Positions 1 to 64,000 of a DNA stretch of 64,000 nt are shown here, piece by piece. The number at the start of each line of letters is the position of its first letter. The first letter of the stretch is position 1. The notes under the pieces were generated by a model. The model did not search any database. It was not told the DNA's origin and saw only the letters and a list, made by a program, of their open reading frames with translations. A program made the position numbers and the translations under genes. The stretch comes from Sphaerisporangium perillae (GTDB lineage: Bacteria; Actinomycetota; Actinomycetes; Streptosporangiales; Streptosporangiaceae), in NCBI RefSeq assembly GCF_023276435.1, contig NZ_JALLPO010000036.1:1-64000 (forward strand). The letters run 5' to 3'.

Positions 1-49
1 AAGCACGCCGCCAGCGTTCGTCCTGAGCCAGGATCAAACTCTCCAAACA
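1..49 (-). rRNA. 16S ribosomal RNA, 5' end only
   Basis: The reverse complement of bases 1-42 contains the universally conserved 16S start (AGAGTTTGATCCTGGCTCAG, then GAACGCTGGCGGCGTGCTT). The mature 5' end is placed about 7 nt before AGAGTTTG by analogy with E. coli, so the limit near 49 is approximate. The rest of the rrn operon lies to the left of the window. Confidence 0.97.
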
Positions 50-265
50 ATGTCTGAAGAAATCCCGGCGGACACCACACACACATGTGCGATGCCAACC
101 AAAGGAACCATCCCCGCACCCACAAAAAGAGGCACGAAAGACGGAGGTTAATGCATAATCATGCACTGGCTTTTAACACACTGTTGAGTTCTCAAGAAAC
201 GGACGCGTACACCATCACCCAGACCCTAAGGCCCGAACTCCGGGGCTTCCATCTCGTATGCCCTC

Positions 266-295
266 ATCCTACCGAACCCGCTTGACCAGAAGCAA
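266..295 (-). promoter_or_regulatory. candidate rrn promoter, downstream copy
   Basis: Minus strand: -35 TTGCTT (295-290), 18-nt spacer, -10 TAGGAT (271-266). It lies between the first candidate and the antitermination-like leader, consistent with tandem promoters. Pattern match by eye only. Confidence 0.4.
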
Positions 296-377
296 ACCGC
301 GCCGTTACCGACACTTGACTTCCAGCCACCCGAACCCACTAGCATTCGAGCCACCCCGTCTCCAGGGCAACCCCTCG

Positions 378-406
378 AACTTACCCGGCCGGATCGAGCG
401 ACGCAA
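378..406 (-). promoter_or_regulatory. candidate rrn promoter, upstream copy
   Basis: Minus strand: -35 TTGCGT (406-401), 17-nt spacer, -10 TAAGTT (383-378). Spacing is ideal for a housekeeping sigma factor, and its position about 330 bp before 16S suits one of several tandem rrn promoters. This is a pattern match by eye only. Confidence 0.45.
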
Positions 407-616
407 ATCGTTCGGTCAGACCTACATAATTTGAGGGATTTCGGTCATCACCCGCACGTGCCCACGCCAGTCCGCCGAAGCGATGGTGTGGGGTTGCGCC
501 GGGCGATGCCGACAACAGAAGATTAGCAGCCTTTGGGAGCGTCAGAGCACACTTCGATGTCGCGAACACGCGTCACGCCTCTGAGGCGACCAAGGCCGCG
601 GCCATAGACTCGCCAC

Positions 617-2701
617 GTGAGCAGCGACACGCCTCCCGTGGCGAAGAAGGTCCCGGCCGAACGGACTCATCACGGCGACACCGTGATCGACGAATACGCA
701 TGGCTGACCAACAAGGAAGACCCGGACACGGTCGCGTATCTCGAGGCGGAGAACGCCTTCACGCAATCCCGGACCGAGCACCTGAAAGACCTCCAAGAGA
801 GCATCTTCCAGGAGATCAAGGGCCGCACCCTGGAGACCGACCTCTCGGTTCCCACACGCAAGGGCGGCTGGTGGTACTACTCCCGCACCGAGGAGGGCAA
901 GCAGTACGGCATCCAGTGCCGCCTGCAGGCCTCCGGCGACACCCCTCCGGAACTGAAGCCCGGGGAGCCGCTGGAGGGCGAGCGGGTCCTGCTCGACGGG
1001 AACAAGCTGGCCGGCGACAGCCCGTTCTTCGCCATCGGCACCTCGGCCGTCAGCCCGGAGGGCACGACCCTCGCCTACTCCACCGACTTCAGCGGCAACG
1101 AGCGCTTCACCCTGCGCTTCAAGCGGCTGGACACCGGCGAGATCCTGGACGACGAGATCCCGGGCATCTTCTACGGAGGCGCCTGGTCGGCGGACGGTTC
1201 CGCGTTCTTCTACACGATCATCGACGACGCCTGGCGCCCGTACCGCGTGTACCGCCACATCCTCGGCACCGCGGCCGACGACGACGTCCTGGTCTACGAG
1301 GAGACCGACGAGCGGTTCTGGGTGGGCATCGGCCTCACCCGAAGCGAGCGCTATCTCGTCCTGAGCGCGGGCAGCAAGATCACCAGCGAGGTCCGCATCC
1401 TGGACGCCGACTACCCCACCGGGGAGTTCAGCGTCGTGCGTCCCCGCGAGACCGGCGTGGAGTACGCCATCGACCACGCGGGCGACCGCTTCCTCATCCT
1501 GCACAACGAGGGCGCGGAGAACTTCGAGCTGGCCACCGCGCCCATCGACGACCCCGGCACGTGGACGCCGCTGATCCCCCACCGCGACGACACCCGGCTG
1601 CTCGACGTGGACGCGTTCTCCGACCACATCGCCGTGCACTTCCGCCGCGACGGTCTCACGGGCATCCGGGTGCTTCCCTCGGACGAGGAACCGTACGAGA
1701 TCTCCTTCCCCGAACCCATCCACACCGCCGAGCCGGCGGGAAACCCCGAGTTCCACACCAACAGGCTCCGCCTCGCGTACACGTCGATGGTCACGCCGCC
1801 CTCGGTGTACGACTACGACCTCGCCAGGCGCGAGCTGATCCTGCTGAAGCGCCGGCCCGTGCTCGGCGGGTACGACCCTGGCGACTACGAGCAGTTCCGC
1901 GGGTGGGCGACCGCCGACGACGGCACCCGCATCCCGATCTCGATCGTCATGAAGAAGGGCACCGAGCGGCCCGCGCCGACCGTGCTTTACGGCTACGGCA
2001 GTTACGAGAGCTCCATCGACCCGTCGTTCTCCGTGGCGCGGCTCAGCCTGCTCGACCGTGGCTTCGTCTTCGCGATCGCCCACGTCAGGGGCGGCGGCGA
2101 GATGGGCCGCCGGTGGTACGAAGAGGGAAAGCTGACCCGGAAGAAGAACACCTTCAGCGACTTCGTGGCCGTGGCCCGGCATATGAAGAGGTCGGGCTGG
2201 TCGCGCGAGATCGTGGCCAGGGGCGGCTCGGCCGGCGGCCTGCTGATGGGCGCGGCGGCCAACCTCGCTCCCGACGTGTTCGGGGGCGTCGTGGCGGAAG
2301 TGCCCTTCGTCGACGCGCTGAACACCATCCTCGACCCGTCACTGCCGCTGACCGTCATCGAGTGGGACGAGTGGGGCGACCCGCTCCACAACGCGGACGT
2401 CTACGAGTACATGAAGTCGTACACGCCGTACGAGAACATCGACGACCGGGTGTACCCGCCCATCCTCGCGATCACCAGCCTGAACGACACCCGCGTGCTC
2501 TACCACGAGCCGGCGAAGTGGATCGCCAGGCTCCGCGACATCGCCGGCGGCGGGCCGTTCCTGCTCAAGACGGAGATGGGCGCCGGCCACGGCGGGAGGA
2601 GCGGGCGGTACGACGCGTGGCGCGAGGAGGCCTTCACCCTCTCGTGGATCATCGACCGGGCGGCCTCGCTGAAGAACGAAGAAATAGGGGAGATCCAGTG
2701 A
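617..2701 (+). CDS. S9 family serine peptidase (prolyl oligopeptidase / oligopeptidase B type)
   Basis: 694 residues, the usual length for a cytosolic S9A oligopeptidase; it should cleave short peptides inside the cell. The N-terminal two thirds are the beta-propeller region that restricts access to small peptides; the C-terminal third is the alpha/beta-hydrolase. The catalytic triad is visible: Ser538 in GGSAGG, Asp624 in LNDTRV, His658 in GAGHGG. No signal peptide. The start is GTG with no Shine-Dalgarno, but a TAGACT -10-like box ends six bases before it (605-610), so the mRNA is probably leaderless. It overlaps the next gene by 4 bp (GTGA), so the two are likely co-translated. Prolyl versus dibasic specificity cannot be decided here. 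Confidence 0.92.
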   Translation: MSSDTPPVAKKVPAERTHHGDTVIDEYAWLTNKEDPDTVAYLEAENAFTQSRTEHLKDLQESIFQEIKGRTLETDLSVPTRKGGWWYYSRTEEGKQYGIQCRLQASGDTPPELKPGEPLEGERVLLDGNKLAGDSPFFAIGTSAVSPEGTTLAYSTDFSGNERFTLRFKRLDTGEILDDEIPGIFYGGAWSADGSAFFYTIIDDAWRPYRVYRHILGTAADDDVLVYEETDERFWVGIGLTRSERYLVLSAGSKITSEVRILDADYPTGEFSVVRPRETGVEYAIDHAGDRFLILHNEGAENFELATAPIDDPGTWTPLIPHRDDTRLLDVDAFSDHIAVHFRRDGLTGIRVLPSDEEPYEISFPEPIHTAEPAGNPEFHTNRLRLAYTSMVTPPSVYDYDLARRELILLKRRPVLGGYDPGDYEQFRGWATADDGTRIPISIVMKKGTERPAPTVLYGYGSYESSIDPSFSVARLSLLDRGFVFAIAHVRGGGEMGRRWYEEGKLTRKKNTFSDFVAVARHMKRSGWSREIVARGGSAGGLLMGAAANLAPDVFGGVVAEVPFVDALNTILDPSLPLTVIEWDEWGDPLHNADVYEYMKSYTPYENIDDRVYPPILAITSLNDTRVLYHEPAKWIARLRDIAGGGPFLLKTEMGAGHGGRSGRYDAWREEAFTLSWIIDRAASLKNEEIGEIQ

Positions 2702-3705
2702 CGTACTCGGCATCAAGCGACCGCTATGGGCGCCAGCCGTACAACCGGACGGGGAGGAGCGGCCTGAAGCTGCCCGCCGTCTCGCTCGGGCTGTGGCACA
2801 ACTTCGGTGACGACAAGCCGATCGACACCCAGAGGGCGACGCTGCGCAGGGCGTTCGACCTGGGCGTGAGCCACTTCGACCTCGCCAACAACTACGGCCC
2901 GCCGTACGGCTCGGCCGAGACGAACTTCGGCCACATCTTCGCCCAGGACTTCCGGCCGTACCGCGACGAACTGATCATCTCCACCAAGGCCGGGTACGAC
3001 ATGTGGCCCGGCCCCTACGGCGAGTGGGGTTCGCGCAAGTACCTGCTGGCCAGCCTCGACCAGTCGCTCTCCCGCATGGGGCTCGACTACGTCGACATCT
3101 TCTACAGCCACCGGCCCGACCCCGACACCCCGCTCGAGGAGACGATGGGGGCGCTGGACACGGCCGTGCGGTCCGGGCGCGCGCTGTACGCGGGCATCTC
3201 CAACTACACGCCCGAGCAGACCAGGGAGGCGGCCCGGATCCTGCGCGAGATGGGCACTCCGCTGCTCATCCACCAGCCGCGGTACTCGATGCTCGACCGC
3301 TGGATCGAGGACGGGCTGCTCGACACCCTGGAGGCCGAGGGCGTCGGCTGCATCCCGTTCTCGCCCCTGGCCCAGGGAATCCTGACGGACAGGTACCTGC
3401 AGGGCGTCCCCGAGGGCTCGCGGGCTTCTCAGGAGAGGTTCCTGCGGCCGAGCCAGCTCACCGACGACCTGCTCCGGCGGGTCCGCGCGCTGAACGACCT
3501 GGCCGCGAGCCGTGGCCAGTCGCTGGCCCAGATGGCCCTGGCGTGGGCGCTGCGGGACTCGCGGGTGACCTCGGTGCTGATCGGGGCCAGCAGCGTCCGG
3601 CAGCTGGAGGACAACATCGCCGCGGTGGACCGCCTCGACTTCTCCGCCGAGGAGCTCGCCGCCATCGAGAAGGAGATCGCCGAGCCGGGGGCTCGCATCG
3701 TCTGA
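2698..3705 (+). CDS. aldo/keto reductase (YghZ/MgrA-like)
   Basis: 335 residues from a GTG that overlaps the stop of the upstream peptidase. It is an NAD(P)H-dependent reductase of aldehydes or ketones. The family tetrad is recognisable: Asp in HFDLANNYG with Tyr66, Lys in ISTKAGYD, and His in FYSHRPD. The C-terminal part has the family's NADP-binding stretch (SVLIGASSV, then QLEDNIAA). The start motif NRTGRSGLKLPAVSLGLW is typical of the E. coli YghZ / potassium-channel beta-subunit-like branch. The substrate is unknown; stress or methylglyoxal detoxification is a family-level guess. Confidence 0.93.
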   Translation: MTYSASSDRYGRQPYNRTGRSGLKLPAVSLGLWHNFGDDKPIDTQRATLRRAFDLGVSHFDLANNYGPPYGSAETNFGHIFAQDFRPYRDELIISTKAGYDMWPGPYGEWGSRKYLLASLDQSLSRMGLDYVDIFYSHRPDPDTPLEETMGALDTAVRSGRALYAGISNYTPEQTREAARILREMGTPLLIHQPRYSMLDRWIEDGLLDTLEAEGVGCIPFSPLAQGILTDRYLQGVPEGSRASQERFLRPSQLTDDLLRRVRALNDLAASRGQSLAQMALAWALRDSRVTSVLIGASSVRQLEDNIAAVDRLDFSAEELAAIEKEIAEPGARIV

Positions 3706-3717
3706 CCCGCCGGCCCA

Positions 3718-3748
3718 GAGCCCCGAGGGTCACCGGCCCGAGGGGCTC
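3718..3748. terminator. GC hairpin between convergent genes
   Basis: GAGCCCC (3718-3724) pairs with GGGGCTC (3742-3748) in the 120-bp gap between two convergent genes. There is no T-run, so it is a possible bidirectional terminator only. Confidence 0.3.
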
Positions 3749-3825
3749 AGGCCGCCGGGCCTCCGGCCCTCAGGGCTCAAGGAGGCAGGCCGCCGACCCC
3801 TCGGGCACGGCGGCGGGGTCGAAGG

Positions 3826-6381
3826 TCAAAGGGCGCCGTGCCGCTGGAGCCAGGCGAAGGACGCCCATCCGGGCAGCACCGGCAGCCAGAACGTGAGCAG
3901 CCGGTAGAGCAGCACGGCGGACGTCGCCACCGTGGGCGCCAGCCCGGACAGCGTCAGGCCGACGTAGAGGGCCCCTTCCACAGCGCCCAGCCCGCCGGGG
4001 GTGGGCGCGGCCGAGCCGATGGCCGTGCCGGCCAGCACGACGATGGCCACCGCCGCGAAGCTGAGCGAGCCGCCGAAGGCCCGGACGCAGGCGGCCAGGC
4101 AGACGACGAAGGCCAGCGTGAGCAGCAGCGTGCCGCTCAGCCCTTCCAGGATCTTGCGCGGCGACTGCAGGACGTCCAGTAGGCGGGGCATCACCCCGGA
4201 GAACAGCGACCGGATGCGCCCGGTGATCAGGCGGCGGAGCGGCGGCACGGCCAGGACGATCAGTACCAGGACGGCGCCGGACAGCAGCGCGATGACCATG
4301 CCACGCGAGGGGCTGACCGACGGGGCGGCCTTGATGCCGGTGAGGTAGCCGAAGAGCAGGAGCAGCAGGATGTGGCAGGCCAGCCCCACGAGCTGCGAGG
4401 CGCCCACACTGGCCACGGCGAGCCCAGGTGCGATGCCGCGCTTCTGCAGGAAACGGGAGTTGATGGCCACTCCCCCGACCGCGGCGGGCGCCACCAGCTT
4501 GACGAACGAGGCCGCGAACTGGGCCAGGACCATGGGGCCCAGCGGCAGCTTCTCGGGTACGAAGCCCCGGATCATGAGCGCCGCCGCGAGGTAGCTCAGG
4601 CCGGCCGCGACCAGGGCGACGCCGGCCCAGCCCCACTCGGCCCGGGTGACGACGTCGGCCAGGTTCACCCTGCTGAGCTGCGAGAGCAGGAAGTACGCCG
4701 CCAGCGCGCTGGCGATGATGGTCACCAGGGTGCGCGGCTGGAACCGCTCCAGGCGCACCTCCTCGACCTCGACCTGAGGCGTGAGGGCGACGATCTGCTC
4801 GCGGAGCGCGGGAAGCAGCGCCTTGTTCCTGCCGACCTGGGCGCGGGTGCCCCTGGTGAGGGCGATGCGCTGGAGCAGGGGCAGCGCCCCCGCGAGCGAC
4901 CGCTTCGGGATGACCTTGGAGGCGCACATCACCGAACGCTCGGGGCCGACGCGCAGCGCCAGGTAGGTGAGCAGCTGTGCGATGTCGAGCCGGAGCAGCA
5001 GGTCACCGGCCGCGATCTCGCCGCTGCGGGCGTCCATCAGCACGACCTCGCCGTCGCCGTCGACGTGGATGCTGTCGCCGGTGAGCCGCCGGTGGGCCAG
5101 GCGCTGGGCCTGGAGCAGCTCGACCTGCTTCCAGATCTTGATGAGCAGCTCGTCGTCCAGCTCGTCGTCGGGGACGTCCTCCAGCGCGCGCGTGTCCAGG
5201 TGCTCGTAAGCGAGCAGCGCGGCGTCGGTGCCGATCTCGCTGGTGCCGACCAGGCACGGGGTGTTCACGCCGGCGGCCTGGGCGGCGTAGGCCATGAGCG
5301 CCTCGCGCTCGAGCTCCGCGCGGAGCGAGCGGATGGCCCGGCGGCGGGTCTCCGAGCTGAGCCGGATGCCGCGCCAGAGCCGGTAGAGGACCCCGGCGAC
5401 CTGCCGGTCCCTGTCGAGCACGGTGACGTCGAACCGGCGCCCGTCGGTCATCGTCACGCCGTAGCGGCGGCTTCCCTGGGCGTCGTCGGTGATGCGCCGG
5501 GCCCTGGCGGGGACGAATGCGAGGCGGCGCAGGGCGGCGACCACGGTGCTGCCCGGTGGCCGGGTGTTGGGGCTGCCGACGACGTAGAGGGTGGCGTACC
5601 CGACGGCCAGGCCGACGAGGTAGGTCACGAAGACGCCGAGCGCGGTGGCGTCGGCGCTGGTGAACAGCGCGAACACGTCGAGGGCGATCGCCATCCACAT
5701 CATCGCCCGCCAGGTCGGGCGGCGGGAGATGCGCACTGCGGTGACGTAGGCGACGACCGAGGTGAGCAGGGTGTTGAGCGGCTCGACCTGGCGCCCTCCG
5801 GTGAGCAGCAGGCGCAGGTCGCCCGGGCCGGCCGCGGCCAGCCACTCGCCGAGGACGAAGGAGACGAGCATCCCGATGATCGCCGCGATCAGCCCTTCGG
5901 CCACCCGCAGCCCGTCGCGGTGGAACACCCGCTCGACGGCGAACGCGCTGGGCACGGCCAGCACGGCGGTGCCGGCGAGGAAGCTCGCCACGCCGATCAG
6001 CAGGTCGGGGGCCCGGCTCGTCCCGTCGGTGACGTCTCTCTCCAGGCCGTTGAGCGTCTGCTTGGCGATGAGCGCGAGCAGGACGATCGCCGCCAGTGTG
6101 AGGAGGGTGATGAAGAAGCGCAGCGCGTCGGACGGCCTGCGGATGCGCTGGGGCAGCAGCGGCTCGACGACGAGCACGACGGGATCACCGGACGCGGCAC
6201 GCGAACCCTCGGGGGTCTCCGTACCGGAGGTGGGGTCGCCGGCGGGGACGTCCGAGACGTCCGAGGCCTCCGAGGTGTCCGCAGGAGTGCGCGGGCTCTC
6301 TGGAGTCACGGAAGAACCGGCCGCGGAGATGTTCTCCCCCGCGGCCTCCTCTGCCTCGTCGCGCTCCCGTATGTCGGTCAC
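3826..6381 (-). CDS. large membrane protein: N-terminal helices, kinase-like middle, flippase-like C-terminus
   Basis: 851 residues from GTG 6381. Residues 1-75 are a low-complexity acidic/Ser/Pro cytosolic tail. About seven hydrophobic helices follow (about 85-275). A soluble middle (about 290-520) has the look of a kinase-like or phosphotransferase fold, with ERDALMAY-type and HRRLTGDSIHVDGDGEVVLMD motifs resembling a catalytic loop and metal-binding Asp. The last 300 residues are a multi-pass domain of the lysylphosphatidylglycerol-synthase membrane (PF03706, flippase-like) family, with APAAVGGVAINSRFLQKRG and PTPGGLGAVEGAL, hallmark family motifs. The family moves or modifies lipids across the membrane; the substrate here is unknown. 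No lysyl-transferase (MprF C-terminal) domain is present. It is convergent with the aldo/keto reductase. Confidence 0.85.
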   Translation of the reverse strand: MTDIRERDEAEEAAGENISAAGSSVTPESPRTPADTSEASDVSDVPAGDPTSGTETPEGSRAASGDPVVLVVEPLLPQRIRRPSDALRFFITLLTLAAIVLLALIAKQTLNGLERDVTDGTSRAPDLLIGVASFLAGTAVLAVPSAFAVERVFHRDGLRVAEGLIAAIIGMLVSFVLGEWLAAAGPGDLRLLLTGGRQVEPLNTLLTSVVAYVTAVRISRRPTWRAMMWMAIALDVFALFTSADATALGVFVTYLVGLAVGYATLYVVGSPNTRPPGSTVVAALRRLAFVPARARRITDDAQGSRRYGVTMTDGRRFDVTVLDRDRQVAGVLYRLWRGIRLSSETRRRAIRSLRAELEREALMAYAAQAAGVNTPCLVGTSEIGTDAALLAYEHLDTRALEDVPDDELDDELLIKIWKQVELLQAQRLAHRRLTGDSIHVDGDGEVVLMDARSGEIAAGDLLLRLDIAQLLTYLALRVGPERSVMCASKVIPKRSLAGALPLLQRIALTRGTRAQVGRNKALLPALREQIVALTPQVEVEEVRLERFQPRTLVTIIASALAAYFLLSQLSRVNLADVVTRAEWGWAGVALVAAGLSYLAAALMIRGFVPEKLPLGPMVLAQFAASFVKLVAPAAVGGVAINSRFLQKRGIAPGLAVASVGASQLVGLACHILLLLLFGYLTGIKAAPSVSPSRGMVIALLSGAVLVLIVLAVPPLRRLITGRIRSLFSGVMPRLLDVLQSPRKILEGLSGTLLLTLAFVVCLAACVRAFGGSLSFAAVAIVVLAGTAIGSAAPTPGGLGAVEGALYVGLTLSGLAPTVATSAVLLYRLLTFWLPVLPGWASFAWLQRHGAL

Positions 6382-6725
6382 CGCTGACGTCTACGCACGT
6401 CTCGGGGCATATGATCTTTCCCTAGGCTGTCTTCACCGGTGCGGGCGCGGAAGCCCACCGGAGTCCGTGCGACCCTCCTCGGGCTCACGCCTCAGCGGTC
6501 GTCGGCGAACCGGTGCACCCCGGCCATTCGCTGACACTCTACGGCGCACCCGGCCGTGAGCGATCTGCGATATGGGCATCCCTCATGGTGCCGGTGCCGC
6601 GGCCGGGAGCGCATCCACCGTAAGTATGGGGCGGTCATACCACCCCAGGTCGAGTAGTGAATGTCACCAGGCGGAACTCCCGCCCACCATGTGGTGATAT
6701 GGGCGATCCAGGTACCGTTCTGCCC
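6382..6725. promoter_or_regulatory. divergent intergenic region
   Basis: 344 bp between the flippase-like gene (minus) and the molybdopterin enzyme (plus). It should carry both promoters. An inverted repeat CACCA-TG-TGGTG (6685-6696) sits 30 bp before the oxidoreductase start and could be an operator. No gene is seen. Confidence 0.4.
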
Positions 6726-8741
6726 ATGAGCCGTGAGCTGAATGTTCTTGGTGCCTGCCCTCTGGACTGCCCGGACACCTGTTCGTGGGTCGTCACCGTG
6801 AAGGACGGCGAGGCCGTGCGCCTGCGCGGCAACCATGACCAGCCCTACACGCGCGGCGCTCTGTGCGTGAAGGTCAACCGCTACCTGGAGCACACCAAGG
6901 CCTCCGACCGGATCCTGTACCCGATGCGCCGGGTCGGGCCGAAGGGGTCGGGGCGGTTCGAGCGCATCTCCTGGGAGGAGGCGCTCGACGAGATCGCGGA
7001 GCGGCTGACGGCGATCGTCGACGAGTTCGGCGGCGAGGCCATCTGGCCGTACCAGGGCACCGGGACGCTCGGTTACATCCAGGGTGAGTCGGGCCAGGCC
7101 GGGCGCCGGCTGTGGAACGCGCTGGGAGCGTCGTACCACGACCTCAACATCTGCGCCCGGGCCGGGAACCAGGGTCTGACCCGCACGAACGGGACGCCGG
7201 GCGGCATGGACCCGGAGCAGTTCGCGCTTTCGAGGCTGATCCTGCTGTGGGGCACGAACACGCTGACCAGCGGGCACCACCTGTGGAAGTTCATCCAGGA
7301 GGCGCGGGCCGCAGGGGCGCACGTCGTCGCGATCGACCCGGTCAGGACGCGCACCGCCGACCAGGCGGACGAGTACCTGGCGATCCGGCCGGGCACCGAC
7401 GCCGCGCTCGCGCTCGCGCTGATGCACGTCGTGCTGGACGAGGGCGCCGAGGATCGGGAGTTCCTGGAGCAGCACACCACCGGCTGGGACGACTTTGAGC
7501 GAGAAATCCGGAAATATCCCCCCAGCGTGGTGGCGGAGATCACCGGTATCCCCGAGAAGGACATCCGCGCCCTCGGCGTACGGCTCGCGCACACCCGGCC
7601 GACCGGCATCCGGGCCACGATGGGCATCCAGCGCCACCGGGGCGGCGGCACCGCCATGCGGACGATCGCCTGCATCCCGGGCGTGACCGGTGACTGGAAG
7701 CACCCCGGCGGCGGCGTCGCCTACTCCACCAGCGGCCACGTCCCCATCCAGGCCGACGTCCGGCTCGACCTGCTCGACAAGCCCGTCAGGACGCTGACGA
7801 TGACCCGCCTTGCCGAAGGTCTCGAAGACACCGAGCATCCGGTGAAGTGCCTGTGGGTCTACGCCGCCAACCCGATGGGCAGCACCTCCGACCAGAACCG
7901 CGTCCGCAAGGGGCTGCTGCGGGAGGACCTGTTCACGGTGGTGATGGAGCAGTTCCCCACCGACACCGTGGACTACGCCGACCTCGTGCTCCCTGCCACC
8001 ATGCAGATCGAGCACACCGACCTGCACGCCGGGTACGGGCACATGTACCTGATGTGGAACGAGCCCGCCGTGGCCCCGCCCGGCGAGTGCCTGTCCACGA
8101 CCGAGACCTTCCGCCGGGTCGCCCGCCGCCTCGGGCTGACCGACCCCTCCCTGTACGACTCCGACCTCGAGATCGCCGAGCAGCTCCTGTCCACCGCCCA
8201 CCCGGCGCTGGACGGGATCACCGTCGAGCGGCTCCGCGAGGAAGGCTGGGTCCGCCTCAACTACCCCGACCCGTTCCTGCCGTTCGCCGACGGGTTCCCG
8301 ACGGCCTCGGGGAGGCTCGAGTTCGCGCCGGAGAACCAGGGATACATCCCACCCTTCTCGGCGAACACCGACGGGCCGTACAAGCTGGCGTTGATCACTC
8401 CGGCGGCCCACACGTTCCTCAACACGGTGTTCGGGAACAACCCCGAGCTGGCCCGCCGTGCCGGAGCCCCTGCGGTCCTGGTCAGCGAGAAGGACGCCGC
8501 CGACCGGGGGCTGAGCGACGGCCAGCGCGTCCGGGTGTTCAACGACAACGGCGAGATGACGGTCGAGCTACGGGTCAGCGACCGGGTCGCGCCCGGCGTC
8601 GTGGCGACCACGAAGGGCAACTGGCCCAAGCTGAGCCCGGGCGGGGTCAACGCCAACGTCCTGGTCGACGAGCGCGACGCCGACATGGGCAGGGGCGCCG
8701 TCTACCACGACAACCTCGTGGAGATCGCCCCCGTGGCCTGA
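6726..8741 (+). CDS. molybdopterin-dependent oxidoreductase (formate dehydrogenase/DMSO reductase superfamily)
   Basis: 671 residues. The N-terminus carries a [4Fe-4S] motif, C-P-L-D-C-P-D-T-C with a fourth Cys in GALCVKVNRY, followed by the Mo-bis-MGD catalytic core and a C-terminal molydopterin dinucleotide-binding domain (about 560-670, ending GRGAVYHDNLVEI). There is no Tat signal, so the enzyme is likely cytoplasmic. Family members without nearby subunits are usually annotated only as oxidoreductases; the redox substrate cannot be inferred. ATG 6726 was chosen over an in-frame ATG at 6657 because homologous N-termini begin close to the Cys motif. TACCGT six bases upstream could be a -10 of a leaderless transcript. 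Confidence 0.9.
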   Translation: MSRELNVLGACPLDCPDTCSWVVTVKDGEAVRLRGNHDQPYTRGALCVKVNRYLEHTKASDRILYPMRRVGPKGSGRFERISWEEALDEIAERLTAIVDEFGGEAIWPYQGTGTLGYIQGESGQAGRRLWNALGASYHDLNICARAGNQGLTRTNGTPGGMDPEQFALSRLILLWGTNTLTSGHHLWKFIQEARAAGAHVVAIDPVRTRTADQADEYLAIRPGTDAALALALMHVVLDEGAEDREFLEQHTTGWDDFEREIRKYPPSVVAEITGIPEKDIRALGVRLAHTRPTGIRATMGIQRHRGGGTAMRTIACIPGVTGDWKHPGGGVAYSTSGHVPIQADVRLDLLDKPVRTLTMTRLAEGLEDTEHPVKCLWVYAANPMGSTSDQNRVRKGLLREDLFTVVMEQFPTDTVDYADLVLPATMQIEHTDLHAGYGHMYLMWNEPAVAPPGECLSTTETFRRVARRLGLTDPSLYDSDLEIAEQLLSTAHPALDGITVERLREEGWVRLNYPDPFLPFADGFPTASGRLEFAPENQGYIPPFSANTDGPYKLALITPAAHTFLNTVFGNNPELARRAGAPAVLVSEKDAADRGLSDGQRVRVFNDNGEMTVELRVSDRVAPGVVATTKGNWPKLSPGGVNANVLVDERDADMGRGAVYHDNLVEIAPVA

Positions 8742-8758
8742 CCCGGACTCCGCCGGCG

Positions 8759-9208
8759 TCAGAGGCTGAGCTTGAAGCCCACGTGGGAGTCGACGAAGCC
8801 GAGCGAGGTGTAGAAACGGTGGGCGTCGGCCCGGGCCTTGTCACTGGTGAGCTGCACCATCCGGCAGCCTCGCTCGCGGGCGCGGTCGATGGCCCACCGC
8901 ATCATCGCGCGGCCGAGGCCCTGCCCCCGCATCGAGGCGCCCACGCGTACGGCCTCGACCAGGGCTCGCTCCCCGCCCTTACGGGACAGCCCCGGGATGA
9001 ACGTGATCTGCATCGTGCCGACCACCCGCCCGCCGTCCTCCGCGACGATCAGCTCCTGCCGGGGGTCGGCGTCGATGGCCTCGAAGGCGTCGAGGTAGAC
9101 CACGTCCGACGGGTCCCCTTCCCTGGCCGCGGCGATCGGGTCGTCGGCGAGCATGGCGACGATCAACGGGACGTCTTCCCGGCGAGCAGGACGAAAGATC
9201 ACAGACAT
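8759..9208 (-). CDS. GNAT family N-acetyltransferase
   Basis: 149 residues, a single GNAT domain. The acetyl-CoA-binding motif A is visible (VGASMRGQGLGRAMM), preceded by VEAVRV and followed by the typical C-terminal HRFYTSLGF. It transfers an acetyl group from acetyl-CoA to an unknown amine. ATG 9208 is preferred to a TTG two codons earlier. Convergent with the molybdopterin enzyme, 17 bp apart. Confidence 0.9.
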   Translation of the reverse strand: MSVIFRPARREDVPLIVAMLADDPIAAAREGDPSDVVYLDAFEAIDADPRQELIVAEDGGRVVGTMQITFIPGLSRKGGERALVEAVRVGASMRGQGLGRAMMRWAIDRARERGCRMVQLTSDKARADAHRFYTSLGFVDSHVGFKLSL

Positions 9209-9359
9209 GGTCAAAGGCTATCGAGGCCCTGGTGATCCCCTCCGAACCGGTGGCCTCGCGGGCCGGCGTCCGGCCGTGGAGGTCGTCTCCCAGGGGTCAG
9301 GGGCAGATCAGGGTTCGTCCCCGATGTGCCGATGCCGTGACGGAGGGCAACCTGGGTGC

Positions 9360-9812
9360 ATGAACGAACTGACTCGACGCGACGAGATGTCGCTCGCCGG
9401 CGCGGCCCTGCGCGGCGCGCCGTGGAAGACCGCGGCGATCACTGGTGGGGCGAGTGCGGCGATCAGCTTCATCATGGGCGTCATCCTCCCTGGGCCCGCC
9501 GACCTCACCTGGGCGCTCTGCCTCGGCATCAGCCTCTTCAGCGCGGTGGCCGCCATCGGCGCCGTCAGCAAGCCGGATGTGGGAGACCGCGTGACCCGGC
9601 AGGCCCGGCTCTGGTCGCTGCGGCATCCGTGGAGGTTCGCCCTCTATCCCGGCATCGGGGCGGCCGTCCTCATGTACCCGGTACAGCTGATCTTCGACCA
9701 GGAGGGCGTGTTCGGCGCGGCCTGGGACGCCGCCTGGGGCGGCGCGCTGGTCTACCTGATCGCCGCCATCGGCACCATCTCGCTCAAAGGAAGGGCCAAG
9801 TCGGCACAGTAA
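9360..9812 (+). CDS. small hypothetical membrane protein
   Basis: 150 residues with four predicted membrane segments (about 27-46, 52-70, 92-113, 124-143) and short charged ends. I recognise no family. The weak purine-rich sequence GACGGAGGGC lies about 10 bases upstream of ATG 9360. It stands alone: the upstream gene is on the other strand and a 382-bp gap follows. Confidence 0.7.
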   Translation: MNELTRRDEMSLAGAALRGAPWKTAAITGGASAAISFIMGVILPGPADLTWALCLGISLFSAVAAIGAVSKPDVGDRVTRQARLWSLRHPWRFALYPGIGAAVLMYPVQLIFDQEGVFGAAWDAAWGGALVYLIAAIGTISLKGRAKSAQ

Positions 9813-10194
9813 CGCGTCCTCCGGGGCCGCCTCACCGGCGTGCCCCCCGCCGCCCGGGCGATGGAGCCACCCGCTCCGTCTCCCGGGCGATGCCGTTTCC
9901 GGTTCGCGTCTCAGACGACAGTGTTTCCCCGGTTCGCGTTGTCGTCTTCGCTGGGCCGGGTACGACGTGCTACTCGTCCGGGAGATCCCAGAACGGGGCC
10001 TCTGTTATCGGACCTTAGCAAACATCACATTCGTCCTCATTGCGTGGTGAGGCATCTCACCGGGCTCCGGCCCGGACTTGTACCAATTTCTCGAAGGACG
10101 CCTGAAACATTTCCTGATACCCGGACATGTGTGGTGACGAGTGGCTCCTCTGGCCAGGCTGAGGGGAGCAGACCCCATCGGGAAGGAAAGCGGC
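9813..10194. promoter_or_regulatory. intergenic region before the sigma-factor gene
   Basis: 382 bp without a convincing gene. The part from about 10010 to 10140 is AT-richer than its surroundings and probably holds the promoter of the ECF sigma operon. ECF operons are often self-activated, but no clear pair of ECF -35/-10 elements could be singled out. Confidence 0.4.
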
Positions 10195-10746
10195 GTGGGA
10201 CCACCCGACCCCAGGCAGCGCTTCGAGGAGATCTACATGGCGAACTATGCGGATCTGCTCGGATACGTCCGGCGGCGTACCGAGTCCCCCGACGACGCCG
10301 CCGACGCGATCTCGGAGACGTTCACCACGGCATGGCGCCGGATCGACGACATCCCTGAGGGCGAACAGGCGCGGCTCTGGCTGTACGGCGTGGCCCGGCG
10401 GGTCCTCGCCAACCACCACCGCGGCGAGACACGGCGAAGCGCCCTCGCCGTACGGCTCCGCGCGGAGCTGGCGGCGTGGGAGGACTCCCAGCCGCACCAG
10501 GACGTCGGCGCGATACGCGAGGCGTTCCAGCGGCTCAGCCCGGAGGACAGGGAGTTGCTGTCGCTGGTGAGCTGGGAAGGCCTGGACACCGCGCAGATCG
10601 CGACGGTCCTGGAATGCTCGCGTGGAGCCGTGCGCCTGCGCCTGCACCGCGCGCGCAAACGCCTGGCAAGGGAGCTGGAGGCCGCCGAGCTGGACCTCCT
10701 CGCGTACGGCCCGCGTGCGGTCGCGCTGCTGAAGGGGCAATCGTGA
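10195..10746 (+). CDS. ECF-type RNA polymerase sigma factor
   Basis: 183 residues from GTG 10195, preceded by a good Shine-Dalgarno (GGGAAGGAAAG). Region 2 spans about residues 8-70 (YMANYADLLGYVRRR, then ETFTTAWRRIDD for core binding and -10 recognition). Region 4 spans about 110-165 (LSPEDRELLSL, then a helix-turn-helix with RGAVRLRLHRARKRL for -35 recognition). There is no region 1 or 3, as in ECF sigmas. It overlaps the next gene by 4 bp (GTGA), so that gene is the natural partner, probably an anti-sigma factor. Confidence 0.92.
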   Translation: MGPPDPRQRFEEIYMANYADLLGYVRRRTESPDDAADAISETFTTAWRRIDDIPEGEQARLWLYGVARRVLANHHRGETRRSALAVRLRAELAAWEDSQPHQDVGAIREAFQRLSPEDRELLSLVSWEGLDTAQIATVLECSRGAVRLRLHRARKRLARELEAAELDLLAYGPRAVALLKGQS

Positions 10747-11654
10747 AGACCGACATCGACCGGAGGGTGGCCTCCATCGCTCCCGACGCCGGCCCTGGCA
10801 TGACCCCCGGGGCGCTCGAACTGATGGAGGAGATCACGACGGGCATGGCCTGCGTACCGGCGACCGGGCCGCGAGCTCCCGCCCATCGCAGGAGTCTCCG
10901 CCTGCCGCGCCGGAGGAGAACAGGCTCCGGGCAGGAGCCGGGTTCGCCGCAGGGATCGCCGAGGTCGCTCCGCCGCCTGCGGATACTCGCTCCTCTCGCG
11001 GCCGCGATCGTGCTGCTCACGTGGTTCCTGCCGGACGCCGCCGGCCTCGGGCCGCACCCGGCCTCCGCCGCGCTCGACATCACCCGAATCGGCCCGAACT
11101 ACCTCATCACCGTGAAGGATCTCTTCGCCGATCCCCAGCGCTACGAGAGGGAGTTCAAAGCCGTCCACCTGAACATCTCGCTGCGCCTCAAGCCCGCCAC
11201 CCCCAGCCTCGAGGGGGTGATCATGACGTTGAACAACGACATCACCGCCCTCGAACGCCCCGGCGGCTGCGGCTTCGCGCGCCTGCGCGGGTGCGAGATC
11301 GGCATAAGGGTTCCGGTCGACTTCAAGGGCAGCGCCCACATCGTGCTCGGGCGCAGGGCACGCCCTGGTGAGTTCTACGCGGCCAGAGCGTCACTGGCCG
11401 CCGAAGGCGAGCCGCTCCACTGCGTCGGCTTCGTCAACCAGCACCTGCCCGCCGTGCTGCGGATGCTGCGGGAGCGAGGGGTGCCGGGCGCCGAGCTGGT
11501 GACCTACCACGGCGGCAGGTCATCGGTACCGGATTCCTGGTACGTCCACGACGGCGTGATGAGCAAGCCAGGCACGGCGCTCATATTGGTGGATCCCGCG
11601 CCGCGCCCGAACTCGGTGGTCACCCTCGAGAACTACTGCCCCGAGAGCTCCTGA
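10743..11654 (+). CDS. membrane protein translated with the ECF sigma factor (putative anti-sigma factor)
   Basis: 303 residues from a GTG overlapping the sigma-factor stop. There is a short cytosolic N-terminus (1-75, basic), one membrane helix (about 79-98, LAPLAAAIVLLTWFLP), and an external domain of about 200 residues with Cys in GGCGFARLRGCE, HCVGF and ENYCPESS. The layout (cytosolic, one helix, exported sensor) matches anti-sigma factors and the actinobacterial CU044_5270-like proteins found next to sigma genes. The zinc anti-sigma motif HxxxCxxC is absent, so release would not be by that thiol switch. Function is inferred from topology and coupling only. Confidence 0.7.
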   Translation: MKTDIDRRVASIAPDAGPGMTPGALELMEEITTGMACVPATGPRAPAHRRSLRLPRRRRTGSGQEPGSPQGSPRSLRRLRILAPLAAAIVLLTWFLPDAAGLGPHPASAALDITRIGPNYLITVKDLFADPQRYEREFKAVHLNISLRLKPATPSLEGVIMTLNNDITALERPGGCGFARLRGCEIGIRVPVDFKGSAHIVLGRRARPGEFYAARASLAAEGEPLHCVGFVNQHLPAVLRMLRERGVPGAELVTYHGGRSSVPDSWYVHDGVMSKPGTALILVDPAPRPNSVVTLENYCPESS

Positions 11655-11739
11655 ACGCCGATCGCCCGCGCGTAGCGGGCACGGGATCGCCGCGCAGCAC
11701 GGCGGCAACGACGGGCGCGCACACCGGCACCGGCGGCGC

Positions 11740-11798
11740 CGCGGCACCTGACCTGAACCTGGCGGCACCGTCCGCGTCGCGGCACCTGACCTGAACCT
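11740..11798. repeat. two 21-bp direct repeats, 38-bp period
   Basis: The 20-mer GCGGCACCTGACCTGAACCT occurs at 11741-11760 and again at 11779-11798; the base before each copy (C) also matches. They lie in the 242-bp gap between the putative anti-sigma gene and the glycosyltransferase-like gene. No function is apparent. Confidence 0.7.
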
Positions 11799-11896
11799 CG
11801 CGACACCGCCGATGCCCGATCACGCCCACCATCGACCACGCTGCGCGCATGCCCTGACGCGGTGCGTCATCGCCATGCCCTTTAACGAATCGGACC

Positions 11897-13408
11897 GTGA
11901 TGCTGACCCTCCCCCGCATGTCACCGCCCGCCGCCCTTCAGCGGACCCGGCGTGTCTTCGGAACCCACCGGCTTTTCGCGATCACCCTGGCCCTGGCGGC
12001 CGCGCTGCGCGTGGTGACGATGCTCGGATACCGGCCCGCGCAGCTCTATTGGTACGACTCGTTCAGCTATCTGGACGTGGCCTCGCACCTACGGCCGTCC
12101 CTGGGGTTCCATCCGAGCGGCTATCCCCTGTTCCTATGGCTGCTGCGGCCCTTGCACAGCGTGGCCGTGGTGGTGGGCGCGCAGCACGCGATGGGGCTCG
12201 GCATCGGATTGATGATCTACGCGGTGCTGCGCCGCCGTGGGGTACCGGCCTGGGGCGCGTCCCTGGCTGCGGTACCTGGGCTGTTCGACGCTTCGTTCCT
12301 GCGGCTCGAGCACGGGGTCCTGTCGGACACCCTCTTCATCTTCCTCATCGTGGCGGCGCTCGCGATCCTGGGATGGTCGGTCAGGCCGTCGATTCGCGCC
12401 TGTGCCGCCGCCGGCGCGCTGCTCGCCCTCGCCACGCTGACCCGGACGATCGCCCTCCCCCTGCTCGTGCTCGTGCTGCTCGTCTTGGCCTCGCAGCGCG
12501 TGGGCGTGCGCCGCCTGGCGGCCGTGGCCATCGCGGGCGCGCTGCCACTGGCGGCGTACGCGGGCTGGAACGCCCAGGTCAACGGGAGGTTCACGCTGAC
12601 CGGAGGCGAGGGGGCCGTGCTGTGGGCGCGCACGATGACCTTCGCCGACTGCGCCGTGATCAGGCCTCCCGTGGCGGAGCGGGGCCTTTGCCCCAACGGG
12701 GCGCACCAGGACGCGGCGTCGGAGTACGTGTGGGACCCGGGCGCCTCGCTCAACCGGCTGCCGGGCGGGCGGGACGGCAACAACGACCTGGCCCGTTCGT
12801 TCGCCGTCCGGGCCATCCTGGCGCAGCCGTTCGACTATCTCGCGGACGTCGTCCGGGACACCGCGCTGACCTTCGCCTGGACGCCGGTACGGCACCCGGA
12901 GCGGGTCACGCCGGCGTTCGGCTTCGCGCGGGGGCAGTGGTCACTGCCGGACTACCCGCTCGTCCGGAAGGCCCGCGAGGAGTACGACCCGGGCATCCGC
13001 GGCCTGGGGTCGGTCGACCCGTACGCGGGGTTCCTCATGGCCTACCAGTACCCGGCCTACCTGCGCGGCCCGGTGATCGGGCTGATCCTGCTGGTGGGCG
13101 GGCTCGGTGCGGCGGTCCGGCCACGCAGAGCGCTGCTGCCGTGGATCGCGGCGATGTTCCTGCTCGTGGGGCCGATCGCGGCACTGGACTTCGACCACCG
13201 ATACGTCCTGCCGGTGATCCCGGTGGCCTGCCTGGCGGCCGCACTCGCGGCGACCGACCTCGCGAAGGCGCTACGCGGGCGGAAGCGGAGCCGTCCCTCG
13301 AAGGGGCGTGGGCGCGCTAGCCAAGTGGTGAACACCACGTTCGTCCAGTTTTCTAGGGGTTACTGGCGGGTAGCATTCGAGGTAAGGTTACTGACCAGTA
13401 CGTTCTAA
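11897..13408 (+). CDS. multi-pass membrane glycosyltransferase-like protein (GT39/ArnT-like)
   Basis: 503 residues with a dozen or so hydrophobic helices. The early motif [17 protein letters not shown], an acidic first external loop, and GYPLFLW resemble GT-C glycosyltransferases of the ArnT/GT39/PMT_2 type, which take sugar from a polyprenyl-phosphate donor. GTG 11897 is followed at once by ATG 11900; either may be used. The final ~27 residues (from VVNTTFVQF) are unlike the rest and run into the promoter of the next gene, so the tail may be non-essential. Donor and acceptor are unknown. Confidence 0.75.
13361..13400. promoter_or_regulatory. candidate operator pair before acyl-CoA dehydrogenase
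   Basis: TACTG-AC-CAGTA (13389-13400) is a perfect 5-bp-arm inverted repeat. TACTGGCGGGTA (13361-13372) is a looser copy, 28 bp upstream centre to centre. Both lie just before the acyl-CoA dehydrogenase gene and overlap the 3' end of the glycosyltransferase-like gene. Such palindromes fit a TetR-type fatty-acid regulator; the protein is not known. Confidence 0.45.
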
Positions 13409-13442
13409 GCCGCATGCCCGGTTTTCGAGGAGACGCGCAGCC

Positions 13443-15266
13443 ATGGGCCACTACAAGAGCAACGTTCGCGACCTTGAGTTCAACCTCTTCGAGGTGCTCG
13501 GCCGCCGCGAGATCCTCGGCACCGGGCGGTTCGCCGAGGTCGACGAGGACGTCACCCGGAGCATCCTGGAGGAGGTCGACCGCCTGGCCACCGGCCCGCT
13601 GGCCGACTCCTTCGCCGACGCCGACCGCAACCCGCCGGTCTTCGACCCGGCGACCGGCACGGTGCGGCTCCCCGAGGCGTTCAAGCGGTCCTACCAGGCG
13701 CTGCTCGACGGCGGCTGGACCCACCTGGACCTGCCCCAGGAGCTGGGCGGCCCCGGCCTCCCCCGCAGCATCGCCTGGGCGGCGGCGGAGATGGTGCTCG
13801 GCGCCAACCCGGCCCTCTACATGTACGGCGCCGGCCCGAACTTCGCCTACACGATGTGGAAGATCGGCAACGACGCCCAGAAGCGCTTCGCCGAGCTCGC
13901 GATCGAGCGCGACTGGGGCGCCACCATGGTGCTGACCGAGCCGGACGCGGGCTCCGACGTGGGCGCCGGCCACACCAAGGCGGTCCAGCAGCCGGACGGC
14001 ACCTGGCACATCGAAGGCGTCAAGCGCTTCATCACCAGCGCCGAGCAGGACATGACCGAGAACATCTTCCACCTGGTGCTCGCCCGCCCCGAGGGGCACG
14101 GCCCCGGCACCAAGGGCCTGTCGATGTTCCTGGTGCCGAAGTACCACGTCGACCTTTCGACCGGCGAGCTCGGTGAGCGCAACGGCGTCTACGTGACCAA
14201 CGTCGAGCACAAGATGGGCCTGAAGGCCTCCACGACCTGCGAGCTCACCTTCGGCGAGAAGCACCCGGCCATCGGCACGCTGGTCGGCGACGTGCACGAG
14301 GGCATCAAGCAGATGTTCATGGTCATCGAGCACGCCCGCATGATGGTCGGCACCAAGGCGATCGCCACCCTGTCCACCGGCTACCTCAACGCGCTCGAGT
14401 ACGCCAAGCAGCGCGTCCAGGGCGCCGACCTCACCAGGTCGGGTGACAAGACCGCCCCGCGGGTGACCATCACCCACCACCCGGACGTGCGCCGCGAGCT
14501 CATGCTGCAGAAGGCCTACTCCGAGGGCATGCGCGCGCTGGTCCTCTACACGGCGACCTTCCAGGACACCGTCCAGATCGCCGAGTTCGAGGGCGCCAGG
14601 AACGCCGAGGCCGAGGCGATGAACGACCTGCTGCTCCCCCTGATCAAGGGCGTCGGCTCCGAGCGGTCGTATGAGATGCTGTCCCGCTCCCTGCAGACGC
14701 TCGGCGGCTCGGGCTACCTGCAGGACTACCCGATCGAGCAGTACATCCGCGACGCCAAGATCGACTCCCTCTACGAGGGCACCACTGCCATCCAGGGCCA
14801 GGACCTGTTCTTCCGCAAGGTCCTGCGCAACCAGGGCGCCGCGCTCGGCACGCTGCTCGGCGACATCAAGGCCTTCGCCGCCTCCGAAGCAGGCAACGGC
14901 AGGCTCAAGGAGGAGCGCAAGCTCCTCGACGAGGCCGCCGGCGAGATCAAGGCGATGGCCGACACGATGGCCGGCTGGGCGATCGGGTCCATGGAGAACC
15001 CGAAGGAGGTCTACAAGGTCGGCCTCAACACCACCCGGTTCCTGGTGGCCCTCGGCGACCTCGTGATCGGCTGGCTCCTGCTCCGCCAGGCCGAGGTGGC
15101 GCTCAACGCCCTCGGCGCGTCCGACCGGGACAAGGCGTTCTACACCGGCAAGGTGGCCGCGGCCTCCTTCTTCAGCCAGACGGTGCTGCCGCGCCTGTCC
15201 GCCGAGCGCCGCACGCTGGCCGCCACCGACCAGAGCCTGATGGAGCTCCCCGAAGACGCCTTCTGA
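13443..15266 (+). CDS. acyl-CoA dehydrogenase with C-terminal extension (FadE-like)
   Basis: 607 residues, the long subtype carrying an extra C-terminal domain after the usual FAD-binding dehydrogenase fold. It should introduce the alpha-beta double bond in acyl-CoA during beta-oxidation. Visible: [13 protein letters not shown] (FAD/substrate contact), the dehydrogenase signature around [22 protein letters not shown]-type sequence, and a catalytic-base Glu in [10 protein letters not shown]. Start ATG 13443 has GAGGAGACGCGCAGCC upstream. Monocistronic: its own operator-like palindromes lie upstream and a strong terminator downstream. Chain-length preference is not predictable. Confidence 0.93.
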
Positions 15267-15312
15267 CGCCCGTCGCGGCAGGCCGTCCGGGGGGCGACTC
15301 GCGACAAGTAGT

Positions 15313-15352
15313 GGCAAGGGGAGGGAGCCGGCGCGGGCTCCCTCCCCTTGCC
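15313..15352 (+). terminator. strong hairpin terminator after acyl-CoA dehydrogenase
   Basis: A perfect 17-bp stem, 15313-15329 with 15336-15352, closes a 6-nt loop. No long T-run follows, as is usual for actinomycete terminators. Confidence 0.8.
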
Positions 15353-15521
15353 GCGTCCGGCGCCCGCGATCCGCCGTTCCGGGAGCGGCCTCGGCGGTGC
15401 CCCACAGGCAAGGGGAAAGATCGTGCTTTAAGGGGCGGCGGATAGGTAGTGTTAGCGCGCGGGGCGGGGTATTACCCTGCCGCGAGGCGTTCTTTACCTA
15501 ACACGAGTCCCGGAGGTCTGC

Positions 15522-15743
15522 ATGGGCATCGGGGTCAGCATCTTCTTCCTGACCATCGGGGCGATTCTGAAGTTCGCGATCGAGCCCGACGTGCTGGGCA
15601 GCAGCGTCCACATCGACATCATCGGCGTCATCTTCATGATCGTAGGCGCCGTGGGAATGCTGCTGAGCTTCTTCCTCCTGTCCCGCCGCAGCACGGTCTC
15701 CGAAGGCGAACTCCAGCACCGCGAGAACCCTCCCTCCGTCTGA
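15522..15743 (+). CDS. DUF6458 family small membrane protein
   Basis: 73 residues with two membrane helices (about 3-22 and 30-52) separated by EPDVLGSSVHIDIIG; the pattern MGIGVSIFFLTIGAILKFA with a short Ser-rich polar tail is that of the actinobacterial DUF6458 family. Function unknown. Shine-Dalgarno CCCGGAGGTCTGC precedes ATG 15522. Upstream, GTGTTAG and CTAACAC form a 7-bp inverted repeat about 43 bp apart, in the likely promoter region. Confidence 0.85.
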   Translation: MGIGVSIFFLTIGAILKFAIEPDVLGSSVHIDIIGVIFMIVGAVGMLLSFFLLSRRSTVSEGELQHRENPPSV

Positions 15744-15779
15744 CGGCCCGGGTCACGCCGGGCCTGCCGGACGGCCGCC

Positions 15780-16073
15780 TCAGAAGGAGTACTGCACCGA
15801 GGCGCGGTTGGCGACGATCGGCCTGATGATGTCGGCGATCACAGCGCGATGCACCGGATGGTCTCGATAGACCAGGTAGTCCTCGGCCGAGTCGAAGTCC
15901 GCCACCACGGCGAACTCGTAGTTACCGGGGGTGATACCCGCGTCGGTACCGATATCGTAGCGGCGAATTTCGGGGATGACCGCCGGCAGCCCTTTGAGCC
16001 CGGCCTCCACCTCGGCCTTCTGCTCCTCTGTGGCGCCCGCGACCCAGGTGAACATCACAACATGCCGGAACAT
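15780..16073 (-). CDS. Dabb family protein (stress-responsive alpha/beta barrel)
   Basis: 97 residues, the usual length of the family. MFRHVVMFTWVAGATEEQ and the terminal DYLVYRDHPVHRAV motif are characteristic of dimeric alpha/beta-barrel Dabb proteins. Members are small dimers of mostly unknown role; a few are cyclases or stress proteins. The reverse-strand AGGAGAGACG precedes the ATG. It stands 106 bp downstream of the RiPP exporter gene on the same strand, and there is no sign that it belongs to that operon. Confidence 0.88.
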   Translation of the reverse strand: MFRHVVMFTWVAGATEEQKAEVEAGLKGLPAVIPEIRRYDIGTDAGITPGNYEFAVVADFDSAEDYLVYRDHPVHRAVIADIIRPIVANRASVQYSF

Positions 16074-16179
16074 CGTCTCTCCTTCAGAATGTCTGAGCCG
16101 CCAGCGTACGGCCCACCCCCGGCGCCCCTGTCCCGGAGACCATGACTTGCCCCCCGCTGAAGGCGGCCGTCCGGGATGT

Positions 16180-18468
16180 TCAGCGGCTCGGGGCGGGTCC
16201 TGCGGGGAACGCCGTCACGGTGGCGCCAAGGTGGGTCGGGTCGGGGGTGTGCCTGACCAGCGGCTGGGTCAGGTGGGCGTCCTCGGAGCCCCGCGAGGGA
16301 GCCGCCTCCGCCGGGCCGCCCGCGTTCGAGGTGGCGCCGTCGGTCTGGGCGGCCACCAGGCTGGCGTACCGGCCGCCGAGGAACATGAGCTGCTGATGGG
16401 TGCCGCGCTCGACGATGCGGCCGCCGTCCACCACCAGGATGAGGTCCGCGTCACGGATCGTGCTGAGCCGGTGCGCGATGACGATCCTGGTCTGCGTCAG
16501 CCGGGCGAGGTGGCTCTCGATCGCCGCCTCGCTCTCGCTGTCGAGGTTGCTGGTGGCCTCGTCCAGCAGCAGGATCTTCGGCCGGGAGAGCAGTGCGCGG
16601 GCGAGCGCCAGCCGCTGCTTCTGGCCGCCCGACAGGCCGGCCCCCTCGGTCAGCATGGTCTCGTACCCCATTGGCATCTGCTTGATCTCGTCGTCCAGGC
16701 GGGCGATGCGCGCGGCCTCGACGATGCGCGCGAAGGAGGCGCCCGGGTCGTTCAGCGCGATGTTCTCCCGGATGGTGCCGGTGAACAGGGACGGATCCTG
16801 GGTGACCACGCCGAACTGCCGCCGCAGCGTGTGCAGGTTCAGCTCGCTCACCGGCACCCCGTCGTACCGGATCTCACCGGTGGTCGGGGTGTGCAGGGCC
16901 AGCAGCAGCCGGGCCAGCGTGCTCTTGCCCGACCCCGATGACCCGACCAGGGCCACCTTCTGGCCTGGGGCGATCTTCAGGGAGATGCCCTGGAGCGTCC
17001 AGGGAGCCCTCGGGTCGTACCGGAAGCCCACATCCCGCAGCTCGACGGCGCCGCGCAGGCGCAGGACCTCGATGCCCTCCGCCGGTTCGGGGTCGGAGGC
17101 GAGGATGTCGGAGAGCCGGTCGAAGTGCGCGCCCGCCTGCTGGAGGCTCTGCAGGCTGGACATCAGCGACGACAGCGGGGTGAGCGCGGCGACGGCGATG
17201 GCGTTGAGCGCGAGCAGTGCCCCAAGGGTGAGCTGCCCGTCCAGCACCCGCCAGGCCCCGATCCACAGCAGGCCGAGAGGGGCCAGCACGCGGATGGCGC
17301 CGAGGGTGGCCTCCAGCAGGCCCTGCGTGATCCCGCCCCGTACGTCGGCGTTCAGCTGGGTTGTGAAGTTCCTGGACCACTGCTCGACCGCGTGCCGCTC
17401 GGCCCCGGACGCCTTGAGCGTCTCGATCCCGCCGATGGCCTGGATCAGGTTGCTCTGCGTCGCGGAGAACGCCGTCAGCTCCTGTTGTGCCAGGTAGTTG
17501 ACCCGGCGGGTGGTCACGAGCAGCAGCACGATCTGCAGGAGGGCGATGCCGACCAGGCACGCGCCGAACAGCGGGTCCCGGATGAAGACCAGGATCAGGT
17601 ATCCGACGGCGAGCGGCCCGTCCAGGAGCGCCGACAGGATCTGGCCGGTGAGCATGTCCCTCAGCACGGCGACGCTGCTCGCCCGGGTCACGAGGTCTCC
17701 GGTGCCGCGCAGCGCGAAGTACCGGAACGGCAGGGCGATCAGGTGGGAGATGACTCCCCGGGTCAGCTCGGCGTCGGCGCTCGCCCGCACCGACACCAGC
17801 AGGATCGACCGCAGCGCCCCGACGACGAACTGCGTCAGCGTGGCCAGCAGCAACCCGCCGCCGAGCAGGGCGAGGAAGGCGTCCGCGCCCGTGGGCAGCA
17901 CCTGGTCCACCAGCACCTGGGAGAACAGGGGCAGCGCCAGGCCGAGCAGCTGCAGGACGATCGAGGCGAGCACGACCTGCGCCAGCAGGCCGCGCCGGCG
18001 CATGAGGAGGGTCTTCAGGAATTGGCGGCGCCAGGCGCTGGCCGCGCTGGAGCTTCCCCGGCGGAAGGCGGGGCCCGGCTCGAACGCCAGGACGACGCCG
18101 GTGAACCCCTCGTTGAACTCCTCGGCGGTGAGCCTGCGCCGCCCGGGTCCGGGGTCGACGATGTCCACCCGCTCGGGCGTCCAGCGTTCGACCACCACGA
18201 AGTGGTTGAACTCCCAGTGGACCACGGCCGGCATGGGGATGCGGGCGAGGTCGGCGGGTTCCAGGGAGAACGCCTTGGCGTTCAGCCCGGAGTCGCGGGC
18301 GCCGGACACGATGGCGAGCGCGGTCAGCCCGTCCCTGCCGATCTGGAGCCGGTCGCTCAGCTCGTGCAGTGAGATCCGGTGCCCGTGGTACGACAGGATC
18401 ATGGCCAGGGACGCGGCTCCGCATTCGGTGACCGAGTTCTGCAGGATGACCGGCACGTGCCTTCTCAT
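16180..18468 (-). CDS. C39-peptidase-containing ABC exporter of the RiPP cluster
   Basis: 762 residues in three parts. Residues 1-135 are a C39 (bacteriocin-processing) Cys protease with Cys16 in NSVTECGAAS, His in HWEFNHFVVV and Asp in VDIVDPGPG; it cuts after double-glycine leaders. A six-helix transmembrane domain follows (about 150-440). The ATPase (about 480-720) has Walker A GSSGSGKST, signature LSGGQ and Walker B ILLLDEATSNLD. One protein can therefore trim the leader and export the mature peptide. The first codons overlap the stop of the upstream gene by 4 bp, consistent with a single operon. The double-glycine leaders of the two precursors at 21.2-21.7 kb are the obvious substrates. 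Confidence 0.95.
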   Translation of the reverse strand: MRRHVPVILQNSVTECGAASLAMILSYHGHRISLHELSDRLQIGRDGLTALAIVSGARDSGLNAKAFSLEPADLARIPMPAVVHWEFNHFVVVERWTPERVDIVDPGPGRRRLTAEEFNEGFTGVVLAFEPGPAFRRGSSSAASAWRRQFLKTLLMRRRGLLAQVVLASIVLQLLGLALPLFSQVLVDQVLPTGADAFLALLGGGLLLATLTQFVVGALRSILLVSVRASADAELTRGVISHLIALPFRYFALRGTGDLVTRASSVAVLRDMLTGQILSALLDGPLAVGYLILVFIRDPLFGACLVGIALLQIVLLLVTTRRVNYLAQQELTAFSATQSNLIQAIGGIETLKASGAERHAVEQWSRNFTTQLNADVRGGITQGLLEATLGAIRVLAPLGLLWIGAWRVLDGQLTLGALLALNAIAVAALTPLSSLMSSLQSLQQAGAHFDRLSDILASDPEPAEGIEVLRLRGAVELRDVGFRYDPRAPWTLQGISLKIAPGQKVALVGSSGSGKSTLARLLLALHTPTTGEIRYDGVPVSELNLHTLRRQFGVVTQDPSLFTGTIRENIALNDPGASFARIVEAARIARLDDEIKQMPMGYETMLTEGAGLSGGQKQRLALARALLSRPKILLLDEATSNLDSESEAAIESHLARLTQTRIVIAHRLSTIRDADLILVVDGGRIVERGTHQQLMFLGGRYASLVAAQTDGATSNAGGPAEAAPSRGSEDAHLTQPLVRHTPDPTHLGATVTAFPAGPAPSR

Positions 18469-19004
18469 GAGCCGCCTCCGAGCAGCAGGGTTCCGGCCGC
18501 GACGGTCCCGCTCGGGATCACGGCCTCGCCGGACCGGCGCAGCAGCCCGTCAGGCTGCTCTCCGGTGATCTGGCAGGACAGCACGGCGAGGCGGGCGGGC
18601 CCGGTGGCCGTGGCGAAACGCTTCTTGAGCCGCTCCACCGTGACCACGGGACCACCGGGGTCGGTGACGTGGCAGCTAAGCGGCCGCGCCCGGCCCGCGA
18701 GCCGTACGGTCGCCTCGTCGCCGGCCCGAGGCAGGTCCCGGTCCTGCGGCACCTGGGCCGTGACGTCGAAGTGCGAAGCCGGCTCGGCCTGGTATCCGGT
18801 GACCATGACCTGGACGGTCACCAGGTTGGGCACCTGGACGACCGCCAGCCCCGCGCCGGCGGCGCCAAGGAGGGCGACCAGCCCCCAGAACAGGACGAAC
18901 CACGCTTTGCGGATGACCAGCGGTTTGTCGGCCTGCTGCTCCCGGACGCTGTACCGGCGCAGCGCCTCCTCGCGGTAGATCGGGCGGCTCACAGCCAGTG
19001 CCAT
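18465..19004 (-). CDS. single-pass membrane protein of the RiPP cluster (short HlyD-like adaptor?)
   Basis: 179 residues from ATG 19004 (a GTG at 18992, overlapping the upstream stop as GTGA, is an equally possible start giving 175). A short basic N-terminus REEALRRYSVREQ is followed by one membrane helix (about 34-55) and an external beta-rich part with LPRAGDEATVRLAGR. The REEALR start and the helix recall the N-terminal part of HlyD/NHLM-type membrane-fusion proteins, but the long coiled-coil is absent and the total length is less than half. Probably supports the C39 exporter. The function is inferred from position. Confidence 0.7.
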   Translation of the reverse strand: MALAVSRPIYREEALRRYSVREQQADKPLVIRKAWFVLFWGLVALLGAAGAGLAVVQVPNLVTVQVMVTGYQAEPASHFDVTAQVPQDRDLPRAGDEATVRLAGRARPLSCHVTDPGGPVVTVERLKKRFATATGPARLAVLSCQITGEQPDGLLRRSGEAVIPSGTVAAGTLLLGGGS

Positions 19005-19969
19005 TCGATCGACGCGCGGCCGCGGCGCTCGGCGAGCCAGGCCGCGAAGGCGGCACGCCCCGCGGCGGCCAGCGTCTCGGCGTCGTCCTCGGCCGGGCGG
19101 CGGTTCAGGACGGCGCCGGTGAAGAATCCGGTTCCCTGCTCGACCGGCCCGGCGACGGCGCCGGCCTCGGCGTCCCGCAGGGGCTCCGGCAGCTCGCCGG
19201 CCCACCGGTCGCCGATGGTCACCTGGGCCTCACCGGTGCTCGCCGGCAGCATGGCCAGCAGCTCCGCCGGGGTGGCGGCGGTCCACCGCTCGGAGCCGAC
19301 CGCCCAGACGGCGCGTGCCCGGTCGAACCGTGAGCGGTGCCCGGCGAGGTACTCCGGGGCGAGCTCGGCCTCCTTGCGCCGCCGGAACCTGCGCCGGCGG
19401 GCGATGCCGCCGATGTACTCCTCGAACTGCGCGGGCGACATCCCCATCTGTTCGAGCCAGGCGACGGTGGCCGCGCGGTCGTACAGGCCGCGCCCCCTGC
19501 GGAACTCGTCGGCCGCCGCCTGCAGGTCCTCGGTGGTGAGCGGCTCGTCGTCGGACATGACCTCGTTGAGGATCAGGCACTGGTCGACGATCTCGTCGTG
19601 CGGCGTCATGTCGCGGCGGGAGAGGGAGCGCAGCATGGTGAGCGCCTGCGCCACCGAAAGGTGGACGTCGTCCACGCTGACCAGCTGCCCGGCCGCCCAG
19701 TGGGTCGAGTGCTCGATCAGCCAGGGCACGCCCTCGTCGGACGGCGCGGTCAGCGCCACCGTGCCGCCGCCGGGGTGCGCGAGAAGGAGGTCGTAGTCGA
19801 CCACGGGCGTACCCGGCCGCACGTCGACGACCAGTTGCGCGCCGGCGGCGGGGTGCTCGTTCCCCCACTCCGCCGCGGCTCTGCGGGCCTCCTCCACGCG
19901 GGCACGCCTGCGCGGCAGCCTGCGCAGCAGCTCCACGCCGGATTCCAGCACCGCGCCGAAGTCACTCAT
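18989..19969 (-). CDS. putative peptide maturation system protein (TIGR04500-like)
   Basis: 326 residues from ATG 19969, with a clear Shine-Dalgarno (AAGGAGAGAG) lying at the end of the ATP-grasp gene; the two overlap by 8 bp. I recognise the overall sequence as like the actinobacterial peptide-maturation family related to PpiC (peptidyl-prolyl isomerase), which travels with ATP-grasp RiPP enzymes. Visible: SVDDVHLSVAQALTMLRSL, an acidic/helical middle (about 125-185), a basic RRRRFRRRKEAELAPEY stretch, and a C-terminal WLAERRGRASIEWHW. No signal peptide or membrane helix, so cytosolic. The catalytic role is unknown; chaperone or docking function during modification is an inference. Confidence 0.72.
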   Translation of the reverse strand: MSDFGAVLESGVELLRRLPRRRARVEEARRAAAEWGNEHPAAGAQLVVDVRPGTPVVDYDLLLAHPGGGTVALTAPSDEGVPWLIEHSTHWAAGQLVSVDDVHLSVAQALTMLRSLSRRDMTPHDEIVDQCLILNEVMSDDEPLTTEDLQAAADEFRRGRGLYDRAATVAWLEQMGMSPAQFEEYIGGIARRRRFRRRKEAELAPEYLAGHRSRFDRARAVWAVGSERWTAATPAELLAMLPASTGEAQVTIGDRWAGELPEPLRDAEAGAVAGPVEQGTGFFTGAVLNRRPAEDDAETLAAAGRAAFAAWLAERRGRASIEWHWL

Positions 19970-20936
19970 CGCTCTCTCCTTGGGCCAGCCAGTCGGCGAT
20001 GGCATCGCTGATGGGCAGCCCGGTGCGCGTCTCGACGAACCCCCAGGCTCCGTTCGGGTTGATCTCCAGGAAGACGTACTCGCCTTCGGGCGTGAGAATG
20101 AGGTCGATCGCCCCGTACGTGAGCCCGAAGGAGGCGACCAGCTCGGCGCAGCGCCTGCGCACGTCTCCGGGAAGCTCGTGCGCGGCGTACCTGACCCGGT
20201 CGTCGTCGTAGTGGCGCCAGTCCTCCCTGGCCGTCCGGGACGCCTGGGAGTCGATCTCCGCGGCGAACACCTTCTCCGCGACGACGATCACCCGCAGCTC
20301 CACGGCCTTCGGCACGTACGGCTGCAGGATCACCGGCTCGTGCCGGAGCAGGTGGCGCGAGGTCAGGTGGCGGCGGGTCAGCACGGTCGTGTACGTGCGG
20401 TGGTCGGCCCCGTCCACCGTGAAGGAGTCGGAGTTGATCTGCTTGGCGATCAGGCGGCCCTCGGCGCGCTCGTACGCCGGGACGAGCTCGGCGGGATCGT
20501 TGGTGAACACCGTCTCCGGCACCGAGAAGCCCAGGCTCGCCGCGCGGGCCATGTGGATGATCTTGTTGTGCGCCTGACGCTCGGGCTCGCGCCGCGAGGG
20601 AAGCCACCGGGCCGGGATGAGGTCCCAGGCCCCGTCGAGAAGGAACTGCGCCTGCCAGTCGACATGCGCGCGATGGGTCGGCTCCGACACGTTCGCGGAC
20701 GCCGCCGAGCGGGTGGGGCGCCTGCGCCACACCGCCGTCACCGTCGACAGATCCAGCGGGCCGTCCTCGGTGTGGAGGGTGATCCGGTGCCCTCCCGCCG
20801 AGAAGGCCGCCGTGAGCCGGCTCCTCGCGGGGAAGTCACCGCTGTCCCACCAGGTCACCGGGACGTTCCGCCGCCGTAGCTTCGGCAGCACCAGGTCGAC
20901 CGTGTCGTCCAGTCGCTCGCTCAGTATGAGAATCAT
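19962..20936 (-). CDS. ATP-grasp ribosomal peptide maturase (graspetide ligase, MvdD-like)
   Basis: 324 residues from ATG 20936 (an in-frame start at 20993 would lie inside a terminator hairpin and is rejected). The N-terminal domain has AVWRRRP, a peptide-binding landmark of the family; the ATP-grasp domains follow with KIIHMARAASLGF, QPYVPKAVELRVIVV (with the conserved ELRV), DSQASRTAREDWRHYD, and the metal-binding end GAIDLILTPEGEYVFLEINPNG. The family makes omega-ester or omega-amide side-chain links between Glu/Asp and Ser/Thr/Lys of a precursor. The two precursors upstream carry a conserved Ser, Lys and Glu in their cores, so a cross-linked macrocycle is expected. Soluble; ATP-dependent. 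Confidence 0.9.
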   Translation of the reverse strand: MILILSERLDDTVDLVLPKLRRRNVPVTWWDSGDFPARSRLTAAFSAGGHRITLHTEDGPLDLSTVTAVWRRRPTRSAASANVSEPTHRAHVDWQAQFLLDGAWDLIPARWLPSRREPERQAHNKIIHMARAASLGFSVPETVFTNDPAELVPAYERAEGRLIAKQINSDSFTVDGADHRTYTTVLTRRHLTSRHLLRHEPVILQPYVPKAVELRVIVVAEKVFAAEIDSQASRTAREDWRHYDDDRVRYAAHELPGDVRRRCAELVASFGLTYGAIDLILTPEGEYVFLEINPNGAWGFVETRTGLPISDAIADWLAQGESDE

Positions 20937-20970
20937 GTTCCAGCTCGCCTCGCTCGCGGTATCGCGCCGC

Positions 20971-21006
20971 ATAAAAGCGGCGGAGCGGGACAAGCCCGCT
21001 CCGCCG
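20971..21006 (-). terminator. intrinsic terminator/attenuator between precursor and enzyme genes
   Basis: On the minus strand a perfect 12-bp GC stem (21006-20995 with 20989-20978) closes a 5-nt loop and is followed by CTTTTAT. It lies 34 bp before the ATP-grasp start. Partial read-through would give much precursor and little enzyme mRNA. Confidence 0.75.
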
Positions 21007-21052
21007 GAACGGAAGGAGATCGGCGGACGGTCCGTGCGACCGGCCTCGGCGG

Positions 21053-21123
21053 CCGTAGGCCCCCTCGGGCGCCCCCGTACGCCCCCGTACGCCCGCTTGG
21101 CCCCCGTACGCCCCCTCAGGCGC
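21053..21123. repeat. GC-rich repeat cluster in the RiPP spacer
   Basis: CCGTAGGCCCCCTCGGGCGC (21053-21072) recurs with two changes at 21104-21123, and between them GCCCCCGTAC occurs at 21071, 21081 and 21100. It is non-coding in the frames I could judge. It may be a slipped-replication product. Confidence 0.6.
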
Positions 21124-21178
21124 CGCGTGCCACCCCCCGTGCACGCCCCCGTCGCGCCCGCCGACCCTTCCTGATCGA

Positions 21179-21197
21179 GACCCGCGTGACGCGGGTC
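21179..21197 (-). promoter_or_regulatory. hairpin at the stop of precursor 1
   Basis: GACCCGCG-TGA-CGCGGGTC forms an 8-bp stem that overlaps the stop codon of the shorter spacer's precursor. There is no T-run; it may protect the precursor mRNA 3' end. Confidence 0.45.
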
Positions 21198-21339
21198 AGT
21201 TGTTGGTGCCCTCCCACTCGGAGGGCTTGCCGCCGGTGTACCAAGAGACGTGCATCCGGCCGCCGGCCACGTCGCCGAGCTCGGCGTCGGTCAGCTCGGC
21301 ACCGTCGATGGCAAGGTCGTTCAGCATGATCTTCGACAT
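21196..21339 (-). CDS. RiPP precursor peptide 1 (double-glycine leader)
   Basis: 47 residues, too short for usual gene callers. The leader (1-27) starts MSKIMLNDLAIDG and ends ELTDAELGDVAGG, a classical double-glycine C39 site with the acidic LTDAEL helix. The core (28-47) begins RMHVSWYTGGKPSEWEG and ends TNN. Against precursor 2, the leader is identical and the core keeps VSW, GGKP, EW and the terminal NN, with Ser30s, Lys38 and Glu41 as candidate cross-link residues for the ATP-grasp enzyme. Shine-Dalgarno GGGGGGAAACCGA lies before ATG 21339. An upstream hairpin (21353-21368) is conserved with precursor 2. Confidence 0.88.
   Translation of the reverse strand: MSKIMLNDLAIDGAELTDAELGDVAGGRMHVSWYTGGKPSEWEGTNN
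21257..21339 (-). repeat. 83-bp duplicated leader, copy 1
   Basis: Identical base for base to 21587-21669. It covers codons for the whole shared leader and the first bases of the core. The flanking 5'-UTR also stays similar (hairpin, TCG-TTT), so one precursor gene is a recent tandem duplicate of the other, with selection or drift acting on the core only. Confidence 0.95.
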
Positions 21340-21352
21340 TTCGGTTTCCCCC

Positions 21353-21368
21353 CGCCGCTCGCGCGGCG
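21353..21368 (-). promoter_or_regulatory. 5'-UTR hairpin before precursor 1
   Basis: CGCCGC-TCGC-GCGGCG, six-bp stem and 4-nt loop, immediately upstream of the Shine-Dalgarno. The identical hairpin stands at 21685-21700 before precursor 2. Confidence 0.55.
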
Positions 21369-21424
21369 AACTCTCTCATTCGTTGTGATGCGCAGGTCTC
21401 CGGGCACCGTGTGCGACCGGGACC

Positions 21425-21480
21425 CCGGCCGGGCTCCGCGATGAAGCCCGGCCGGTCCACGACGTCCTTGTGACGTCGTG
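21425..21480 (-). promoter_or_regulatory. two strong hairpins between the precursor genes
   Basis: CCGGCCGGGCT (21425-21435) pairs perfectly with 21445-21455 (11 bp, 9-nt loop). CACGACGTC (21458-21466) pairs with 21472-21480 (9 bp, 5-nt loop). Neither has a T-run. They may stabilise the upstream precursor mRNA or lower read-through. Confidence 0.6.
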
Positions 21481-21531
21481 TCCCTCTCAGCGCGGAGCCG
21501 GCAGGCCCCGCTCAGCCGCGGTCCGGCTGGA

Positions 21532-21669
21532 TCAGTTGTTCACCCACTCGGCGGGCTTGCCGCCGATGGTCCAGCTCACCGACCAGCGGCCGCCGGCCAC
21601 GTCGCCGAGCTCGGCGTCGGTCAGCTCGGCACCGTCGATGGCAAGGTCGTTCAGCATGATCTTCGACAT
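21532..21669 (-). CDS. RiPP precursor peptide 2 (double-glycine leader)
   Basis: 45 residues and the first gene after the candidate promoter. The leader (1-27) is identical to that of precursor 1, down to the DNA level over 83 bp, and ends DVAGG. The core (28-45) is RWSVSWTIGGKPAEWVNN. The pattern VSWxxGGKPxEW is shared with the other core, so its Ser, Lys and Glu are probably the modified residues. The Shine-Dalgarno GGCGGGAGGG is stronger than that of precursor 1. The cut after AGG would be made by the C39 domain of the exporter. Confidence 0.88.
   Translation of the reverse strand: MSKIMLNDLAIDGAELTDAELGDVAGGRWSVSWTIGGKPAEWVNN
21587..21669 (-). repeat. 83-bp duplicated leader, copy 2
   Basis: Perfect copy of 21257-21339; see that entry. 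Divergence begins exactly at the start of the core. Confidence 0.95.
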
Positions 21670-21684
21670 CTCGTTTTTCCCTCC

Positions 21685-21700
21685 CGCCGCTCGCGCGGCG
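21685..21700 (-). promoter_or_regulatory. 5'-UTR hairpin before precursor 2
   Basis: Same CGCCGC-TCGC-GCGGCG hairpin as at 21353-21368, in the leader of the mRNA just before the Shine-Dalgarno of the first precursor. Confidence 0.55.
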
Positions 21701-21752
21701 AAATCTCGTTCCCCTGGTGTCCCCCCGGGGATCCGTCGTGCTTGTGATGACG

Positions 21753-21818
21753 AAGTTAGGCAGCCCGACTTGGATCACACTTGTTGATGACTGTGGGCAT
21801 GACTTGCGGCCAACTTGA
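21753..21818 (-). promoter_or_regulatory. RiPP promoter with SARP-like direct repeats
   Basis: On the minus strand four heptads with CAAGT at their centre: TCAAGTT and GCAAGTC separated by 4 bp (11-bp period), then 16 bp, then ACAAGTG and CCAAGTC, again 4 bp apart. The last heptad ends exactly 8 bp before TAACTT (21758-21753), a good -10. Tandem heptads with a 4-bp gap whose 3' copy lies 8 bp before the -10 are the published geometry for SARP activators. No SARP gene is in this window. Confidence 0.6.
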
Positions 21819-21869
21819 GAAGCCTCTGAGCTGCGGGAACATCGCGAGAACAGCTCTGAAGAAGCCGAA

Positions 21870-21900
21870 AGGGGCCGGAGGGGAGCCCTTCACGGCCCCT
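21870..21900 (-). terminator. intrinsic terminator of the 2-oxoacid dehydrogenase operon
   Basis: AGGGGCCG (21900-21893 on the minus strand) pairs with CGGCCCCT (21877-21870), followed by TTTCGGCTTCTTC. It separates the dehydrogenase operon from the RiPP promoter, so the cluster is transcribed on its own. Confidence 0.7.
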
Positions 21901-21929
21901 CTCCGCCCCCTCTCGCCCTCCTTGGAGGA

Positions 21930-23390
21930 CTAGCTCCAGGCGAGCATGCGCAGCGGGTCCTGCAGCATCGCGCCCACGTCACGCAGCACGTACGAGCCCA
22001 CCTCGCCGTCGACGATGCGGTGGTCGAACGACAGCGCGAGCGTGGTGACCTTGCGCGGCACGATCTGGCCGTCCACGACCCACGGCAGGTCGCGCACCTG
22101 GCCGAACGCGAGGATCGCCGCCTCACCGGGGTTCAGGATCGGCGTGCCCGCGTCCACGCCGAAGACGCCCACGTTGGTGATCGTGATGGTGCCGCCTGTC
22201 AGGTCCGCGGGGGTGCACCGTCCCGACCGGGCCTTCTCGGTCAGCTCGCCCAGCGCCCTGGCGAGCTCGGGGAGCGGCAGCGCCTGCGCCTCCTTGACGT
22301 TCGGCACGATGAGCCCGCGCTGCGTGGCCGCGGCGATGCCGAGGTTCACATAGCGCTTCACCACGATCTCCTCGCCCGTCCAGGTCGAGTTGATCAGCGG
22401 ATACCGCCGGACGGCCGTGATCAGCGCCTTGGCGACGAGCAGCAGCGGCGACACCTTGACCTCGGCGAAGTCCGGCAGCTCGCGCAGCCGCCGCACGGCG
22501 TCCATGGTGGCGGTCACGTCGACCTGGAGCCACTCGGTCACGTGCGGGGCGGTGAAGGCCGAGGCGACCATGGCCGCGGCCGTCGCCTTCCGCACCCCCT
22601 TGACCGGGATGCGCTCCTCCCTCTCGCTCCCGGCGTACTCGCCGTATCCGGCGTATCCGATCGCCGGCGTGACCGCGGGCGCGGTGGCCCCCTCGGCGGC
22701 CGCGTGGACGTCGTCCCGCGTGATGGAGCCGTTCGGCCCGGTGCCGGTGATCGAGGTCAGGTCCACGCCGAGATCCCTGGCCAGCTTGCGCACCGGCGGC
22801 TTGGCCAGCACGGCGACCCCTTGGCGCGACGCCGCGGCAGGGCCGGCCGGCTCGCGGACGGCGGCCGGCTCGGCGGGGGCGACGGTCCGCTCGGCGCCCG
22901 TCCCCGCGTACGCGCCCGCCGTGGCGGGCGCGCCCGGGGCCGAGGGCGCCGGGCTCTTGCGGGGACGGCGGGTCGTGGCCCCCGGCTTGACGCCGTACCC
23001 GACCAGCACCGGCGTGCGGACCGGCTTCGCCTCGCCTCCTTCGGCGGGCGGCGCGGGGACCATGTCGTCGGCCGGCGCCGTCTGCCGGCCCGCGGGAGCG
23101 CCGGTACCCGAGACCGCGGCCGGGGCGCCACCGGAGGGCGGCGGGCCCTCCTCGCCGGTCTCGACGGCGATGATCGGCTTGCCGACGTCGACGGTCTCGC
23201 CTTCGGCGGCCATCAGCGCGCCGACCACGCCCTCGAACGGGCAGGGCAGCTCGACGACGGCCTTGGCGGTCTCGATCTCGACGATCGTCTGGTTGATCAC
23301 CACCTTGTCGCCGGCCGAGACGTGCCACTTGATGATCTCCGCCTCGGTCAGCCCTTCGCCGACGTCGGGGAGCTTGAACTCTCTCAGCAC
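21930..23390 (-). CDS. dihydrolipoyl acyltransferase (E2) of a 2-oxoacid dehydrogenase complex
   Basis: 486 residues from GTG 23390 with an excellent Shine-Dalgarno (AGGAGGGGCT). One lipoyl domain (1-76, Lys43 in EIETAKAVVE carries lipoate), a long Ala/Pro linker, a peripheral-subunit-binding domain (about 205-240, VRKLARDLGVDLTSITGTG) and the catalytic domain (about 265-486) with SFDHRIVDG, whose His acts in acyl transfer. Single lipoyl domain and E1alpha/E1beta neighbours suit a branched-chain 2-oxoacid or pyruvate complex. It lies 8 bp after the E1 beta stop. The stop is followed by a terminator. Confidence 0.93.
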   Translation of the reverse strand: MLREFKLPDVGEGLTEAEIIKWHVSAGDKVVINQTIVEIETAKAVVELPCPFEGVVGALMAAEGETVDVGKPIIAVETGEEGPPPSGGAPAAVSGTGAPAGRQTAPADDMVPAPPAEGGEAKPVRTPVLVGYGVKPGATTRRPRKSPAPSAPGAPATAGAYAGTGAERTVAPAEPAAVREPAGPAAASRQGVAVLAKPPVRKLARDLGVDLTSITGTGPNGSITRDDVHAAAEGATAPAVTPAIGYAGYGEYAGSEREERIPVKGVRKATAAAMVASAFTAPHVTEWLQVDVTATMDAVRRLRELPDFAEVKVSPLLLVAKALITAVRRYPLINSTWTGEEIVVKRYVNLGIAAATQRGLIVPNVKEAQALPLPELARALGELTEKARSGRCTPADLTGGTITITNVGVFGVDAGTPILNPGEAAILAFGQVRDLPWVVDGQIVPRKVTTLALSFDHRIVDGEVGSYVLRDVGAMLQDPLRMLAWS

Positions 23391-23398
23391 AGCCCCTC

Positions 23399-24373
23399 CT
23401 AGAAGGCGAACGTACGGTCGACCGCGTCCAGGACCCGGTCGAGGTCGGGCAGGTAGTGGTCCTCCAGCCGCGACGGGGGATAGGGCGTCGAGAAGCCGCC
23501 GGCGCGCAGCACGGGCGCCTCGAGGCTGTAGAAGCACGCCTCGGTGATGCGGGCGGCGAGCTCGGCGCCGAGCCCCGAGAAGACGGGCGCCTCGTGGGCG
23601 ACCACGCACCGGCCGGTCCTGCGGACCGACTCGAAGACCATCTCGGTGTCCAGCGGGTTGAGCGACCGCAGGTCGATGACCTCCAGCGAGCGGCCGTCCT
23701 GCTCGACGGCGGCGGCGGCCTCCAGGCAGGTCTTGACCATCGGGCCGTAGGTGAGCACGGTCACGTCGGTGCCCGGGCGCACGATCTGGGCGCGGTCGAA
23801 CGCCAGCGGGGCCGCGCCGCGCTCGACCTCGGCCTTGTCCCAGTAACGACGCTTGGGCTCGAAGAAGATGACCGGGTCGTCGCAGCGGATGGCCTGCTGG
23901 ATCATGTGATAGCCGTCCACCGGGTTCGAGCAGGCCACGACCCGCAGCCCGCCCGTGTGGGTGAAGTAGGCCTCGGGCGACTCGCTGTGGTGCTCGACCG
24001 CGCCGATGCCGCCGCCGCAGGGGATGCGCACGACGACGGGGAGCTTGATCTTGCCGAGCGAGCGCAGCGGCATCTTGGCGAGCTGGGTGATGATCTGGTC
24101 GGCGGCCGGGAACACGAACCCGTCGAACTGGATCTCGCACACCGGCCGGTAGCCGCGCAGTGCGAGCCCGATGGCGGTGCCGATGATGCCGGACTCGGCG
24201 AGCGGGGTGTCGATGACGCGGCTCTCGCCGAAGTCCTTCTGGAGCCCGTCGGTGACGCGGAACACCCCGCCGAGCTTGCCGACGTCCTCTCCCATGATGA
24301 GGACCTTGGAGTCGTCCTCCATGGCGGTGCGCAGGCCCTCGTTGATCGCCTTGGCGAGCGTGAGCGTGGTCAT
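23399..24373 (-). CDS. 2-oxoacid dehydrogenase E1 component, beta subunit
   Basis: 324 residues (MTTLTLAKAINEGLR), the standard length for E1 beta of the alpha2beta2 type. GEDVGKLGGVFRVTDGL, HHSESPEAYFTH, and the C-terminal RVTGYDxP-like end (GGFSTPYPPSRLEDHYLP) are recognisable. It forms the thiamine-diphosphate site with the alpha subunit; ATG 24373 overlaps the stop of that gene by 4 bp. Catalyses decarboxylation and transfer to E2 lipoate. Confidence 0.94.
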   Translation of the reverse strand: MTTLTLAKAINEGLRTAMEDDSKVLIMGEDVGKLGGVFRVTDGLQKDFGESRVIDTPLAESGIIGTAIGLALRGYRPVCEIQFDGFVFPAADQIITQLAKMPLRSLGKIKLPVVVRIPCGGGIGAVEHHSESPEAYFTHTGGLRVVACSNPVDGYHMIQQAIRCDDPVIFFEPKRRYWDKAEVERGAAPLAFDRAQIVRPGTDVTVLTYGPMVKTCLEAAAAVEQDGRSLEVIDLRSLNPLDTEMVFESVRRTGRCVVAHEAPVFSGLGAELAARITEACFYSLEAPVLRAGGFSTPYPPSRLEDHYLPDLDRVLDAVDRTFAF

Positions 24374-25470
24374 CGCTCGCCTCCCTCGAAGCTCGCGAGG
24401 TAGGCGGCGTACTGCTCGCGCTCTTCGGTCAGCAGGGCGTGCGGCTCGGAGTACACGTGCTCGAAGATCTCCAACGGGTGGGGATCGGGCATCTCCAGAC
24501 ACCGTTTGCGCACGTCACGGCCGAGATCGGCGGCCTCGGCCTCGATGGAGTCGAAGAAGTCCTGGTCGGCGAGCTGGTTTTTGAACATGTAGGCCTTGAC
24601 GCGCTCGATGGGGTCCTTGAGCTTCCAGGCCTCCAGCTCGCCCGCCACGCGGTAGCGAGTCGGGTCGTCGGAGGTGGTGTGGGCGCCCATGCGGTAGGTG
24701 AAGGCCTCGATCAGCGTCGGGCCCTGCCCCTCGCGCGCGTTCTTGAGTGCCTGGCGGGTGACGGCGAGGCAGGCGAACACGTCGTTGCCGTCCACCCGGA
24801 TGCCGGGGAAGCCGAAACCGCTGGCCCGGCGGTACAGGGGGATCCTCGACTGCTTCTCGAGCGGCTCGGAGATGGCCCACTGGTTGTTCTGGCAGAAGAA
24901 CACCACGGGGGCGTTGAACACCGACGCCCAGATGAAGGACTCGTTGACGTCGCCCTGGGAGGTGGCGCCGTCGCCGAAGTAGACGATCGTCGCGGCGTCG
25001 GCGCCGTCGCGCTGGATGCCCATCGCGTAGCCGACGGCGTGCAGGGTCTGGCTGCCGATCACGATCGTGTAGAGGTGGAAGTTGTGCTCGGCGGGGTCCC
25101 AGCCTCCGTGGTTGACGCCGCGGAAGAGCCCGAGCAGGTTGACCGGGTCGACTCCGCGGCACCAGGCGACGCCGTGCTCGCGGTAGGTCGGGAAGGCCAT
25201 GTCGGCGTCGGTCAGTGCGCGTCCAGATCCGATCTGGGCGGCCTCCTGGCCGAGCAGTGATGCCCAGATGCCGAGTTCGCCCTGTCGCTGGAGTGCCACG
25301 GCCTCCATGTCGACGCGCCGCACGAGGACCAGGTCGCGGTAGAGACCGCGCACCTCCTCCGGCGTCAGGTCGATGTCATAGGCGGGATGCTCCACCCGCT
25401 CACCCTCGGGGGTCAGCAGCTGTACGAGCTCGGGGGGTGCCTCGGCACCACGAGAGGCGTCGAATGTCAC
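24370..25470 (-). CDS. 2-oxoacid dehydrogenase E1 component, alpha subunit
   Basis: 366 residues from GTG 25470, chosen because CAGGAGCGGCAC precedes it at good spacing; a start at 25536 would add 22 unsupported residues. The thiamine-diphosphate motif is seen as GDGATSQGDVNESFIWASV with NNQWAIS downstream, and the region HTTSDDPTRYR is the phosphorylation-loop equivalent. First gene of an operon with E1 beta and E2; no E3 is nearby and a shared lipoamide dehydrogenase is expected elsewhere. Whether the substrate is pyruvate or branched-chain oxoacids is not decided by sequence reading; branched-chain function would link to the valine dehydrogenase at 43 kb. Confidence 0.92.
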   Translation of the reverse strand: MTFDASRGAEAPPELVQLLTPEGERVEHPAYDIDLTPEEVRGLYRDLVLVRRVDMEAVALQRQGELGIWASLLGQEAAQIGSGRALTDADMAFPTYREHGVAWCRGVDPVNLLGLFRGVNHGGWDPAEHNFHLYTIVIGSQTLHAVGYAMGIQRDGADAATIVYFGDGATSQGDVNESFIWASVFNAPVVFFCQNNQWAISEPLEKQSRIPLYRRASGFGFPGIRVDGNDVFACLAVTRQALKNAREGQGPTLIEAFTYRMGAHTTSDDPTRYRVAGELEAWKLKDPIERVKAYMFKNQLADQDFFDSIEAEAADLGRDVRKRCLEMPDPHPLEIFEHVYSEPHALLTEEREQYAAYLASFEGGER

Positions 25471-25786
25471 GTGCCGCTCCTGTGCGTTCAGGGCCACGCT
25501 GATGGGATCACCATCTTTCGGCCGGTTAACACGCATTAGTACCTTCTGGTGGTGGTACCTCAGCGTTTGGGGACATCGTGGCAGACATCACAGGCCGCTG
25601 CGCAAGACCGGACACCCTCTTATCCACACTTCTCCCGTTCCCGATGCGTCCCATCGCACACCCGCCCGGCACCCCAGGTGCGAGGGCGGGGCGGGGACGG
25701 CCGGCCGGGCCGCCACCGTTAGGCTGGTGGCGCCGGAAAGCATGCCGGTCCCCGCGAGGGCCGGCGGCACGATACAGGAGGACCAC
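25471..25786. promoter_or_regulatory. divergent region between E1 alpha and purS
   Basis: 316 bp that should hold the promoters of both the dehydrogenase operon (minus) and purS (plus). No repeat or palindrome long enough to name as an operator was seen, and no gene. Confidence 0.4.
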
Positions 25787-26035
25787 GTGGCACGCGTCAT
25801 CGTCGACGTCATGCTCAAGCCGGAGATCCTCGATCCGCAGGGGCAGGCGATCGCCAGGGCGCTCCCCCGGCTCGGCTTCTCCGGCATCAGCGAGATACGG
25901 CAGGGCAAGAGGTTCGAGGTCGAGATCGAGGGTCCCGCCGACGAGGCCGCCCTCGCGGACGTCCGCAAGATGGCCGAGACCCTTCTCGCCAACACGGTGA
26001 TCGAGGATTACTCTGTGCGCGTCGAGGCACAGTAG
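25787..26035 (+). CDS. purS: phosphoribosylformylglycinamidine synthase subunit PurS
   Basis: 82 residues from GTG 25787 with CAGGAGGACCAC upstream. ARVIVDVMLKPEILDPQGQAI and the fragment RQGKRFEVEI are typical of PurS, the small scaffold that joins PurQ and PurL in the three-part FGAM synthase of Gram-positive bacteria. It lies upstream of purQ and purL, with one regulator gene inserted between. Confidence 0.95.
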   Translation: MARVIVDVMLKPEILDPQGQAIARALPRLGFSGISEIRQGKRFEVEIEGPADEAALADVRKMAETLLANTVIEDYSVRVEAQ

Positions 26036-26205
26036 GACCCCTCCTGCCCGCCCCAACTCTTCGCAAACCACGCAAAAGGGAATCTTGGTCGGACCAGAAA
26101 GCAAGCGTCTGACCAACACTAAATAACAACAGCGTGATTCTGCGGTTAGCCCTGATTCTCCGGGGAACCTCCCCAACGTGACTTTCGGCGCCACGGAGGG
26201 GTCCG

Positions 26206-26646
26206 GTGGATATTGAGTTCTCGTTGGCCTTGCCAAGGGATGCCATGGGCATCCCGATGGTCCGGCGGGTTCTGGGTGACACCCTTCGCTGCATCGGCGT
26301 CACCGAGGACTGCGTGTCCGACATGCTCCTGGCCACCTCCGAGGCCTGCGCGAACGCCGTGCGGCACGGCGGTCCCGCCAAGCGCTACGCGGTGATGGCC
26401 GCCATCGGCGGGGGCCGGTGCGAGCTTCGCGTCGTCGACGGCGGCCTCGGGCTCGGGGCGATCCCGCGGCAGTATCCCTCCGGGGACACCGAGCACGGGC
26501 GCGGCATCCTGATCATGCAGTCGGTCGTCGACGAGCTCTCCTTCGACATCACCCCCGGCAGCGGCACCACGGTCTGCCTCCGCAAGGAGCTCGACTGGGA
26601 CGAGGAGTTCCTCGCCAACCACGACCGCGAGCTGGCCGCGGTCTGA
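26206..26646 (+). CDS. HATPase_c anti-sigma-factor-type ATP-binding protein
   Basis: 146 residues from GTG 26206 with GGAGGGGTCCG upstream. A stand-alone histidine-kinase-like ATPase domain: the N-box is seen as LLATSEACANAVRHG, the G1 box as VVDGGLGLG, and the G2 as EHGRGILIMQSVVDE followed by GSGTTV. No dimerisation or membrane part. Such proteins (RsbW/SpoIIAB-like) bind sigma factors or anti-anti-sigma factors in actinobacteria. No sigma factor is adjacent. It interrupts the purS-purQL order. Confidence 0.88.
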   Translation: MDIEFSLALPRDAMGIPMVRRVLGDTLRCIGVTEDCVSDMLLATSEACANAVRHGGPAKRYAVMAAIGGGRCELRVVDGGLGLGAIPRQYPSGDTEHGRGILIMQSVVDELSFDITPGSGTTVCLRKELDWDEEFLANHDRELAAV

Positions 26647-26881
26647 TCCCCCTCCCGCTCCCGCCCGGGCTCGCGCGGTTCCCCTCCTTCGCCTGGTCGC
26701 GCGGTTCTCCTTCCCGCCGTGGTCCCATCCCCGCCCGCCTCCGCGCCGTGGTCGCGCTCACGCCCCCTGCCGCGGTCTCGGTCTCGTGTGGGTAACAGGT
26801 AGCCTGGATGTACCCGCCGCAGGCCGCCGTCGATGAGTCAGACGCCGGCGCGGCGCTCGCATGTGGAGGGGTACGAGAGCC

Positions 26882-27565
26882 ATGAGTGCTGCCCGTGTGG
26901 GCGTGGTCACTTTTCCCGGAACTCTTGACGATCAGGACGCGGCACGAGCCGTCAGGCATGCGGGTGGAGAGGCGGTCCCCCTGTGGCACGCCGACCGCGA
27001 CCTGAAGGGCGTCGACGCCGTCTTCCTGCCCGGCGGGTTCTCCTACGGTGACTACCTTCGCTGCGGGGCCATCTCCCGCTTCGCGCCGCTGATGGAGGAG
27101 CTGATCCCGGCGGCGCGCGCCGGGCTGCCCGTGCTCGGCACCTGCAACGGCTTCCAGATCCTCTGCGAGGCCCACCTGCTGCCGGGCGCGCTCACCCGCA
27201 ACGAGGGTCTCCACTACGTCTGCCGCGACCAGCGCATCCTCGTGGAGAACGCCGCGACGGCCTGGACGGGCGACTACACCCCCGGCCAGGAGATCCTGCT
27301 GCCCGTGAAGCACGGCGAGGGCCGTTACGTCGCCGACACGGCGACGATCGGCGCGCTCGAGAGCGGCGGCCAGATCGTCTTCCGTTACCTCGGCGGCAAC
27401 CCGAACGGCTCGATGAACGACATCGCGGGCATCAGCAACGAGGCCGGCAACGTCGTCGGCCTGATGCCCCACCCCGAGCACGCCGTCGAGGAGCTGACCG
27501 GCGCCCCGAGCGTGGACGGCCGCGGCTTCTTCACCTCGATCCTGAAGAGATTCGTGAACCTGTGA
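26882..27565 (+). CDS. purQ: phosphoribosylformylglycinamidine synthase subunit PurQ
   Basis: 227 residues, the glutaminase subunit that supplies ammonia to PurL. Class I amidotransferase motifs: [12 protein letters not shown], nucleophile Cys in [10 protein letters not shown], and the His-Glu pair in MPHPEHAVE near the C-terminus. ATG 26882 ([13 protein letters not shown]) is preceded by GTGGAGGGGTACGAGAGCC; an ATG at 26861 is rejected. The stop overlaps a GTG that could also start PurL, but a better PurL start lies downstream. Confidence 0.95.
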
Positions 27566-27612
27566 CCAAGGCCATGGGCGAAGCCGATGCGAGTAGGGCG
27601 CGAGGAGAACAC

Positions 27613-29868
27613 ATGATCGACTCAGTCACGCGGGCCACCGAGACTCCGGACGAGCCGCAGCCGTACGCCGAGCTCGGCATGAAGGCCGACGAGTACGAGC
27701 GCGTCCGCGCGATCCTCGGGCGGCGGCCGACGTCGTCCGAGCTCGCCATCTACTCGGTCATGTGGAGCGAGCACTGCTCCTACAAGTCCTCCAAGGTGCA
27801 CCTGCGCCAGTTCGGCACCAAGGCCCCCAAGTCCGACGCACTGCTGGTCGGCATGGGGGAGAACGCCGGTGTGGTCGACATCGGCGACGGCTGGGCGGCC
27901 ACCTTCAAGATCGAGTCGCACAACCATCCCTCGTACGTCGAGCCCCACCAGGGCGCGGCCACCGGCGTCGGCGGCATCGTCCGCGACATCATGTCGATGG
28001 GCGCGCGGCCGGTGGCGGTCATGGACGCCCTGCGCTTCGGCGCGCTGGACGCTCCGGACACCAGGCGGGTGCTCCCAGGGGTCGTCGAGGGCATCAGCTC
28101 CTACGGCAACTGCCTCGGCCTGCCCAACATCGGCGGCGAGCTGGCCTTCGACCCGTGCTACATCGGCAACCCGCTGGTGAACGCGCTGTGCGTCGGGCTG
28201 CTGCGCAAGGACCAGATCAAGCTGGCCACCGCGCCCGGCCCGGGGAACAAGGTCGTGCTGTTCGGCGCGCGCACCGGCCCCGACGGCATCGGCGGCGCCT
28301 CGGTGCTCGCCTCGGCGACGTTCGAGGACGAGTCGCACGCCAAGCGCCCGGCCGTCCAGGTCGGCGACCCGTTCATGGAGAAGCTCCTCATCGAGTGCTG
28401 CCTGGAGCTCTTCGAGGCCGACGTGGTGGTCGGCATCCAGGACCTCGGCGCGGCCGGGGTGTCCTGCGCGACGACCGAGCTGGCGGCCAAGGGCACCGGC
28501 GGCATGCGCGTCGACCTCGGCCTCGTCCCGCTCCGCGACCCCTCGCTCCTCCCCGAGGAGATCCTGATGAGCGAGTCGCAGGAGCGCATGATGGCCGTCG
28601 TGACGCCGGAGGACATCGACGCGTTCATGGCGATCTGCGCCAGGTGGGACGTCCCCGCCACGGTGATCGGCGAGGTGACCGACACCGGGCGGCTGGTGAT
28701 GACCTGGAAGGGCGACGTCATCGTCGACATCCCGCCGGGCACCGCGGCCGACGAGGGCCCGGTGTACGAGCGGCCGTTCCACGAGCCCGAGGCCCAGGCC
28801 GCGCTCAACGCCGACGACCCCGTCCGGCTCGCGCGTCCCGACGACCTGCGGGCGACGCTGCTCACGCTGCTCGGGTCGTCGAACCTCGCCTCCAAGGAGT
28901 GGGTCACCTCCCAGTACGACCGTTACGTCCGCGGCAACACCGTGCTCGCCATGCCGGCCGACGCCGGCGTGCTGCGCATCGGCGAGGTGATGCCCGGGGC
29001 GGAGGAGACCGACCGCGGCATCGCGCTGGCCACCGACGGCAACGGCCGCTACGCGCGGCTCGACCCCTACGCCGGGGCGCAGCTCGCGCTGGCCGAGGCG
29101 TACCGCAACGTGGCGGTCACCGGGGCGCGCCCGCTGGCCGTGACCAACTGCCTGAACTTCGGCTCCCCTGAGGACCCCGAGGTGATGTGGCAGTTCGCCG
29201 AGGCCGTGCGCGGCCTCGCGGACGCCTGCAAGACGCTGGGCGTGCCGGTGACCGGCGGCAACGTGTCCTTCTACAACCAGACCGGCTCGACGCCGATCCA
29301 CCCGACCCCGGTCGTGGGCGTGCTCGGCGTCCTGGACGACGTCCGCAAGCGCGTACCTCACGGTTTCACCGCCCCCGACCTGAAGATCGTGCTGCTGGGC
29401 GACACCCGTGACGAGTTCGGCGGCTCCGAGTGGGCGCACGTCGTCCACGGCCACCTCGGCGGCCTTCCCCCGGCGGCCGACCTGGAGGCCGAGCGCTCGC
29501 TGGGCGGCGTCCTGGTCGACGCGGCCGGCCGTGGCCTGATCGAGGGCTCGCACGACGTGTCCGACGGCGGCCTCGCGGTCGCCCTGGCCGAGGCGTGCCT
29601 GGCCCGCGGCGTGGGCGGCACGGTGGAGCTTCCCGGTCCCGATGCGTTCGTCGACCTGTTCAGCGAGTCCACGGCCCGGGTCCTGCTCGCCGTACGGCCC
29701 GAGTCCTACGACGCGCTCGCCGAGCTCTGCGCGCGGCGCGAGGTGCCCTATTACTGCCTCGGCATGACCGGGGGGCCGGCGCTGCGGGTGGAGGGCGTGC
29801 TGGAGGTCCCGGTGGAGGAGCTGCGCGCCGTCCACGAGGGGGCGCTTCCGGCCGTCTTCGGTTCCTGA
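27613..29868 (+). CDS. purL: phosphoribosylformylglycinamidine synthase subunit PurL
   Basis: 751 residues from ATG 27613, chosen for GAGGAGAACAC directly upstream; a GTG at 27562 that overlaps purQ would add 17 residues. The small-type PurL synthetase: [12 protein letters not shown], then [14 protein letters not shown] (ATP/metal site), [16 protein letters not shown] and a second AIR-synthase half from about 440 ([22 protein letters not shown]). Catalyses FGAR + Gln + ATP to FGAM in purine synthesis together with PurS and PurQ. Confidence 0.96.
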
Positions 29869-29922
29869 TCGGCCGTTCTGGACCGGCCGGCGTCTCGACC
29901 GGCCGGCTCCGGACGGGGGCAG

Positions 29923-29952
29923 GGCGGTGGACCCCCCACAAGATCCACCGCC
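29923..29952 (+). terminator. hairpin after purL
   Basis: GGCGGTGGA (29923-29931) pairs perfectly with TCCACCGCC (29944-29952), 12-nt loop, 55 bp after the purL stop. No T-run. The rest of the 291-bp gap up to the cyclase gene holds nothing recognised. Confidence 0.5.
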
Positions 29953-30159
29953 TCCATGGCCTGAACCGGCCACCCAATATGGGATTAATAGGGCCAGGCA
30001 CCGCCAAACTAATGGATGTTTCGGGCATTCCAGTACATAGCTGCGGCTCGTTTCGATCTCGATATTCCACCGGCCATCGTCACCGTTCGCCCGCTGCCTA
30101 ACTGGAAGGGATAATCGGCAGGTTCGGGGGGAACTCGACTGGCTGATGCGGAGGCGACC

Positions 30160-32382
30160 GTGCCGTCGAATGATCACACGCGCCCACTACGCAGGCCCGT
30201 TCCGGGGGCGGCTTCCATGCCGGTACCCGGCGGGGCCGCCGGAACGGAGGCGGACCCCGCGGCACGGCCGGCCGCCGGTCCGGGATCCGGCGCCGACCTG
30301 CGATCCGCCACCGCCACCGCCCTCGAACCGGCCGCAGGTGAGGGCACGGGCGAAGGCGGCGGGCTCTCGCCGTACCTGCCTCCGGCGACGCACCCCGTGC
30401 GGGGCATCGTGTGGGCGATCCACATCGCGGTGCCGCTGATCGGCCTCTGGCTGCTCGTCGCCTATCCCAAGCAGCTGAACTTCCGGTGGGAGCACCCGCC
30501 GAGCCACTTCTGGCTGATCGTCGGGGTGGCGGGCGTCAACGTCGTCCTCGGCGTGCTGATCAGCCAGGCCGCCACACGGCACAAGGACGCACGGCTGCTC
30601 CTCGTCTCGCTGGTCTTCCTGAGCAGCGCGGGATTCTTCCTGCTGCACGGCCTGGCCACGCCGACGATCATCCTGGAGCACGGAAGCTACGGCTTCGACA
30701 TCGGCCAGCCGGTCGGGCTGGCCGTCGCGGCGGTGCTGGCCTTCGCCTCCTCGCTGCCCCTCGGTGAACGGGCCGCGGCGGCCGTGCTCGCCCGCGCCGA
30801 CCTGCTGCGGGCCGCTCTCGTGCTCGTCCTGGTGGCGTGGGGGTGGGCCTCCCTGGTGGAGGGCCTCACACCGCTGAGCGACCCGCCCCCGCCCGGCGGG
30901 GCCACCATCGGCGTCTTCTCCTGGATCGGCGCGGCCCTGTACGCCCTGTCCGCGGCGCTGATGTTCCGCATCCACCGCCGCCGCCCCTCGGCGATGATCG
31001 TGAGCCTGGTGACGGCGTACGCCCTGCTCGGCGAGGCCATGGTGGCCGGGTTCTTCCGGCCCAACTGGGTGCTGTCGTGGTGGGAGTGGCACCTGCTGCT
31101 GACGACGGCCTTCGTGTTCGTCGCCTACAGCGCCTACATCCAGTTCCGGCGGGAGGGGTCCAGCCAGGGCCTGTTCGACTCGGTGACGCTCGCCGCGACC
31201 GTCCGCCGCATCCAGGCGCAGTACGACGAGGCGCTGGAGGAGCTGGTCGGCCACCTGCGGCGCATGGGCGAGAGCGGCGCCGCCTCCCGGGCGCCGGTCG
31301 CGCTGCGGCTGGCCGGCAAGTTCCGGCTGAACGAGGGCCAGGCCGCCGTCCTGGACCGGGCGGGCCAGGCCCTCGCCGCCGAGCGCGAGTTGTCCCTGCG
31401 GCTGGGCGCGCTGGTCGAAGTCGGCCGTCAAGCCCGCGTGAGCCTGGGGGAGGACAGGCTGCTCGCCGGGGCGCTCGAACGCGTCCGCGAGGCCTACGGG
31501 GACGTGCGTATCGGCCTGTTGTCGCACGGCGCCATCAGGCTGGGCGACCGCGCGTACGGCCTGGACGAATTCAAGGCCACCGAGACGATCAGCGGTGACG
31601 GGCGGGTGATCCACCCGCTCACCGTCAAGGGAGTGGTCGCCGGGGCGCTGGAGGTGCCCGTGGGCACCACCCGCCAGGACGAGGCGCTGGCCGCCACCCT
31701 GGCGAGCCAGCTGTCGATCGCGCTGGAGAACGCACGGCTGTACCGCGAGCTGGAGACGCTGTTCCGGCAGTACATGTCGCCCGATGTGGCCGCCTCGCTG
31801 CTCGCCGACCCCGACCAGGCGGCGCTGGGCGGCTCCCTGGTAGAGCTGACCGCCCTGTTCGCCGACCTGAAGGGGTTCACCTCGTTCTCCGAGCGGGTGT
31901 CACCGGGCGAGATCGTGGAGATGCTGAACCGCTACCACACCGCGGCGGTGCCGTGCATCCTGCGGCACGGCGGCACGATCGTGCAGTTCGTCGGGGACGC
32001 GCTGCTGGCGCTGTTCAACGCCCCGGCCGCGCAGGAGATGCACGCGACCCAGGCGGCCAGGGCGGCCCTCGCGATGCAGGCCGCGGCCGAGGAGATCGCC
32101 GCCGGCAACCCCGGCTACCCGCGGTTCCGCATCGGCATCAACACCGGCCTGGCCCTGGTGGGCAACATCGGCAGCCCCGAGCTGCGCGGGTTCAACGCGA
32201 TGGGCGACGCCGTGAACGTGGCGTCGCGCCTTGAGTCGATGGCCGAGCCCGGCACGGTCGTCATCGGCGCCACCACCCGCGAGCAGATCGGCGCCGCCGC
32301 GAAGGTGCGGTCGCTGGGCGCGCTCAGCCTCAAGGGCAAGGAGCAGAGCGTGGCGGCGTTCGTGCTCACCGCGCTGGACTGA
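30160..32382 (+). CDS. membrane-bound class III adenylate/guanylate cyclase
   Basis: 740 residues from GTG 30160. A Pro/Ala-rich cytosolic start (1-75), about eight membrane helices (about 85-330), a linker with a GAF-like segment (about 400-520, VEVGRQARVSLGED to SQLSIALENARLYREL) and a class III cyclase domain (about 545-735). Metal-binding Asp residues appear in ALFADLKGFTSF and FVGDALLALFN; the end has GFNAMGDAVNVASRLE. Should make cAMP (or cGMP) at the inner membrane face in response to a membrane or GAF signal. It is followed by a CRP/FNR regulator on the same strand, 108 bp away. Confidence 0.9.
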   Translation: MPSNDHTRPLRRPVPGAASMPVPGGAAGTEADPAARPAAGPGSGADLRSATATALEPAAGEGTGEGGGLSPYLPPATHPVRGIVWAIHIAVPLIGLWLLVAYPKQLNFRWEHPPSHFWLIVGVAGVNVVLGVLISQAATRHKDARLLLVSLVFLSSAGFFLLHGLATPTIILEHGSYGFDIGQPVGLAVAAVLAFASSLPLGERAAAAVLARADLLRAALVLVLVAWGWASLVEGLTPLSDPPPPGGATIGVFSWIGAALYALSAALMFRIHRRRPSAMIVSLVTAYALLGEAMVAGFFRPNWVLSWWEWHLLLTTAFVFVAYSAYIQFRREGSSQGLFDSVTLAATVRRIQAQYDEALEELVGHLRRMGESGAASRAPVALRLAGKFRLNEGQAAVLDRAGQALAAERELSLRLGALVEVGRQARVSLGEDRLLAGALERVREAYGDVRIGLLSHGAIRLGDRAYGLDEFKATETISGDGRVIHPLTVKGVVAGALEVPVGTTRQDEALAATLASQLSIALENARLYRELETLFRQYMSPDVAASLLADPDQAALGGSLVELTALFADLKGFTSFSERVSPGEIVEMLNRYHTAAVPCILRHGGTIVQFVGDALLALFNAPAAQEMHATQAARAALAMQAAAEEIAAGNPGYPRFRIGINTGLALVGNIGSPELRGFNAMGDAVNVASRLESMAEPGTVVIGATTREQIGAAAKVRSLGALSLKGKEQSVAAFVLTALD

Positions 32383-32490
32383 CGCCGGTAAAAGGACGCG
32401 AATCCCCGGCATGTGTACCGGGAGAACGACCGGGCCCAAGGCGCGGCCGGGTGGACATAATCGAGCGTTGCCCCTCAATCTGGAGGAACG

Positions 32491-33165
32491 ATGACGTCTT
32501 CGTCAGCCCCCGAGCCGGGAGAGTTCCTGGCCCTGCTCACGAACGACGAGATCACCGAGCTGTGCGCCAGCGGCCGCAGGAAGCGGTGGGAACGCGGCAC
32601 CACCGTGATGACGGAGGGCGACACCTCCGAGTGGGTGCTCGTGCTGACCTCCGGACGGGTCAAGGTCTCCTCGCACACCGCCGGAGGGACCGAGGTCGTG
32701 CTGGCCATCCGGGGCCCTGGAGCGCTCCTCGGCGAGATGTCGTTCATCAGCGGGGAGCCTCGTTCGGGCACGGTCACCGCGCTGGAGCCCATCGAGGGTG
32801 TCGTGGTCCGCGACTTCTCGGGCTTCCTGCACGACCACGGCCGGGTCGCCGTCCTGCTGCTTCAGCTCGTCGTCGGCAGGCTGCGCGACTCCGACCGCAA
32901 GCGGGTCGAGTACGGCGCGTTCGACACGACCGGCCGGGTGGCCACCCGGCTGGTGGAGCTGGCGGAGCGCTTCGGCGAGCCGACCAACGGCGGGGTCAGG
33001 GTGGCGCTGCCGCTCTCCCAGGACGAGCTGGCCGGGTGGACTGGCGCCTCCCGCGAGGCGGTCAGCAAGGCGCTGCGCTCGCTGCGCGACCGGGGACTGA
33101 TCGAGACGGGCCGGCGTCGCGTGATCATCTACGACCTGGACGGCCTGCGCAAACGGGCCCGCTGA
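32491..33165 (+). CDS. CRP/FNR family transcriptional regulator
   Basis: 224 residues. The cNMP-binding domain (about 10-125) contains GPGALLGEMSFISGEPRSGTV, matching the phosphate-binding cassette with the key Glu and Arg, so cyclic-nucleotide binding is plausible. A long helix (about 120-150) leads to a winged helix-turn-helix (LSQDELAGWTGASREAVSKALRSL). Start ATG 32491 has CTGGAGGAACG upstream. With the cyclase gene before it, it may be its own second-messenger reader. Targets are unknown. Confidence 0.92.
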   Translation: MTSSSAPEPGEFLALLTNDEITELCASGRRKRWERGTTVMTEGDTSEWVLVLTSGRVKVSSHTAGGTEVVLAIRGPGALLGEMSFISGEPRSGTVTALEPIEGVVVRDFSGFLHDHGRVAVLLLQLVVGRLRDSDRKRVEYGAFDTTGRVATRLVELAERFGEPTNGGVRVALPLSQDELAGWTGASREAVSKALRSLRDRGLIETGRRRVIIYDLDGLRKRAR

Positions 33166-33228
33166 CCGGACGGTCTTCCCGGCCGCGCCCCTTAGGCGGA
33201 TCTTCCACCCCGCACCACCGACAAACCG

Positions 33229-33245
33229 GACGTACGGCGTACGTC
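33229..33245. promoter_or_regulatory. TetR-type operator before the first MFS gene
   Basis: GACGTACG-G-CGTACGTC is a perfect 17-bp odd palindrome, ending 11 bp before the ATG of the exporter. Its core nGTACG-N-CGTACn is the same as the sites at 35418-35464 near the tetR gene, suggesting one regulator for both. Confidence 0.65.
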
Positions 33246-33256
33246 AGACTAGGGGC

Positions 33257-34744
33257 ATGGTCGCCCACCCCCTCCAGCAGGCCACGACCCTTCTCCCCGG
33301 AACCCCCGAATACGCGAAGAGGCTGCGCTACGCCTGGCGCGTCTGCTCGGTCACCAGCCTCGGACTCGTCCTCATCGGCGTCAACGCGAGCACCCTCAAC
33401 GTGGCCCTGCCGTCGGTGGTGCGCCATTTCCAGGCCGGCGCGTTCGCCTCCTCCTGGATCCTGCTGTCGTACCTGCTGATCAACACGGCGACGCTCGTAT
33501 TCTTCGGGCGGGTGGCGGACCTGCTGGGGCGGCGCGAGATCTACCTGATCGGGTTCGCGCTCTTCACCGTCTGCTCGCTGCTCGCCGGATTCTCCCCAAA
33601 CGTCGGCCTGCTGATCGCCATGCGGGCGCTGCAGGCGCTCGGCGCGGCGATGATCCTCGCCAACGGCACGGTCATCATCACCGACGCCTTCCCGCCCGAC
33701 CGGCTCAGCCAGGGCATGGGCGTGTACATCGGCACGCTGTCGGTGGCCCAGCTCGCCGGGCCGACCCTGGGCGGCCTGATCGCCGACACCGCCGGCTGGC
33801 AGTGGGTGTTCTGGCTGAACGTCCCGCCCGGGGTGATCGCGCTGATCTGGGGGTGGACGACCCTGCGGAAGGTGCCGGCCGGGCCCCGTACGCCGGTCGA
33901 CGCGGCCGGGAACCTCATCGTCTTCGCCGCGCTGACCGCCGCGCTCATCGCCCTGTCCGAGGCCGGTTCGCGCGGGCTGTCCAGCCCGGTCGTGATCGCC
34001 GGCGGGCTGATCTTCGTGGTCCTGGTCCCGCTGCTCGTCGTGGTCGAGCGGCGCGCGTCCCACCCGGTGCTGGACCTGCGCCTGTTCGGCGAGCGCATGC
34101 TGACCTTCGCCAACCTCGCCTCCTTCTGCACCGCCCTGTCCCGGTCGGCCCTGGTCCTGCTGATCGCGCTGTACTTCCAGGCGGCGCGGGGCATCGACGC
34201 GTTCACCGCGGCGCTGGCCGTACTGCCCGTCCCCATCGGCATGGCGCTCGCCTCGCCCATCGCGGGCACCCTCGGCCGCCGGATCTCGCCCTACGCCCTG
34301 TCCATCGGCGGCTGCGCGCTCAACTTCGCCGGGCTGCTGAGCCTGATGCTCTCGACCGGTACCACCACTCCGTACTGGATCATCGCGATCGGGCTGTTCC
34401 TCGCCGGGTGCGGCAACGGGACCTTCCTCACCGGCAACACGACGCAGGTGATGAGCGCGCTGCCGCCGGGGAGCCTCGGCGTGGTGAACGGCTTCCGGCT
34501 CATGATCATGAATGTCGGCATCGTGCTCAGCGTCGCCACGACCCTCACCGTGCTGAGCAGCGCCGTCTCTCCCGAGCTGCGCGACCTGGTGTACGCCGGC
34601 ACGCTCTCGCGCCTGTCCCCTGTGGCGGTCGAGCAGCTGATGTCCGGGTTCGAGCGGACCTACCTCGTGCTCGCGTCGGTCGCGCTCGCGGGCGTCCTCG
34701 CCGCGGCCTGCGCCCGTCCCCGCCGCCGGCCCTCCCGGCCCTAG
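33257..34744 (+). CDS. MFS drug efflux transporter, DHA2-like (14-helix type)
   Basis: 495 residues with roughly 14 helices. The N-terminal half carries the family motifs GVNASTLNVALPSVVRHF and GRVADLLGRREIYLIGF (motif A), then QALGAAMILANGTVIIT and PTLGGLIADTAGWQWVFWLN (motif C-type). Proton-driven export of toxic organic compounds is expected. ATG 33257 lacks a Shine-Dalgarno and lies right after a CAGACT -10-like box, so a leaderless transcript is possible, with the 33229 palindrome covering the promoter. Ends tail to tail with the tetR gene, overlapping by 3 bp. Confidence 0.92.
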   Translation: MVAHPLQQATTLLPGTPEYAKRLRYAWRVCSVTSLGLVLIGVNASTLNVALPSVVRHFQAGAFASSWILLSYLLINTATLVFFGRVADLLGRREIYLIGFALFTVCSLLAGFSPNVGLLIAMRALQALGAAMILANGTVIITDAFPPDRLSQGMGVYIGTLSVAQLAGPTLGGLIADTAGWQWVFWLNVPPGVIALIWGWTTLRKVPAGPRTPVDAAGNLIVFAALTAALIALSEAGSRGLSSPVVIAGGLIFVVLVPLLVVVERRASHPVLDLRLFGERMLTFANLASFCTALSRSALVLLIALYFQAARGIDAFTAALAVLPVPIGMALASPIAGTLGRRISPYALSIGGCALNFAGLLSLMLSTGTTTPYWIIAIGLFLAGCGNGTFLTGNTTQVMSALPPGSLGVVNGFRLMIMNVGIVLSVATTLTVLSSAVSPELRDLVYAGTLSRLSPVAVEQLMSGFERTYLVLASVALAGVLAAACARPRRRPSRP

Positions 34745-35409
34745 GACGAAGGGCGGGCGGCCAGCGTCTCGATGCCGGCCAGCAGCAGGTCGACGCCGAA
34801 GGTGAAGTACCCCTCGACGTCCGGCGGCTCGGCGAGCGTCGCACCGTACTCGACCATGTGCGGGTAGCGGTCGCGCGGCAGTGACTCCAGCTTGAGCCTG
34901 CGCTGCCGCCGGGCCTCGGCCTCCTCGGCGTCCAACGGGCGGCGCGAGCACGCGGGCCGCCCCTTGACCAGGGCGATCGTGCCGTTGAGCAGGTAGGACG
35001 AGATCTGGAAGCCCTCGCGCAACGTGAACCCCGCCGCGGTCAGCACGTCGAGTGTCGCCTCGGTGGCCCGCTTGAAGCTCTCGAGCTCGTGCTTGTCCTC
35101 CACCTCGGTCAGCAGGTCGGGCACGCACGGGTATTCGCGCATGACCCGCACCAGCGCCTCCACCATCACCCGCAGCCGCCGGTGCCAGAGATCGCCTGGA
35201 GAGACGTCGGCGGTCACGCGGGAGAGCACATGCTCCGCCAGCGCCGACATCAGCTCTTCCTTGTTCTTGAAGTGCCAGTAGAGGGCCATCGGGGTGACGC
35301 CCAGGCTGCCCGCGAGCCGCCGGATCGTCACCGCGCCCACGCCGTCGTCGTTGGCCAGCGTCAGGGCGTGCTCGACGACGGTCTCACGGGTCAGCTTCTC
35401 TTGGGCCAC
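34741..35409 (-). CDS. TetR/AcrR family transcriptional regulator
   Basis: 222 residues from GTG 35409. N-terminal helix-turn-helix (about 20-55: DDGVGAVTIRRLAGSLGVTPMALYWHFKNKEEL); C-terminal ligand-binding helices of the TetR_C (TetR class, tetracycline-repressor-like) type with EGFQISSYLLNGTIALVKG and a C-terminal EGYFTFGVDLLLAG. The start lies next to the palindromes at 35418-35464, so autoregulation and repression of the divergent exporter are likely; the same sequence in front of the other exporter suggests a three-gene regulon. Ligand unknown. Confidence 0.9.
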   Translation of the reverse strand: MAQEKLTRETVVEHALTLANDDGVGAVTIRRLAGSLGVTPMALYWHFKNKEELMSALAEHVLSRVTADVSPGDLWHRRLRVMVEALVRVMREYPCVPDLLTEVEDKHELESFKRATEATLDVLTAAGFTLREGFQISSYLLNGTIALVKGRPACSRRPLDAEEAEARRQRRLKLESLPRDRYPHMVEYGATLAEPPDVEGYFTFGVDLLLAGIETLAARPSS

Positions 35410-35417
35410 TTGACAAC

Positions 35418-35464
35418 TATACGCCGTACAAGGTCTGCTGTACGACGTACATGTACGACGTACA
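35418..35464. promoter_or_regulatory. three TetR-type operators between tetR and the second MFS gene
   Basis: TGTACG-A-CGTACA occurs twice head to tail at 35439-35451 and 35452-35464, each a perfect odd palindrome. TATACG-C-CGTACA at 35418-35430 is a third copy with one mismatch. The site at 33231-33243 has the same core. They fill the 79-bp divergent promoter region. Confidence 0.75.
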
Positions 35465-35488
35465 AGTACATCGTAGAGGAGGACTTTC

Positions 35489-36916
35489 GTGAATCGTCGA
35501 TGGTGGGCACTCGTAGCGGTCTCGCTGGCCACTTTCATGACTTATCTCGACAACAACGTCGTCAACGTGGCGCTCCCGACCATCCAGCGGGACCTTGGCC
35601 TGACGATCTCCGGCCTGGAATGGATCGTCAGCGGCTACATGCTGGTGTTCGCCGGACTGCTCATGGTGGGCGGCCGGCTCGCGGACCTGTTCGGGCAGCG
35701 GCGCGTCTTCCTGATCGGCCTCGTCCTGTTCACGCTGGCCTCCGCCGCGGCCGGCCTTTCCGGGGACGGCACGACGCTGATCCTCAGCCGGGCGGCACAG
35801 GGCCTCGGAGCCGCGCTGCTGGCCCCCACGGCGCTGTCCCTGATCCCGCTGACCTTCCCCGACGCGCGGGAGCGAGGGATCGCCGTGGGAGTGTGGAGCG
35901 CGATCGGCGCCCTCGCCCTCGCCCTCGGCCCGCTGGCCGGCGGCCTCATCAGCGAGAACTGGCACTGGGGCTGGATCTACCTCATCAACGTCCCGATCGG
36001 CGCCGTGACCTTCGCCCTCGGCGCGTGGGCCATCGGCCGATCCGGCACCCCGGCGCGGCGACGGCTCGACCTGCCCGGCCTGGTGACCTCGACGCTCGCG
36101 CTGTTCGCGCTGACGTACGCGCTCATCGAGGGCGAGAGCGAGGGCTGGACCTCCGGAGCGATCGCGTTCGCGTTCGCGCTGGCGGCGGCCGCGGCCGTGA
36201 CCTTCGTGCTGTGGGAGTCACGCGCCGAGGAGCCGATGATGGAGCTGTCGCTGTTCCGGGAGCGGGTCTTCAGCGGCGGCATGCTGGCCATGGGGCTGTG
36301 GTCGTTCGGGGTCTTCGGCATCTACTTCTTCACCGCGCTGTGGCTGCAGAACGTCCTCGGCTTCTCCCCCACGGAGGCCGGCGCCGCCTTCGTCCCGATG
36401 GCGCTGCTCATGGCCGGGCTCGCCGTCTTCGCCCCGCGGATCGCCGCGCGCTTCGGAACCGGCCCGACCGTCGCCACGGGCCTCGGCCTGATGGCCGGGT
36501 CGATGATCGCGATGTCGTCCATCGGTGAGCACGGCACCTACGCCGGCCTCTTCCCGTGGCTGATGCTGTACGGCCTGGGCGCGGGCCTGCTGGTCCCGCT
36601 CACGAACGCCATCCTCGGCGCGCTTCCGGCCGGGCGCGCGGGCCTGGCGTCGGGGGTGCTCAACGTCTCCCGCCAGGTGTTCGGCCTGCTGGGCGTCACC
36701 GTGCTCGGCACCGTCCTGAGCGCCCGGCAGGGCACCGCCGCCAGGGCCGGGGCGGGTCCGATCACGGCGTTCCTGGACGGGTACCAGCTCGCGCTGATCG
36801 TCGCGGGGATCATCGTGGCGATCGGAGTGCCGGTCGGCCTGCTGTCCCTGCGGACCCGGCCCGCGGACACCGGAGTCACCCCGGAGCGATCGACGGTGCC
36901 CGAGCCGGTCGCCTGA
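35489..36916 (+). CDS. MFS drug efflux transporter, EmrB/QacA type (14 helices)
   Basis: 475 residues from GTG 35489 with GTAGAGGAGGACTTTC upstream. MTYLDNNVVNVALPTIQRDL and GGRLADLFGQRRVFLIGL (motif A) with APTALSLIPLTFPDARERG, and a C-terminal half with FPWLMLYGLGAGLLVPL are typical of the DHA2 drug:proton antiporters. Divergent from tetR with three operator palindromes between. A different sequence from the exporter at 33.3 kb, so not a recent duplicate. Confidence 0.93.
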   Translation: MNRRWWALVAVSLATFMTYLDNNVVNVALPTIQRDLGLTISGLEWIVSGYMLVFAGLLMVGGRLADLFGQRRVFLIGLVLFTLASAAAGLSGDGTTLILSRAAQGLGAALLAPTALSLIPLTFPDARERGIAVGVWSAIGALALALGPLAGGLISENWHWGWIYLINVPIGAVTFALGAWAIGRSGTPARRRLDLPGLVTSTLALFALTYALIEGESEGWTSGAIAFAFALAAAAAVTFVLWESRAEEPMMELSLFRERVFSGGMLAMGLWSFGVFGIYFFTALWLQNVLGFSPTEAGAAFVPMALLMAGLAVFAPRIAARFGTGPTVATGLGLMAGSMIAMSSIGEHGTYAGLFPWLMLYGLGAGLLVPLTNAILGALPAGRAGLASGVLNVSRQVFGLLGVTVLGTVLSARQGTAARAGAGPITAFLDGYQLALIVAGIIVAIGVPVGLLSLRTRPADTGVTPERSTVPEPVA

Positions 36917-37046
36917 GAACCGGGGACAAGGCATCGTTATTTGATCGTTAGGCCCCATCGCGCACAAAACAGCCTGCTCAGATGTCTCACATATGGAACG
37001 CATTCGGACCAACATCCGAGCGAAGCACGTATATGAGGAGTAGACC

Positions 37047-38132
37047 GTGAACCCCCTGAAGCGGACGGCCCCCGCGTTGCTGGCCCTCGTCGCCCTTGCC
37101 ACCGCGGCCGGCTGCTCGTCGGACGCGCGCGCGGCACAGCCCGCGCCAGGCGGGGTCACGGCCGGGACGGACGCTCAGCCCCAGGCCACGGCGGGCAGCC
37201 CGTCCCCGGCCGCGACGAGGACCCAGACCCAGACCCAGGCCAGAGGCGCCACCAGCGCCCTCCGGCCGCTCAAGGCCCCCCTGCGCATCGCCGACATCAC
37301 ACCGATGGGCGACAAGAAGGAGAAGATCGGCGTCGGCTCGCCGATCATCGTCACCTTCGACCAGGCCGTGAAGAACCGCACGGCGGTCGAGTCCGTGCTC
37401 GAGGTGCGGCCCGACAGGCCGGTCGAGGGCGCCTGGCGCTGGATCTCCGAGCGCAAGGTCGTGTACCGCACCAAGACCTACTGGCACCCGCACCAGAAGG
37501 TGCGCTTCTACGCGCGACTCAGCCAGATCCCCGGCAACGAGAGCGTGAAGGACACCGGCCGGCGCTTCGCGATCGGCGCCTCCAACATCGCGGTGGTCGA
37601 CACCAAGAAGCACGTGATGAAGGTGCGGCGCGACGGCAAGCTCGTCAAGACCATCCCGATCAGCGCCGGCCGCGGCGGCCTGGTCAGGAACGGCACGGAC
37701 GTCTACCTCACCACCAGCGGCGTCCACCTCGCCATGGACAAGAAGCCGGTGGAGACCATGACCTCGGGGTGGATGGGCGTCACCGACCCCAAGGACCCGC
37801 TGTACTACAAGCTGGAGATCCCCTGGGCGGTGCGCATCTCCGACAGCGGCGAGTACGTCCACCAGAGCGCGGGCGACTACCAGTTCCTCGGCAAGTCCAA
37901 CCAGAGCCACGGCTGCGTGCGCGCCACCCCGGCCGGCGCCAAGTGGTTCTACACCATCGCCCAGCGCGGCGACGTCGTGCAGGTCACCGGGACCAAGCGT
38001 AAGCTCGACTGGCGCAACGGCTGGAGTTTCTGGCAGCTGAGCTGGAACCAGTGGAAGAAGGGCAGCGCCCTCCCCACGGCCACTCCGACTCCGACTCCGA
38101 CTCCGACCACCATCGACGACGACCAGAGCTGA
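37047..38132 (+). CDS. L,D-transpeptidase (YkuD) lipoprotein
   Basis: 361 residues from GTG 37047 with TGAGGAGTAGACC upstream. Lipoprotein signal with a lipobox ending AAGC (Cys about 23), a Thr/Gln-rich spacer (about 45-70), an Ig-like domain (about 75-170) and a YkuD catalytic domain (about 185-315) with VHQSAG and the catalytic Cys290 in SHGCVR. This actinobacterial type makes 3-3 meso-Dap cross-links in peptidoglycan. The tail ends in a Thr-Pro repeat (TPTPTPTPTT) coded by an ACTCCG microsatellite at 38083-38110. Confidence 0.94.
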   Translation: MNPLKRTAPALLALVALATAAGCSSDARAAQPAPGGVTAGTDAQPQATAGSPSPAATRTQTQTQARGATSALRPLKAPLRIADITPMGDKKEKIGVGSPIIVTFDQAVKNRTAVESVLEVRPDRPVEGAWRWISERKVVYRTKTYWHPHQKVRFYARLSQIPGNESVKDTGRRFAIGASNIAVVDTKKHVMKVRRDGKLVKTIPISAGRGGLVRNGTDVYLTTSGVHLAMDKKPVETMTSGWMGVTDPKDPLYYKLEIPWAVRISDSGEYVHQSAGDYQFLGKSNQSHGCVRATPAGAKWFYTIAQRGDVVQVTGTKRKLDWRNGWSFWQLSWNQWKKGSALPTATPTPTPTPTTIDDDQS

Positions 38133-38160
38133 ACCGGCCGACCCCCTGGAGGACGTCTCC

Positions 38161-38688
38161 ATGCCGTCGCACTCCGCCCCCGCGGCCCTCGCGCCCGATG
38201 GCGCCATCAAGAGGCACCGCACCGCGGACGCCACCGTCACGGTCACCGTGGACGGAGTGCCACCGGCCGGCCAGGAGGTGGTCGTCGCGCAGCGGCAGCA
38301 CAGGTTCCTGTTCGGCTGCGCCGTCCAGGCCATCCCCATGGCGGAAGGCGATCCGGACGCCGGGGAGCTCATCGAGCGGCTGCTGGAAACGCTCGGCGTC
38401 AAGCTGAGCGGGCTGCCGCCGACCTCGCTGGCGATGATGCGGTCGATGCTCACCCATCCCGAGGCGGCCTCCTCCGCCCGAGCCGCGCTGGGCGGGCAGA
38501 TCGACCAGATCGGCGCGGCACTCCCCGGCGACGACGCCCGCCTGCGCGCCGCGCTGGTGACCTCGGTCATGATCGGCGTCACCATCGGCCACCAGCTGCT
38601 CGACCTCGACCCGCTGCGCGACGCCCCTCGCGAGGAGATCGAACGGCTGATGCGTCCCTGCCTGCTCGCCCTCCTGCACCCGGCATGA
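38161..38688 (+). CDS. chimeric gene: GH10-like start fused to TetR C-terminal domain
   Basis: 175 residues. The first ~60 ([35 protein letters not shown]) match the N-terminal beta domain that precedes the GH10 catalytic domain in actinobacterial endo-xylanase-like proteins; the whole catalytic barrel is missing. The rest (from about [11 protein letters not shown], with [17 protein letters not shown] and a C-terminal [16 protein letters not shown]) is the ligand-binding domain of TetR regulators (TetR_C_16-like), without any helix-turn-helix. The junction is near 38345. A good Shine-Dalgarno (CTGGAGGACGTCTCC) remains, so the product may be made. Best read as a deletion fusion; function doubtful. 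Confidence 0.65.
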
Positions 38689-38695
38689 TGGACTC

Positions 38696-39136
38696 GTGGC
38701 CGCTCGCAAGATTGACCTGGAAAGGGCACGCGCCGCGCTGGACTCCCAGCTGACCGAGCTCGGGGAGCATCCCTACGACGGCCCGGCGCACGGCGCGCCG
38801 GACGCCGCCGTCGATGTGGTGCTGCGGGTCTACGACAGAGGGCTGCGCCCCGAACGCGACATCGCGCGCCTTGCCGTACGGCACCTCCTGGAGCGCCTGG
38901 CCGAGAAGGCGCCAGGGCGGACGGTCGAGGTGCGCGTGCCGCCGTACGCGGCGGTGCAGTGCGTGGCCGGCCCGAGGCACACCCGCGGCACTCCGCCCAA
39001 CGTCGTCGAGACCGACCCGCGCACCTGGCTGGAGCTCGCCACCGGGCGGCGCACCTGGCAGGACGCGATGGAGGCCGGCAAGATCAGCGCGAGCGGCGCC
39101 CGCGCGGACCTGTCCGACCACCTGCCCCTGCGCTGA
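38696..39136 (+). CDS. sterol carrier family (SCP2-like) protein next to purF
   Basis: 146 residues from GTG 38696. [43 protein letters not shown], then [13 protein letters not shown] and [24 protein letters not shown], the last being the SCP2-like ligand-fold landmark. I recognise it as the small conserved actinobacterial protein usually lying near purF. Its role is unknown; lipid binding is family-level. It lies 7 bp after the chimeric gene. Confidence 0.8.
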
Positions 39137-39228
39137 GCCGCCCGGTCACGGCGCTTACTGGCAGGGGCTCTGCACGCCGATCATCCCGCGCTCACCGGGA
39201 CGGTTGCTCGATGCCGGTCACCCGGCGC

Positions 39229-39798
39229 TCACCGGGCTGGGTGCTGGATGTCGGCGCTCAGCCTCTGCTCGACGCAGTGCTGTACCTCGGGCTGCGTCGG
39301 CAGGTTGAAGCACTCGCTGAAGTTGCTCACGAACCACAGGAAGCCGATCACGGCGAGCACCATCGTGAGCACGCTCAGCACGATGCCGATGATCGCACGC
39401 CCTCTGTTGTTGTTCTTGACCACGGCGATGATCCCGACCACCAGGCCGGCGATCGCCGTGAGCACGCCGACGCCGCACAGGAGCAGCAGGAACAGGCTGA
39501 CGATGCCGAGCACCAGCGCCGCCGTGCCGAGCCCCCCACCGCGCCGCCCGGCGCCCGGCGGCTCCTGCCCGTAGGGAGAGGGTCCCCCGTAGGGCGGCGG
39601 GCCGTACGGAGGAGTACCGCCCGGAGGAGTGCCGTACGGCGGCTGCCCACCCGGAGGAGTCCCGCCTGGCGGCTGCTCGCCGTACGGCGGCTGGCCACCC
39701 GGAGGGGTGCCGTACGGCGGCTGACCACCCGGAGGGGTCCCGCCCGGCGGTGGGGCGCCCCACGACGGAGAGTTGTTCGGATCGCCAGGTGTCGTCAC
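39229..39798 (-). CDS. DUF4190 membrane protein with Gly/Pro/Tyr-rich tail
   Basis: 189 residues from GTG 39798. The first ~85 residues are a low-complexity [14 protein letters not shown] repeat, then two helices with a conserved [16 protein letters not shown] start (DUF4190 membrane core) and the end [17 protein letters not shown], a short Cys-containing external part. The Gly/Pro/Tyr tail varies in length among relatives. Function unknown. Antisense overlap with other frames in the repeat is chance. Confidence 0.8.
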
Positions 39799-39999
39799 GG
39801 TGTGCTCTTTCGACCTGTATGGGCATGCCGGAACCCCCACTCTCCCCCGATCTCCCTTCCCAGCACGGGGCCGACACGGCAAAACGACGGGGATCTTTGC
39901 CCCATGGCGCGCACAGAAAGCCCGCCGAGGAGCGCCGGAGACCGACCTGACCTGACCCGGATTACCAGGCAACGAGACGTCCAACTTAGACTGAAGCAC

Positions 40000-41436
40000 G
40001 TGCTAAAGGGCGACGGCCGGCTCGGCCATGACCTTGACCCCCGTGACCGCGCGCCGCAAGACGCCTGTGGTGTCTTCGGCGTATGGGCGCCAGGGGAGGA
40101 CGTCTCCAAACTCACCTACTACGGCTTGTACGCGTTGCAACATCGCGGGCAGGAGTCCGCGGGCATCGCGGTAAGCGAAGGCAGCAGGATCCTCGTCTAC
40201 AAGGACATGGGCCTGGTGGCGCAGGTATTCGATGAGTCGGTGCTGGGCACGCTACGTGGCCACCTGGCGATCGGGCACTGCCGCTACTCCACGACAGGAT
40301 CCAGCGTATGGGAGAACGCCCAGCCGACCCTCAGCTCCACCGACGGGGGCGGCCTCGCGCTCGCCCACAACGGCAACCTCATCAACACCCCTGAGCTGGC
40401 CATGCGTCTGCCGACCGGCGTGATCAGGGCCACCACCGACACCGAGGTGCTCACCTCGCTGCTCGCGCACGATCGCACCAAGTCCATCGAGGACGCGGCC
40501 GCGGAGCTGCTTCCGCAGGTCAAGGGGGCCTACTCCCTGGTCTTCATGGACGAGAAGACCCTGTACGCCGCCCGTGACCCGCAGGGCATCCGCCCGATGG
40601 TCCTCGGCCGCCTGGAGCGCGGATGGGTGGTCGCCTCCGAGACGGCCGCCCTCGACATCGTGGGCGCGAGCTTCGTCCGCGAGGTCGAGCCGGGAGAGCT
40701 GCTGACGATCGACGAGCAGGGGGTGCGCTCGCGCCGGTTCGCGCTGGCCGAGCCCAAGGGCTGCCTGTTCGAGTACGTCTACCTCGCCCGCCCCGACACC
40801 ACCATCGCGGGGCGCGGCGTCCAGGCGACGCGGGTGGAGGTGGGCCGCAGGCTCGCCAGGGAGCACCCCGTGGAGGCCGACCTGGTCATCCCGACCCCCG
40901 AGTCGGGCACGCCGGCCGCCATCGGCTACGCCGAGGAGAGCGGCATCCCCTACGGGCAGGGGCTGGTCAAGAACTCCTACGTCGGCCGCACGTTCATCCA
41001 GCCGTCGCAGACGATCCGCCAGCTCGGCATCCGGCTCAAGCTGAACCCCCTCCGGGAGGTCATCGCGGGCAAGCGCCTGGTGGTGGTGGACGACTCGATC
41101 GTGCGCGGCAACACCCAGCGGGCGATCGTCAAGATGCTGCGCGAGGCGGGCGCCGTCGAGGTGCACGTGCGCATCTCCTCGCCGCCGGTGGCCTGGCCGT
41201 GCTTCTACGGCATCGACTTCGCCACCAAGGCCGAGCTGATCGCCGGATCGAAGTCCGTGGAGGAGATCTGCGCGTCCCTCGGCGCCGACTCGCTGGGGTT
41301 CATCTCCCTCGAGGGCCTGACCGACGCGACGACGCTGCCCGCCGAGCGACTGTGCCGCGCCTGCTTCGACGGCAAGTACCCGATCCCGATCGACCGTGAC
41401 AACGTCGGCAAGTTCGTGCTCGAGGCCAAGGCGTGA
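40000..41436 (+). CDS. purF: amidophosphoribosyltransferase
   Basis: 478 residues from GTG 40000 (an in-frame ATG at 39904 would add a basic Arg-rich stretch not seen in the family). Residues 1-22 are a propeptide; Cys23 in [10 protein letters not shown] is the glutaminase nucleophile exposed by its removal. Then [24 protein letters not shown] and the PRPP motif [13 protein letters not shown] (about 365-377). It catalyses the first committed purine step, PRPP + Gln to phosphoribosylamine. Classical partner: purM 52 bp downstream. Confidence 0.96.
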
Positions 41437-41488
41437 CGGCGTGCAGCCGGAGCCGCCTGAGGGTCCAGGGGCCGGCGAAGGAGGTCCC

Positions 41489-42517
41489 ATGACCAGCTAT
41501 GCCGCGGCGGGCGTCGACATCAAGGCCGGCGACCGCGCGGTCGAGCTGATGAAGTCACGGGTCGCCCGCTCGCGGCGGCCCGAGGTGGTGGACGACGCCA
41601 GCGGCTTCGCGGGGCTGTTCGACGCCTCGGCGCTGCTGCGCTTCAAGCGCCCCCTGCTGGCGACCTCGACCGACGGCGTGGGCACCAAGGTCATGATCGC
41701 CCAGGCGCTCGGCAGGCACGACACGATCGGCATCGATCTGGTCGGCATGGTCGTCGACGACCTGGTGGTGTGCGGGGCCGAGCCGCTGTTCATGACCGAC
41801 TACATCGCCTGCGGCAAGGTGGTCCCCGAGCGCGTCGCCGACATCGTGGGCGGGGTCGCCGAGGGTTGCCGCCTCGCGGGCTGTGCCCTGGTGGGCGGCG
41901 AGACCGCCGAGCATCCTGGGGCGATGGGGGCCGACGAGTACGACCTCGCGGGCGCCGGCACCGGCGTCGTGGAGGCTTCGGAGCTCCTCGGGCCCGACCG
42001 CGTGCGGCCGGGTGACGTGGTCTTGGGCCTGTCGTCGTCCGGAGTGCACTCCAACGGCTACTCGCTGGTCCGGCACGTCGTCCGCACGGCGGGTCTCACG
42101 CTGGAGGCGTCCCTTCCCGAGCTCGATCGCACGCTCGGCGAGGAGCTGCTGGAACCCACCCGCATCTACTCGCTCGGCTGCCTGGAGCTGACCCGCTCGG
42201 TGGAGGTCCACGCCTTCGCCCACATCACCGGCGGCGGGCTCGCGGCCAACCTGGCCCGCTCGCTGCCCGCCTCCGTGGACGCGGTGCTCGACCGCTCGTC
42301 GTGGACGCCTCAGCCGATCTTCGAGGTGATCTCGGGGTACGGCAAGGTGCCGCAGGAGGAGATGGACCGCACGTTCAACCTCGGCGTCGGCATGTGCGCG
42401 ATCGTGCCGGCGGAGGCGGCCGACGCCGCCTTGAGCACGCTGCGTGACCGCGACCAGCATGCCTGGGTTCTCGGGGAGATCGTCCCGGGGACGGGCGAGA
42501 CCCGCTTCACCGCCTGA
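41489..42517 (+). CDS. purM: phosphoribosylformylglycinamidine cyclo-ligase
   Basis: 342 residues from ATG 41489 with GCGAAGGAGGTCCC upstream. FKRPLLATSTDGVGTKVMIA, IDLVGMVVDDLVVCGAEPLFMTDYIACGK, GGETAEHPGAM and LSSSGVHSNGYSLVR are AIR-synthetase signatures. It converts FGAM to AIR. Same operon as purF; the terminator at 42611-42647 closes the unit. Confidence 0.96.
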   Translation: MTSYAAAGVDIKAGDRAVELMKSRVARSRRPEVVDDASGFAGLFDASALLRFKRPLLATSTDGVGTKVMIAQALGRHDTIGIDLVGMVVDDLVVCGAEPLFMTDYIACGKVVPERVADIVGGVAEGCRLAGCALVGGETAEHPGAMGADEYDLAGAGTGVVEASELLGPDRVRPGDVVLGLSSSGVHSNGYSLVRHVVRTAGLTLEASLPELDRTLGEELLEPTRIYSLGCLELTRSVEVHAFAHITGGGLAANLARSLPASVDAVLDRSSWTPQPIFEVISGYGKVPQEEMDRTFNLGVGMCAIVPAEAADAALSTLRDRDQHAWVLGEIVPGTGETRFTA

Positions 42518-42610
42518 CCGTCACCGCGCGCCCCGGTGCCCTCATGGGCCGGGGCGCCGGCATGGTCAGGCGGGCGCCGGAGGCGGGGGCTTCTACCCTG
42601 AAACACGACG

Positions 42611-42647
42611 AAGAGCTCCTTGCCACCCTGAGGGGCAAGGAGCTCTT
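42611..42647. terminator. strong hairpin terminator after purM
   Basis: A perfect 14-bp stem (42611-42624 with 42634-42647, AAGAGCTCCTTGCC and its complement) with a 9-nt loop, followed by TTTC. It sits between convergent purM and the DUF3073 gene, so it may serve both. Confidence 0.85.
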
Positions 42648-42721
42648 TCGGTGTGCGCGAAGGAGGCACTCGGCGAGCCGCTGCCCACCGGGTGCCCTAC
42701 CAGCGTCAACCCGAAAATCGC

Positions 42722-42946
42722 CTAGCGGCGTCGGGACCTGTCGTCCTCGTCATCGTCGCCTACGTCGGCGGCGTAATCGGCGTACCGATCGGCCAGCTCA
42801 TCGTCGATGACGTCATCATCGTGTTGGTTGGAGTCGTGATTGACTCCGAGCTCCTCGCGAAGACGGTCAAGATCGGTGCCGCCGCTGTTGTACTTGAGCT
42901 GGCGTGCAACCTTCACCTGCTTGGCCTTGGCTCGGCCGCGCCCCAT
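42722..42946 (-). CDS. DUF3073 family protein
   Basis: 74 residues. MGRGRAKAKQVKVARQLKYNS is the unmistakable start of the actinobacterial DUF3073 family; the remainder is an acidic tail (DDELADRYADYAADVGDDDEDD) with a basic end. Function unknown, small, soluble, widely conserved. It is encoded between purM and vdh as in Streptomyces. Confidence 0.93.
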   Translation of the reverse strand: MGRGRAKAKQVKVARQLKYNSGGTDLDRLREELGVNHDSNQHDDDVIDDELADRYADYAADVGDDDEDDRSRRR

Positions 42947-43096
42947 CGGCTCGACCCCCTCATGCGGGGTCGTGCCCGACCCCTCGTCGCTAACGCTCCA
43001 CGCGCTGCTGCCGCCTGACTTCCGGCCTCAGCTCTCGTTCGACTACAACCGTACCTGTTTTGTGCGCCGCTCGGTACGCCGTATGGACGTCCGCCG

Positions 43097-44200
43097 TCAG
43101 CGGCCCAGCCAAATACCCCTAAGCCGCCCGACTTCCGACATTCTGCGCTCCGCCAGCCTATCGGCCGCTGCCGCCGGCGGTACCCCTTCCTCATCAGCGA
43201 TCGAAAAGATCTTCAATGTCGTGTCGAAGATCTGCGTCGCCTTTACTCTGGCGCGGTCCATGTTGAACCCCTCGATCTCGTCCGCGACCTGGATCACGCC
43301 GCCGGAGTTCACGACGTAATCCGGAGCGTAAAGGATTCCCCGCTCCGCGAGCTGCTTCTCCACGCCGGGATGCGCGAGCTGGTTGTTGGCGCCGCCACAG
43401 ACGATCTTGGCCCGCAGCCCCGCCACCGCGTCGTCGTCCAGCCCGCCGCCGAGCGCGCACGGGGAGTACACGTCGATGTCCGCGAGCTTCATCGCCGCGG
43501 CGTCCGCCACGACCTCGACCTGCGGGTGGATCTTGCGGACCCGTTCGACGGCGTGCTCGCCCACGTCGCAGATCACGACCTCGGCGCCGTCCTCCAGCAG
43601 GTGGTCGACCAGCCGGTAGCCGACCTTGCCGACCCCCTCGACGCCCACGCGCCTGCCGCGCAGGGTCGAGGCGCCGTAGACGTACTGGGCGGCGGCCCGC
43701 ATGCCCTGGAACACGCCGTACGCCGTCAGGATCGAGGAGTCGCCCGCGCCGCCGTGGGCGACCGTGCGCCCGGTGACGAACGTGGACTCCTTGGCGACGA
43801 TGTCCATGTCCTCGCTGTAGGTGCCCACGTCGCACGCGGTGAAGTAGCGCCCCCCGAGCGACTGGACGAAGCGCCCGTAGGCGCGCAGCAGGGCCTCGCT
43901 CTTGTCCCTGGCCGGATCGCCGATGATCACGGCCTTGGCGCCGCCGAGGTCGAGCCCCGCGAGAGCGTTCTTGTACGCCATCGCCCGTGAGAGGTTGAGC
44001 ACGTCCGCGAGGGCGGCCTGCTCGCTCTCGTAGGGGTAGAAGCGCGTGCCCCCGAGGCCGGGGCCGAGGGCGGTGTTGTAGATGGCGATGATCGCGTGCA
44101 GACCACTGCGGTCGTCCGAGCAGAAGACGACCTGCTCGTGTCGTGCCTGTCCGATCGATGGGCTCGCGTCCTTGTGGGACAGCCCGAAGACGTCGGTCAC
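43097..44200 (-). CDS. vdh: Leu/Phe/Val dehydrogenase family, valine dehydrogenase
   Basis: 367 residues from GTG 44200 with CCGGGAGTCACCATA upstream. Catalytic Lys in [17 protein letters not shown], and the NAD-binding Rossmann segment [20 protein letters not shown]. Oxidatively deaminates valine/leucine/isoleucine to the 2-oxoacids, the first step of branched-chain catabolism, and could feed the 2-oxoacid dehydrogenase at 21.9-25.5 kb. The gene order purF-purM-DUF3073-vdh-hypothetical-bldC is that of Streptomyces. Leucine versus valine preference is not resolved. Confidence 0.9.
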
Positions 44201-44413
44201 TATGGTGACTCCCGGTCGTTCTCGTCCGCCGCCTCGTCGCGGCGGATCCCGCAACCACCCTATCCAGCGGCCCCCGCCACCACCATGATCGTCCGCATTG
44301 CGACACTTCAGCGTCGCGCCGCGCATGCCTCGGGGCCACGCCGCCCGCGCCACTCACTCCACTCCCGTCCTCTCGCTCGCGTCGGCTCACCGCGACGTGG
44401 CACCATTCGAGAT

Positions 44414-45292
44414 GTGCTGCCCTACGCCGCCTATCTCCGTGTCTACGAGCCGTTGTCCGCGTTCACCGAGCGCGAGCGCGCCTACTGGACGGCGTACGCC
44501 GACTCCAAGGACCGGCCCCGCCGCGCGTTCGCTCTGGAAGCCGAGCACGCGGAGGCCGTCCGGCGGCTCCTCGGCGTCTCGGCGATGCCGGCGCCCGGCG
44601 GTGAGAGCACGAACGCCTACCTGCGCCGCATCGAGGAGACGCTGTACGTCTGCCCGTGGCAGAGCAGGCTCCGGTCCTGGCTGGCCTTCTCCCGCTTCCG
44701 GGGCGCCACGCCGATCAAGCTCGCCGACCGGTTCGTCCCGCGGGCCATCGCCGAGCAGACGGCCGACGACTTCGACCGCTACAAGCAGAGGGGCGGCTCC
44801 TCGTCCCTGAGGACGCACATCCGCACCAGCACCTGGCATATCCCGGCCCCGTGGTTCGTGCCGTTCGACTCGGCCGAGCGCTGGCTGGTCCTCGGCCGCC
44901 AGGAGGAGTCTGCCGCCGAGCCCACCGCCTCGACCACCACCGCGCCGGCGAGGAACCTGCTCTACGTCACCTCCATGGCGCAGGCCCGGCGCAGGGTCGC
45001 GCGGGCACTCGTCGTCATCCGCCGGCACATCGGCGAGGTCAGCACCCTGACCGAGGTCGAGGAGGTCGGGCGCTGGCTGGAGGAGTTCCACCCGCACTCT
45101 CTGGTGGAGCTCGACTACGGCGGCCTGGTCCACCTGATGGACGACGCGACGTTGCAGGCCGACCAGTCCGCCGCCGAGCTGGCGGCCGCCCTCACGGGGT
45201 TGGACACGGGTCAAGAAGAGCTGGCCTTCGCCATGTATCAGCGCGTGATCGTGCGCTGGAAGTCAATACAAGCCCTCGAATCGGCGAACTGA
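44414..45292 (+). CDS. conserved hypothetical protein beside bldC
   Basis: 292 residues from GTG 44414 (VLPYAAYLRVYEPLSAF). No named domain is recognised. Features: ERERAYWTAYADS, LYVCPWQSRLRSWLAFSRFRG, ERWLVLGRQEES, YVTSMAQARRRVARAL. There is no signal peptide and no obvious membrane segment; it is mostly helical and charged. The position between vdh and bldC matches a conserved hypothetical in Streptomyces (order from memory), so it is a real, conserved gene. Function unknown. Confidence 0.8.
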   Translation: MLPYAAYLRVYEPLSAFTERERAYWTAYADSKDRPRRAFALEAEHAEAVRRLLGVSAMPAPGGESTNAYLRRIEETLYVCPWQSRLRSWLAFSRFRGATPIKLADRFVPRAIAEQTADDFDRYKQRGGSSSLRTHIRTSTWHIPAPWFVPFDSAERWLVLGRQEESAAEPTASTTTAPARNLLYVTSMAQARRRVARALVVIRRHIGEVSTLTEVEEVGRWLEEFHPHSLVELDYGGLVHLMDDATLQADQSAAELAAALTGLDTGQEELAFAMYQRVIVRWKSIQALESAN

Positions 45293-45612
45293 ACCGCAAA
45301 TCATGCACGTGACCTGCAAAAGTAGGTAACGGGAGTCACCAGCTCGCTTCTGCGAACTGAGTAGTTTGCCGTTTTCACTGCGATACCACGAAACGTGTCG
45401 CTAGAATCACCGAGCGTGACATCAACCCGTGGACAAGGCGTTGTACTTACAGGGCTCGCCAATCGCTCTACGTGGCTGTATGGTCACATCGGGTGATACC
45501 ACATATGGTCCAGAAAAATCCGTACAAATGGATCATTGAGGGACATCCGTGACAAGCGCCAACACAAGTCGCAGGATCGCTGTCGCCGGTCCACGGAGGA
45601 GAGGCCGCACAA
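45293..45612 (+). promoter_or_regulatory. bldC upstream region
   Basis: 320 bp, AT-richer than coding DNA. It should carry the bldC promoter(s). A TAGAAT box at 45402-45407 could be a -10, but no good -35 is paired with it. The Shine-Dalgarno is CGGAGGAGAGG, 11 bases before the ATG. No gene. Confidence 0.5.
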
Positions 45613-45816
45613 ATGTCAGCTCGTACACCCGAGGCCGAGCCACTGCTCACCCCGGCGGAGGTCGCCACCATGTTCCGCGTCGACCCCAAGACCGTTACTC
45701 GGTGGGCGAAGGCGGGCAAGTTGACGTCCATCCGCACCCTTGGCGGTCACCGGCGGTACCGGGAGACCGAGGTCCGTGCGCTGCTCGCGGGCATCCCGCA
45801 GCAGCGGTCGGAGTGA
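45613..45816 (+). CDS. bldC: BldC developmental regulator (MerR-like helix-turn-helix)
   Basis: 67 residues. EPLLTPAEVATMFRVDPKTVTRWAKAGKL and SIRTLGGHRRYRETEVRALLAGI are the MerR-type winged helix of BldC. The Streptomyces protein (68 residues) holds cells in vegetative growth and binds DNA direct repeats cooperatively as an asymmetric head-to-tail polymer, with no effector domain. Context (vdh, conserved hypothetical) agrees with the Streptomyces locus. Confidence 0.95.
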   Translation: MSARTPEAEPLLTPAEVATMFRVDPKTVTRWAKAGKLTSIRTLGGHRRYRETEVRALLAGIPQQRSE

Positions 45817-45839
45817 GGCGGGACCGCCAAGGACCTAGG

Positions 45840-46071
45840 GGGAGAACCGGCGCGCTCGCGTCACGTATGTGAGCGCGTCCACACACCCATGATCGTGAAG
45901 CGGACCCGGGCTACCCGGGGGCCAGATGCCCCCACTGCGCGCCCGAGCGACCGTGACCGCGGCCATGGATCCGGTGTGAGAGGCGCCGCCCGCCCGGCGC
46001 CACCTCACCCGGCTATGCGGGTACGTCCCGGTGGGTAACGGAACTAGGGCCTCCACCGCACGGAAGCCCTA
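45840..46071. ncRNA. hairpin-rich non-coding stretch downstream of bldC
   Basis: 389 bp separate bldC from the tetR gene and no gene is seen. Stems: CGCGCTC with GAGCGCG (45851-45857 / 45871-45877), extended by three pairs including wobbles; GGGGGC with GCCCCC (45917-45922 / 45928-45933); a long imperfect hairpin around 45971-46012 with inner GGCGCC pair; TAGGGC with GCCCTA (46045-46050 / 46066-46071). The first is probably the bldC terminator. Whether the rest is one structured RNA is unproven, and strand unknown. Confidence 0.35.
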
Positions 46072-46205
46072 CCACCGTTGTCCCGCACGAATGACCCGCG
46101 CGCCCCACGCGAAAGACGACCCCACCCCATGCCCCGAACGACCCCGCGCCGTATGACGACGGACGTCACCCCAAGAAGGCCACCTGCCCTCATGCCCGGC
46201 AGGAC

Positions 46206-46922
46206 CTACTCGCCCGAGCCCTGCTCCGGGCGTCCCGACGGGAAGTCCGGGAGCAGCGCGCCGACCTCGCCATCGTGGCGGGTGGCCACCTCAAGGAGCG
46301 CCACCATCTGGTCGACGAGCAGGCGTTCGAGCGTCGGGCGCTCGATGTCGCGGTTCTCCAGCCAGTCGAGCCCCGCCGTCTCGACGGAGGCGATCCACGA
46401 CCTGAGCGTCGTGCGCAACGCCGGAGTCGGCTCGCTCACGCCGAGCTGATTCGTGATCATCTTGAAGAGGCGCTTGCGGACCCCCTCGACGATCTCCCCC
46501 ACCTCGCCCGCGCGGTTCGCCGGCCCTCCCCGGAGCAGCGCCGCGAAGCCCGCCGCGTGGTCCTCCACGAAGTCGAAGTACCGCGTCAGACCGGCCGCCA
46601 GCTCCTCGATGGCGGTGCCGCCCTGCACGGGCCGCAGCCGGTCCTCCAGCTCCAGCGCCGCGCTGCGCAACGCCGCGACGTACAGCTCCTGCTTGCCGCC
46701 GAAGTAGTGATAGACCAGTGCCCGTGAGGCCCCGGCCGCCGTGGCCACGTCGTCGATCGAGACATCTTCGGCATCGCGCTTGCTGAACAGCTCCAGCGCC
46801 GCCGCCATGAGCTCCTCGCGGCGGCGGTCCACGCTCAGTCTTCTGCGAACCGGACGTCCGTCGCCAGGGTCAGCGCTCTCCCGCTCACCTGGGGCTCTTG
46901 ATCTCGCACCCACAATGCGCAC
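46206..46922 (-). CDS. TetR family transcriptional regulator
   Basis: About 238 residues if the start is GTG 46922; GTG 46913 is also possible and the first ~20 residues (SRAPGERESADPGD) are unlike the family. The helix-turn-helix is clear: RREELMAAALELFSKRD, SIDDVATAAGASRALVYHYFGGKQELYVAAL. The C-terminal domain (EELAAGLTRYFDFVEDHAAGFAALLRGGP, RLLVDQMVALLE) is a TetR_C type. Divergent from a LacI gene. Target and ligand unknown; no palindrome was identified in the gap. Confidence 0.85.
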   Translation of the reverse strand: MRIVGARSRAPGERESADPGDGRPVRRRLSVDRRREELMAAALELFSKRDAEDVSIDDVATAAGASRALVYHYFGGKQELYVAALRSAALELEDRLRPVQGGTAIEELAAGLTRYFDFVEDHAAGFAALLRGGPANRAGEVGEIVEGVRKRLFKMITNQLGVSEPTPALRTTLRSWIASVETAGLDWLENRDIERPTLERLLVDQMVALLEVATRHDGEVGALLPDFPSGRPEQGSGE

Positions 46923-47052
46923 ACTATCGGAGGGGGTGCCAATAAGCGCGGCCCCGATGACCATCTGCCGAGGCGCACGACAAACCCGTACCCTCTTCGC
47001 GACTCGATCGTTTGGTCTGACAGGTGCACATCCACTCAGCGTGGGGAGAACC

Positions 47053-48156
47053 ATGTCAGGACCGTCCATGCAGACGACCGATCGGTACCGTGCCGATCTC
47101 GGCGCGACCGAGCCAGGCCTCGGCGACGCCCAAGGGCCGCGCCCTCGGCCGACGATTCGGAACGTTGCAGAACGCGCGGGCGTCTCCAAGTCGTTGGTCT
47201 CCCTGGTGCTGAGGGGCTCCCCCCACGTCAGCGAGCACCGGCGCGAAGCGGTGCTCCAGGCCGCCAGGGAGCTGGGCTACCGCCCCAACGCGGTGGCGCG
47301 CAGCCTCGTCGAGGGGCGCACCCACCTGGTCGGCGCGCTCGTCGCCGACCTGCACAACCCGTTCTTCGCGGAGTTCCTCGACGGCCTGCAGGAGAGCCTG
47401 CACGGTGACGGCCTCCGGTTGCTGATCGGCAGCGGCCGCTGGGACCCGGCGTTCGAGGAGGAGGCCGTCGAGGCGTTCCTCGAGCTGCGCGTCGACGGGC
47501 TCGTGCTGCTCGGCGTCGCCCCGTCCAGCGAGACCCTGGCCGAGGCGGCGGCCTACACCCCGACGGTCGTCGTCGGTGAACGGGACGTCGAGCTGGACAG
47601 CGTGGACATCGTCGTGGACGACGACCAATTGGGCGCGCGCCTCGCGGTCGACCACCTCGCCGAGCTCGGCCACCGGCGCATCGCGCACATCGAAGGCACC
47701 CCCTCCTCCTCTGCCCGGTTCCGCTGCGAGGGCTACCTCGTCGCGATGCGCAGGCACGGGCTCGCGCCGCACATCATGGTCGAGCACGGCGACTTCACCG
47801 AGGAGGGCGGACGGCGGGCGGCCCGGGCCCTGCTCGAGCGCACACCCCGCCCCACCGCGATCTTCGCGGCCAACGACATCGTCGCCCTGGGCGTGCTGGT
47901 CGCGGCGAGCGAGCTGGGGCTGCGCGTCCCGGAGGACCTCTCGGTCGTCGGGTACGACAACACCCACCTGGCCGCCGTGCACCACATCTCGCTGACCACG
48001 CTCGACCAGCCGAGACGGGCGATGGGCAGGTCGGCCGCGGCGCTGCTCAGCGACCGCATCACCGACCCGGGGAAGACCGCGAGGCTCCGGCAGGTAACAC
48101 CGCGCCTGGTCGTGCGGCACAGCACCGGCCCGGCTCCAAGTGATCCCCAAGGGTGA
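47053..48156 (+). CDS. LacI family transcriptional regulator
   Basis: 367 residues from ATG 47053 with GGGGAGAACC upstream. After ~35 extra residues, the LacI DNA-binding helix-turn-helix (PTIRNVAERAGVSKSLVSLVLRGS, then YRPNAVARSL), and the periplasmic-binding-protein-like ligand domain (VGALVADLHNPFFAEFLDGL to PSVVVR-like end). The effector is probably a sugar. No sugar transporter is adjacent; the nearby GH20 gene (49.5 kb) is a possible target. Confidence 0.93.
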   Translation: MSGPSMQTTDRYRADLGATEPGLGDAQGPRPRPTIRNVAERAGVSKSLVSLVLRGSPHVSEHRREAVLQAARELGYRPNAVARSLVEGRTHLVGALVADLHNPFFAEFLDGLQESLHGDGLRLLIGSGRWDPAFEEEAVEAFLELRVDGLVLLGVAPSSETLAEAAAYTPTVVVGERDVELDSVDIVVDDDQLGARLAVDHLAELGHRRIAHIEGTPSSSARFRCEGYLVAMRRHGLAPHIMVEHGDFTEEGGRRAARALLERTPRPTAIFAANDIVALGVLVAASELGLRVPEDLSVVGYDNTHLAAVHHISLTTLDQPRRAMGRSAAALLSDRITDPGKTARLRQVTPRLVVRHSTGPAPSDPQG

Positions 48157-48308
48157 GTCAACATCCACGGGATCGGCACCGTCCCCGTGTTGACTCGTAG
48201 CATGGCGCCGGTCCTCCGGCGTGCCGGACCGGTCCGACGAGGGCCGGACGCTCGCCTGTCATGGTGGCAGCGGGCGGAAGGCGGCCGGCGTCCGACCGGG
48301 GGGTAGAC

Positions 48309-48557
48309 ATGCGTGATCCGGAACTGGTCTCCTGCGCACAGCGCGCGGCGGCCGAACTCGAACGTGCGTGGGCGCACTGGCGGGCCGCCCGGGGCAAGGA
48401 CGACGAGGGGTCGACGGAATCGGTCGCCAGCTACGTCGCCCACTCCATCGACCATCCGTGGGGCCGTCCGCGCGTCGTCCTGGGCCTGGACGCCGAGGAC
48501 GCGAGGGAACTGGCCGCGCTGCTCCAGAAGCAGGATCTCGGCGAGCCTGCCTGGTAA
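48309..48557 (+). CDS. hypothetical small soluble protein
   Basis: 82 residues from ATG 48309 (MRDPELVSCAQRAAAELERAW) with a GGGGGG purine run upstream. It is helical and charged; RVVLGLDAEDARELAALLQKQD near the end may be a conserved strand-helix. No family recognised. It has good GC-rich third positions, so is likely a real gene. Confidence 0.6.
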   Translation: MRDPELVSCAQRAAAELERAWAHWRAARGKDDEGSTESVASYVAHSIDHPWGRPRVVLGLDAEDARELAALLQKQDLGEPAW

Positions 48558-48643
48558 GCCCGACGATCTCCCACGTAGAGGCCGGTCCATCATTCCGTTG
48601 CGCGTAAGTTGGTGGGCGACGGTCGTCTGCGGAGGGGATAATC

Positions 48644-49492
48644 GTGACAGGTCGAGCACTCGCCGTAACGCTCCTGGCTCTTTGCGGGCTGGGGGTCTCA
48701 GCGTGCGGTGGAGCGGCGGGTTCCACTGCTTCCGGCTCGGGCCCGGCCGCGGCCTCGGAGATGAAGGCCGTGTCGGCACGACCGGCGTCCGCCTCGGCCC
48801 GGGCCGCGACGGCGGGCACTCCGAGCCATGCCCGGCCCCTCGAGGGGAAGGTCATCGTGATCGACCCCGGTCACAACGGCGGCAACTACCGCCGCCCCGA
48901 GATCATCAACAAGAAGGTCGACGTCCGCACCGAGTGGAAGCCCTGCGACACGACGGGCACCGCCACCGACGACGGCTATTCCGAGGCCGCCTTCACCTGG
49001 GACGTCGCCAACCGCATGGTCAAGCTGCTGAAGGCGGAGGGCGCGACCGTCGAGCTCACCCGTGACAGCAACACCGGTGTCGGCCCGTGCATCACCGAGC
49101 GCGCCGACATCGGCAACAAGGCCCACGCGAACGCCGCCGTCTCCATCCACGCCGACGGCGCCGCGGCGTCGGCTCGCGGCTTCCACATCATCATGCCGAA
49201 GAAGATCGGCGGCCCGGTCGACCCCGTCGTGGCCCGGTCCAAGAAGCTGGGCCTCGCGCTGCGCGACGCGTACAAAGAGGGCACCGGCATGCCGTACTCC
49301 ACCTATATCGGCAAGAACGCCCTGAACTTCCGCAGCGACCTCGGCGGGCTGAACCTCTCCACGGTGCCGAAGGTCTTCATCGAGACCGGCAACATGCGCA
49401 ACCCGACCGACGCGGGCATGCTCAAGGACCCCCGCTTCCGGCAGCGCATCGCCACCTCCCTGGTCGAGGGCCTGCGGAACTACCTCGGCTGA
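48644..49492 (+). CDS. N-acetylmuramoyl-L-alanine amidase (Amidase_3), lipoprotein or secreted
   Basis: 282 residues from GTG 48644 with CGGAGGGGATAATC upstream. Signal with a lipobox-like end VSACGG (Cys about 24). The Amidase_3 domain starts at VIVIDPGHNGGNY (zinc His), has the Glu in DDGYSEAAFTWDVANRM, the second His in SIHADGAAAS and the catalytic Glu in FIETGNMRNPTDA. It cuts the amide between MurNAc and the stem peptide. An insertion after the first motif (EWKPCDTTGTATDD) carries one Cys. Confidence 0.92.
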   Translation: MTGRALAVTLLALCGLGVSACGGAAGSTASGSGPAAASEMKAVSARPASASARAATAGTPSHARPLEGKVIVIDPGHNGGNYRRPEIINKKVDVRTEWKPCDTTGTATDDGYSEAAFTWDVANRMVKLLKAEGATVELTRDSNTGVGPCITERADIGNKAHANAAVSIHADGAAASARGFHIIMPKKIGGPVDPVVARSKKLGLALRDAYKEGTGMPYSTYIGKNALNFRSDLGGLNLSTVPKVFIETGNMRNPTDAGMLKDPRFRQRIATSLVEGLRNYLG

Positions 49493-49538
49493 CGGCGGGT
49501 TCGCCTGCCCGGCGTCCGGGGTTTGGCATGATCTAGGC

Positions 49539-51194
49539 GTGACCGATCTGATCCCGCGTCCGCGCGTCCTGCGTACCGCTCCGGGCTCCTTCACGTTCAT
49601 CCCGGGGGCCCCGATCTCGGGTCCCTCTGATCTGGTGGACGCGATACGGCTGACCCTTGCCGTGCTCGATCTAGGACAGGCGGGCGCCGGCGGCGCTCAG
49701 AACGTCCCTGAGGCGGCGATCACCGTCGAGAGGGACACAGAGCTCGCCGCAGAGGCCTACGCCGTCACAGTGACCCCTGAGGGCGTACGGATCGTCGCGG
49801 GGGACGCGGCGGGGGCGCTGTACGCGGGCCAGACGCTCCGCCAGCTGCTTCCCACGGAGGCGTTCCGCTCGGTGGCGGTGCCCGGCGTCCGGTGGACGGT
49901 GCCGTGCGGGCACGTCGAGGACGCGCCACGGTTCTCGTGGCGAGGAGCCCACCTCGACGTGTCCCGACATTTCATGCCGAAGCGTGAAGTGCTGCGCATG
50001 ATCGACCTGCTGGCCGTCCACAAGCTCAACCGCCTCCACCTCCACCTGGTGGACGACCAGGGCTGGCGCGTCGAGAGCAAGGCCTACCCGCTGCTGCACG
50101 AGATCGGGTCGCACCGGGCGCGGACCACCACGACGCACTTCCACGGCGGGGAGCCGCGGTTCGACGACACTCCGCACGGCGGCTTCTACACGCTGGCCGA
50201 CCTGGCCGAGATGGGCGCATACGCACGTGCCCGGGGCGTCACGATCGTCCCCGAGATCGACGTCCCCGGCCACGCCTCCGCCGTCCTCGCGGCGTACCCG
50301 CACCTCGGCGCCGACCCGGCGCGGTCCTGCGACGTGCTCGACCGCTGGGGGATCTCCCCCGCGATCATGTCCCCGCTGCCCGGCACCGTCGACTTCCTCG
50401 CGACTGTCTTCGCCGAGATCGTCGAGGCCCTCGGCCCGGTGCCCTACTTCCACATCGGCGGCGACGAGTGCGTGCTGGACGACTGGGCGTCCTCCGCCGA
50501 GATCACGGCATACCGCGAGTCGCTCGGGCTGGCCTCCCCCGCCGACCTGCACGCCTGGTTCCTGCGCCGGCTCGCCGACGTGCTCGCCGGGCTCGGCTGC
50601 CGCGCGGTGGTCTGGGACGAGGCCTTCGTGAGCGGCATGCTCCGCGACGACACGATCGTCATGCCCTGGCGCGGCATGGGGGTCGGGCGGCGGGCCGCGG
50701 CGGCCGGACACGACATCGTGGCGACCCCCGTGTTCCCGCTGTACTTCGACTACGCCGAGGCCGCGTCGCCCGAGGAGCCCGTGGCCATCGGCGACACGAT
50801 CACCGTGGAGGACGTCGCGGCCTTCGACCTGGTGCCGGTGTCATGGACGCCGGAGGAGGCCGGCCGGGTGCTGGGCGCGCAGTTCCAGCTGTGGACCGAG
50901 CGCATACCCGACGGCCGGACGCTCGACTACCGCGCGTGGCCTCGCGGGTGCGCCCTCGCCCAGCTGGCGTGGTCGGGAGACGCGGGCGGGTTCACCGGCG
51001 CGCTCCCCGCGCACCTGCTCCGGCTGGACGCCTACGGCGTGGAGTACCGGCCGCCGGCGGGTCCCCGGCCCTGGCAGCGGGGAGGGACCGGCGCAAGGCG
51101 GCACCAGCCGGGGGCGGTCCCGGTGAGCGAGGTCATGCGCCACCTGGAGGAGCTCACCCACGAAGCCGACTCCACCCGCCCCAGCCTGGGCTGA
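49539..51194 (+). CDS. beta-N-acetylhexosaminidase (GH20)
   Basis: 551 residues, a GTG start at 49539. N-terminal GH20b-type domain (about 1-120), then the catalytic barrel: FSWRGAHLDVSRHFMPK, HLHLVDDQGWRVES, VPEIDVPGHASAVLAAYP and catalytic Asp-Glu in YFHIGGDECVLDDW (about residue 308). It removes terminal GlcNAc/GalNAc from glycans, chitin or peptidoglycan fragments. No clear signal peptide, so probably cytosolic. The amidase gene upstream is 46 bp away on the same strand. Confidence 0.94.
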   Translation: MTDLIPRPRVLRTAPGSFTFIPGAPISGPSDLVDAIRLTLAVLDLGQAGAGGAQNVPEAAITVERDTELAAEAYAVTVTPEGVRIVAGDAAGALYAGQTLRQLLPTEAFRSVAVPGVRWTVPCGHVEDAPRFSWRGAHLDVSRHFMPKREVLRMIDLLAVHKLNRLHLHLVDDQGWRVESKAYPLLHEIGSHRARTTTTHFHGGEPRFDDTPHGGFYTLADLAEMGAYARARGVTIVPEIDVPGHASAVLAAYPHLGADPARSCDVLDRWGISPAIMSPLPGTVDFLATVFAEIVEALGPVPYFHIGGDECVLDDWASSAEITAYRESLGLASPADLHAWFLRRLADVLAGLGCRAVVWDEAFVSGMLRDDTIVMPWRGMGVGRRAAAAGHDIVATPVFPLYFDYAEAASPEEPVAIGDTITVEDVAAFDLVPVSWTPEEAGRVLGAQFQLWTERIPDGRTLDYRAWPRGCALAQLAWSGDAGGFTGALPAHLLRLDAYGVEYRPPAGPRPWQRGGTGARRHQPGAVPVSEVMRHLEELTHEADSTRPSLG

Positions 51195-51264
51195 CCGTCC
51201 CGGGCCCACCGGCGGATCGGGCCGCTCACCCGCCACGGCCCGGGCCTGCACTTCCGTGCCGGCC

Positions 51265-51335
51265 CGGCCGGCCGCGTTCAGACCGCCTGCGTTCAGGGCC
51301 GCCTGCATTCGGACTGCCCGCGTTCAGGCCGCCTG
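51265..51335. repeat. imperfect short tandem repeats before pyrD stop
   Basis: Variants of GCGTTCAGGCCGCCTGC recur four times (51275-51335), overlapping the last codons of pyrD. They look like slipped-strand repeats in a 129-bp convergent gap. Confidence 0.55.
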
Positions 51336-52409
51336 CTCGCGGCCCACGCGGCCCACCACCTCGCGGATCGAGGAGTACCCGTGGCGGCGGAGCCGGCGGG
51401 AGAGCCCCCGGTTGATCCGCCAGGCCCACAGCGGGCCCTCGTAGATCATCGCCGTGTAGCCCTGGACCAGGGTCGCGCCGGCCAGCAGGCGTTCCCACAC
51501 GTCGTCCACGTCCTCCACGCCTCCGACCGACACCAAGGCCAGCCGGTCGCCCACCCGGCCGTACAGCCTCCTCAGCACCTCCAGCGAGCGGCCCTTCAAC
51601 GGCCGTCCGGACAGCCCGCCCGCCTCCGCCGCCCCGGCGGCCCCGGCCTTGGACAGGCCTTCCCTGCTGATCGTGGTGTTGGTGGCGATGATGCCCGCCA
51701 GCCCCAGCTCGAGCGCGAGGTCGGCGACGGCGTCGATGTCCTGGTCGGCCAGATCGGGGGCGATCTTGACCAGTAGCGGCGTGCGCCCGGCGGCGCGCCG
51801 CACCTCGGAGAGCAACGGCCGGAGCAGCTCGACGGCCTGCAGGTCGCGCAGGCCGGGAGTGTTGGGCGAGCTGACGTTCACGACGAGGTAGTCCGCGAGC
51901 GGAGCGAGCCTCCTGGCACTGGCGACGTAGTCGCGCACCGCCAGCTCCGCGGGGATGACCTTGGTCTTGCCGATGTTGACCCCGACCACGACCGGAAGGC
52001 TCCGCGGCCGGCTCAGGCGGCGCGCGGCCTGCTGAGCGCCGCGGTTGTTGAACCCCATGCGGTTGACGACGGCCCGGTCGGAGAGGAGCCGGAACAGCCT
52101 CGGCCGGGGGTTGCCCGGTTGGGCGTGGGCGGTGATGGTGCCCACCTCGACGTGGCCGAACCCGAAGGCCGCGAGCCCCTCCACGCATCCGGCGTCCTTG
52201 TCGAAGCCGGCCGCGAGCCCGAAGGGGCTCGGGAAGTGCACCCCGAACGCCTGGATCCTCAGCGCCTCATCGTGTGGCGCCAGCCTTGTGTACAGCCGGC
52301 GCTTCACGATGGGAGCGATCGAGAGGACCCGGAGCGCGCGGAGGGTCAGGTGGTGCATTGTCTCGGCGTCGAACCGCCGGAGCACCTGCGCGAAGAGCAG
52401 TCGATACAT
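51324..52409 (-). CDS. pyrD: dihydroorotate dehydrogenase (quinone), class 2
   Basis: 361 residues from ATG 52409 (GTG 52412 is adjacent). An N-terminal amphipathic stretch ([21 protein letters not shown]) is the class 2 membrane-contact segment. Then [56 protein letters not shown], and [14 protein letters not shown] with the catalytic Ser. It uses quinone to make orotate in pyrimidine synthesis. No other pyr genes nearby. Confidence 0.95.
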
Positions 52410-52430
52410 CACCGCCCAGGGTAGCCGGGA

Positions 52431-53135
52431 TCAGGCCGGGGGCGCCTGCTCGCCCAGGATCTCGGCGGCCAGGTCCGCCACGCGGCGGCGGCTGTCGCGC
52501 GCCCGCTTGCGCAGGCCCGTGAACGCCTCAGCGGCCGTCAGGTCGTGTTTGCCCATGAGGTACCCGATGGCCCGCTCGATCACGATGCGGTAGTCCAGCG
52601 CGTATTGCAGCTGGTCGGCCAGCGCGCTCTTCTCCTCCGCCTTCACCGCCGCCGCGAGCACTTCCTCGATGACGTGCGCGTAGGCGAGAAGGGCCTGGGT
52701 GTCGGACTCCTCCCAGTCGTGCGGCTCGGCCTGGTAGACGTTGAGGGTGCCCACCGGCCCGTCCCCGAGCCGTACGGGCACGCCCGCCACCGCTCGCACG
52801 CTGGGATCCAGCAGCTCGGCCAGGTCGGGCCATCGCTCGTCGTTCTGGACGTCACGCGTGGTCACCGCGGCGTTGCTGAAGAACGCCGACACGCACGGCC
52901 CGTGGCCCAGAGCGGCCTGCGCGTGCTCCAGGCTCCGCCCGGCCTCGTCGGTCGTCACCAGGTAGCGCAGCGCCTTGCCCTCGTCGGCGAACATCAGGCC
53001 GGCTCCGGCGTAGCCGAACAGCCGGTCCACGACGCGCACGACGCGTTCCAATTGATGCACGACGCCGGTGGTCTCCGAGGCCTGCTGTACGCCTCTGAGG
53101 CTTGCGACCAGTGCCTCCGCATCTATACGTGTCAT
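52431..53135 (-). CDS. GAF and ANTAR domain regulator
   Basis: 234 residues from ATG 53135, with AAGAGGATGGGAA upstream; an in-frame start at 53201 is not needed. GAF domain (about 20-160): YAGAGLMFADEGKALRYLVTTD, GPCVSAFFSNAAV, GVPVRLGDGPVGTLNVY. ANTAR domain (about 170-225): LQYALDYRIVIERAIGYLMGKHDLTAAEAFTGLRKRARD with the two conserved-helix pattern. ANTAR proteins bind RNA and prevent terminator formation. The signal sensed by the GAF is unknown. Confidence 0.92.
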   Translation of the reverse strand: MTRIDAEALVASLRGVQQASETTGVVHQLERVVRVVDRLFGYAGAGLMFADEGKALRYLVTTDEAGRSLEHAQAALGHGPCVSAFFSNAAVTTRDVQNDERWPDLAELLDPSVRAVAGVPVRLGDGPVGTLNVYQAEPHDWEESDTQALLAYAHVIEEVLAAAVKAEEKSALADQLQYALDYRIVIERAIGYLMGKHDLTAAEAFTGLRKRARDSRRRVADLAAEILGEQAPPA

Positions 53136-53852
53136 TTCCCATCCTCTTGTTAACCTCACCCCTACGCCGGCGCGGTCATGGAGAGGCATGCGGTTTCGCA
53201 TTACTTCTGCCCGAAATCGGGCACAACAGTCCCGCTTTCGGTACGCCGGAGAGCGACAGCCTGAACAACCCGGACGGCGTGGTGGTCCAGGAAACGGAAT
53301 CAGGCACGCCGACCACGCCGTCTGCCGGACGGAAGGGATCGACGAGCGCGGCCGACGGCATGCGATTCCTCAGCGCGCTTGACATGGTCAACGCCGGTGC
53401 CAATAGCGGTGCCACCTCCATATGAGGAAGCTCCGCGGACACAGGGCGGAATGATCTGCGGCAAAGCGTAGTGCGACGCGGTGATTCCGGCCAAGTGGTT
53501 CGCACACCTGGTGGAAAGAATCACCCCGGCGAGCGGGGTTCGTCCCCCCTCGTACGGCTTTCGCGGCCTCGCCGCGCGGTTGAGGCGCGGGCACGCGCAG
53601 GGCCTCGCCGAATGGCGATCGGTTCCGGCGACTGCTCGATGAAATTGAACGCGCGGCCCCGTGGCGGCCTCCGGGCGCCAGCACCTCGTCCGAGGTGCGC
53701 CGGTGTGGAAACAGGCGCGGGGCTTCCTGTCAGCCTATGCGTGACCAGGCACTACGCCCGACCGCGCGCCGCGGAGGAGGTGGGCGGCTCTCGGGTCTTC
53801 AGAAGGAAGACGGCGGTACTCCACGAACGCGTGGTCGCCGTCGGCGAGCCGT
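53136..53852. other. 717-bp stretch with no assured gene
   Basis: Between the ANTAR gene and the monooxygenase remnant. Two open frames were weighed. On the plus strand, one ends at 53425 (...MRFLSALDMVNAGANSGATSI) with fair GC3 but no convincing start or ribosome site. On the minus strand, one starts at ATG 53421 (MEVAPLLAPALTMSS) with a weak GCGGAG upstream. Neither is recognised. GC is lower than in neighbouring genes. The rest is unexplained. Confidence 0.5.
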
Positions 53853-54272
53853 TCACCGGTAGACCAGGCCGGACAGCCGCCAGGCGAACCCGCGGCGGAA
53901 GGCGGGGATGCGTGCCAGCGACCGCAGGACGAGGTTCCTCAGCGGCCTGACCCGCCGATCGGCCGTGGCGAGCCGGGTGAGGCGGTCGGCGAGGGCCACG
54001 ACTTTCTGGGCCACGGGCCTGCGGTCGGCGCCGTAGGCGTCGAGCAGTTCGGGCGATCCGCCGGCGAGCACGGCGTCGAGCGCCTGGGCGAGGGCCACGG
54101 CGTCGGTGATGCCGGTCACGCCCTCGCCGTCCTGTTCGATGGACGTCGCGGTGTACGGGCGGAGCACCCGGCCGCCGAGCTCGGTGAGGCGCTCGAGTAG
54201 CACGGCCTCGGTGACCTCCTGGGAGATCATCAGCGTGTACGGGTAGGCGGTGGGCAGCCCGCCGAAGGGCAC
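53853..54272 (-). pseudogene. remnant of an FAD-dependent monooxygenase with internal deletion
   Basis: About 140 codons in one frame. Residues 1-52 (GLPTAYPYTLMISQEVTEAVLLERL, ELGGRVLRPYTATSIEQDGEGVTG) correspond to the middle of a PheA/TetX/UbiH-type FAD monooxygenase. They run straight into ITDAVALAQALDAVLAGG and the C-terminal helices (AYGADRRPVAQKVV...RLSGLVYR). The FAD-binding GxGxxG start is missing and about 150 residues between VTG and ITDAV, including the GD motif, are deleted. The break is in frame. Cannot be an active flavoenzyme. Confidence 0.75.
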
Positions 54273-54425
54273 GGGGACGAGGATCTTCCGGCACCCCTTG
54301 ACCCGCGCCGGCCGGCCCTGCGCCCCGGCCGGCGACGGCTGACATCCGCTTGCAGTGAGCGTTCAAGGCGGTTGAAAGCGGGCCGTCACACACTGCCGTC
54401 ATCACGAAAGAGAGGACCGCTTCCG

Positions 54426-54920
54426 ATGACGATCACCCGCACCCTGACCGGTCTGGCCATTGCCGCCGCCTTCGTCGCGATCGCCCCCGTCGCCGCCAAC
54501 GCCGCCACCGGCACGTCGGACGCGGTCACCGCCGGCTCCGCCGCCACCACGTGGGGCTCCTACTACGCCCCCGGGAAGGCCGCCAAGGCGTTCGGCTCAC
54601 TGAAGGCCACGGGCGAGGACCACGCGGACATCCCGACCGCCGACACCGTGAAGATCTCCGGCAAGGTCTACGACCTCACGCGCAAGTCGAGCTGCGGCTG
54701 GGCGGTCTTCCGCGTCACCTACCGCAACGCCTCCGGCGACCTGCCCTTCAAGCACCGCAGCGTCCTCGACTGCTCCTACGGCACACCGAAGAACTTCACC
54801 TTCAAGTATCACGACGTCTACCAGGTCGAACTGAAGGTCTGCTCGGAGCCGAAGGCCGCCAAGCCGTCGCTCAACTGCCTGTACGCGGGCACCTGGAAGA
54901 CCCTCTACCTGTCCAAGTGA
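54426..54920 (+). CDS. secreted protein of unknown function
   Basis: 164 residues from ATG 54426 with GAAAGAGAGGACCGC upstream. Sec signal peptide (TRTLTGLAIAAAFVAIAPVAANA, cleavage about residue 28). The mature part has four Cys (SSCGW, LDCSYG, KVCSEP, LNCLYAG), giving two possible disulfides, and a beta-rich look. I know similar small exported streptomycete proteins only as hypothetical. Divergent from the monooxygenase remnant. Confidence 0.82.
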   Translation: MTITRTLTGLAIAAAFVAIAPVAANAATGTSDAVTAGSAATTWGSYYAPGKAAKAFGSLKATGEDHADIPTADTVKISGKVYDLTRKSSCGWAVFRVTYRNASGDLPFKHRSVLDCSYGTPKNFTFKYHDVYQVELKVCSEPKAAKPSLNCLYAGTWKTLYLSK

Positions 54921-54944
54921 CACCCGGCACAGGCCGGCCCGGCG

Positions 54945-55886
54945 CTACCGGATCGTCGTGGCCGGGCGGCCGATCCCGGCGATCAGCTCCAGCTGGCCCA
55001 GCTGCGCGTCCAGAGAGGGTGCGGCGATGCGGCAGACCACGTGCTCCGCGCCCGCCTCGGCGTAGCGGGCCAGCGTGGCGGCCACCTCCTCGGCGGGGCC
55101 CGCGACCAGCAACTGGATCGTCCGCACCGCCTCGGACGGCAGCCCGTACGTGGCCCGGCAGTAGGCGTCGAGCTCCCGCTCGCCGCGCTTCACATCGTCG
55201 GTGACCAGAACCGTGACGAACAGCGCCGGGGTGACCGCGCCGGCGGGGCGCGCCGCCGCCTTCGCGGCCTGCCGGACCGCCTGCAGTCCCACGTGGTAGT
55301 CGGCGACGTGCGGCGGGTAGGGCAGCCACCCGTCGTACAGCCGGCCGGTGCGCTCCAGCGCCGAACGGCTCGCGCCGCCCAGCCAGATCGGCGGCCCACC
55401 CGGGCGGTGGGACGGCGTCGACTCCGGCAGCCCGTCGAAGCGCAGCACCTTGCCGTGGAACGTCCTCTCCCCCGCCCACAGCGCCCGCCACAGGGCCACC
55501 GTGTCGTCCAGCCGCGCGAAACGCCGCTCCCAGGGCACCTCCGACACCGCGTACTCGACCTCCGACCGGCCCGGGAAGCCCGCGCCGACGGTGACGACCA
55601 GCCGCCCGGCCGACAGGTGGTCGACGGAGGCCAGCTCCTGCGCGGCCATGACCGGGCGGCGGAAGGCGGGCAGCAGCGCCGCGGTGCCGAGCGTGACACG
55701 CTCGGTCGCCGGGGCCAGGGCGGCGAGCATCGCGAGCGGCTCGACGCGCGCGCCCAGCAGGGTGTCGTTGGCCCAGACCGAGTCGTAGCCGAGCCGCTCG
55801 GCCCGGACGCCGAAGTCGACCAGCCGCCGGGCGTCGTCCCACTGGCTGTGATTGGTGGGGAGGAGGACTCCCAGCCGCATCCGCAT
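54945..55886 (-). CDS. LLM class (luciferase-like) F420- or flavin-dependent oxidoreductase
   Basis: 313 residues (MRMRLGVLLPTNHSQWDDARRLVDFGVRAERLGYDSVWAND). TIM-barrel landmarks ERVTLGTAALLPAFRRP and GRLVVTVGAGFPGR. In actinobacteria this group is usually F420-dependent and works on xenobiotics or secondary metabolites. The start lies 3 bp after the stop of the small NTF2-like remnant, so the two share an mRNA. Substrate unknown. Confidence 0.9.
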   Translation of the reverse strand: MRMRLGVLLPTNHSQWDDARRLVDFGVRAERLGYDSVWANDTLLGARVEPLAMLAALAPATERVTLGTAALLPAFRRPVMAAQELASVDHLSAGRLVVTVGAGFPGRSEVEYAVSEVPWERRFARLDDTVALWRALWAGERTFHGKVLRFDGLPESTPSHRPGGPPIWLGGASRSALERTGRLYDGWLPYPPHVADYHVGLQAVRQAAKAAARPAGAVTPALFVTVLVTDDVKRGERELDAYCRATYGLPSEAVRTIQLLVAGPAEEVAATLARYAEAGAEHVVCRIAAPSLDAQLGQLELIAGIGRPATTIR

Positions 55887-55889
55887 GGG

Positions 55890-56036
55890 TCAGGCCCCGG
55901 GGAACATGTAGTCGGTGGTGATCCGCCCGTTCACGTCGAGTTCGACGAACTCCAGGCCGCCGCCCAGCGGCTCACCACCGCCGGCGGACAGGGCGACGTA
56001 GCGGGCGGTCAGGTCCTGCGCATCGATATCGATCAC
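55890..56036 (-). pseudogene. 48-residue remnant of an NTF2/SnoaL-like protein
   Basis: GTG 56036 has a strong Shine-Dalgarno (GAGGAGATGCA). The start, IDIDAQDLTARYVAL, matches the beginning of NTF2-like proteins (a MIDxxxLARRYVALWNEPD pattern). It is followed directly by the family's last beta strand and tail (GGLEFVELDVNGRITTDYMFPGA); about 75 residues between are missing. Internal in-frame deletion is the simplest reading; a genuine new micro-protein is the alternative. It lies 3 bp before the LLM gene, so its translation could drive that gene. Confidence 0.6.
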
Positions 56037-56126
56037 TGCATCTCCTCGGTTCTCGTGTGTCCTTTCGAAATCCTGCGAGAAAGGGAGCAGGCCGACAATT
56101 CCTCGGAGGGTATGGCCCCGGCTTCC

Positions 56127-56214
56127 CTAGAGCCAGCCGTACTCCTCCGCGATCAGCGCGGCCTCGGCCCGCGTGCCGGCGCCGGTCTTGCCGATGGCCG
56201 CGGACAGGTGGTTT
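56127..56214 (-). pseudogene. C-terminal fragment of a LuxR-type regulator
   Basis: About 29 codons in a frame closed by TAG at 56127: NHLSAAIGKTGAGTRAEAALIAEEYGWL. This is the last part of a LuxR/response-regulator helix-turn-helix (usual form xxHLxxxxxKxGxxxRAEAxxxAxxxGWL). Upstream, the frame stops within 40 bases and no earlier part of the gene is found. A left-over, not a gene. Confidence 0.6.
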
Positions 56215-56317
56215 GACTCCTCCCCGGAAGCTGCCGTTTGTCACGACCGACCCACGACAGACGTCATGGGGTTCACGGCCGCGGCCTCCGCTGAGAGGAC
56301 CGCCGTGCGGAGTCCTG

Positions 56318-56959
56318 CTACGGGGTGTCGAGGATCGCGCCGGCCACGCTGTCGACGTACCACCGCTGGTATCTCTCCGGGGACCAGCCGCGTTGGCGTA
56401 CGAGCCAGTCGTAGTTGCGGACGTCCATGGCCAGCCAGAGGACGTCGGCGACGCTGCCGGCGTCATGGCCGGGCCGCAGACGGCCGGTGGCGGCTAGCTC
56501 GGCGGCGAACATGGCCATGCCGCGCCGGCGTTCCTCGATGTTCTTGCGCCAGATGGCGGCGGCGTCCGGGTCGGCGGTCGCGGCGCCGGCCAGCGCGATC
56601 ATCACATCGGCCTGCCGGGCGTGGGTCTCGGTGAGGTGCCGCGCGTAGCGTTCGAGCTTGGCCCGGGGGTCGGCGAGCGCGCGGATGTCGGCGACGAAGG
56701 GCCGGTCGGGCAGGCTCAGCGGCTCGTCGTCTCCGGCGACGGTGACGTCGACCAGCTCGGACAGCAGCTGACGCTTTCCGCCGAACACCGCGTACACGGT
56801 CTGGATCGCCACCCCGGCCTCGGCGGCGACGGCGGTCAGCGGCGTGGCGGCGTAGCCGGGATCGACGAACAGCCTGCCCGCCGCCTCCAGGATCGCCCGC
56901 CGGGTCTGGCGGGCCTGGTCCTGCCTGCGTGCCGATTGGTAGCGCCTCTTGACAGCCAC
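56318..56959 (-). CDS. TetR family transcriptional regulator
   Basis: 213 residues from GTG 56959. HTH: RRAILEAAGRLFVDPGYAATPL, VAAEAGVAIQTVYAVFGGKRQLLSEL. The C-terminal ligand domain has LERYARHLTETHARQADVMIALAGAATADPDA and a Trp/Tyr-rich end (DWLVRQRGWSPERYQRWYVDSVAGAIL). Divergent from the monooxygenase-like/methyltransferase pair. The gap of 56 bp holds a strong operator at 56974-57003, so it probably represses both directions. Confidence 0.92.
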   Translation of the reverse strand: MAVKRRYQSARRQDQARQTRRAILEAAGRLFVDPGYAATPLTAVAAEAGVAIQTVYAVFGGKRQLLSELVDVTVAGDDEPLSLPDRPFVADIRALADPRAKLERYARHLTETHARQADVMIALAGAATADPDAAAIWRKNIEERRRGMAMFAAELAATGRLRPGHDAGSVADVLWLAMDVRNYDWLVRQRGWSPERYQRWYVDSVAGAILDTP

Positions 56960-56973
56960 GTTGTGAGTGTAGT

Positions 56974-57003
56974 CCTCTATTCGATAGAGGCTTGCTCTAT
57001 CGA
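56974..57003. promoter_or_regulatory. TetR operator between tetR and the methyltransferase operon
   Basis: Two overlapping perfect inverted repeats: CCTCTAT-TCG-ATAGAGG (56974-56990) and TCGATAGAG-GCTTG-CTCTATCGA (56981-57003, 9-bp arms). The half-site CTCTATCGA/TCGATAGAG occurs in three places. Just upstream of the Shine-Dalgarno GAAGGAG. Confidence 0.8.
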
Positions 57004-57015
57004 AGGAGTGGTTCC

Positions 57016-57309
57016 ATGCCGTTCGGAGTGCTGCAAGAGATGCCCGGAGTCGGCGAGCAGGAGTACCGCCAGGTGGAGAAGCACCTCGGTCCCGGCCGTC
57101 CGCCCGGCCTGCTCGCCCACGTCGCCGGTCCGACCGAGGACGGCTGGCGGATCATCAACATCTGGGACAGCGAGGAGGCGTTCCGCCGGTTCCAGTCCGA
57201 GCGGCTGATCAGAGCGGCCGGTCTGGCCGCCCAGGAGGACGGCTTCGACCCCGGCAAGGCCGCCGGGTTCACCTCGGTCACCGTCGACGGCACCGAGATG
57301 CCCTTCTGA
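57016..57309 (+). CDS. small dimeric alpha/beta-barrel protein (antibiotic monooxygenase-like)
   Basis: 97 residues from ATG 57016 (MPFGVLQEMPGVGEQEYRQVE) with GAAGGAGTGGTTCC upstream. The fold-level pattern HVAGPTEDGWRIINIWDSEEAFRRFQSERL is that of ABM/ferredoxin-like small proteins; no catalytic motif is certain. Its TGA overlaps the ATG of the methyltransferase by one base, so both are made from one mRNA under the TetR operator. Confidence 0.78.
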   Translation: MPFGVLQEMPGVGEQEYRQVEKHLGPGRPPGLLAHVAGPTEDGWRIINIWDSEEAFRRFQSERLIRAAGLAAQEDGFDPGKAAGFTSVTVDGTEMPF

Positions 57310-58202
57310 TGGCCGACACCGCCACCCTCCGGGCCCGCAACTTCGCGTTCTGGACGCAGACCGCGCCCGGGTGGGTCCGGCACGCCGACCGGCAGGACGA
57401 GATCGGCCGGCCTTTGGGCGCCGCCGCCATGGACGGGCTGCGGCCACGGCCCGGCGAGCGGATCCTCGACGTCGGCTGCGGCTGCGGCGGCACCACGGCC
57501 GAACTGGCGGCGGCGGTCGGGGCGGGCGGTGAGGCCGTCGGCGTGGACCTGGCCGAGTCGATGGTGACCGCCGCCCGCGAGCGGTTCCCGCGCGAACGAC
57601 ACCCCCGGCTGCGCTTCGTCACCGCCGACATCGAGACGATCGACGCCGTGCCGGGCGCGCCGTTCGACGCGGCGTTCTCTCGCATGACGCTGATGCTGCT
57701 GGCCGACCCCGTCGCGGGTTGCACGACGATCCGGCGCTCGCTGCGTCCCGGCGGCCGGCTCGCGGCCACCGTCTTCCGGGACGGCGGAGCCAACCCATGG
57801 CTGGCCGCCGCCATGCTCGGCGCCGCACCGCACGTCCGGTCGCTTCCACCTCTGCCGATCGGTGACGAGCCGGGCCCGTTCGCCTTCGCCGACCCCGCGC
57901 GGGTGAAGCGCGTCCTGGCCGCCGCCGGCTTCGGCGCCATCGCGATCCAGCCCCACGAGGTCACCCTGGACGCCCCCGACGAACCCGGCACCGTGGCCGA
58001 ATGGCTCATCGAGGTCGGCCCGGCCGGCGCGGCGTACCGGGCGACCGCGCCGTCAGGACAGGCCTCCGCGCGCTCTTCGGTGGCACGGTTGCTCGCGCGA
58101 TACCGCACCCCCGGCGCCGGCTACCACCTCCCGGCAGGCCTCTGGCAGATCACCGCCGCCACGGACCCGGTCAGAGGTGGGCGACGACGCCGAGCTGGGT
58201 GA
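57309..58202 (+). CDS. class I SAM-dependent methyltransferase
   Basis: 297 residues. SAM-binding motif I is clear (RILDVGCGCGGTTAELAAAVG), motif II acidic VGVDLAESM and post-motif PFDAAFSRMTLMLLADP. The N-terminal ~40 residues and C-terminal half (about 160-297) are helical and probably bind substrate. Substrate unknown; with the small monooxygenase-like protein and the tetR it could detoxify or tailor a small molecule. The last 32 bp overlap the NTF2-like gene on the other strand. Confidence 0.9.
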   Translation: MADTATLRARNFAFWTQTAPGWVRHADRQDEIGRPLGAAAMDGLRPRPGERILDVGCGCGGTTAELAAAVGAGGEAVGVDLAESMVTAARERFPRERHPRLRFVTADIETIDAVPGAPFDAAFSRMTLMLLADPVAGCTTIRRSLRPGGRLAATVFRDGGANPWLAAAMLGAAPHVRSLPPLPIGDEPGPFAFADPARVKRVLAAAGFGAIAIQPHEVTLDAPDEPGTVAEWLIEVGPAGAAYRATAPSGQASARSSVARLLARYRTPGAGYHLPAGLWQITAATDPVRGGRRRRAG

Positions 58203-58596
58203 GCATCTCCAGTTGGTCGTAGTACACGCGCAGGCTGGCGATCAGCCCGTTCTCCATGGTGCGGACGTCGCAGCCGCGGACGGCGACCCGCCGGCCGCTC
58301 CCCTCGAGGACCTCTCCGGTGTGCAGCAGGAACGGGCCGGTGTGGGTGCTGGTGACCGTCCACTCGATCACCACGAGGTCCCCGCACGTGTCCTTGGTGT
58401 GGGGCGTGACGATGACGTCCGGGAACGCCGTGAAATACAGCGCGAAATAGGACGCGATCTGCTCGGGCCCCTCGGCGAGGCCGCCCGGACACACGTACGC
58501 GCCGCGCGGGGCGAAGAGATTCGCCGCCCTCGCGGAATCATGCGCGTTGAACGCGTCTATCAACCCGTCCCTGATCTCGTGATCAACGGACACCAT
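58171..58596 (-). CDS. NTF2/SnoaL-like polyketide-cyclase-type protein
   Basis: 141 residues from ATG 58596 with CGGAGGGCTG upstream (a start at 58674 is not needed). AFNAHDSARAANLFAPRGAYVCPGG, IASYFALYFTAFPDVIV, DLVVIEWTVTSTHTGPF match the SnoaL/ester-cyclase fold. A catalytic Asp-His pair cannot be confirmed by eye. Other than cyclases this family includes isomerases and carriers. Convergent with the methyltransferase. Confidence 0.85.
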   Translation of the reverse strand: MVSVDHEIRDGLIDAFNAHDSARAANLFAPRGAYVCPGGLAEGPEQIASYFALYFTAFPDVIVTPHTKDTCGDLVVIEWTVTSTHTGPFLLHTGEVLEGSGRRVAVRGCDVRTMENGLIASLRVYYDQLEMLTQLGVVAHL

Positions 58597-58685
58597 CAGC
58601 CCTCCGAATCGGTAGTGCGCCGGCATGCTCCTCGCACGGCCGGTTCCAGCGGTCACCATCACGCCCCGGGACACTCGGGAGCCGG

Positions 58686-60137
58686 TCAGGGTCCGCCGAG
58701 CGGGCGCGCGGCCCCCCCGGCGACGTCGCGTACGCCGGGAGAAAGCTCGCCGGGGGGCGGACTCCCCCCGGTCGTCTCCGTCAGGGGCAGCCGAAGCACG
58801 AACCGGGCACCTCGCGGCGAGTCCTCGACCACCAGGGTTCCGTTGTGGCCGTGGGCGATGTCACGGGAGATGGCCAGGCCGAGCCCGCTTCCTCCGGGTT
58901 CACGGCGCCGCCCGTCGTCCAGGCGGACGAAGCGCTCGAAGACGCGTTCACGGTCCTGCGGCGCGATGCCGTCACCGTCGTCGGTCACCGTGACGACGGC
59001 CTGGCCGCCCGCACGCTCGGCGGTGACCTCGACTCTGGTGTCGGCGTGCCGCCGGGCGTTGGCCAGCAGGTTGCCGAAGACCCGGATCAGCTGGATCCGG
59101 TTGCCTCGGACGATCACACCAGGACCGGCGTGGACGTGGACCGGCACGCCGTCCGCCTGGGCTTTCACCTCCTCCGTGACGAGCGCGCCGAGGTCGATCG
59201 GCTCGTGCTCCGCCGGGCGGCCGGCGCGGAGCCGGGCCAGCACCAGCAGGTCGTCGACGATCGTCTCCAGCCGGTGGGTGGCCGACAACGCGTCCCGGAT
59301 GACCGCGCGGGGGTCGACGTCGCGGGGATAGAGCACCGCCTCCTCCAGCCGGGTACGCAGACCGGTGAGCGGGGTCCTGAGCTCGTGGGAGGTGGTGGAG
59401 GCGAATCGGCGCTGCTGCTTCACCGCCTCCTCCAGCCGGGCCAGAGTCCTGTTGGCGGTGCGGGCGAGCAGCGCGTACTCGGTGCTACCGGACGGCTCGG
59501 GCACCCGCAGGCTCAGGTCGCTCACCGTGATCTCGGCCATGGTCGCCCGGATCGCGGCCACGGGGCGCAGCGCGCGGCGCCCCAGCCACCAGTTCCCCCA
59601 GGCGATGAAGGCGGTGGCCAGCAGGACCCCGCCGACGGTGAAGAGCTCGAGACGATCACCGCTCAGGATGGACGGCTGAACCATCCCGGCGTAGACGTAG
59701 TGGGGCTCACCCCGCCAGATCTCGCGCGTCTCGAGTGGCGGGACCCGGATGACGGTGAACATGACGCACCCCAGCGTGGAGCACGCGGTGCCGTCCTTGA
59801 TCCGATCGTCGAGGGGCGGCTGCACCGTGCCCAAGGGGGGCCTGCCCGCCGCGGCCGCGCTGGCCGCCACCACGTGGCCGTGAGCGTCGACGAGCTGGAG
59901 GAGGTCGATGCGGGTCTTCGTGACCGCCTTCGGCATGTCGCCCGGCTGGAAGGTCCCGAGCCAGTTGGTGGCGACCCGCTGCGTCTCCTGGGAGACCTCG
60001 CCCTGGACCTTGTCGAGGACGAGGAAGTCGAGGCTGGCGCCGATCACGGTAAGAAAGAGCAAAGACAGCCCCGCGACACCCAGCGTCGTCCGCGCCAGAA
60101 GCGAGTGTGGAAGAAGCGACACCAGTTTGGATCTCAA
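58686..60137 (-). CDS. sensor histidine kinase (HAMP, HisKA, HATPase)
   Basis: 483 residues from TTG 60137, preferred because GAAGGAGAGAGCCGT precedes it; an earlier TTG at 60158 also fits. First helix about 14-32, an external region (35-165) with TACSTLGCVMF, second helix about 165-185, HAMP (about 190-240), HisKA with FASTTSHELRTPLTG (phospho-His), and HATPase with NLLANARRHAD, DDGDGIAPQDRERVFERF, GGSGLGLAISRDIA. No response regulator is adjacent on either side, so an orphan kinase. Signal unknown. Confidence 0.92.
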   Translation of the reverse strand: MRSKLVSLLPHSLLARTTLGVAGLSLLFLTVIGASLDFLVLDKVQGEVSQETQRVATNWLGTFQPGDMPKAVTKTRIDLLQLVDAHGHVVAASAAAAGRPPLGTVQPPLDDRIKDGTACSTLGCVMFTVIRVPPLETREIWRGEPHYVYAGMVQPSILSGDRLELFTVGGVLLATAFIAWGNWWLGRRALRPVAAIRATMAEITVSDLSLRVPEPSGSTEYALLARTANRTLARLEEAVKQQRRFASTTSHELRTPLTGLRTRLEEAVLYPRDVDPRAVIRDALSATHRLETIVDDLLVLARLRAGRPAEHEPIDLGALVTEEVKAQADGVPVHVHAGPGVIVRGNRIQLIRVFGNLLANARRHADTRVEVTAERAGGQAVVTVTDDGDGIAPQDRERVFERFVRLDDGRRREPGGSGLGLAISRDIAHGHNGTLVVEDSPRGARFVLRLPLTETTGGSPPPGELSPGVRDVAGGAARPLGGP

Positions 60138-60292
60138 ACGGCTCTCTCCTTCAGGCAAAGGTCCAGGTCAGGTCACTTTTACGGTAACCTCCAACGAAGA
60201 GAGCGTTCAACGAACGGCCCATATCCGGACCAAAAGCAGGCCGGTATATTACTCGCACCAGAACAGCGCTTTCCGGTCGGTGGCGCGGAGGG

Positions 60293-61741
60293 CTACTCGA
60301 AGCCGAATCCCCACGGGAGCGGCTTCCGCTCGAACAACCCGGCCGGGACGGCGTCGGCGAGCGCCTTGTAACCCGCCGGGTTGAGGTGCAGGTGGTCGCC
60401 GACGTCGAGCGTCGCCAGGAGCTGCCGGGGGTTCGCCGGATCTCGTGCCGCCAGATCGAAATCGATCACGCCGTCGAACCGGCGGCTGGTGCGGATCCAC
60501 TGGTTGACCGCCTGCCGAGCCGCTTCCCGGTATCCTCCCGCGTCGTCGTACGTGGCGTTCCCGCCGAACGGCGTCAGCGTCGCGCCGTACACGCGGATGC
60601 CCTGCGCGTGGGCCCGGAGGATGATCTGGTCGTAGGCGGCGATCAGGTCGGCCGACACCTGTGTCTGGGCGGCCTCCGTGGCGGCGGCCGTGCCGATGTC
60701 GTTGACGCCTTCGAAGACGATCTGCCATTCGACCCCGCTCTGCGCGAGCACGTCCCGATCGAGCCGCGCGAGGGCGTTGGGGCCGAGGCCGTCGTTCAGC
60801 ACCCGATTGCCGCCGGCCGCCTGGTTGACGATCGCGATGTCGGCCGTGCCGCGGTGGGACTGCAACCGGTCGAGCAACTGGTCCGGCCAGCGGTTGTTCA
60901 TGTTGGTGGTGGAGCCGCGCCCATCGGTCAGCGAGTCGCCCAGGACGGCGGCCGCCGCGGTGGTGTGCTTGGACCACACTTCCACGCCGCTGAGGAAGTA
61001 CCAGTGATCGACGGGGGTCGCCCCGGGCAGATCCTCGGCCTCGGCATGGTCGCCGGCCAGCAGGTAGGAGGTGGTCCTCGAGCCGGGGTGGGAGGTGATG
61101 GCATTCGATTTCTGGCCTTCGGCCAGGTAGGTCGTCACAGTGATGTTGGACCGAGGGGCCAGGGTGAAGTTCAGCGGATCGGAGACCATCTGCGCCCCGA
61201 CCGGGATGACCACGGAGGACCGGCCATGGAAGGTCACCGGCTGGGCGGTCCCCGCCTTGATCCCGCTGACGCCGGCCTGCCCGCCGAGCGGGAGTGCCAC
61301 GGAGACCCTGGTGATGGGCAGTGCCGTGCCCCCGAACGCGTTGGAGAAGCGCAGCCGCGTCTGCCGCCCGCCGACCGAGATGTGCACGGTCTGCCGCAAC
61401 GTGCTGTCCGCGAGGACGAGGTTCTCCTGCGTGAACGGCGCGGGCGGCATGTTGTTCGGCTCGGTGAGCTGCGGCATCGAGACCCAGGTGCCGACCCAGT
61501 GGCCGTTCATCTGCGGCGCGACCTTGGCGCCGGCCGGGCTGCCCTGGGCGCCCATGGCTCCGAGCGCCGGTGACGCCGCGACGACGGCGACCGCGATGGC
61601 TCCCGTGACGGCCAGCCTGACGATCGACGGCATTCTGTCCATGGGGTGCGCGAGCGCGGGCGGCGCCGGCCTGGGCCTCTTCGACGTGGGGGCACGGCCG
61701 TCGTGCAGTGCCGACAGGAGTGCGGAAAGGAAGCCTGGCAT
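60293..61741 (-). CDS. secreted SGNH/GDSL hydrolase
   Basis: 482 residues from ATG 61741 with CGGAGAACAGCG upstream. There is a basic N-terminal extension before the Sec signal (about 37-60, SIVRLAVTGAIAVAVVAASPALG). An N-terminal beta domain (about 80-260) precedes the SGNH fold: Block I AVLGDSLTDGRGS with the nucleophile Ser, NQAAGGNRVL (Gly block), FEGVNDIG (Asn block), and Asp-His in DVGDHLHLNPAGY. It should deacylate a polysaccharide or lipid ester outside the cell. Confidence 0.9.
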   Translation of the reverse strand: MPGFLSALLSALHDGRAPTSKRPRPAPPALAHPMDRMPSIVRLAVTGAIAVAVVAASPALGAMGAQGSPAGAKVAPQMNGHWVGTWVSMPQLTEPNNMPPAPFTQENLVLADSTLRQTVHISVGGRQTRLRFSNAFGGTALPITRVSVALPLGGQAGVSGIKAGTAQPVTFHGRSSVVIPVGAQMVSDPLNFTLAPRSNITVTTYLAEGQKSNAITSHPGSRTTSYLLAGDHAEAEDLPGATPVDHWYFLSGVEVWSKHTTAAAAVLGDSLTDGRGSTTNMNNRWPDQLLDRLQSHRGTADIAIVNQAAGGNRVLNDGLGPNALARLDRDVLAQSGVEWQIVFEGVNDIGTAAATEAAQTQVSADLIAAYDQIILRAHAQGIRVYGATLTPFGGNATYDDAGGYREAARQAVNQWIRTSRRFDGVIDFDLAARDPANPRQLLATLDVGDHLHLNPAGYKALADAVPAGLFERKPLPWGFGFE

Positions 61742-61965
61742 CGCTGTTCTCCGATCGGCTTCGCCCGTGACGGGCGCATCGGCTCCGAAATGTTTCGAAC
61801 TATTTCCGAATCATTTCTGGGCAACGTACGTCGTCTGGATCAAGCGGTCAATGGACTTCGTGAACTCCGCCGGACCGGCCGCCGCCCGATAGCGCCGCTG
61901 CCACCTCGAACGCCTCGTTCACCCCTCGGGCGGCCGGCGACAGCCGATGAACGCTTCTTCGACCC

Positions 61966-62202
61966 GTGGCCGAACTGCCGGCGGTACGGCCGGGACCGAT
62001 CGGCCCGCGCAACCTGTGGCCGCTGGACGGCTCGTACCAGGGCATCCTGTCCGGTGGACCAGAGCGATTCACGGTCCGGTCCGCGGTCCAGGCGATCCGC
62101 GACGGCCGGGCCGGCGATGCGGTGTCCCCCGTTAGTCTGGGCGTCATGGTCGGGATCTTCCTCCTCGCCGGCGGCGCCGCCCTCAGGGCATTCCGGTGGT
62201 GA
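61966..62202 (+). CDS. possible small one-helix membrane protein before the NarL-type kinase
   Basis: 78 codons from a GTG at 61966, closed upstream by a stop six codons earlier and no Shine-Dalgarno. It ends with one membrane helix (about 55-75, VSLGVMVGIFLLAGGAALR) and overlaps the kinase start (GTGGTGA). The sequence before the helix, RNLWPLDGSYQGILSGGP, resembles the tail of an ABC-2-type permease. It may be a remnant whose role is only coupling of the kinase. Uncertain. Confidence 0.3.
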   Translation: MAELPAVRPGPIGPRNLWPLDGSYQGILSGGPERFTVRSAVQAIRDGRAGDAVSPVSLGVMVGIFLLAGGAALRAFRW

Positions 62203-63449
62203 CCACCACCGACCCCGGCGTCTCGCGCTGGGATCGCGCCTGGCCCGCTCTGCCGTACCTGTTCATCCTGCTTCCGGCGGTCTTCGCCCTGCTGCGGGAC
62301 TGGAGGCCGGAGACGCTGGCCCTGGCGTCGTTCGCCGGAGCCTGGCACTGGTTCATGGTCACGTCGCGCCCCGGCCGGATCGAGCGGCCGGCAGCGGTGA
62401 TCGTCTACTTCGTCGTGACGCTCGCCGTCATCGGGGCACTGGTCAGGATCGATCCGCTGTTCACGGTGACCGGCCTCGGGGCGTTCATCCAGTCCTTCTC
62501 CCTGCTGCCCGGGCGGTGGGCGTACGGCGGGGTGGCCGCGACGGCCGGCGTGCTGGTCGCCGCTCGCCCTGACACCGGGCGGCCTTCGAGCGAGACGCTC
62601 TCCTCCTTCCTCATCGCGGTGCTGGTCGCCTCCACGGTCGGCCTGCTGATCCGGACCGTCTCCGCGCAGAACGATCAGCGCAAGGTGATGATCGCGCAAT
62701 TACGGGAGACCGGCGCCAAGCTGACCGCGCTGGCGGAGGAGAACGCGAACCTGCAGGCCCGGCTGCTGACCCGCGCTCGCGAGGCCGGTGTGCTCGAGGA
62801 GCGGCAGCGGATGGCCAGGGAGATCCACGACACCATCGCGCAGAGCCTGACCGCCATCCTCACCCAGCTCGAAGCCGCCGACGGTGCGAACGACGACGTA
62901 CCCGCCACTCGGGAGCGCCTGGACACGGTGCGCGCGTTGGCCAGAGAGAGCCTGAGCGAGACCCGCCGATCGCTCCAGGCGTTGCGCCCGGCGCCGCTGG
63001 AGGAGGCCCAGCTCGCCGCCGCCCTCCACGTCATCGCCGCGAAATGGTCGCAGACCACGGGCGTACCCGCCTCCGTGTCGGTCACCGGCGACGCTCGGCC
63101 GCTGCACGCGGAGGTGGAGACCACCTTGCTGCGGGTGGCGCAGGAGGCGCTGGCCAACGTCGGCAAGCACGCCTCGGCCACCCGGGCCGGCCTCACACTG
63201 TCGTACATGGAGGATGTCGTGGCCCTGGACGTACGTGACGACGGGGCCGGCTTCACCCGTGAGGCCGCGGGCTCCTCGGACGCGGGCGGCTTCGGGCTCA
63301 TCGCGATGCGTCAGCGCGTCACCCGGCTGGCCGGGAACTTCGAGATCGAGACGGCCCCCGGCCAGGGAACGGGAATCTCCGCCACCGTCCCCGCCATCCC
63401 CGCCGACGCGGATCCGGGATCCGCCGGCCGCTCCAGAAACGCGATGTGA
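62196..63449 (+). CDS. sensor histidine kinase, HisKA_3/NarL type
   Basis: 417 residues from a GTG at 62196 (or 62199). The first ~165 residues hold five to six membrane helices. A short coiled linker (170-205) leads to HisKA_3 with ERQRMAREIHDTIAQSLTAIL (phospho-His in EIHD) and a HATPase end: NVGKHASATRAGL, VRDDGAGFTREA, GFGLIAMRQRV. The family phosphorylates LuxR-type regulators; its partner starts 3 bp downstream. Confidence 0.93.
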   Translation: MVTTTDPGVSRWDRAWPALPYLFILLPAVFALLRDWRPETLALASFAGAWHWFMVTSRPGRIERPAAVIVYFVVTLAVIGALVRIDPLFTVTGLGAFIQSFSLLPGRWAYGGVAATAGVLVAARPDTGRPSSETLSSFLIAVLVASTVGLLIRTVSAQNDQRKVMIAQLRETGAKLTALAEENANLQARLLTRAREAGVLEERQRMAREIHDTIAQSLTAILTQLEAADGANDDVPATRERLDTVRALARESLSETRRSLQALRPAPLEEAQLAAALHVIAAKWSQTTGVPASVSVTGDARPLHAEVETTLLRVAQEALANVGKHASATRAGLTLSYMEDVVALDVRDDGAGFTREAAGSSDAGGFGLIAMRQRVTRLAGNFEIETAPGQGTGISATVPAIPADADPGSAGRSRNAM

Positions 63450-63452
63450 GAC

Positions 63453-64000
63453 ATGGCCATCCGTATGATCATCGTGGATGACCACCCGGTCGTCCGCGAC
63501 GGGCTCCGCGGGATCTTCGCCGGCGACGATACCTTCGAGGTCGTCGGAGAGGCGGCCGACGGGCCGGAGGCGCTCGTCGTCGCCATGCGGACCAACCCCG
63601 ATGTCGTCCTCATGGACCTGCGCATGCCGAAGATGAGCGGCGCGGAGGTCATCCGCCGGCTACGCGAGCAGACGCCCGGCATCCGCGTGCTCGTCCTAAC
63701 CACCTTCGACGACGACGCCGACGTCCTGCCCGCGATCGAACAGGGCGCCACCGGCTACCTGCTCAAGGACACCCCGCGCGCCGACCTGCGCCGCGCTGTT
63801 CAGGCGGCGGCCCGCGGTGAGACGGTGCTGTCCCCCTCCGTGGCCGGCGTGCTGACGCAGAGAATGCGCATGCCGGAACAGCGGACGCTGAGCCGCCGGG
63901 AGGTCGAGGTGCTGGGGCTCATCGCCCGAGGCGCGACCAATCGCGAGGTGGCCGCGAAACTGTTCATCACCGAGGCGACGGTGAAGACGCATGTGCTGCA
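63453..64000 (+). CDS. response regulator, NarL/FixJ type (cut by window end)
   Basis: 182 codons to the window end, no stop. Receiver domain (1-120) with VDDHPVVRDGLRGIF, the phospho-Asp in NPDVVLMDLRMPKMSG, TTFDDDADVL, and Lys in GYLLKDTP; then the LuxR-type HTH beginning TLSRREVEVLGLIARGATNREVAAKLFI, cut at TVKTHVL. It begins 3 bp after the kinase gene, so it is a cognate pair in one operon. Confidence 0.95.
   Translation, partial: MAIRMIIVDDHPVVRDGLRGIFAGDDTFEVVGEAADGPEALVVAMRTNPDVVLMDLRMPKMSGAEVIRRLREQTPGIRVLVLTTFDDDADVLPAIEQGATGYLLKDTPRADLRRAVQAAARGETVLSPSVAGVLTQRMRMPEQRTLSRREVEVLGLIARGATNREVAAKLFITEATVKTHVL

Follow-up and report, generated by a model that had tools for sequence, protein, structure and literature searches.

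A six-gene cluster of Sphaerisporangium perillae, lying within the 64,000 nucleotides analysed here (the window), is probably a partner-dependent graspetide cluster of the group 21, or rosaritide, kind. Each of its two precursor cores would carry one macrolactone between Ser5 and Glu14, the C39 domain of the exporter would cut after the Gly-Gly of the leader, and two peptides would be exported. Both the gene set and the dependence on a partner have been published; what is new is the core variant. An earlier note on this DNA had proposed a graspetide-type cluster, and the sequence data support that assignment; the six minus-strand genes that it listed are present at the place it gave, as the open reading frames of the window and their translations confirm. 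In gene order, and with one folded stretch, they are:

21532–21669, minus strand: precursor 1, 45 aa, leader ending in VAGG, core RWSVSWTIGGKPAEWVNN (TIGR04497, 38.2 bits; 26-row alignment)
21430–21535, minus strand: strongly folding stretch 3' of precursor 1, possibly a terminator or mRNA stabiliser (folding energy against shuffles)
21196–21339, minus strand: precursor 2, 47 aa, leader as in precursor 1, core RMHVSWYTGGKPSEWEGTNN (TIGR04497, 33.7 bits)
19962–20936, minus strand: ATP-grasp graspetide synthetase, MirB-like, DWR at residues 239–241 (TIGR04187, TIGR04185, PDB relatives)
18989–19969, minus strand: TIGR04500 partner, MirC-like, with an N-terminal and a SurA-like domain (323 bits; structure model; Foldseek)
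18465–19004, minus strand: one-pass membrane protein with N-terminal IYREEALRRY and an extra C-terminal beta domain, possibly an export accessory (phmmer, model)
16180–18468, minus strand: C39 peptidase-containing ABC exporter, PCAT, MirD-like (PF03412, PF00664, PF00005; TIGR03796)

Organisation of the cluster

By their coordinates, the last four genes overlap by 8 nt (synthetase and TIGR04500 gene), 16 nt (TIGR04500 and membrane protein genes) and 4 nt (membrane protein and exporter genes), which speaks for a single tight operon that would take in all six genes. The stretch at 21430–21535 folds with -63.7 kcal/mol (z -4.89; 1 of 200 shuffles was equally good), while folding of 21150–21200, after precursor 2, is ordinary (z -0.75). 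Upstream lies what we take, from its translation, to be a 2-oxoacid dehydrogenase E2 gene; the other flank presumably holds, again going by the translations, a small Dabb-type gene and, beyond it, one for an acyl-CoA dehydrogenase. The source is a soil actinobacterium with a genome of 9.3 Mb.

Precursors and their leader

Both precursors share a 27-residue leader ending in VAGG. The double-glycine leaders described earlier are thereby borne out, and both precursors belong to TIGR04497 (GRASP_targ_2, 'putative ATP-grasp target RiPP'), exceeding its curated cut-off of 32 bits with 38.2 and 33.7 bits; this is a sequence family only, whose description line names neither a product nor a ring pattern. 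All 26 precursor rows of core types A (that of the window) and A2 match TIGR04497 at E 0.01 or better, as do 6 of 8 tested precursors of other core types (E ≤ 0.01; one over the cut-off). No mention of TIGR04497 or GRASP_targ was found in the searched literature, and precursor 1 has no match among PHROGs up to E 0.1.

How has the precursor pair arisen, and does the cluster need both? The two genes are identical over their first 83 nt; in the first 16 codons of the core, 33 of 48 nt are the same and six amino acids differ. Identical leader DNA together with differing core codons points to a young duplication, or to conversion of the leader, with the core diverging. The earlier note describes a two-precursor cluster, but such a pair is atypical: among 17 type A clusters only that of the window has two precursors, and two of seven type A2 clusters do. 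An obligatory pair is rejected on these counts.

The ATP-grasp synthetase

The synthetase is by homology of the MvdC/MvdD/SAV_5884 type with an intact DxR, although its scores lie under the NCBIfam cut-offs: 244.7 bits against 350 for TIGR04187, and 232.3 bits for TIGR04185, below the cut-off of that model (both scores are from a longer frame extending to 20993). The DWR motif is found in 17/17 type A synthetases, and beside the window's enzyme lies a leader-core precursor with a conserved donor and acceptor. The closest solved relatives are microviridin enzymes, namely AMdnB (7m4s, 9.4e-51), MdnB (5ig8, 1.1e-48) and MdnC (5ig9, 1.3e-31); 7mgv, 9bou and 7drm are further PDB matches. Microviridins differ from the present system in having several interlocked rings, and the window leader is without their PFFARFL motif.

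Could the enzyme make a conjugate, with a second molecule joined to Glu14 or the C terminus, and no cross-link at all? The RimK family (TIGR00768) is matched weakly, at 44.2 bits against a cut-off of 143.4, which points that way, and one acid per core would suit it. However, the top matches are macrocyclases of the MvdC/MdnB/MdnC type, and conjugation leaves the always-present Ser/Thr unexplained, which makes it very unlikely.

Published relatives and the partner protein

Carter et al. (2026; PMC13097080) describe rosaritide, a graspetide of group 21 encoded by mirABCD of Micromonospora rosaria. Its proteins are the precursor MirA, MirB (TIGR04187), MirC (TIGR04500) and MirD (TIGR03796). According to these authors, MirA is modified by MirB only in the presence of MirC, and MirB and MirC copurify as an active complex, whereas no requirement for a partner protein is known for graspetides characterised earlier. 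They also report three macrolactones, from Ser8, Ser9 and Thr11 to Asp22, Asp24 and Asp26, and no growth inhibition by truncated rosaritide in the published test. Makarova et al. (2022; PMC8939145) list TIGR04500 among the families that accompany ATP-grasp loci.

The window shares with rosaritide, as described there, the clustering of a synthetase, a TIGR04500 partner, a C39/NHLM-type exporter and a GG-leader precursor. Rosaritide, with an equivalent set of genes and its dependence on a partner, is a published precedent for our preferred reading (PMC13097080), and by homology with MirC we infer that modification of the window cores would require the partner. Differences are the three donors and three Asp acceptors of rosaritide, as against one always-present donor and one Glu in the window core, the two precursors of the window, and its membrane protein between partner and exporter, which does not appear in the mir gene list given in the text (PMC13097080). 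The rosaritide core pattern SSxT ... DxDxD is absent from the window cores. At a locus with a rosaritide-like core (L071), the synthetase is 38.6% identical to that of the window; this distance and the score under the TIGR04187 cut-off count against the preferred reading. In a network of our own synthetase set (n=101), all form one component at an alignment score of 70, the value for joining group 21, and at 75, which splits at 80; the window and L071 synthetases then fall apart, their direct score being 54.0.

The partner, 'TIGR04500-like' in the earlier note, is a full member of the family (323 bits against a cut-off of 180), and its gene overlaps that of the synthetase, as befits group 21. 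An AlphaFold2 model built on seven sequences (window, L032–L037) reached pLDDT 82.0 and pTM 0.64, residues 79–92 being below 50. The top Foldseek match was Cj1289 (3rgc, E 1.2e-7, TM of the query 0.30), followed by SurA and PrsA. Since the TM scores are low, the model supports a resemblance to Cj1289/SurA in the kind of fold only. Cj1289 is also the structure named for MirC (PMC13097080), which supports a MirC-like reading, and for both proteins Cj1289/SurA is nearest in fold.

Is the partner a peptidyl-prolyl isomerase? The SurA- and PrsA-type proteins that it matches, at low TM scores, themselves bear parvulin PPIase domains. However, an isolated PpiC domain (3gpk) was matched at E 0.13 only, no Pfam match was found up to E 1, and a sequence search of PDB gave nothing up to E 1. 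PPIase activity of the partner is possible but finds no support in these searches. Carter et al. state that MirC has no similarity to the PPIase domain of Cj1289 (PMC13097080).

Core conservation and the predicted ring

Which residues of the core would be linked? Seventeen linked clusters and one orphan precursor gave 19 type A core rows, 16 of them unique. All 16 unique cores have a Ser/Thr before the first Trp (core position 5) and a Glu before the second (position 14), nine residues apart in 15 cores and ten in one. The Glu column is invariant in 26/26 alignment rows, and this Glu is the sole acid in 12 of the 16 unique cores. Type A2 has the same pair in 8/8 unique cores, with a spacing of 9–10.

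The earlier note had allowed links from Glu to Ser, Thr or Lys, with mass shifts of -18 or -36 Da. A Lys11–Glu14 macrolactam (i, i+3) would fit both window cores, which carry Lys11, and lactams are within reach of graspetide synthetases (PMC13097080). However, position 11 is Lys in only 12 of the 16 unique cores, with Arg in L032 and L096 and Gln in L035 and L119, and the L032 and L096 cores contain no Lys anywhere. Lys11 is rejected as the donor because the position is not conserved, and we regard the lactam as quite improbable. The conserved Ser/Thr and Glu and the variable Lys11 point to one ester; the predicted chemistry narrows to a single Ser/Thr–Glu macrolactone per core (-18 Da), which would give a monocyclic hairpin.

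A core with at least two rings, closed through Glu16, the C-terminal carboxylate or additional Ser/Thr residues, would bring the product closer to rosaritide with its three, and several links per peptide are typical of known graspetides (PMC13097080). Further acids occur in four of the 16 type A cores, where a second ring may thus form: precursor 2 of the window, L105 and L117 have Glu16, and L197 has three acids. Of the 8 unique type A2 cores, 7 have several acids and only one has a single acid. Core 1 of the window, like 12 of the 16 unique type A cores, has one side-chain acid, and multiple rings are on balance unlikely. Among larger sets of new precursors, two clusters allow only a single ester (PMC8939145), so that single-ester cores are unusual yet not unheard of.

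The single-ring reading is supported by the Ser/Thr–Glu conservation, the DWR motif in 17/17 synthetases, the family matches and the clustering of core types on the trees described below. In this mechanism, the synthetase would act in complex with the TIGR04500 protein, which would hold the leader, the core or both. The synthetase would phosphorylate Glu14, the only conserved Glu of the core, and the activated side chain would be attacked by the conserved Ser/Thr at core position 5, giving one macrolactone per core; with a Gly-Gly turn, Ser5 would lie opposite Glu14 in a hairpin whose turn is two residues long. The exporter would then cleave after GG with its C39 domain and, through its ABC part, export a pair of related monocyclic peptides, 18 and 20 residues long.

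The exporter itself is as previously proposed, with a C39 peptidase domain (PF03412, 1.1e-35) besides ABC_membrane (PF00664) and ABC_tran (PF00005); against the NHLM-type family TIGR03796 it scores 642 bits, under the cut-off of 853. It is present in 16 of the 17 type A clusters, L119 being the one where it was not found, and its association with the other genes is thus not due to chance.

The suggestion that the system may be new holds in part. The gene set has been published as that of rosaritide (PMC13097080) and the precursor family already has a name, TIGR04497, but no description of the product of a type A core was found in the literature, although the core may stand in published supplementary tables. 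In the searched graspetide literature the phrase 'single macrolactone' was not found, nor was anything on graspetides together with 'Streptosporangi'.

Distribution and core types

Of 297 genomes drawn from the window's family, 76 have TIGR04500 matches (E ≤ 1e-30; 68 over the cut-off), as do 15 of 394 from the class (E 1e-40) and, counting only matches above the cut-off, 2 of 396 from the phylum; the genome of the window, with two matches, is part of each draw. In the same genus, 4 of 11 genomes match the window's TIGR04500 protein. We read 107 loci (the window, L032–L037 and L070–L169), of which 102 are distinct (L032=L114, L033=L125, L034=L099, L036=L103, L037=L129); shorter family-draw matches, in which the N-terminal domain is missing, and some that are partial are outside this set. 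A synthetase is found in 102 of the 107, in two as fragments only (L147, L154). A leader model detected precursors in 72 of the 107 loci, and a looser pattern, applied to 31 of the remaining 35 (all but the doubles L103, L125 and L129, and L140), gave candidates in several; a separate search of L140 gave no precursor.

Named by eye, the cores fall into about eight types (A, A2, B, C, D, E, F and G), besides the rosaritide-like core at L071; 13 rows in each tree are without a type. On the TIGR04500 tree, types A2, B, C, D and G each occupy one side of a branch, and types A, E and F need 3, 4 and 3 changes. Core-type labels need 19 changes in all on this tree, against a shuffled mean of 74.6, and 17 against 72.0 on the synthetase tree, shuffles that test clustering only. 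In the family of the window, about eight core types are served by a single lineage of synthetase and partner.

Sister lineages at a shared site

Eight loci that form one clade on the TIGR04500 tree (100) share a chromosomal site flanked by the E2 and Dabb genes, the latter being about 3 kb more distant in L141 and L147. Neither precursor nor exporter was found at this site in any of the eight, and the TIGR04500 gene stays open. A synthetase is present in L138 and L141, a fragment in L147 and L154, and none in the remaining four (L129, L136, L139, L140).

Does the TIGR04500 protein work alone in these four? Working without any synthetase is unsupported, since all four genomes have a related synthetase on another contig (L196, L197, L198, L199). 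L197 belongs to a full type A cluster; L196, L198 and L199 have no partner, precursor or exporter within the 13–15 kb read. When the whole genomes of these three were searched with the alignment of type A/A2 precursors, with 150 of about 200 candidates scored per genome, nothing was found at E 0.05 save two leader-like matches in one (G513), located at its other clusters. L196 and L197 have an intact DWR; L138 and L141 lack it, and it is replaced by DRR in L198 and DRP in L199; in the four synthetases without DWR, Asp replaces Asn in the EINPNG stretch.

Might the window cluster itself be a relic that is being lost? The sister loci at the same site, without precursor and exporter and with the synthetase absent, broken or without DWR, are an example of such loss. 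However, the six window genes are open with intact motifs, and the window synthetase has pairwise dN/dS values of 0.11, 0.19 and 0.20 against three same-genus relatives. We give little credence to decay in the window.

In the sister lineages, dN/dS is 0.29–0.42 among the four lone TIGR04500 genes and 0.20–0.57 among those of L138, L141, L147 and L154, compared with 0.20–0.45 among intact type A partners; all these pairwise values (Nei-Gojobori) average the time before and after loss, and high G+C biases dS. For the synthetases they are 0.20 (L138–L141) and 0.29–0.34 (among L196, L198 and L199). The values of L147, up to 0.57, are consistent with decay, and the sister TIGR04500 genes may be under constraint after the loss.

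It is tempting to go further, to a minimal single-ester graspetide class with a hairpin of about 18 residues, one Ser/Thr–Glu macrolactone beside two conserved Trp and a synthetase-chaperone pair, of which a sister pair without precursor, exporter and catalytic motif, open and constrained, would have been repurposed. This broader proposal is doubtful as a whole. The single-ester reading of the window cluster would, if right, already offer a very simple substrate for a partner-dependent synthetase, with one donor, one acceptor and about 18 core residues, and the job of the MirC partner (enzyme folding as against holding of leader or core) would become testable with natural variants from many genomes.

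The membrane protein

Among NCBIfam families the membrane protein (18465–18992 searched) has no match up to E 1, and among PHROGs none up to E 0.1; its sole Pfam match, DUF4307, is below threshold (13.8 bits, cut-off 27). A first phmmer round found matches in 21 of the 107 loci (17 distinct), in types A, A2, D and F, all with a single hydrophobic stretch and an N-terminal motif resembling [IVL][YF]R-E--LRR. Within this set an extra C-terminal domain is confined to the proteins of the window, L032, L033, L034 and the double loci of these. The model of this domain (pLDDT 73.7) weakly resembles membrane-fusion proteins such as MacA, EmrA and BesA, with a best E of 0.03, none ≤0.001 and mixed folds among the matches. 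On this modelled likeness, the membrane protein may be an export accessory.

Synthetases without the DWR motif

Which synthetases of this lineage lack the DWR motif? At the window's chromosomal site in sister genomes (L138, L141), and on other contigs of such genomes (L198, L199), ATP-grasp genes of the window synthetase lineage are open frames from which the motif is absent. No precursor was found adjoining any of the four, and their genomes retain the gene for the TIGR04500 partner. It is possible that the four are dead enzymes with a new use, or that they are decaying slowly.

The window's own genome (G000) holds a further member of the synthetase family:

L200:7187-8101 (G000:C26), third ATP-grasp gene of the family

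Alignment shows that it lacks DWR, and neither partner nor precursor was found within 15 kb. Elsewhere in G000, at L070 (G000:C30), lies another TIGR04500 cluster, the second in this genome; its core, AKSQVIVIHGGHTHTSGDSN, is a different one and has a single acid.

Precursors and accessory features

The Streptosporangium carneum cluster (L036/L103) yielded no precursor; a type A precursor lies on a separate contig (L201, G622:C7), where the 3 kb of sequence examined showed no synthetase. The S. fuscum precursor (L033, about 4690-4840) has an open frame, with ATA in place of its relatives' ATG start.

The small one-pass membrane protein (18465-19004), encoded between partner and exporter, carries a REEALRR-like motif and is found in several core types. 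It is unnamed in the rosaritide mir gene list, as given in the part of the text of PMC13097080 consulted. The gap from precursor 2 to the synthetase gene contains repeats:

21070-21152, tandem repeat tract, G+C-rich, with units of 10-12 bases
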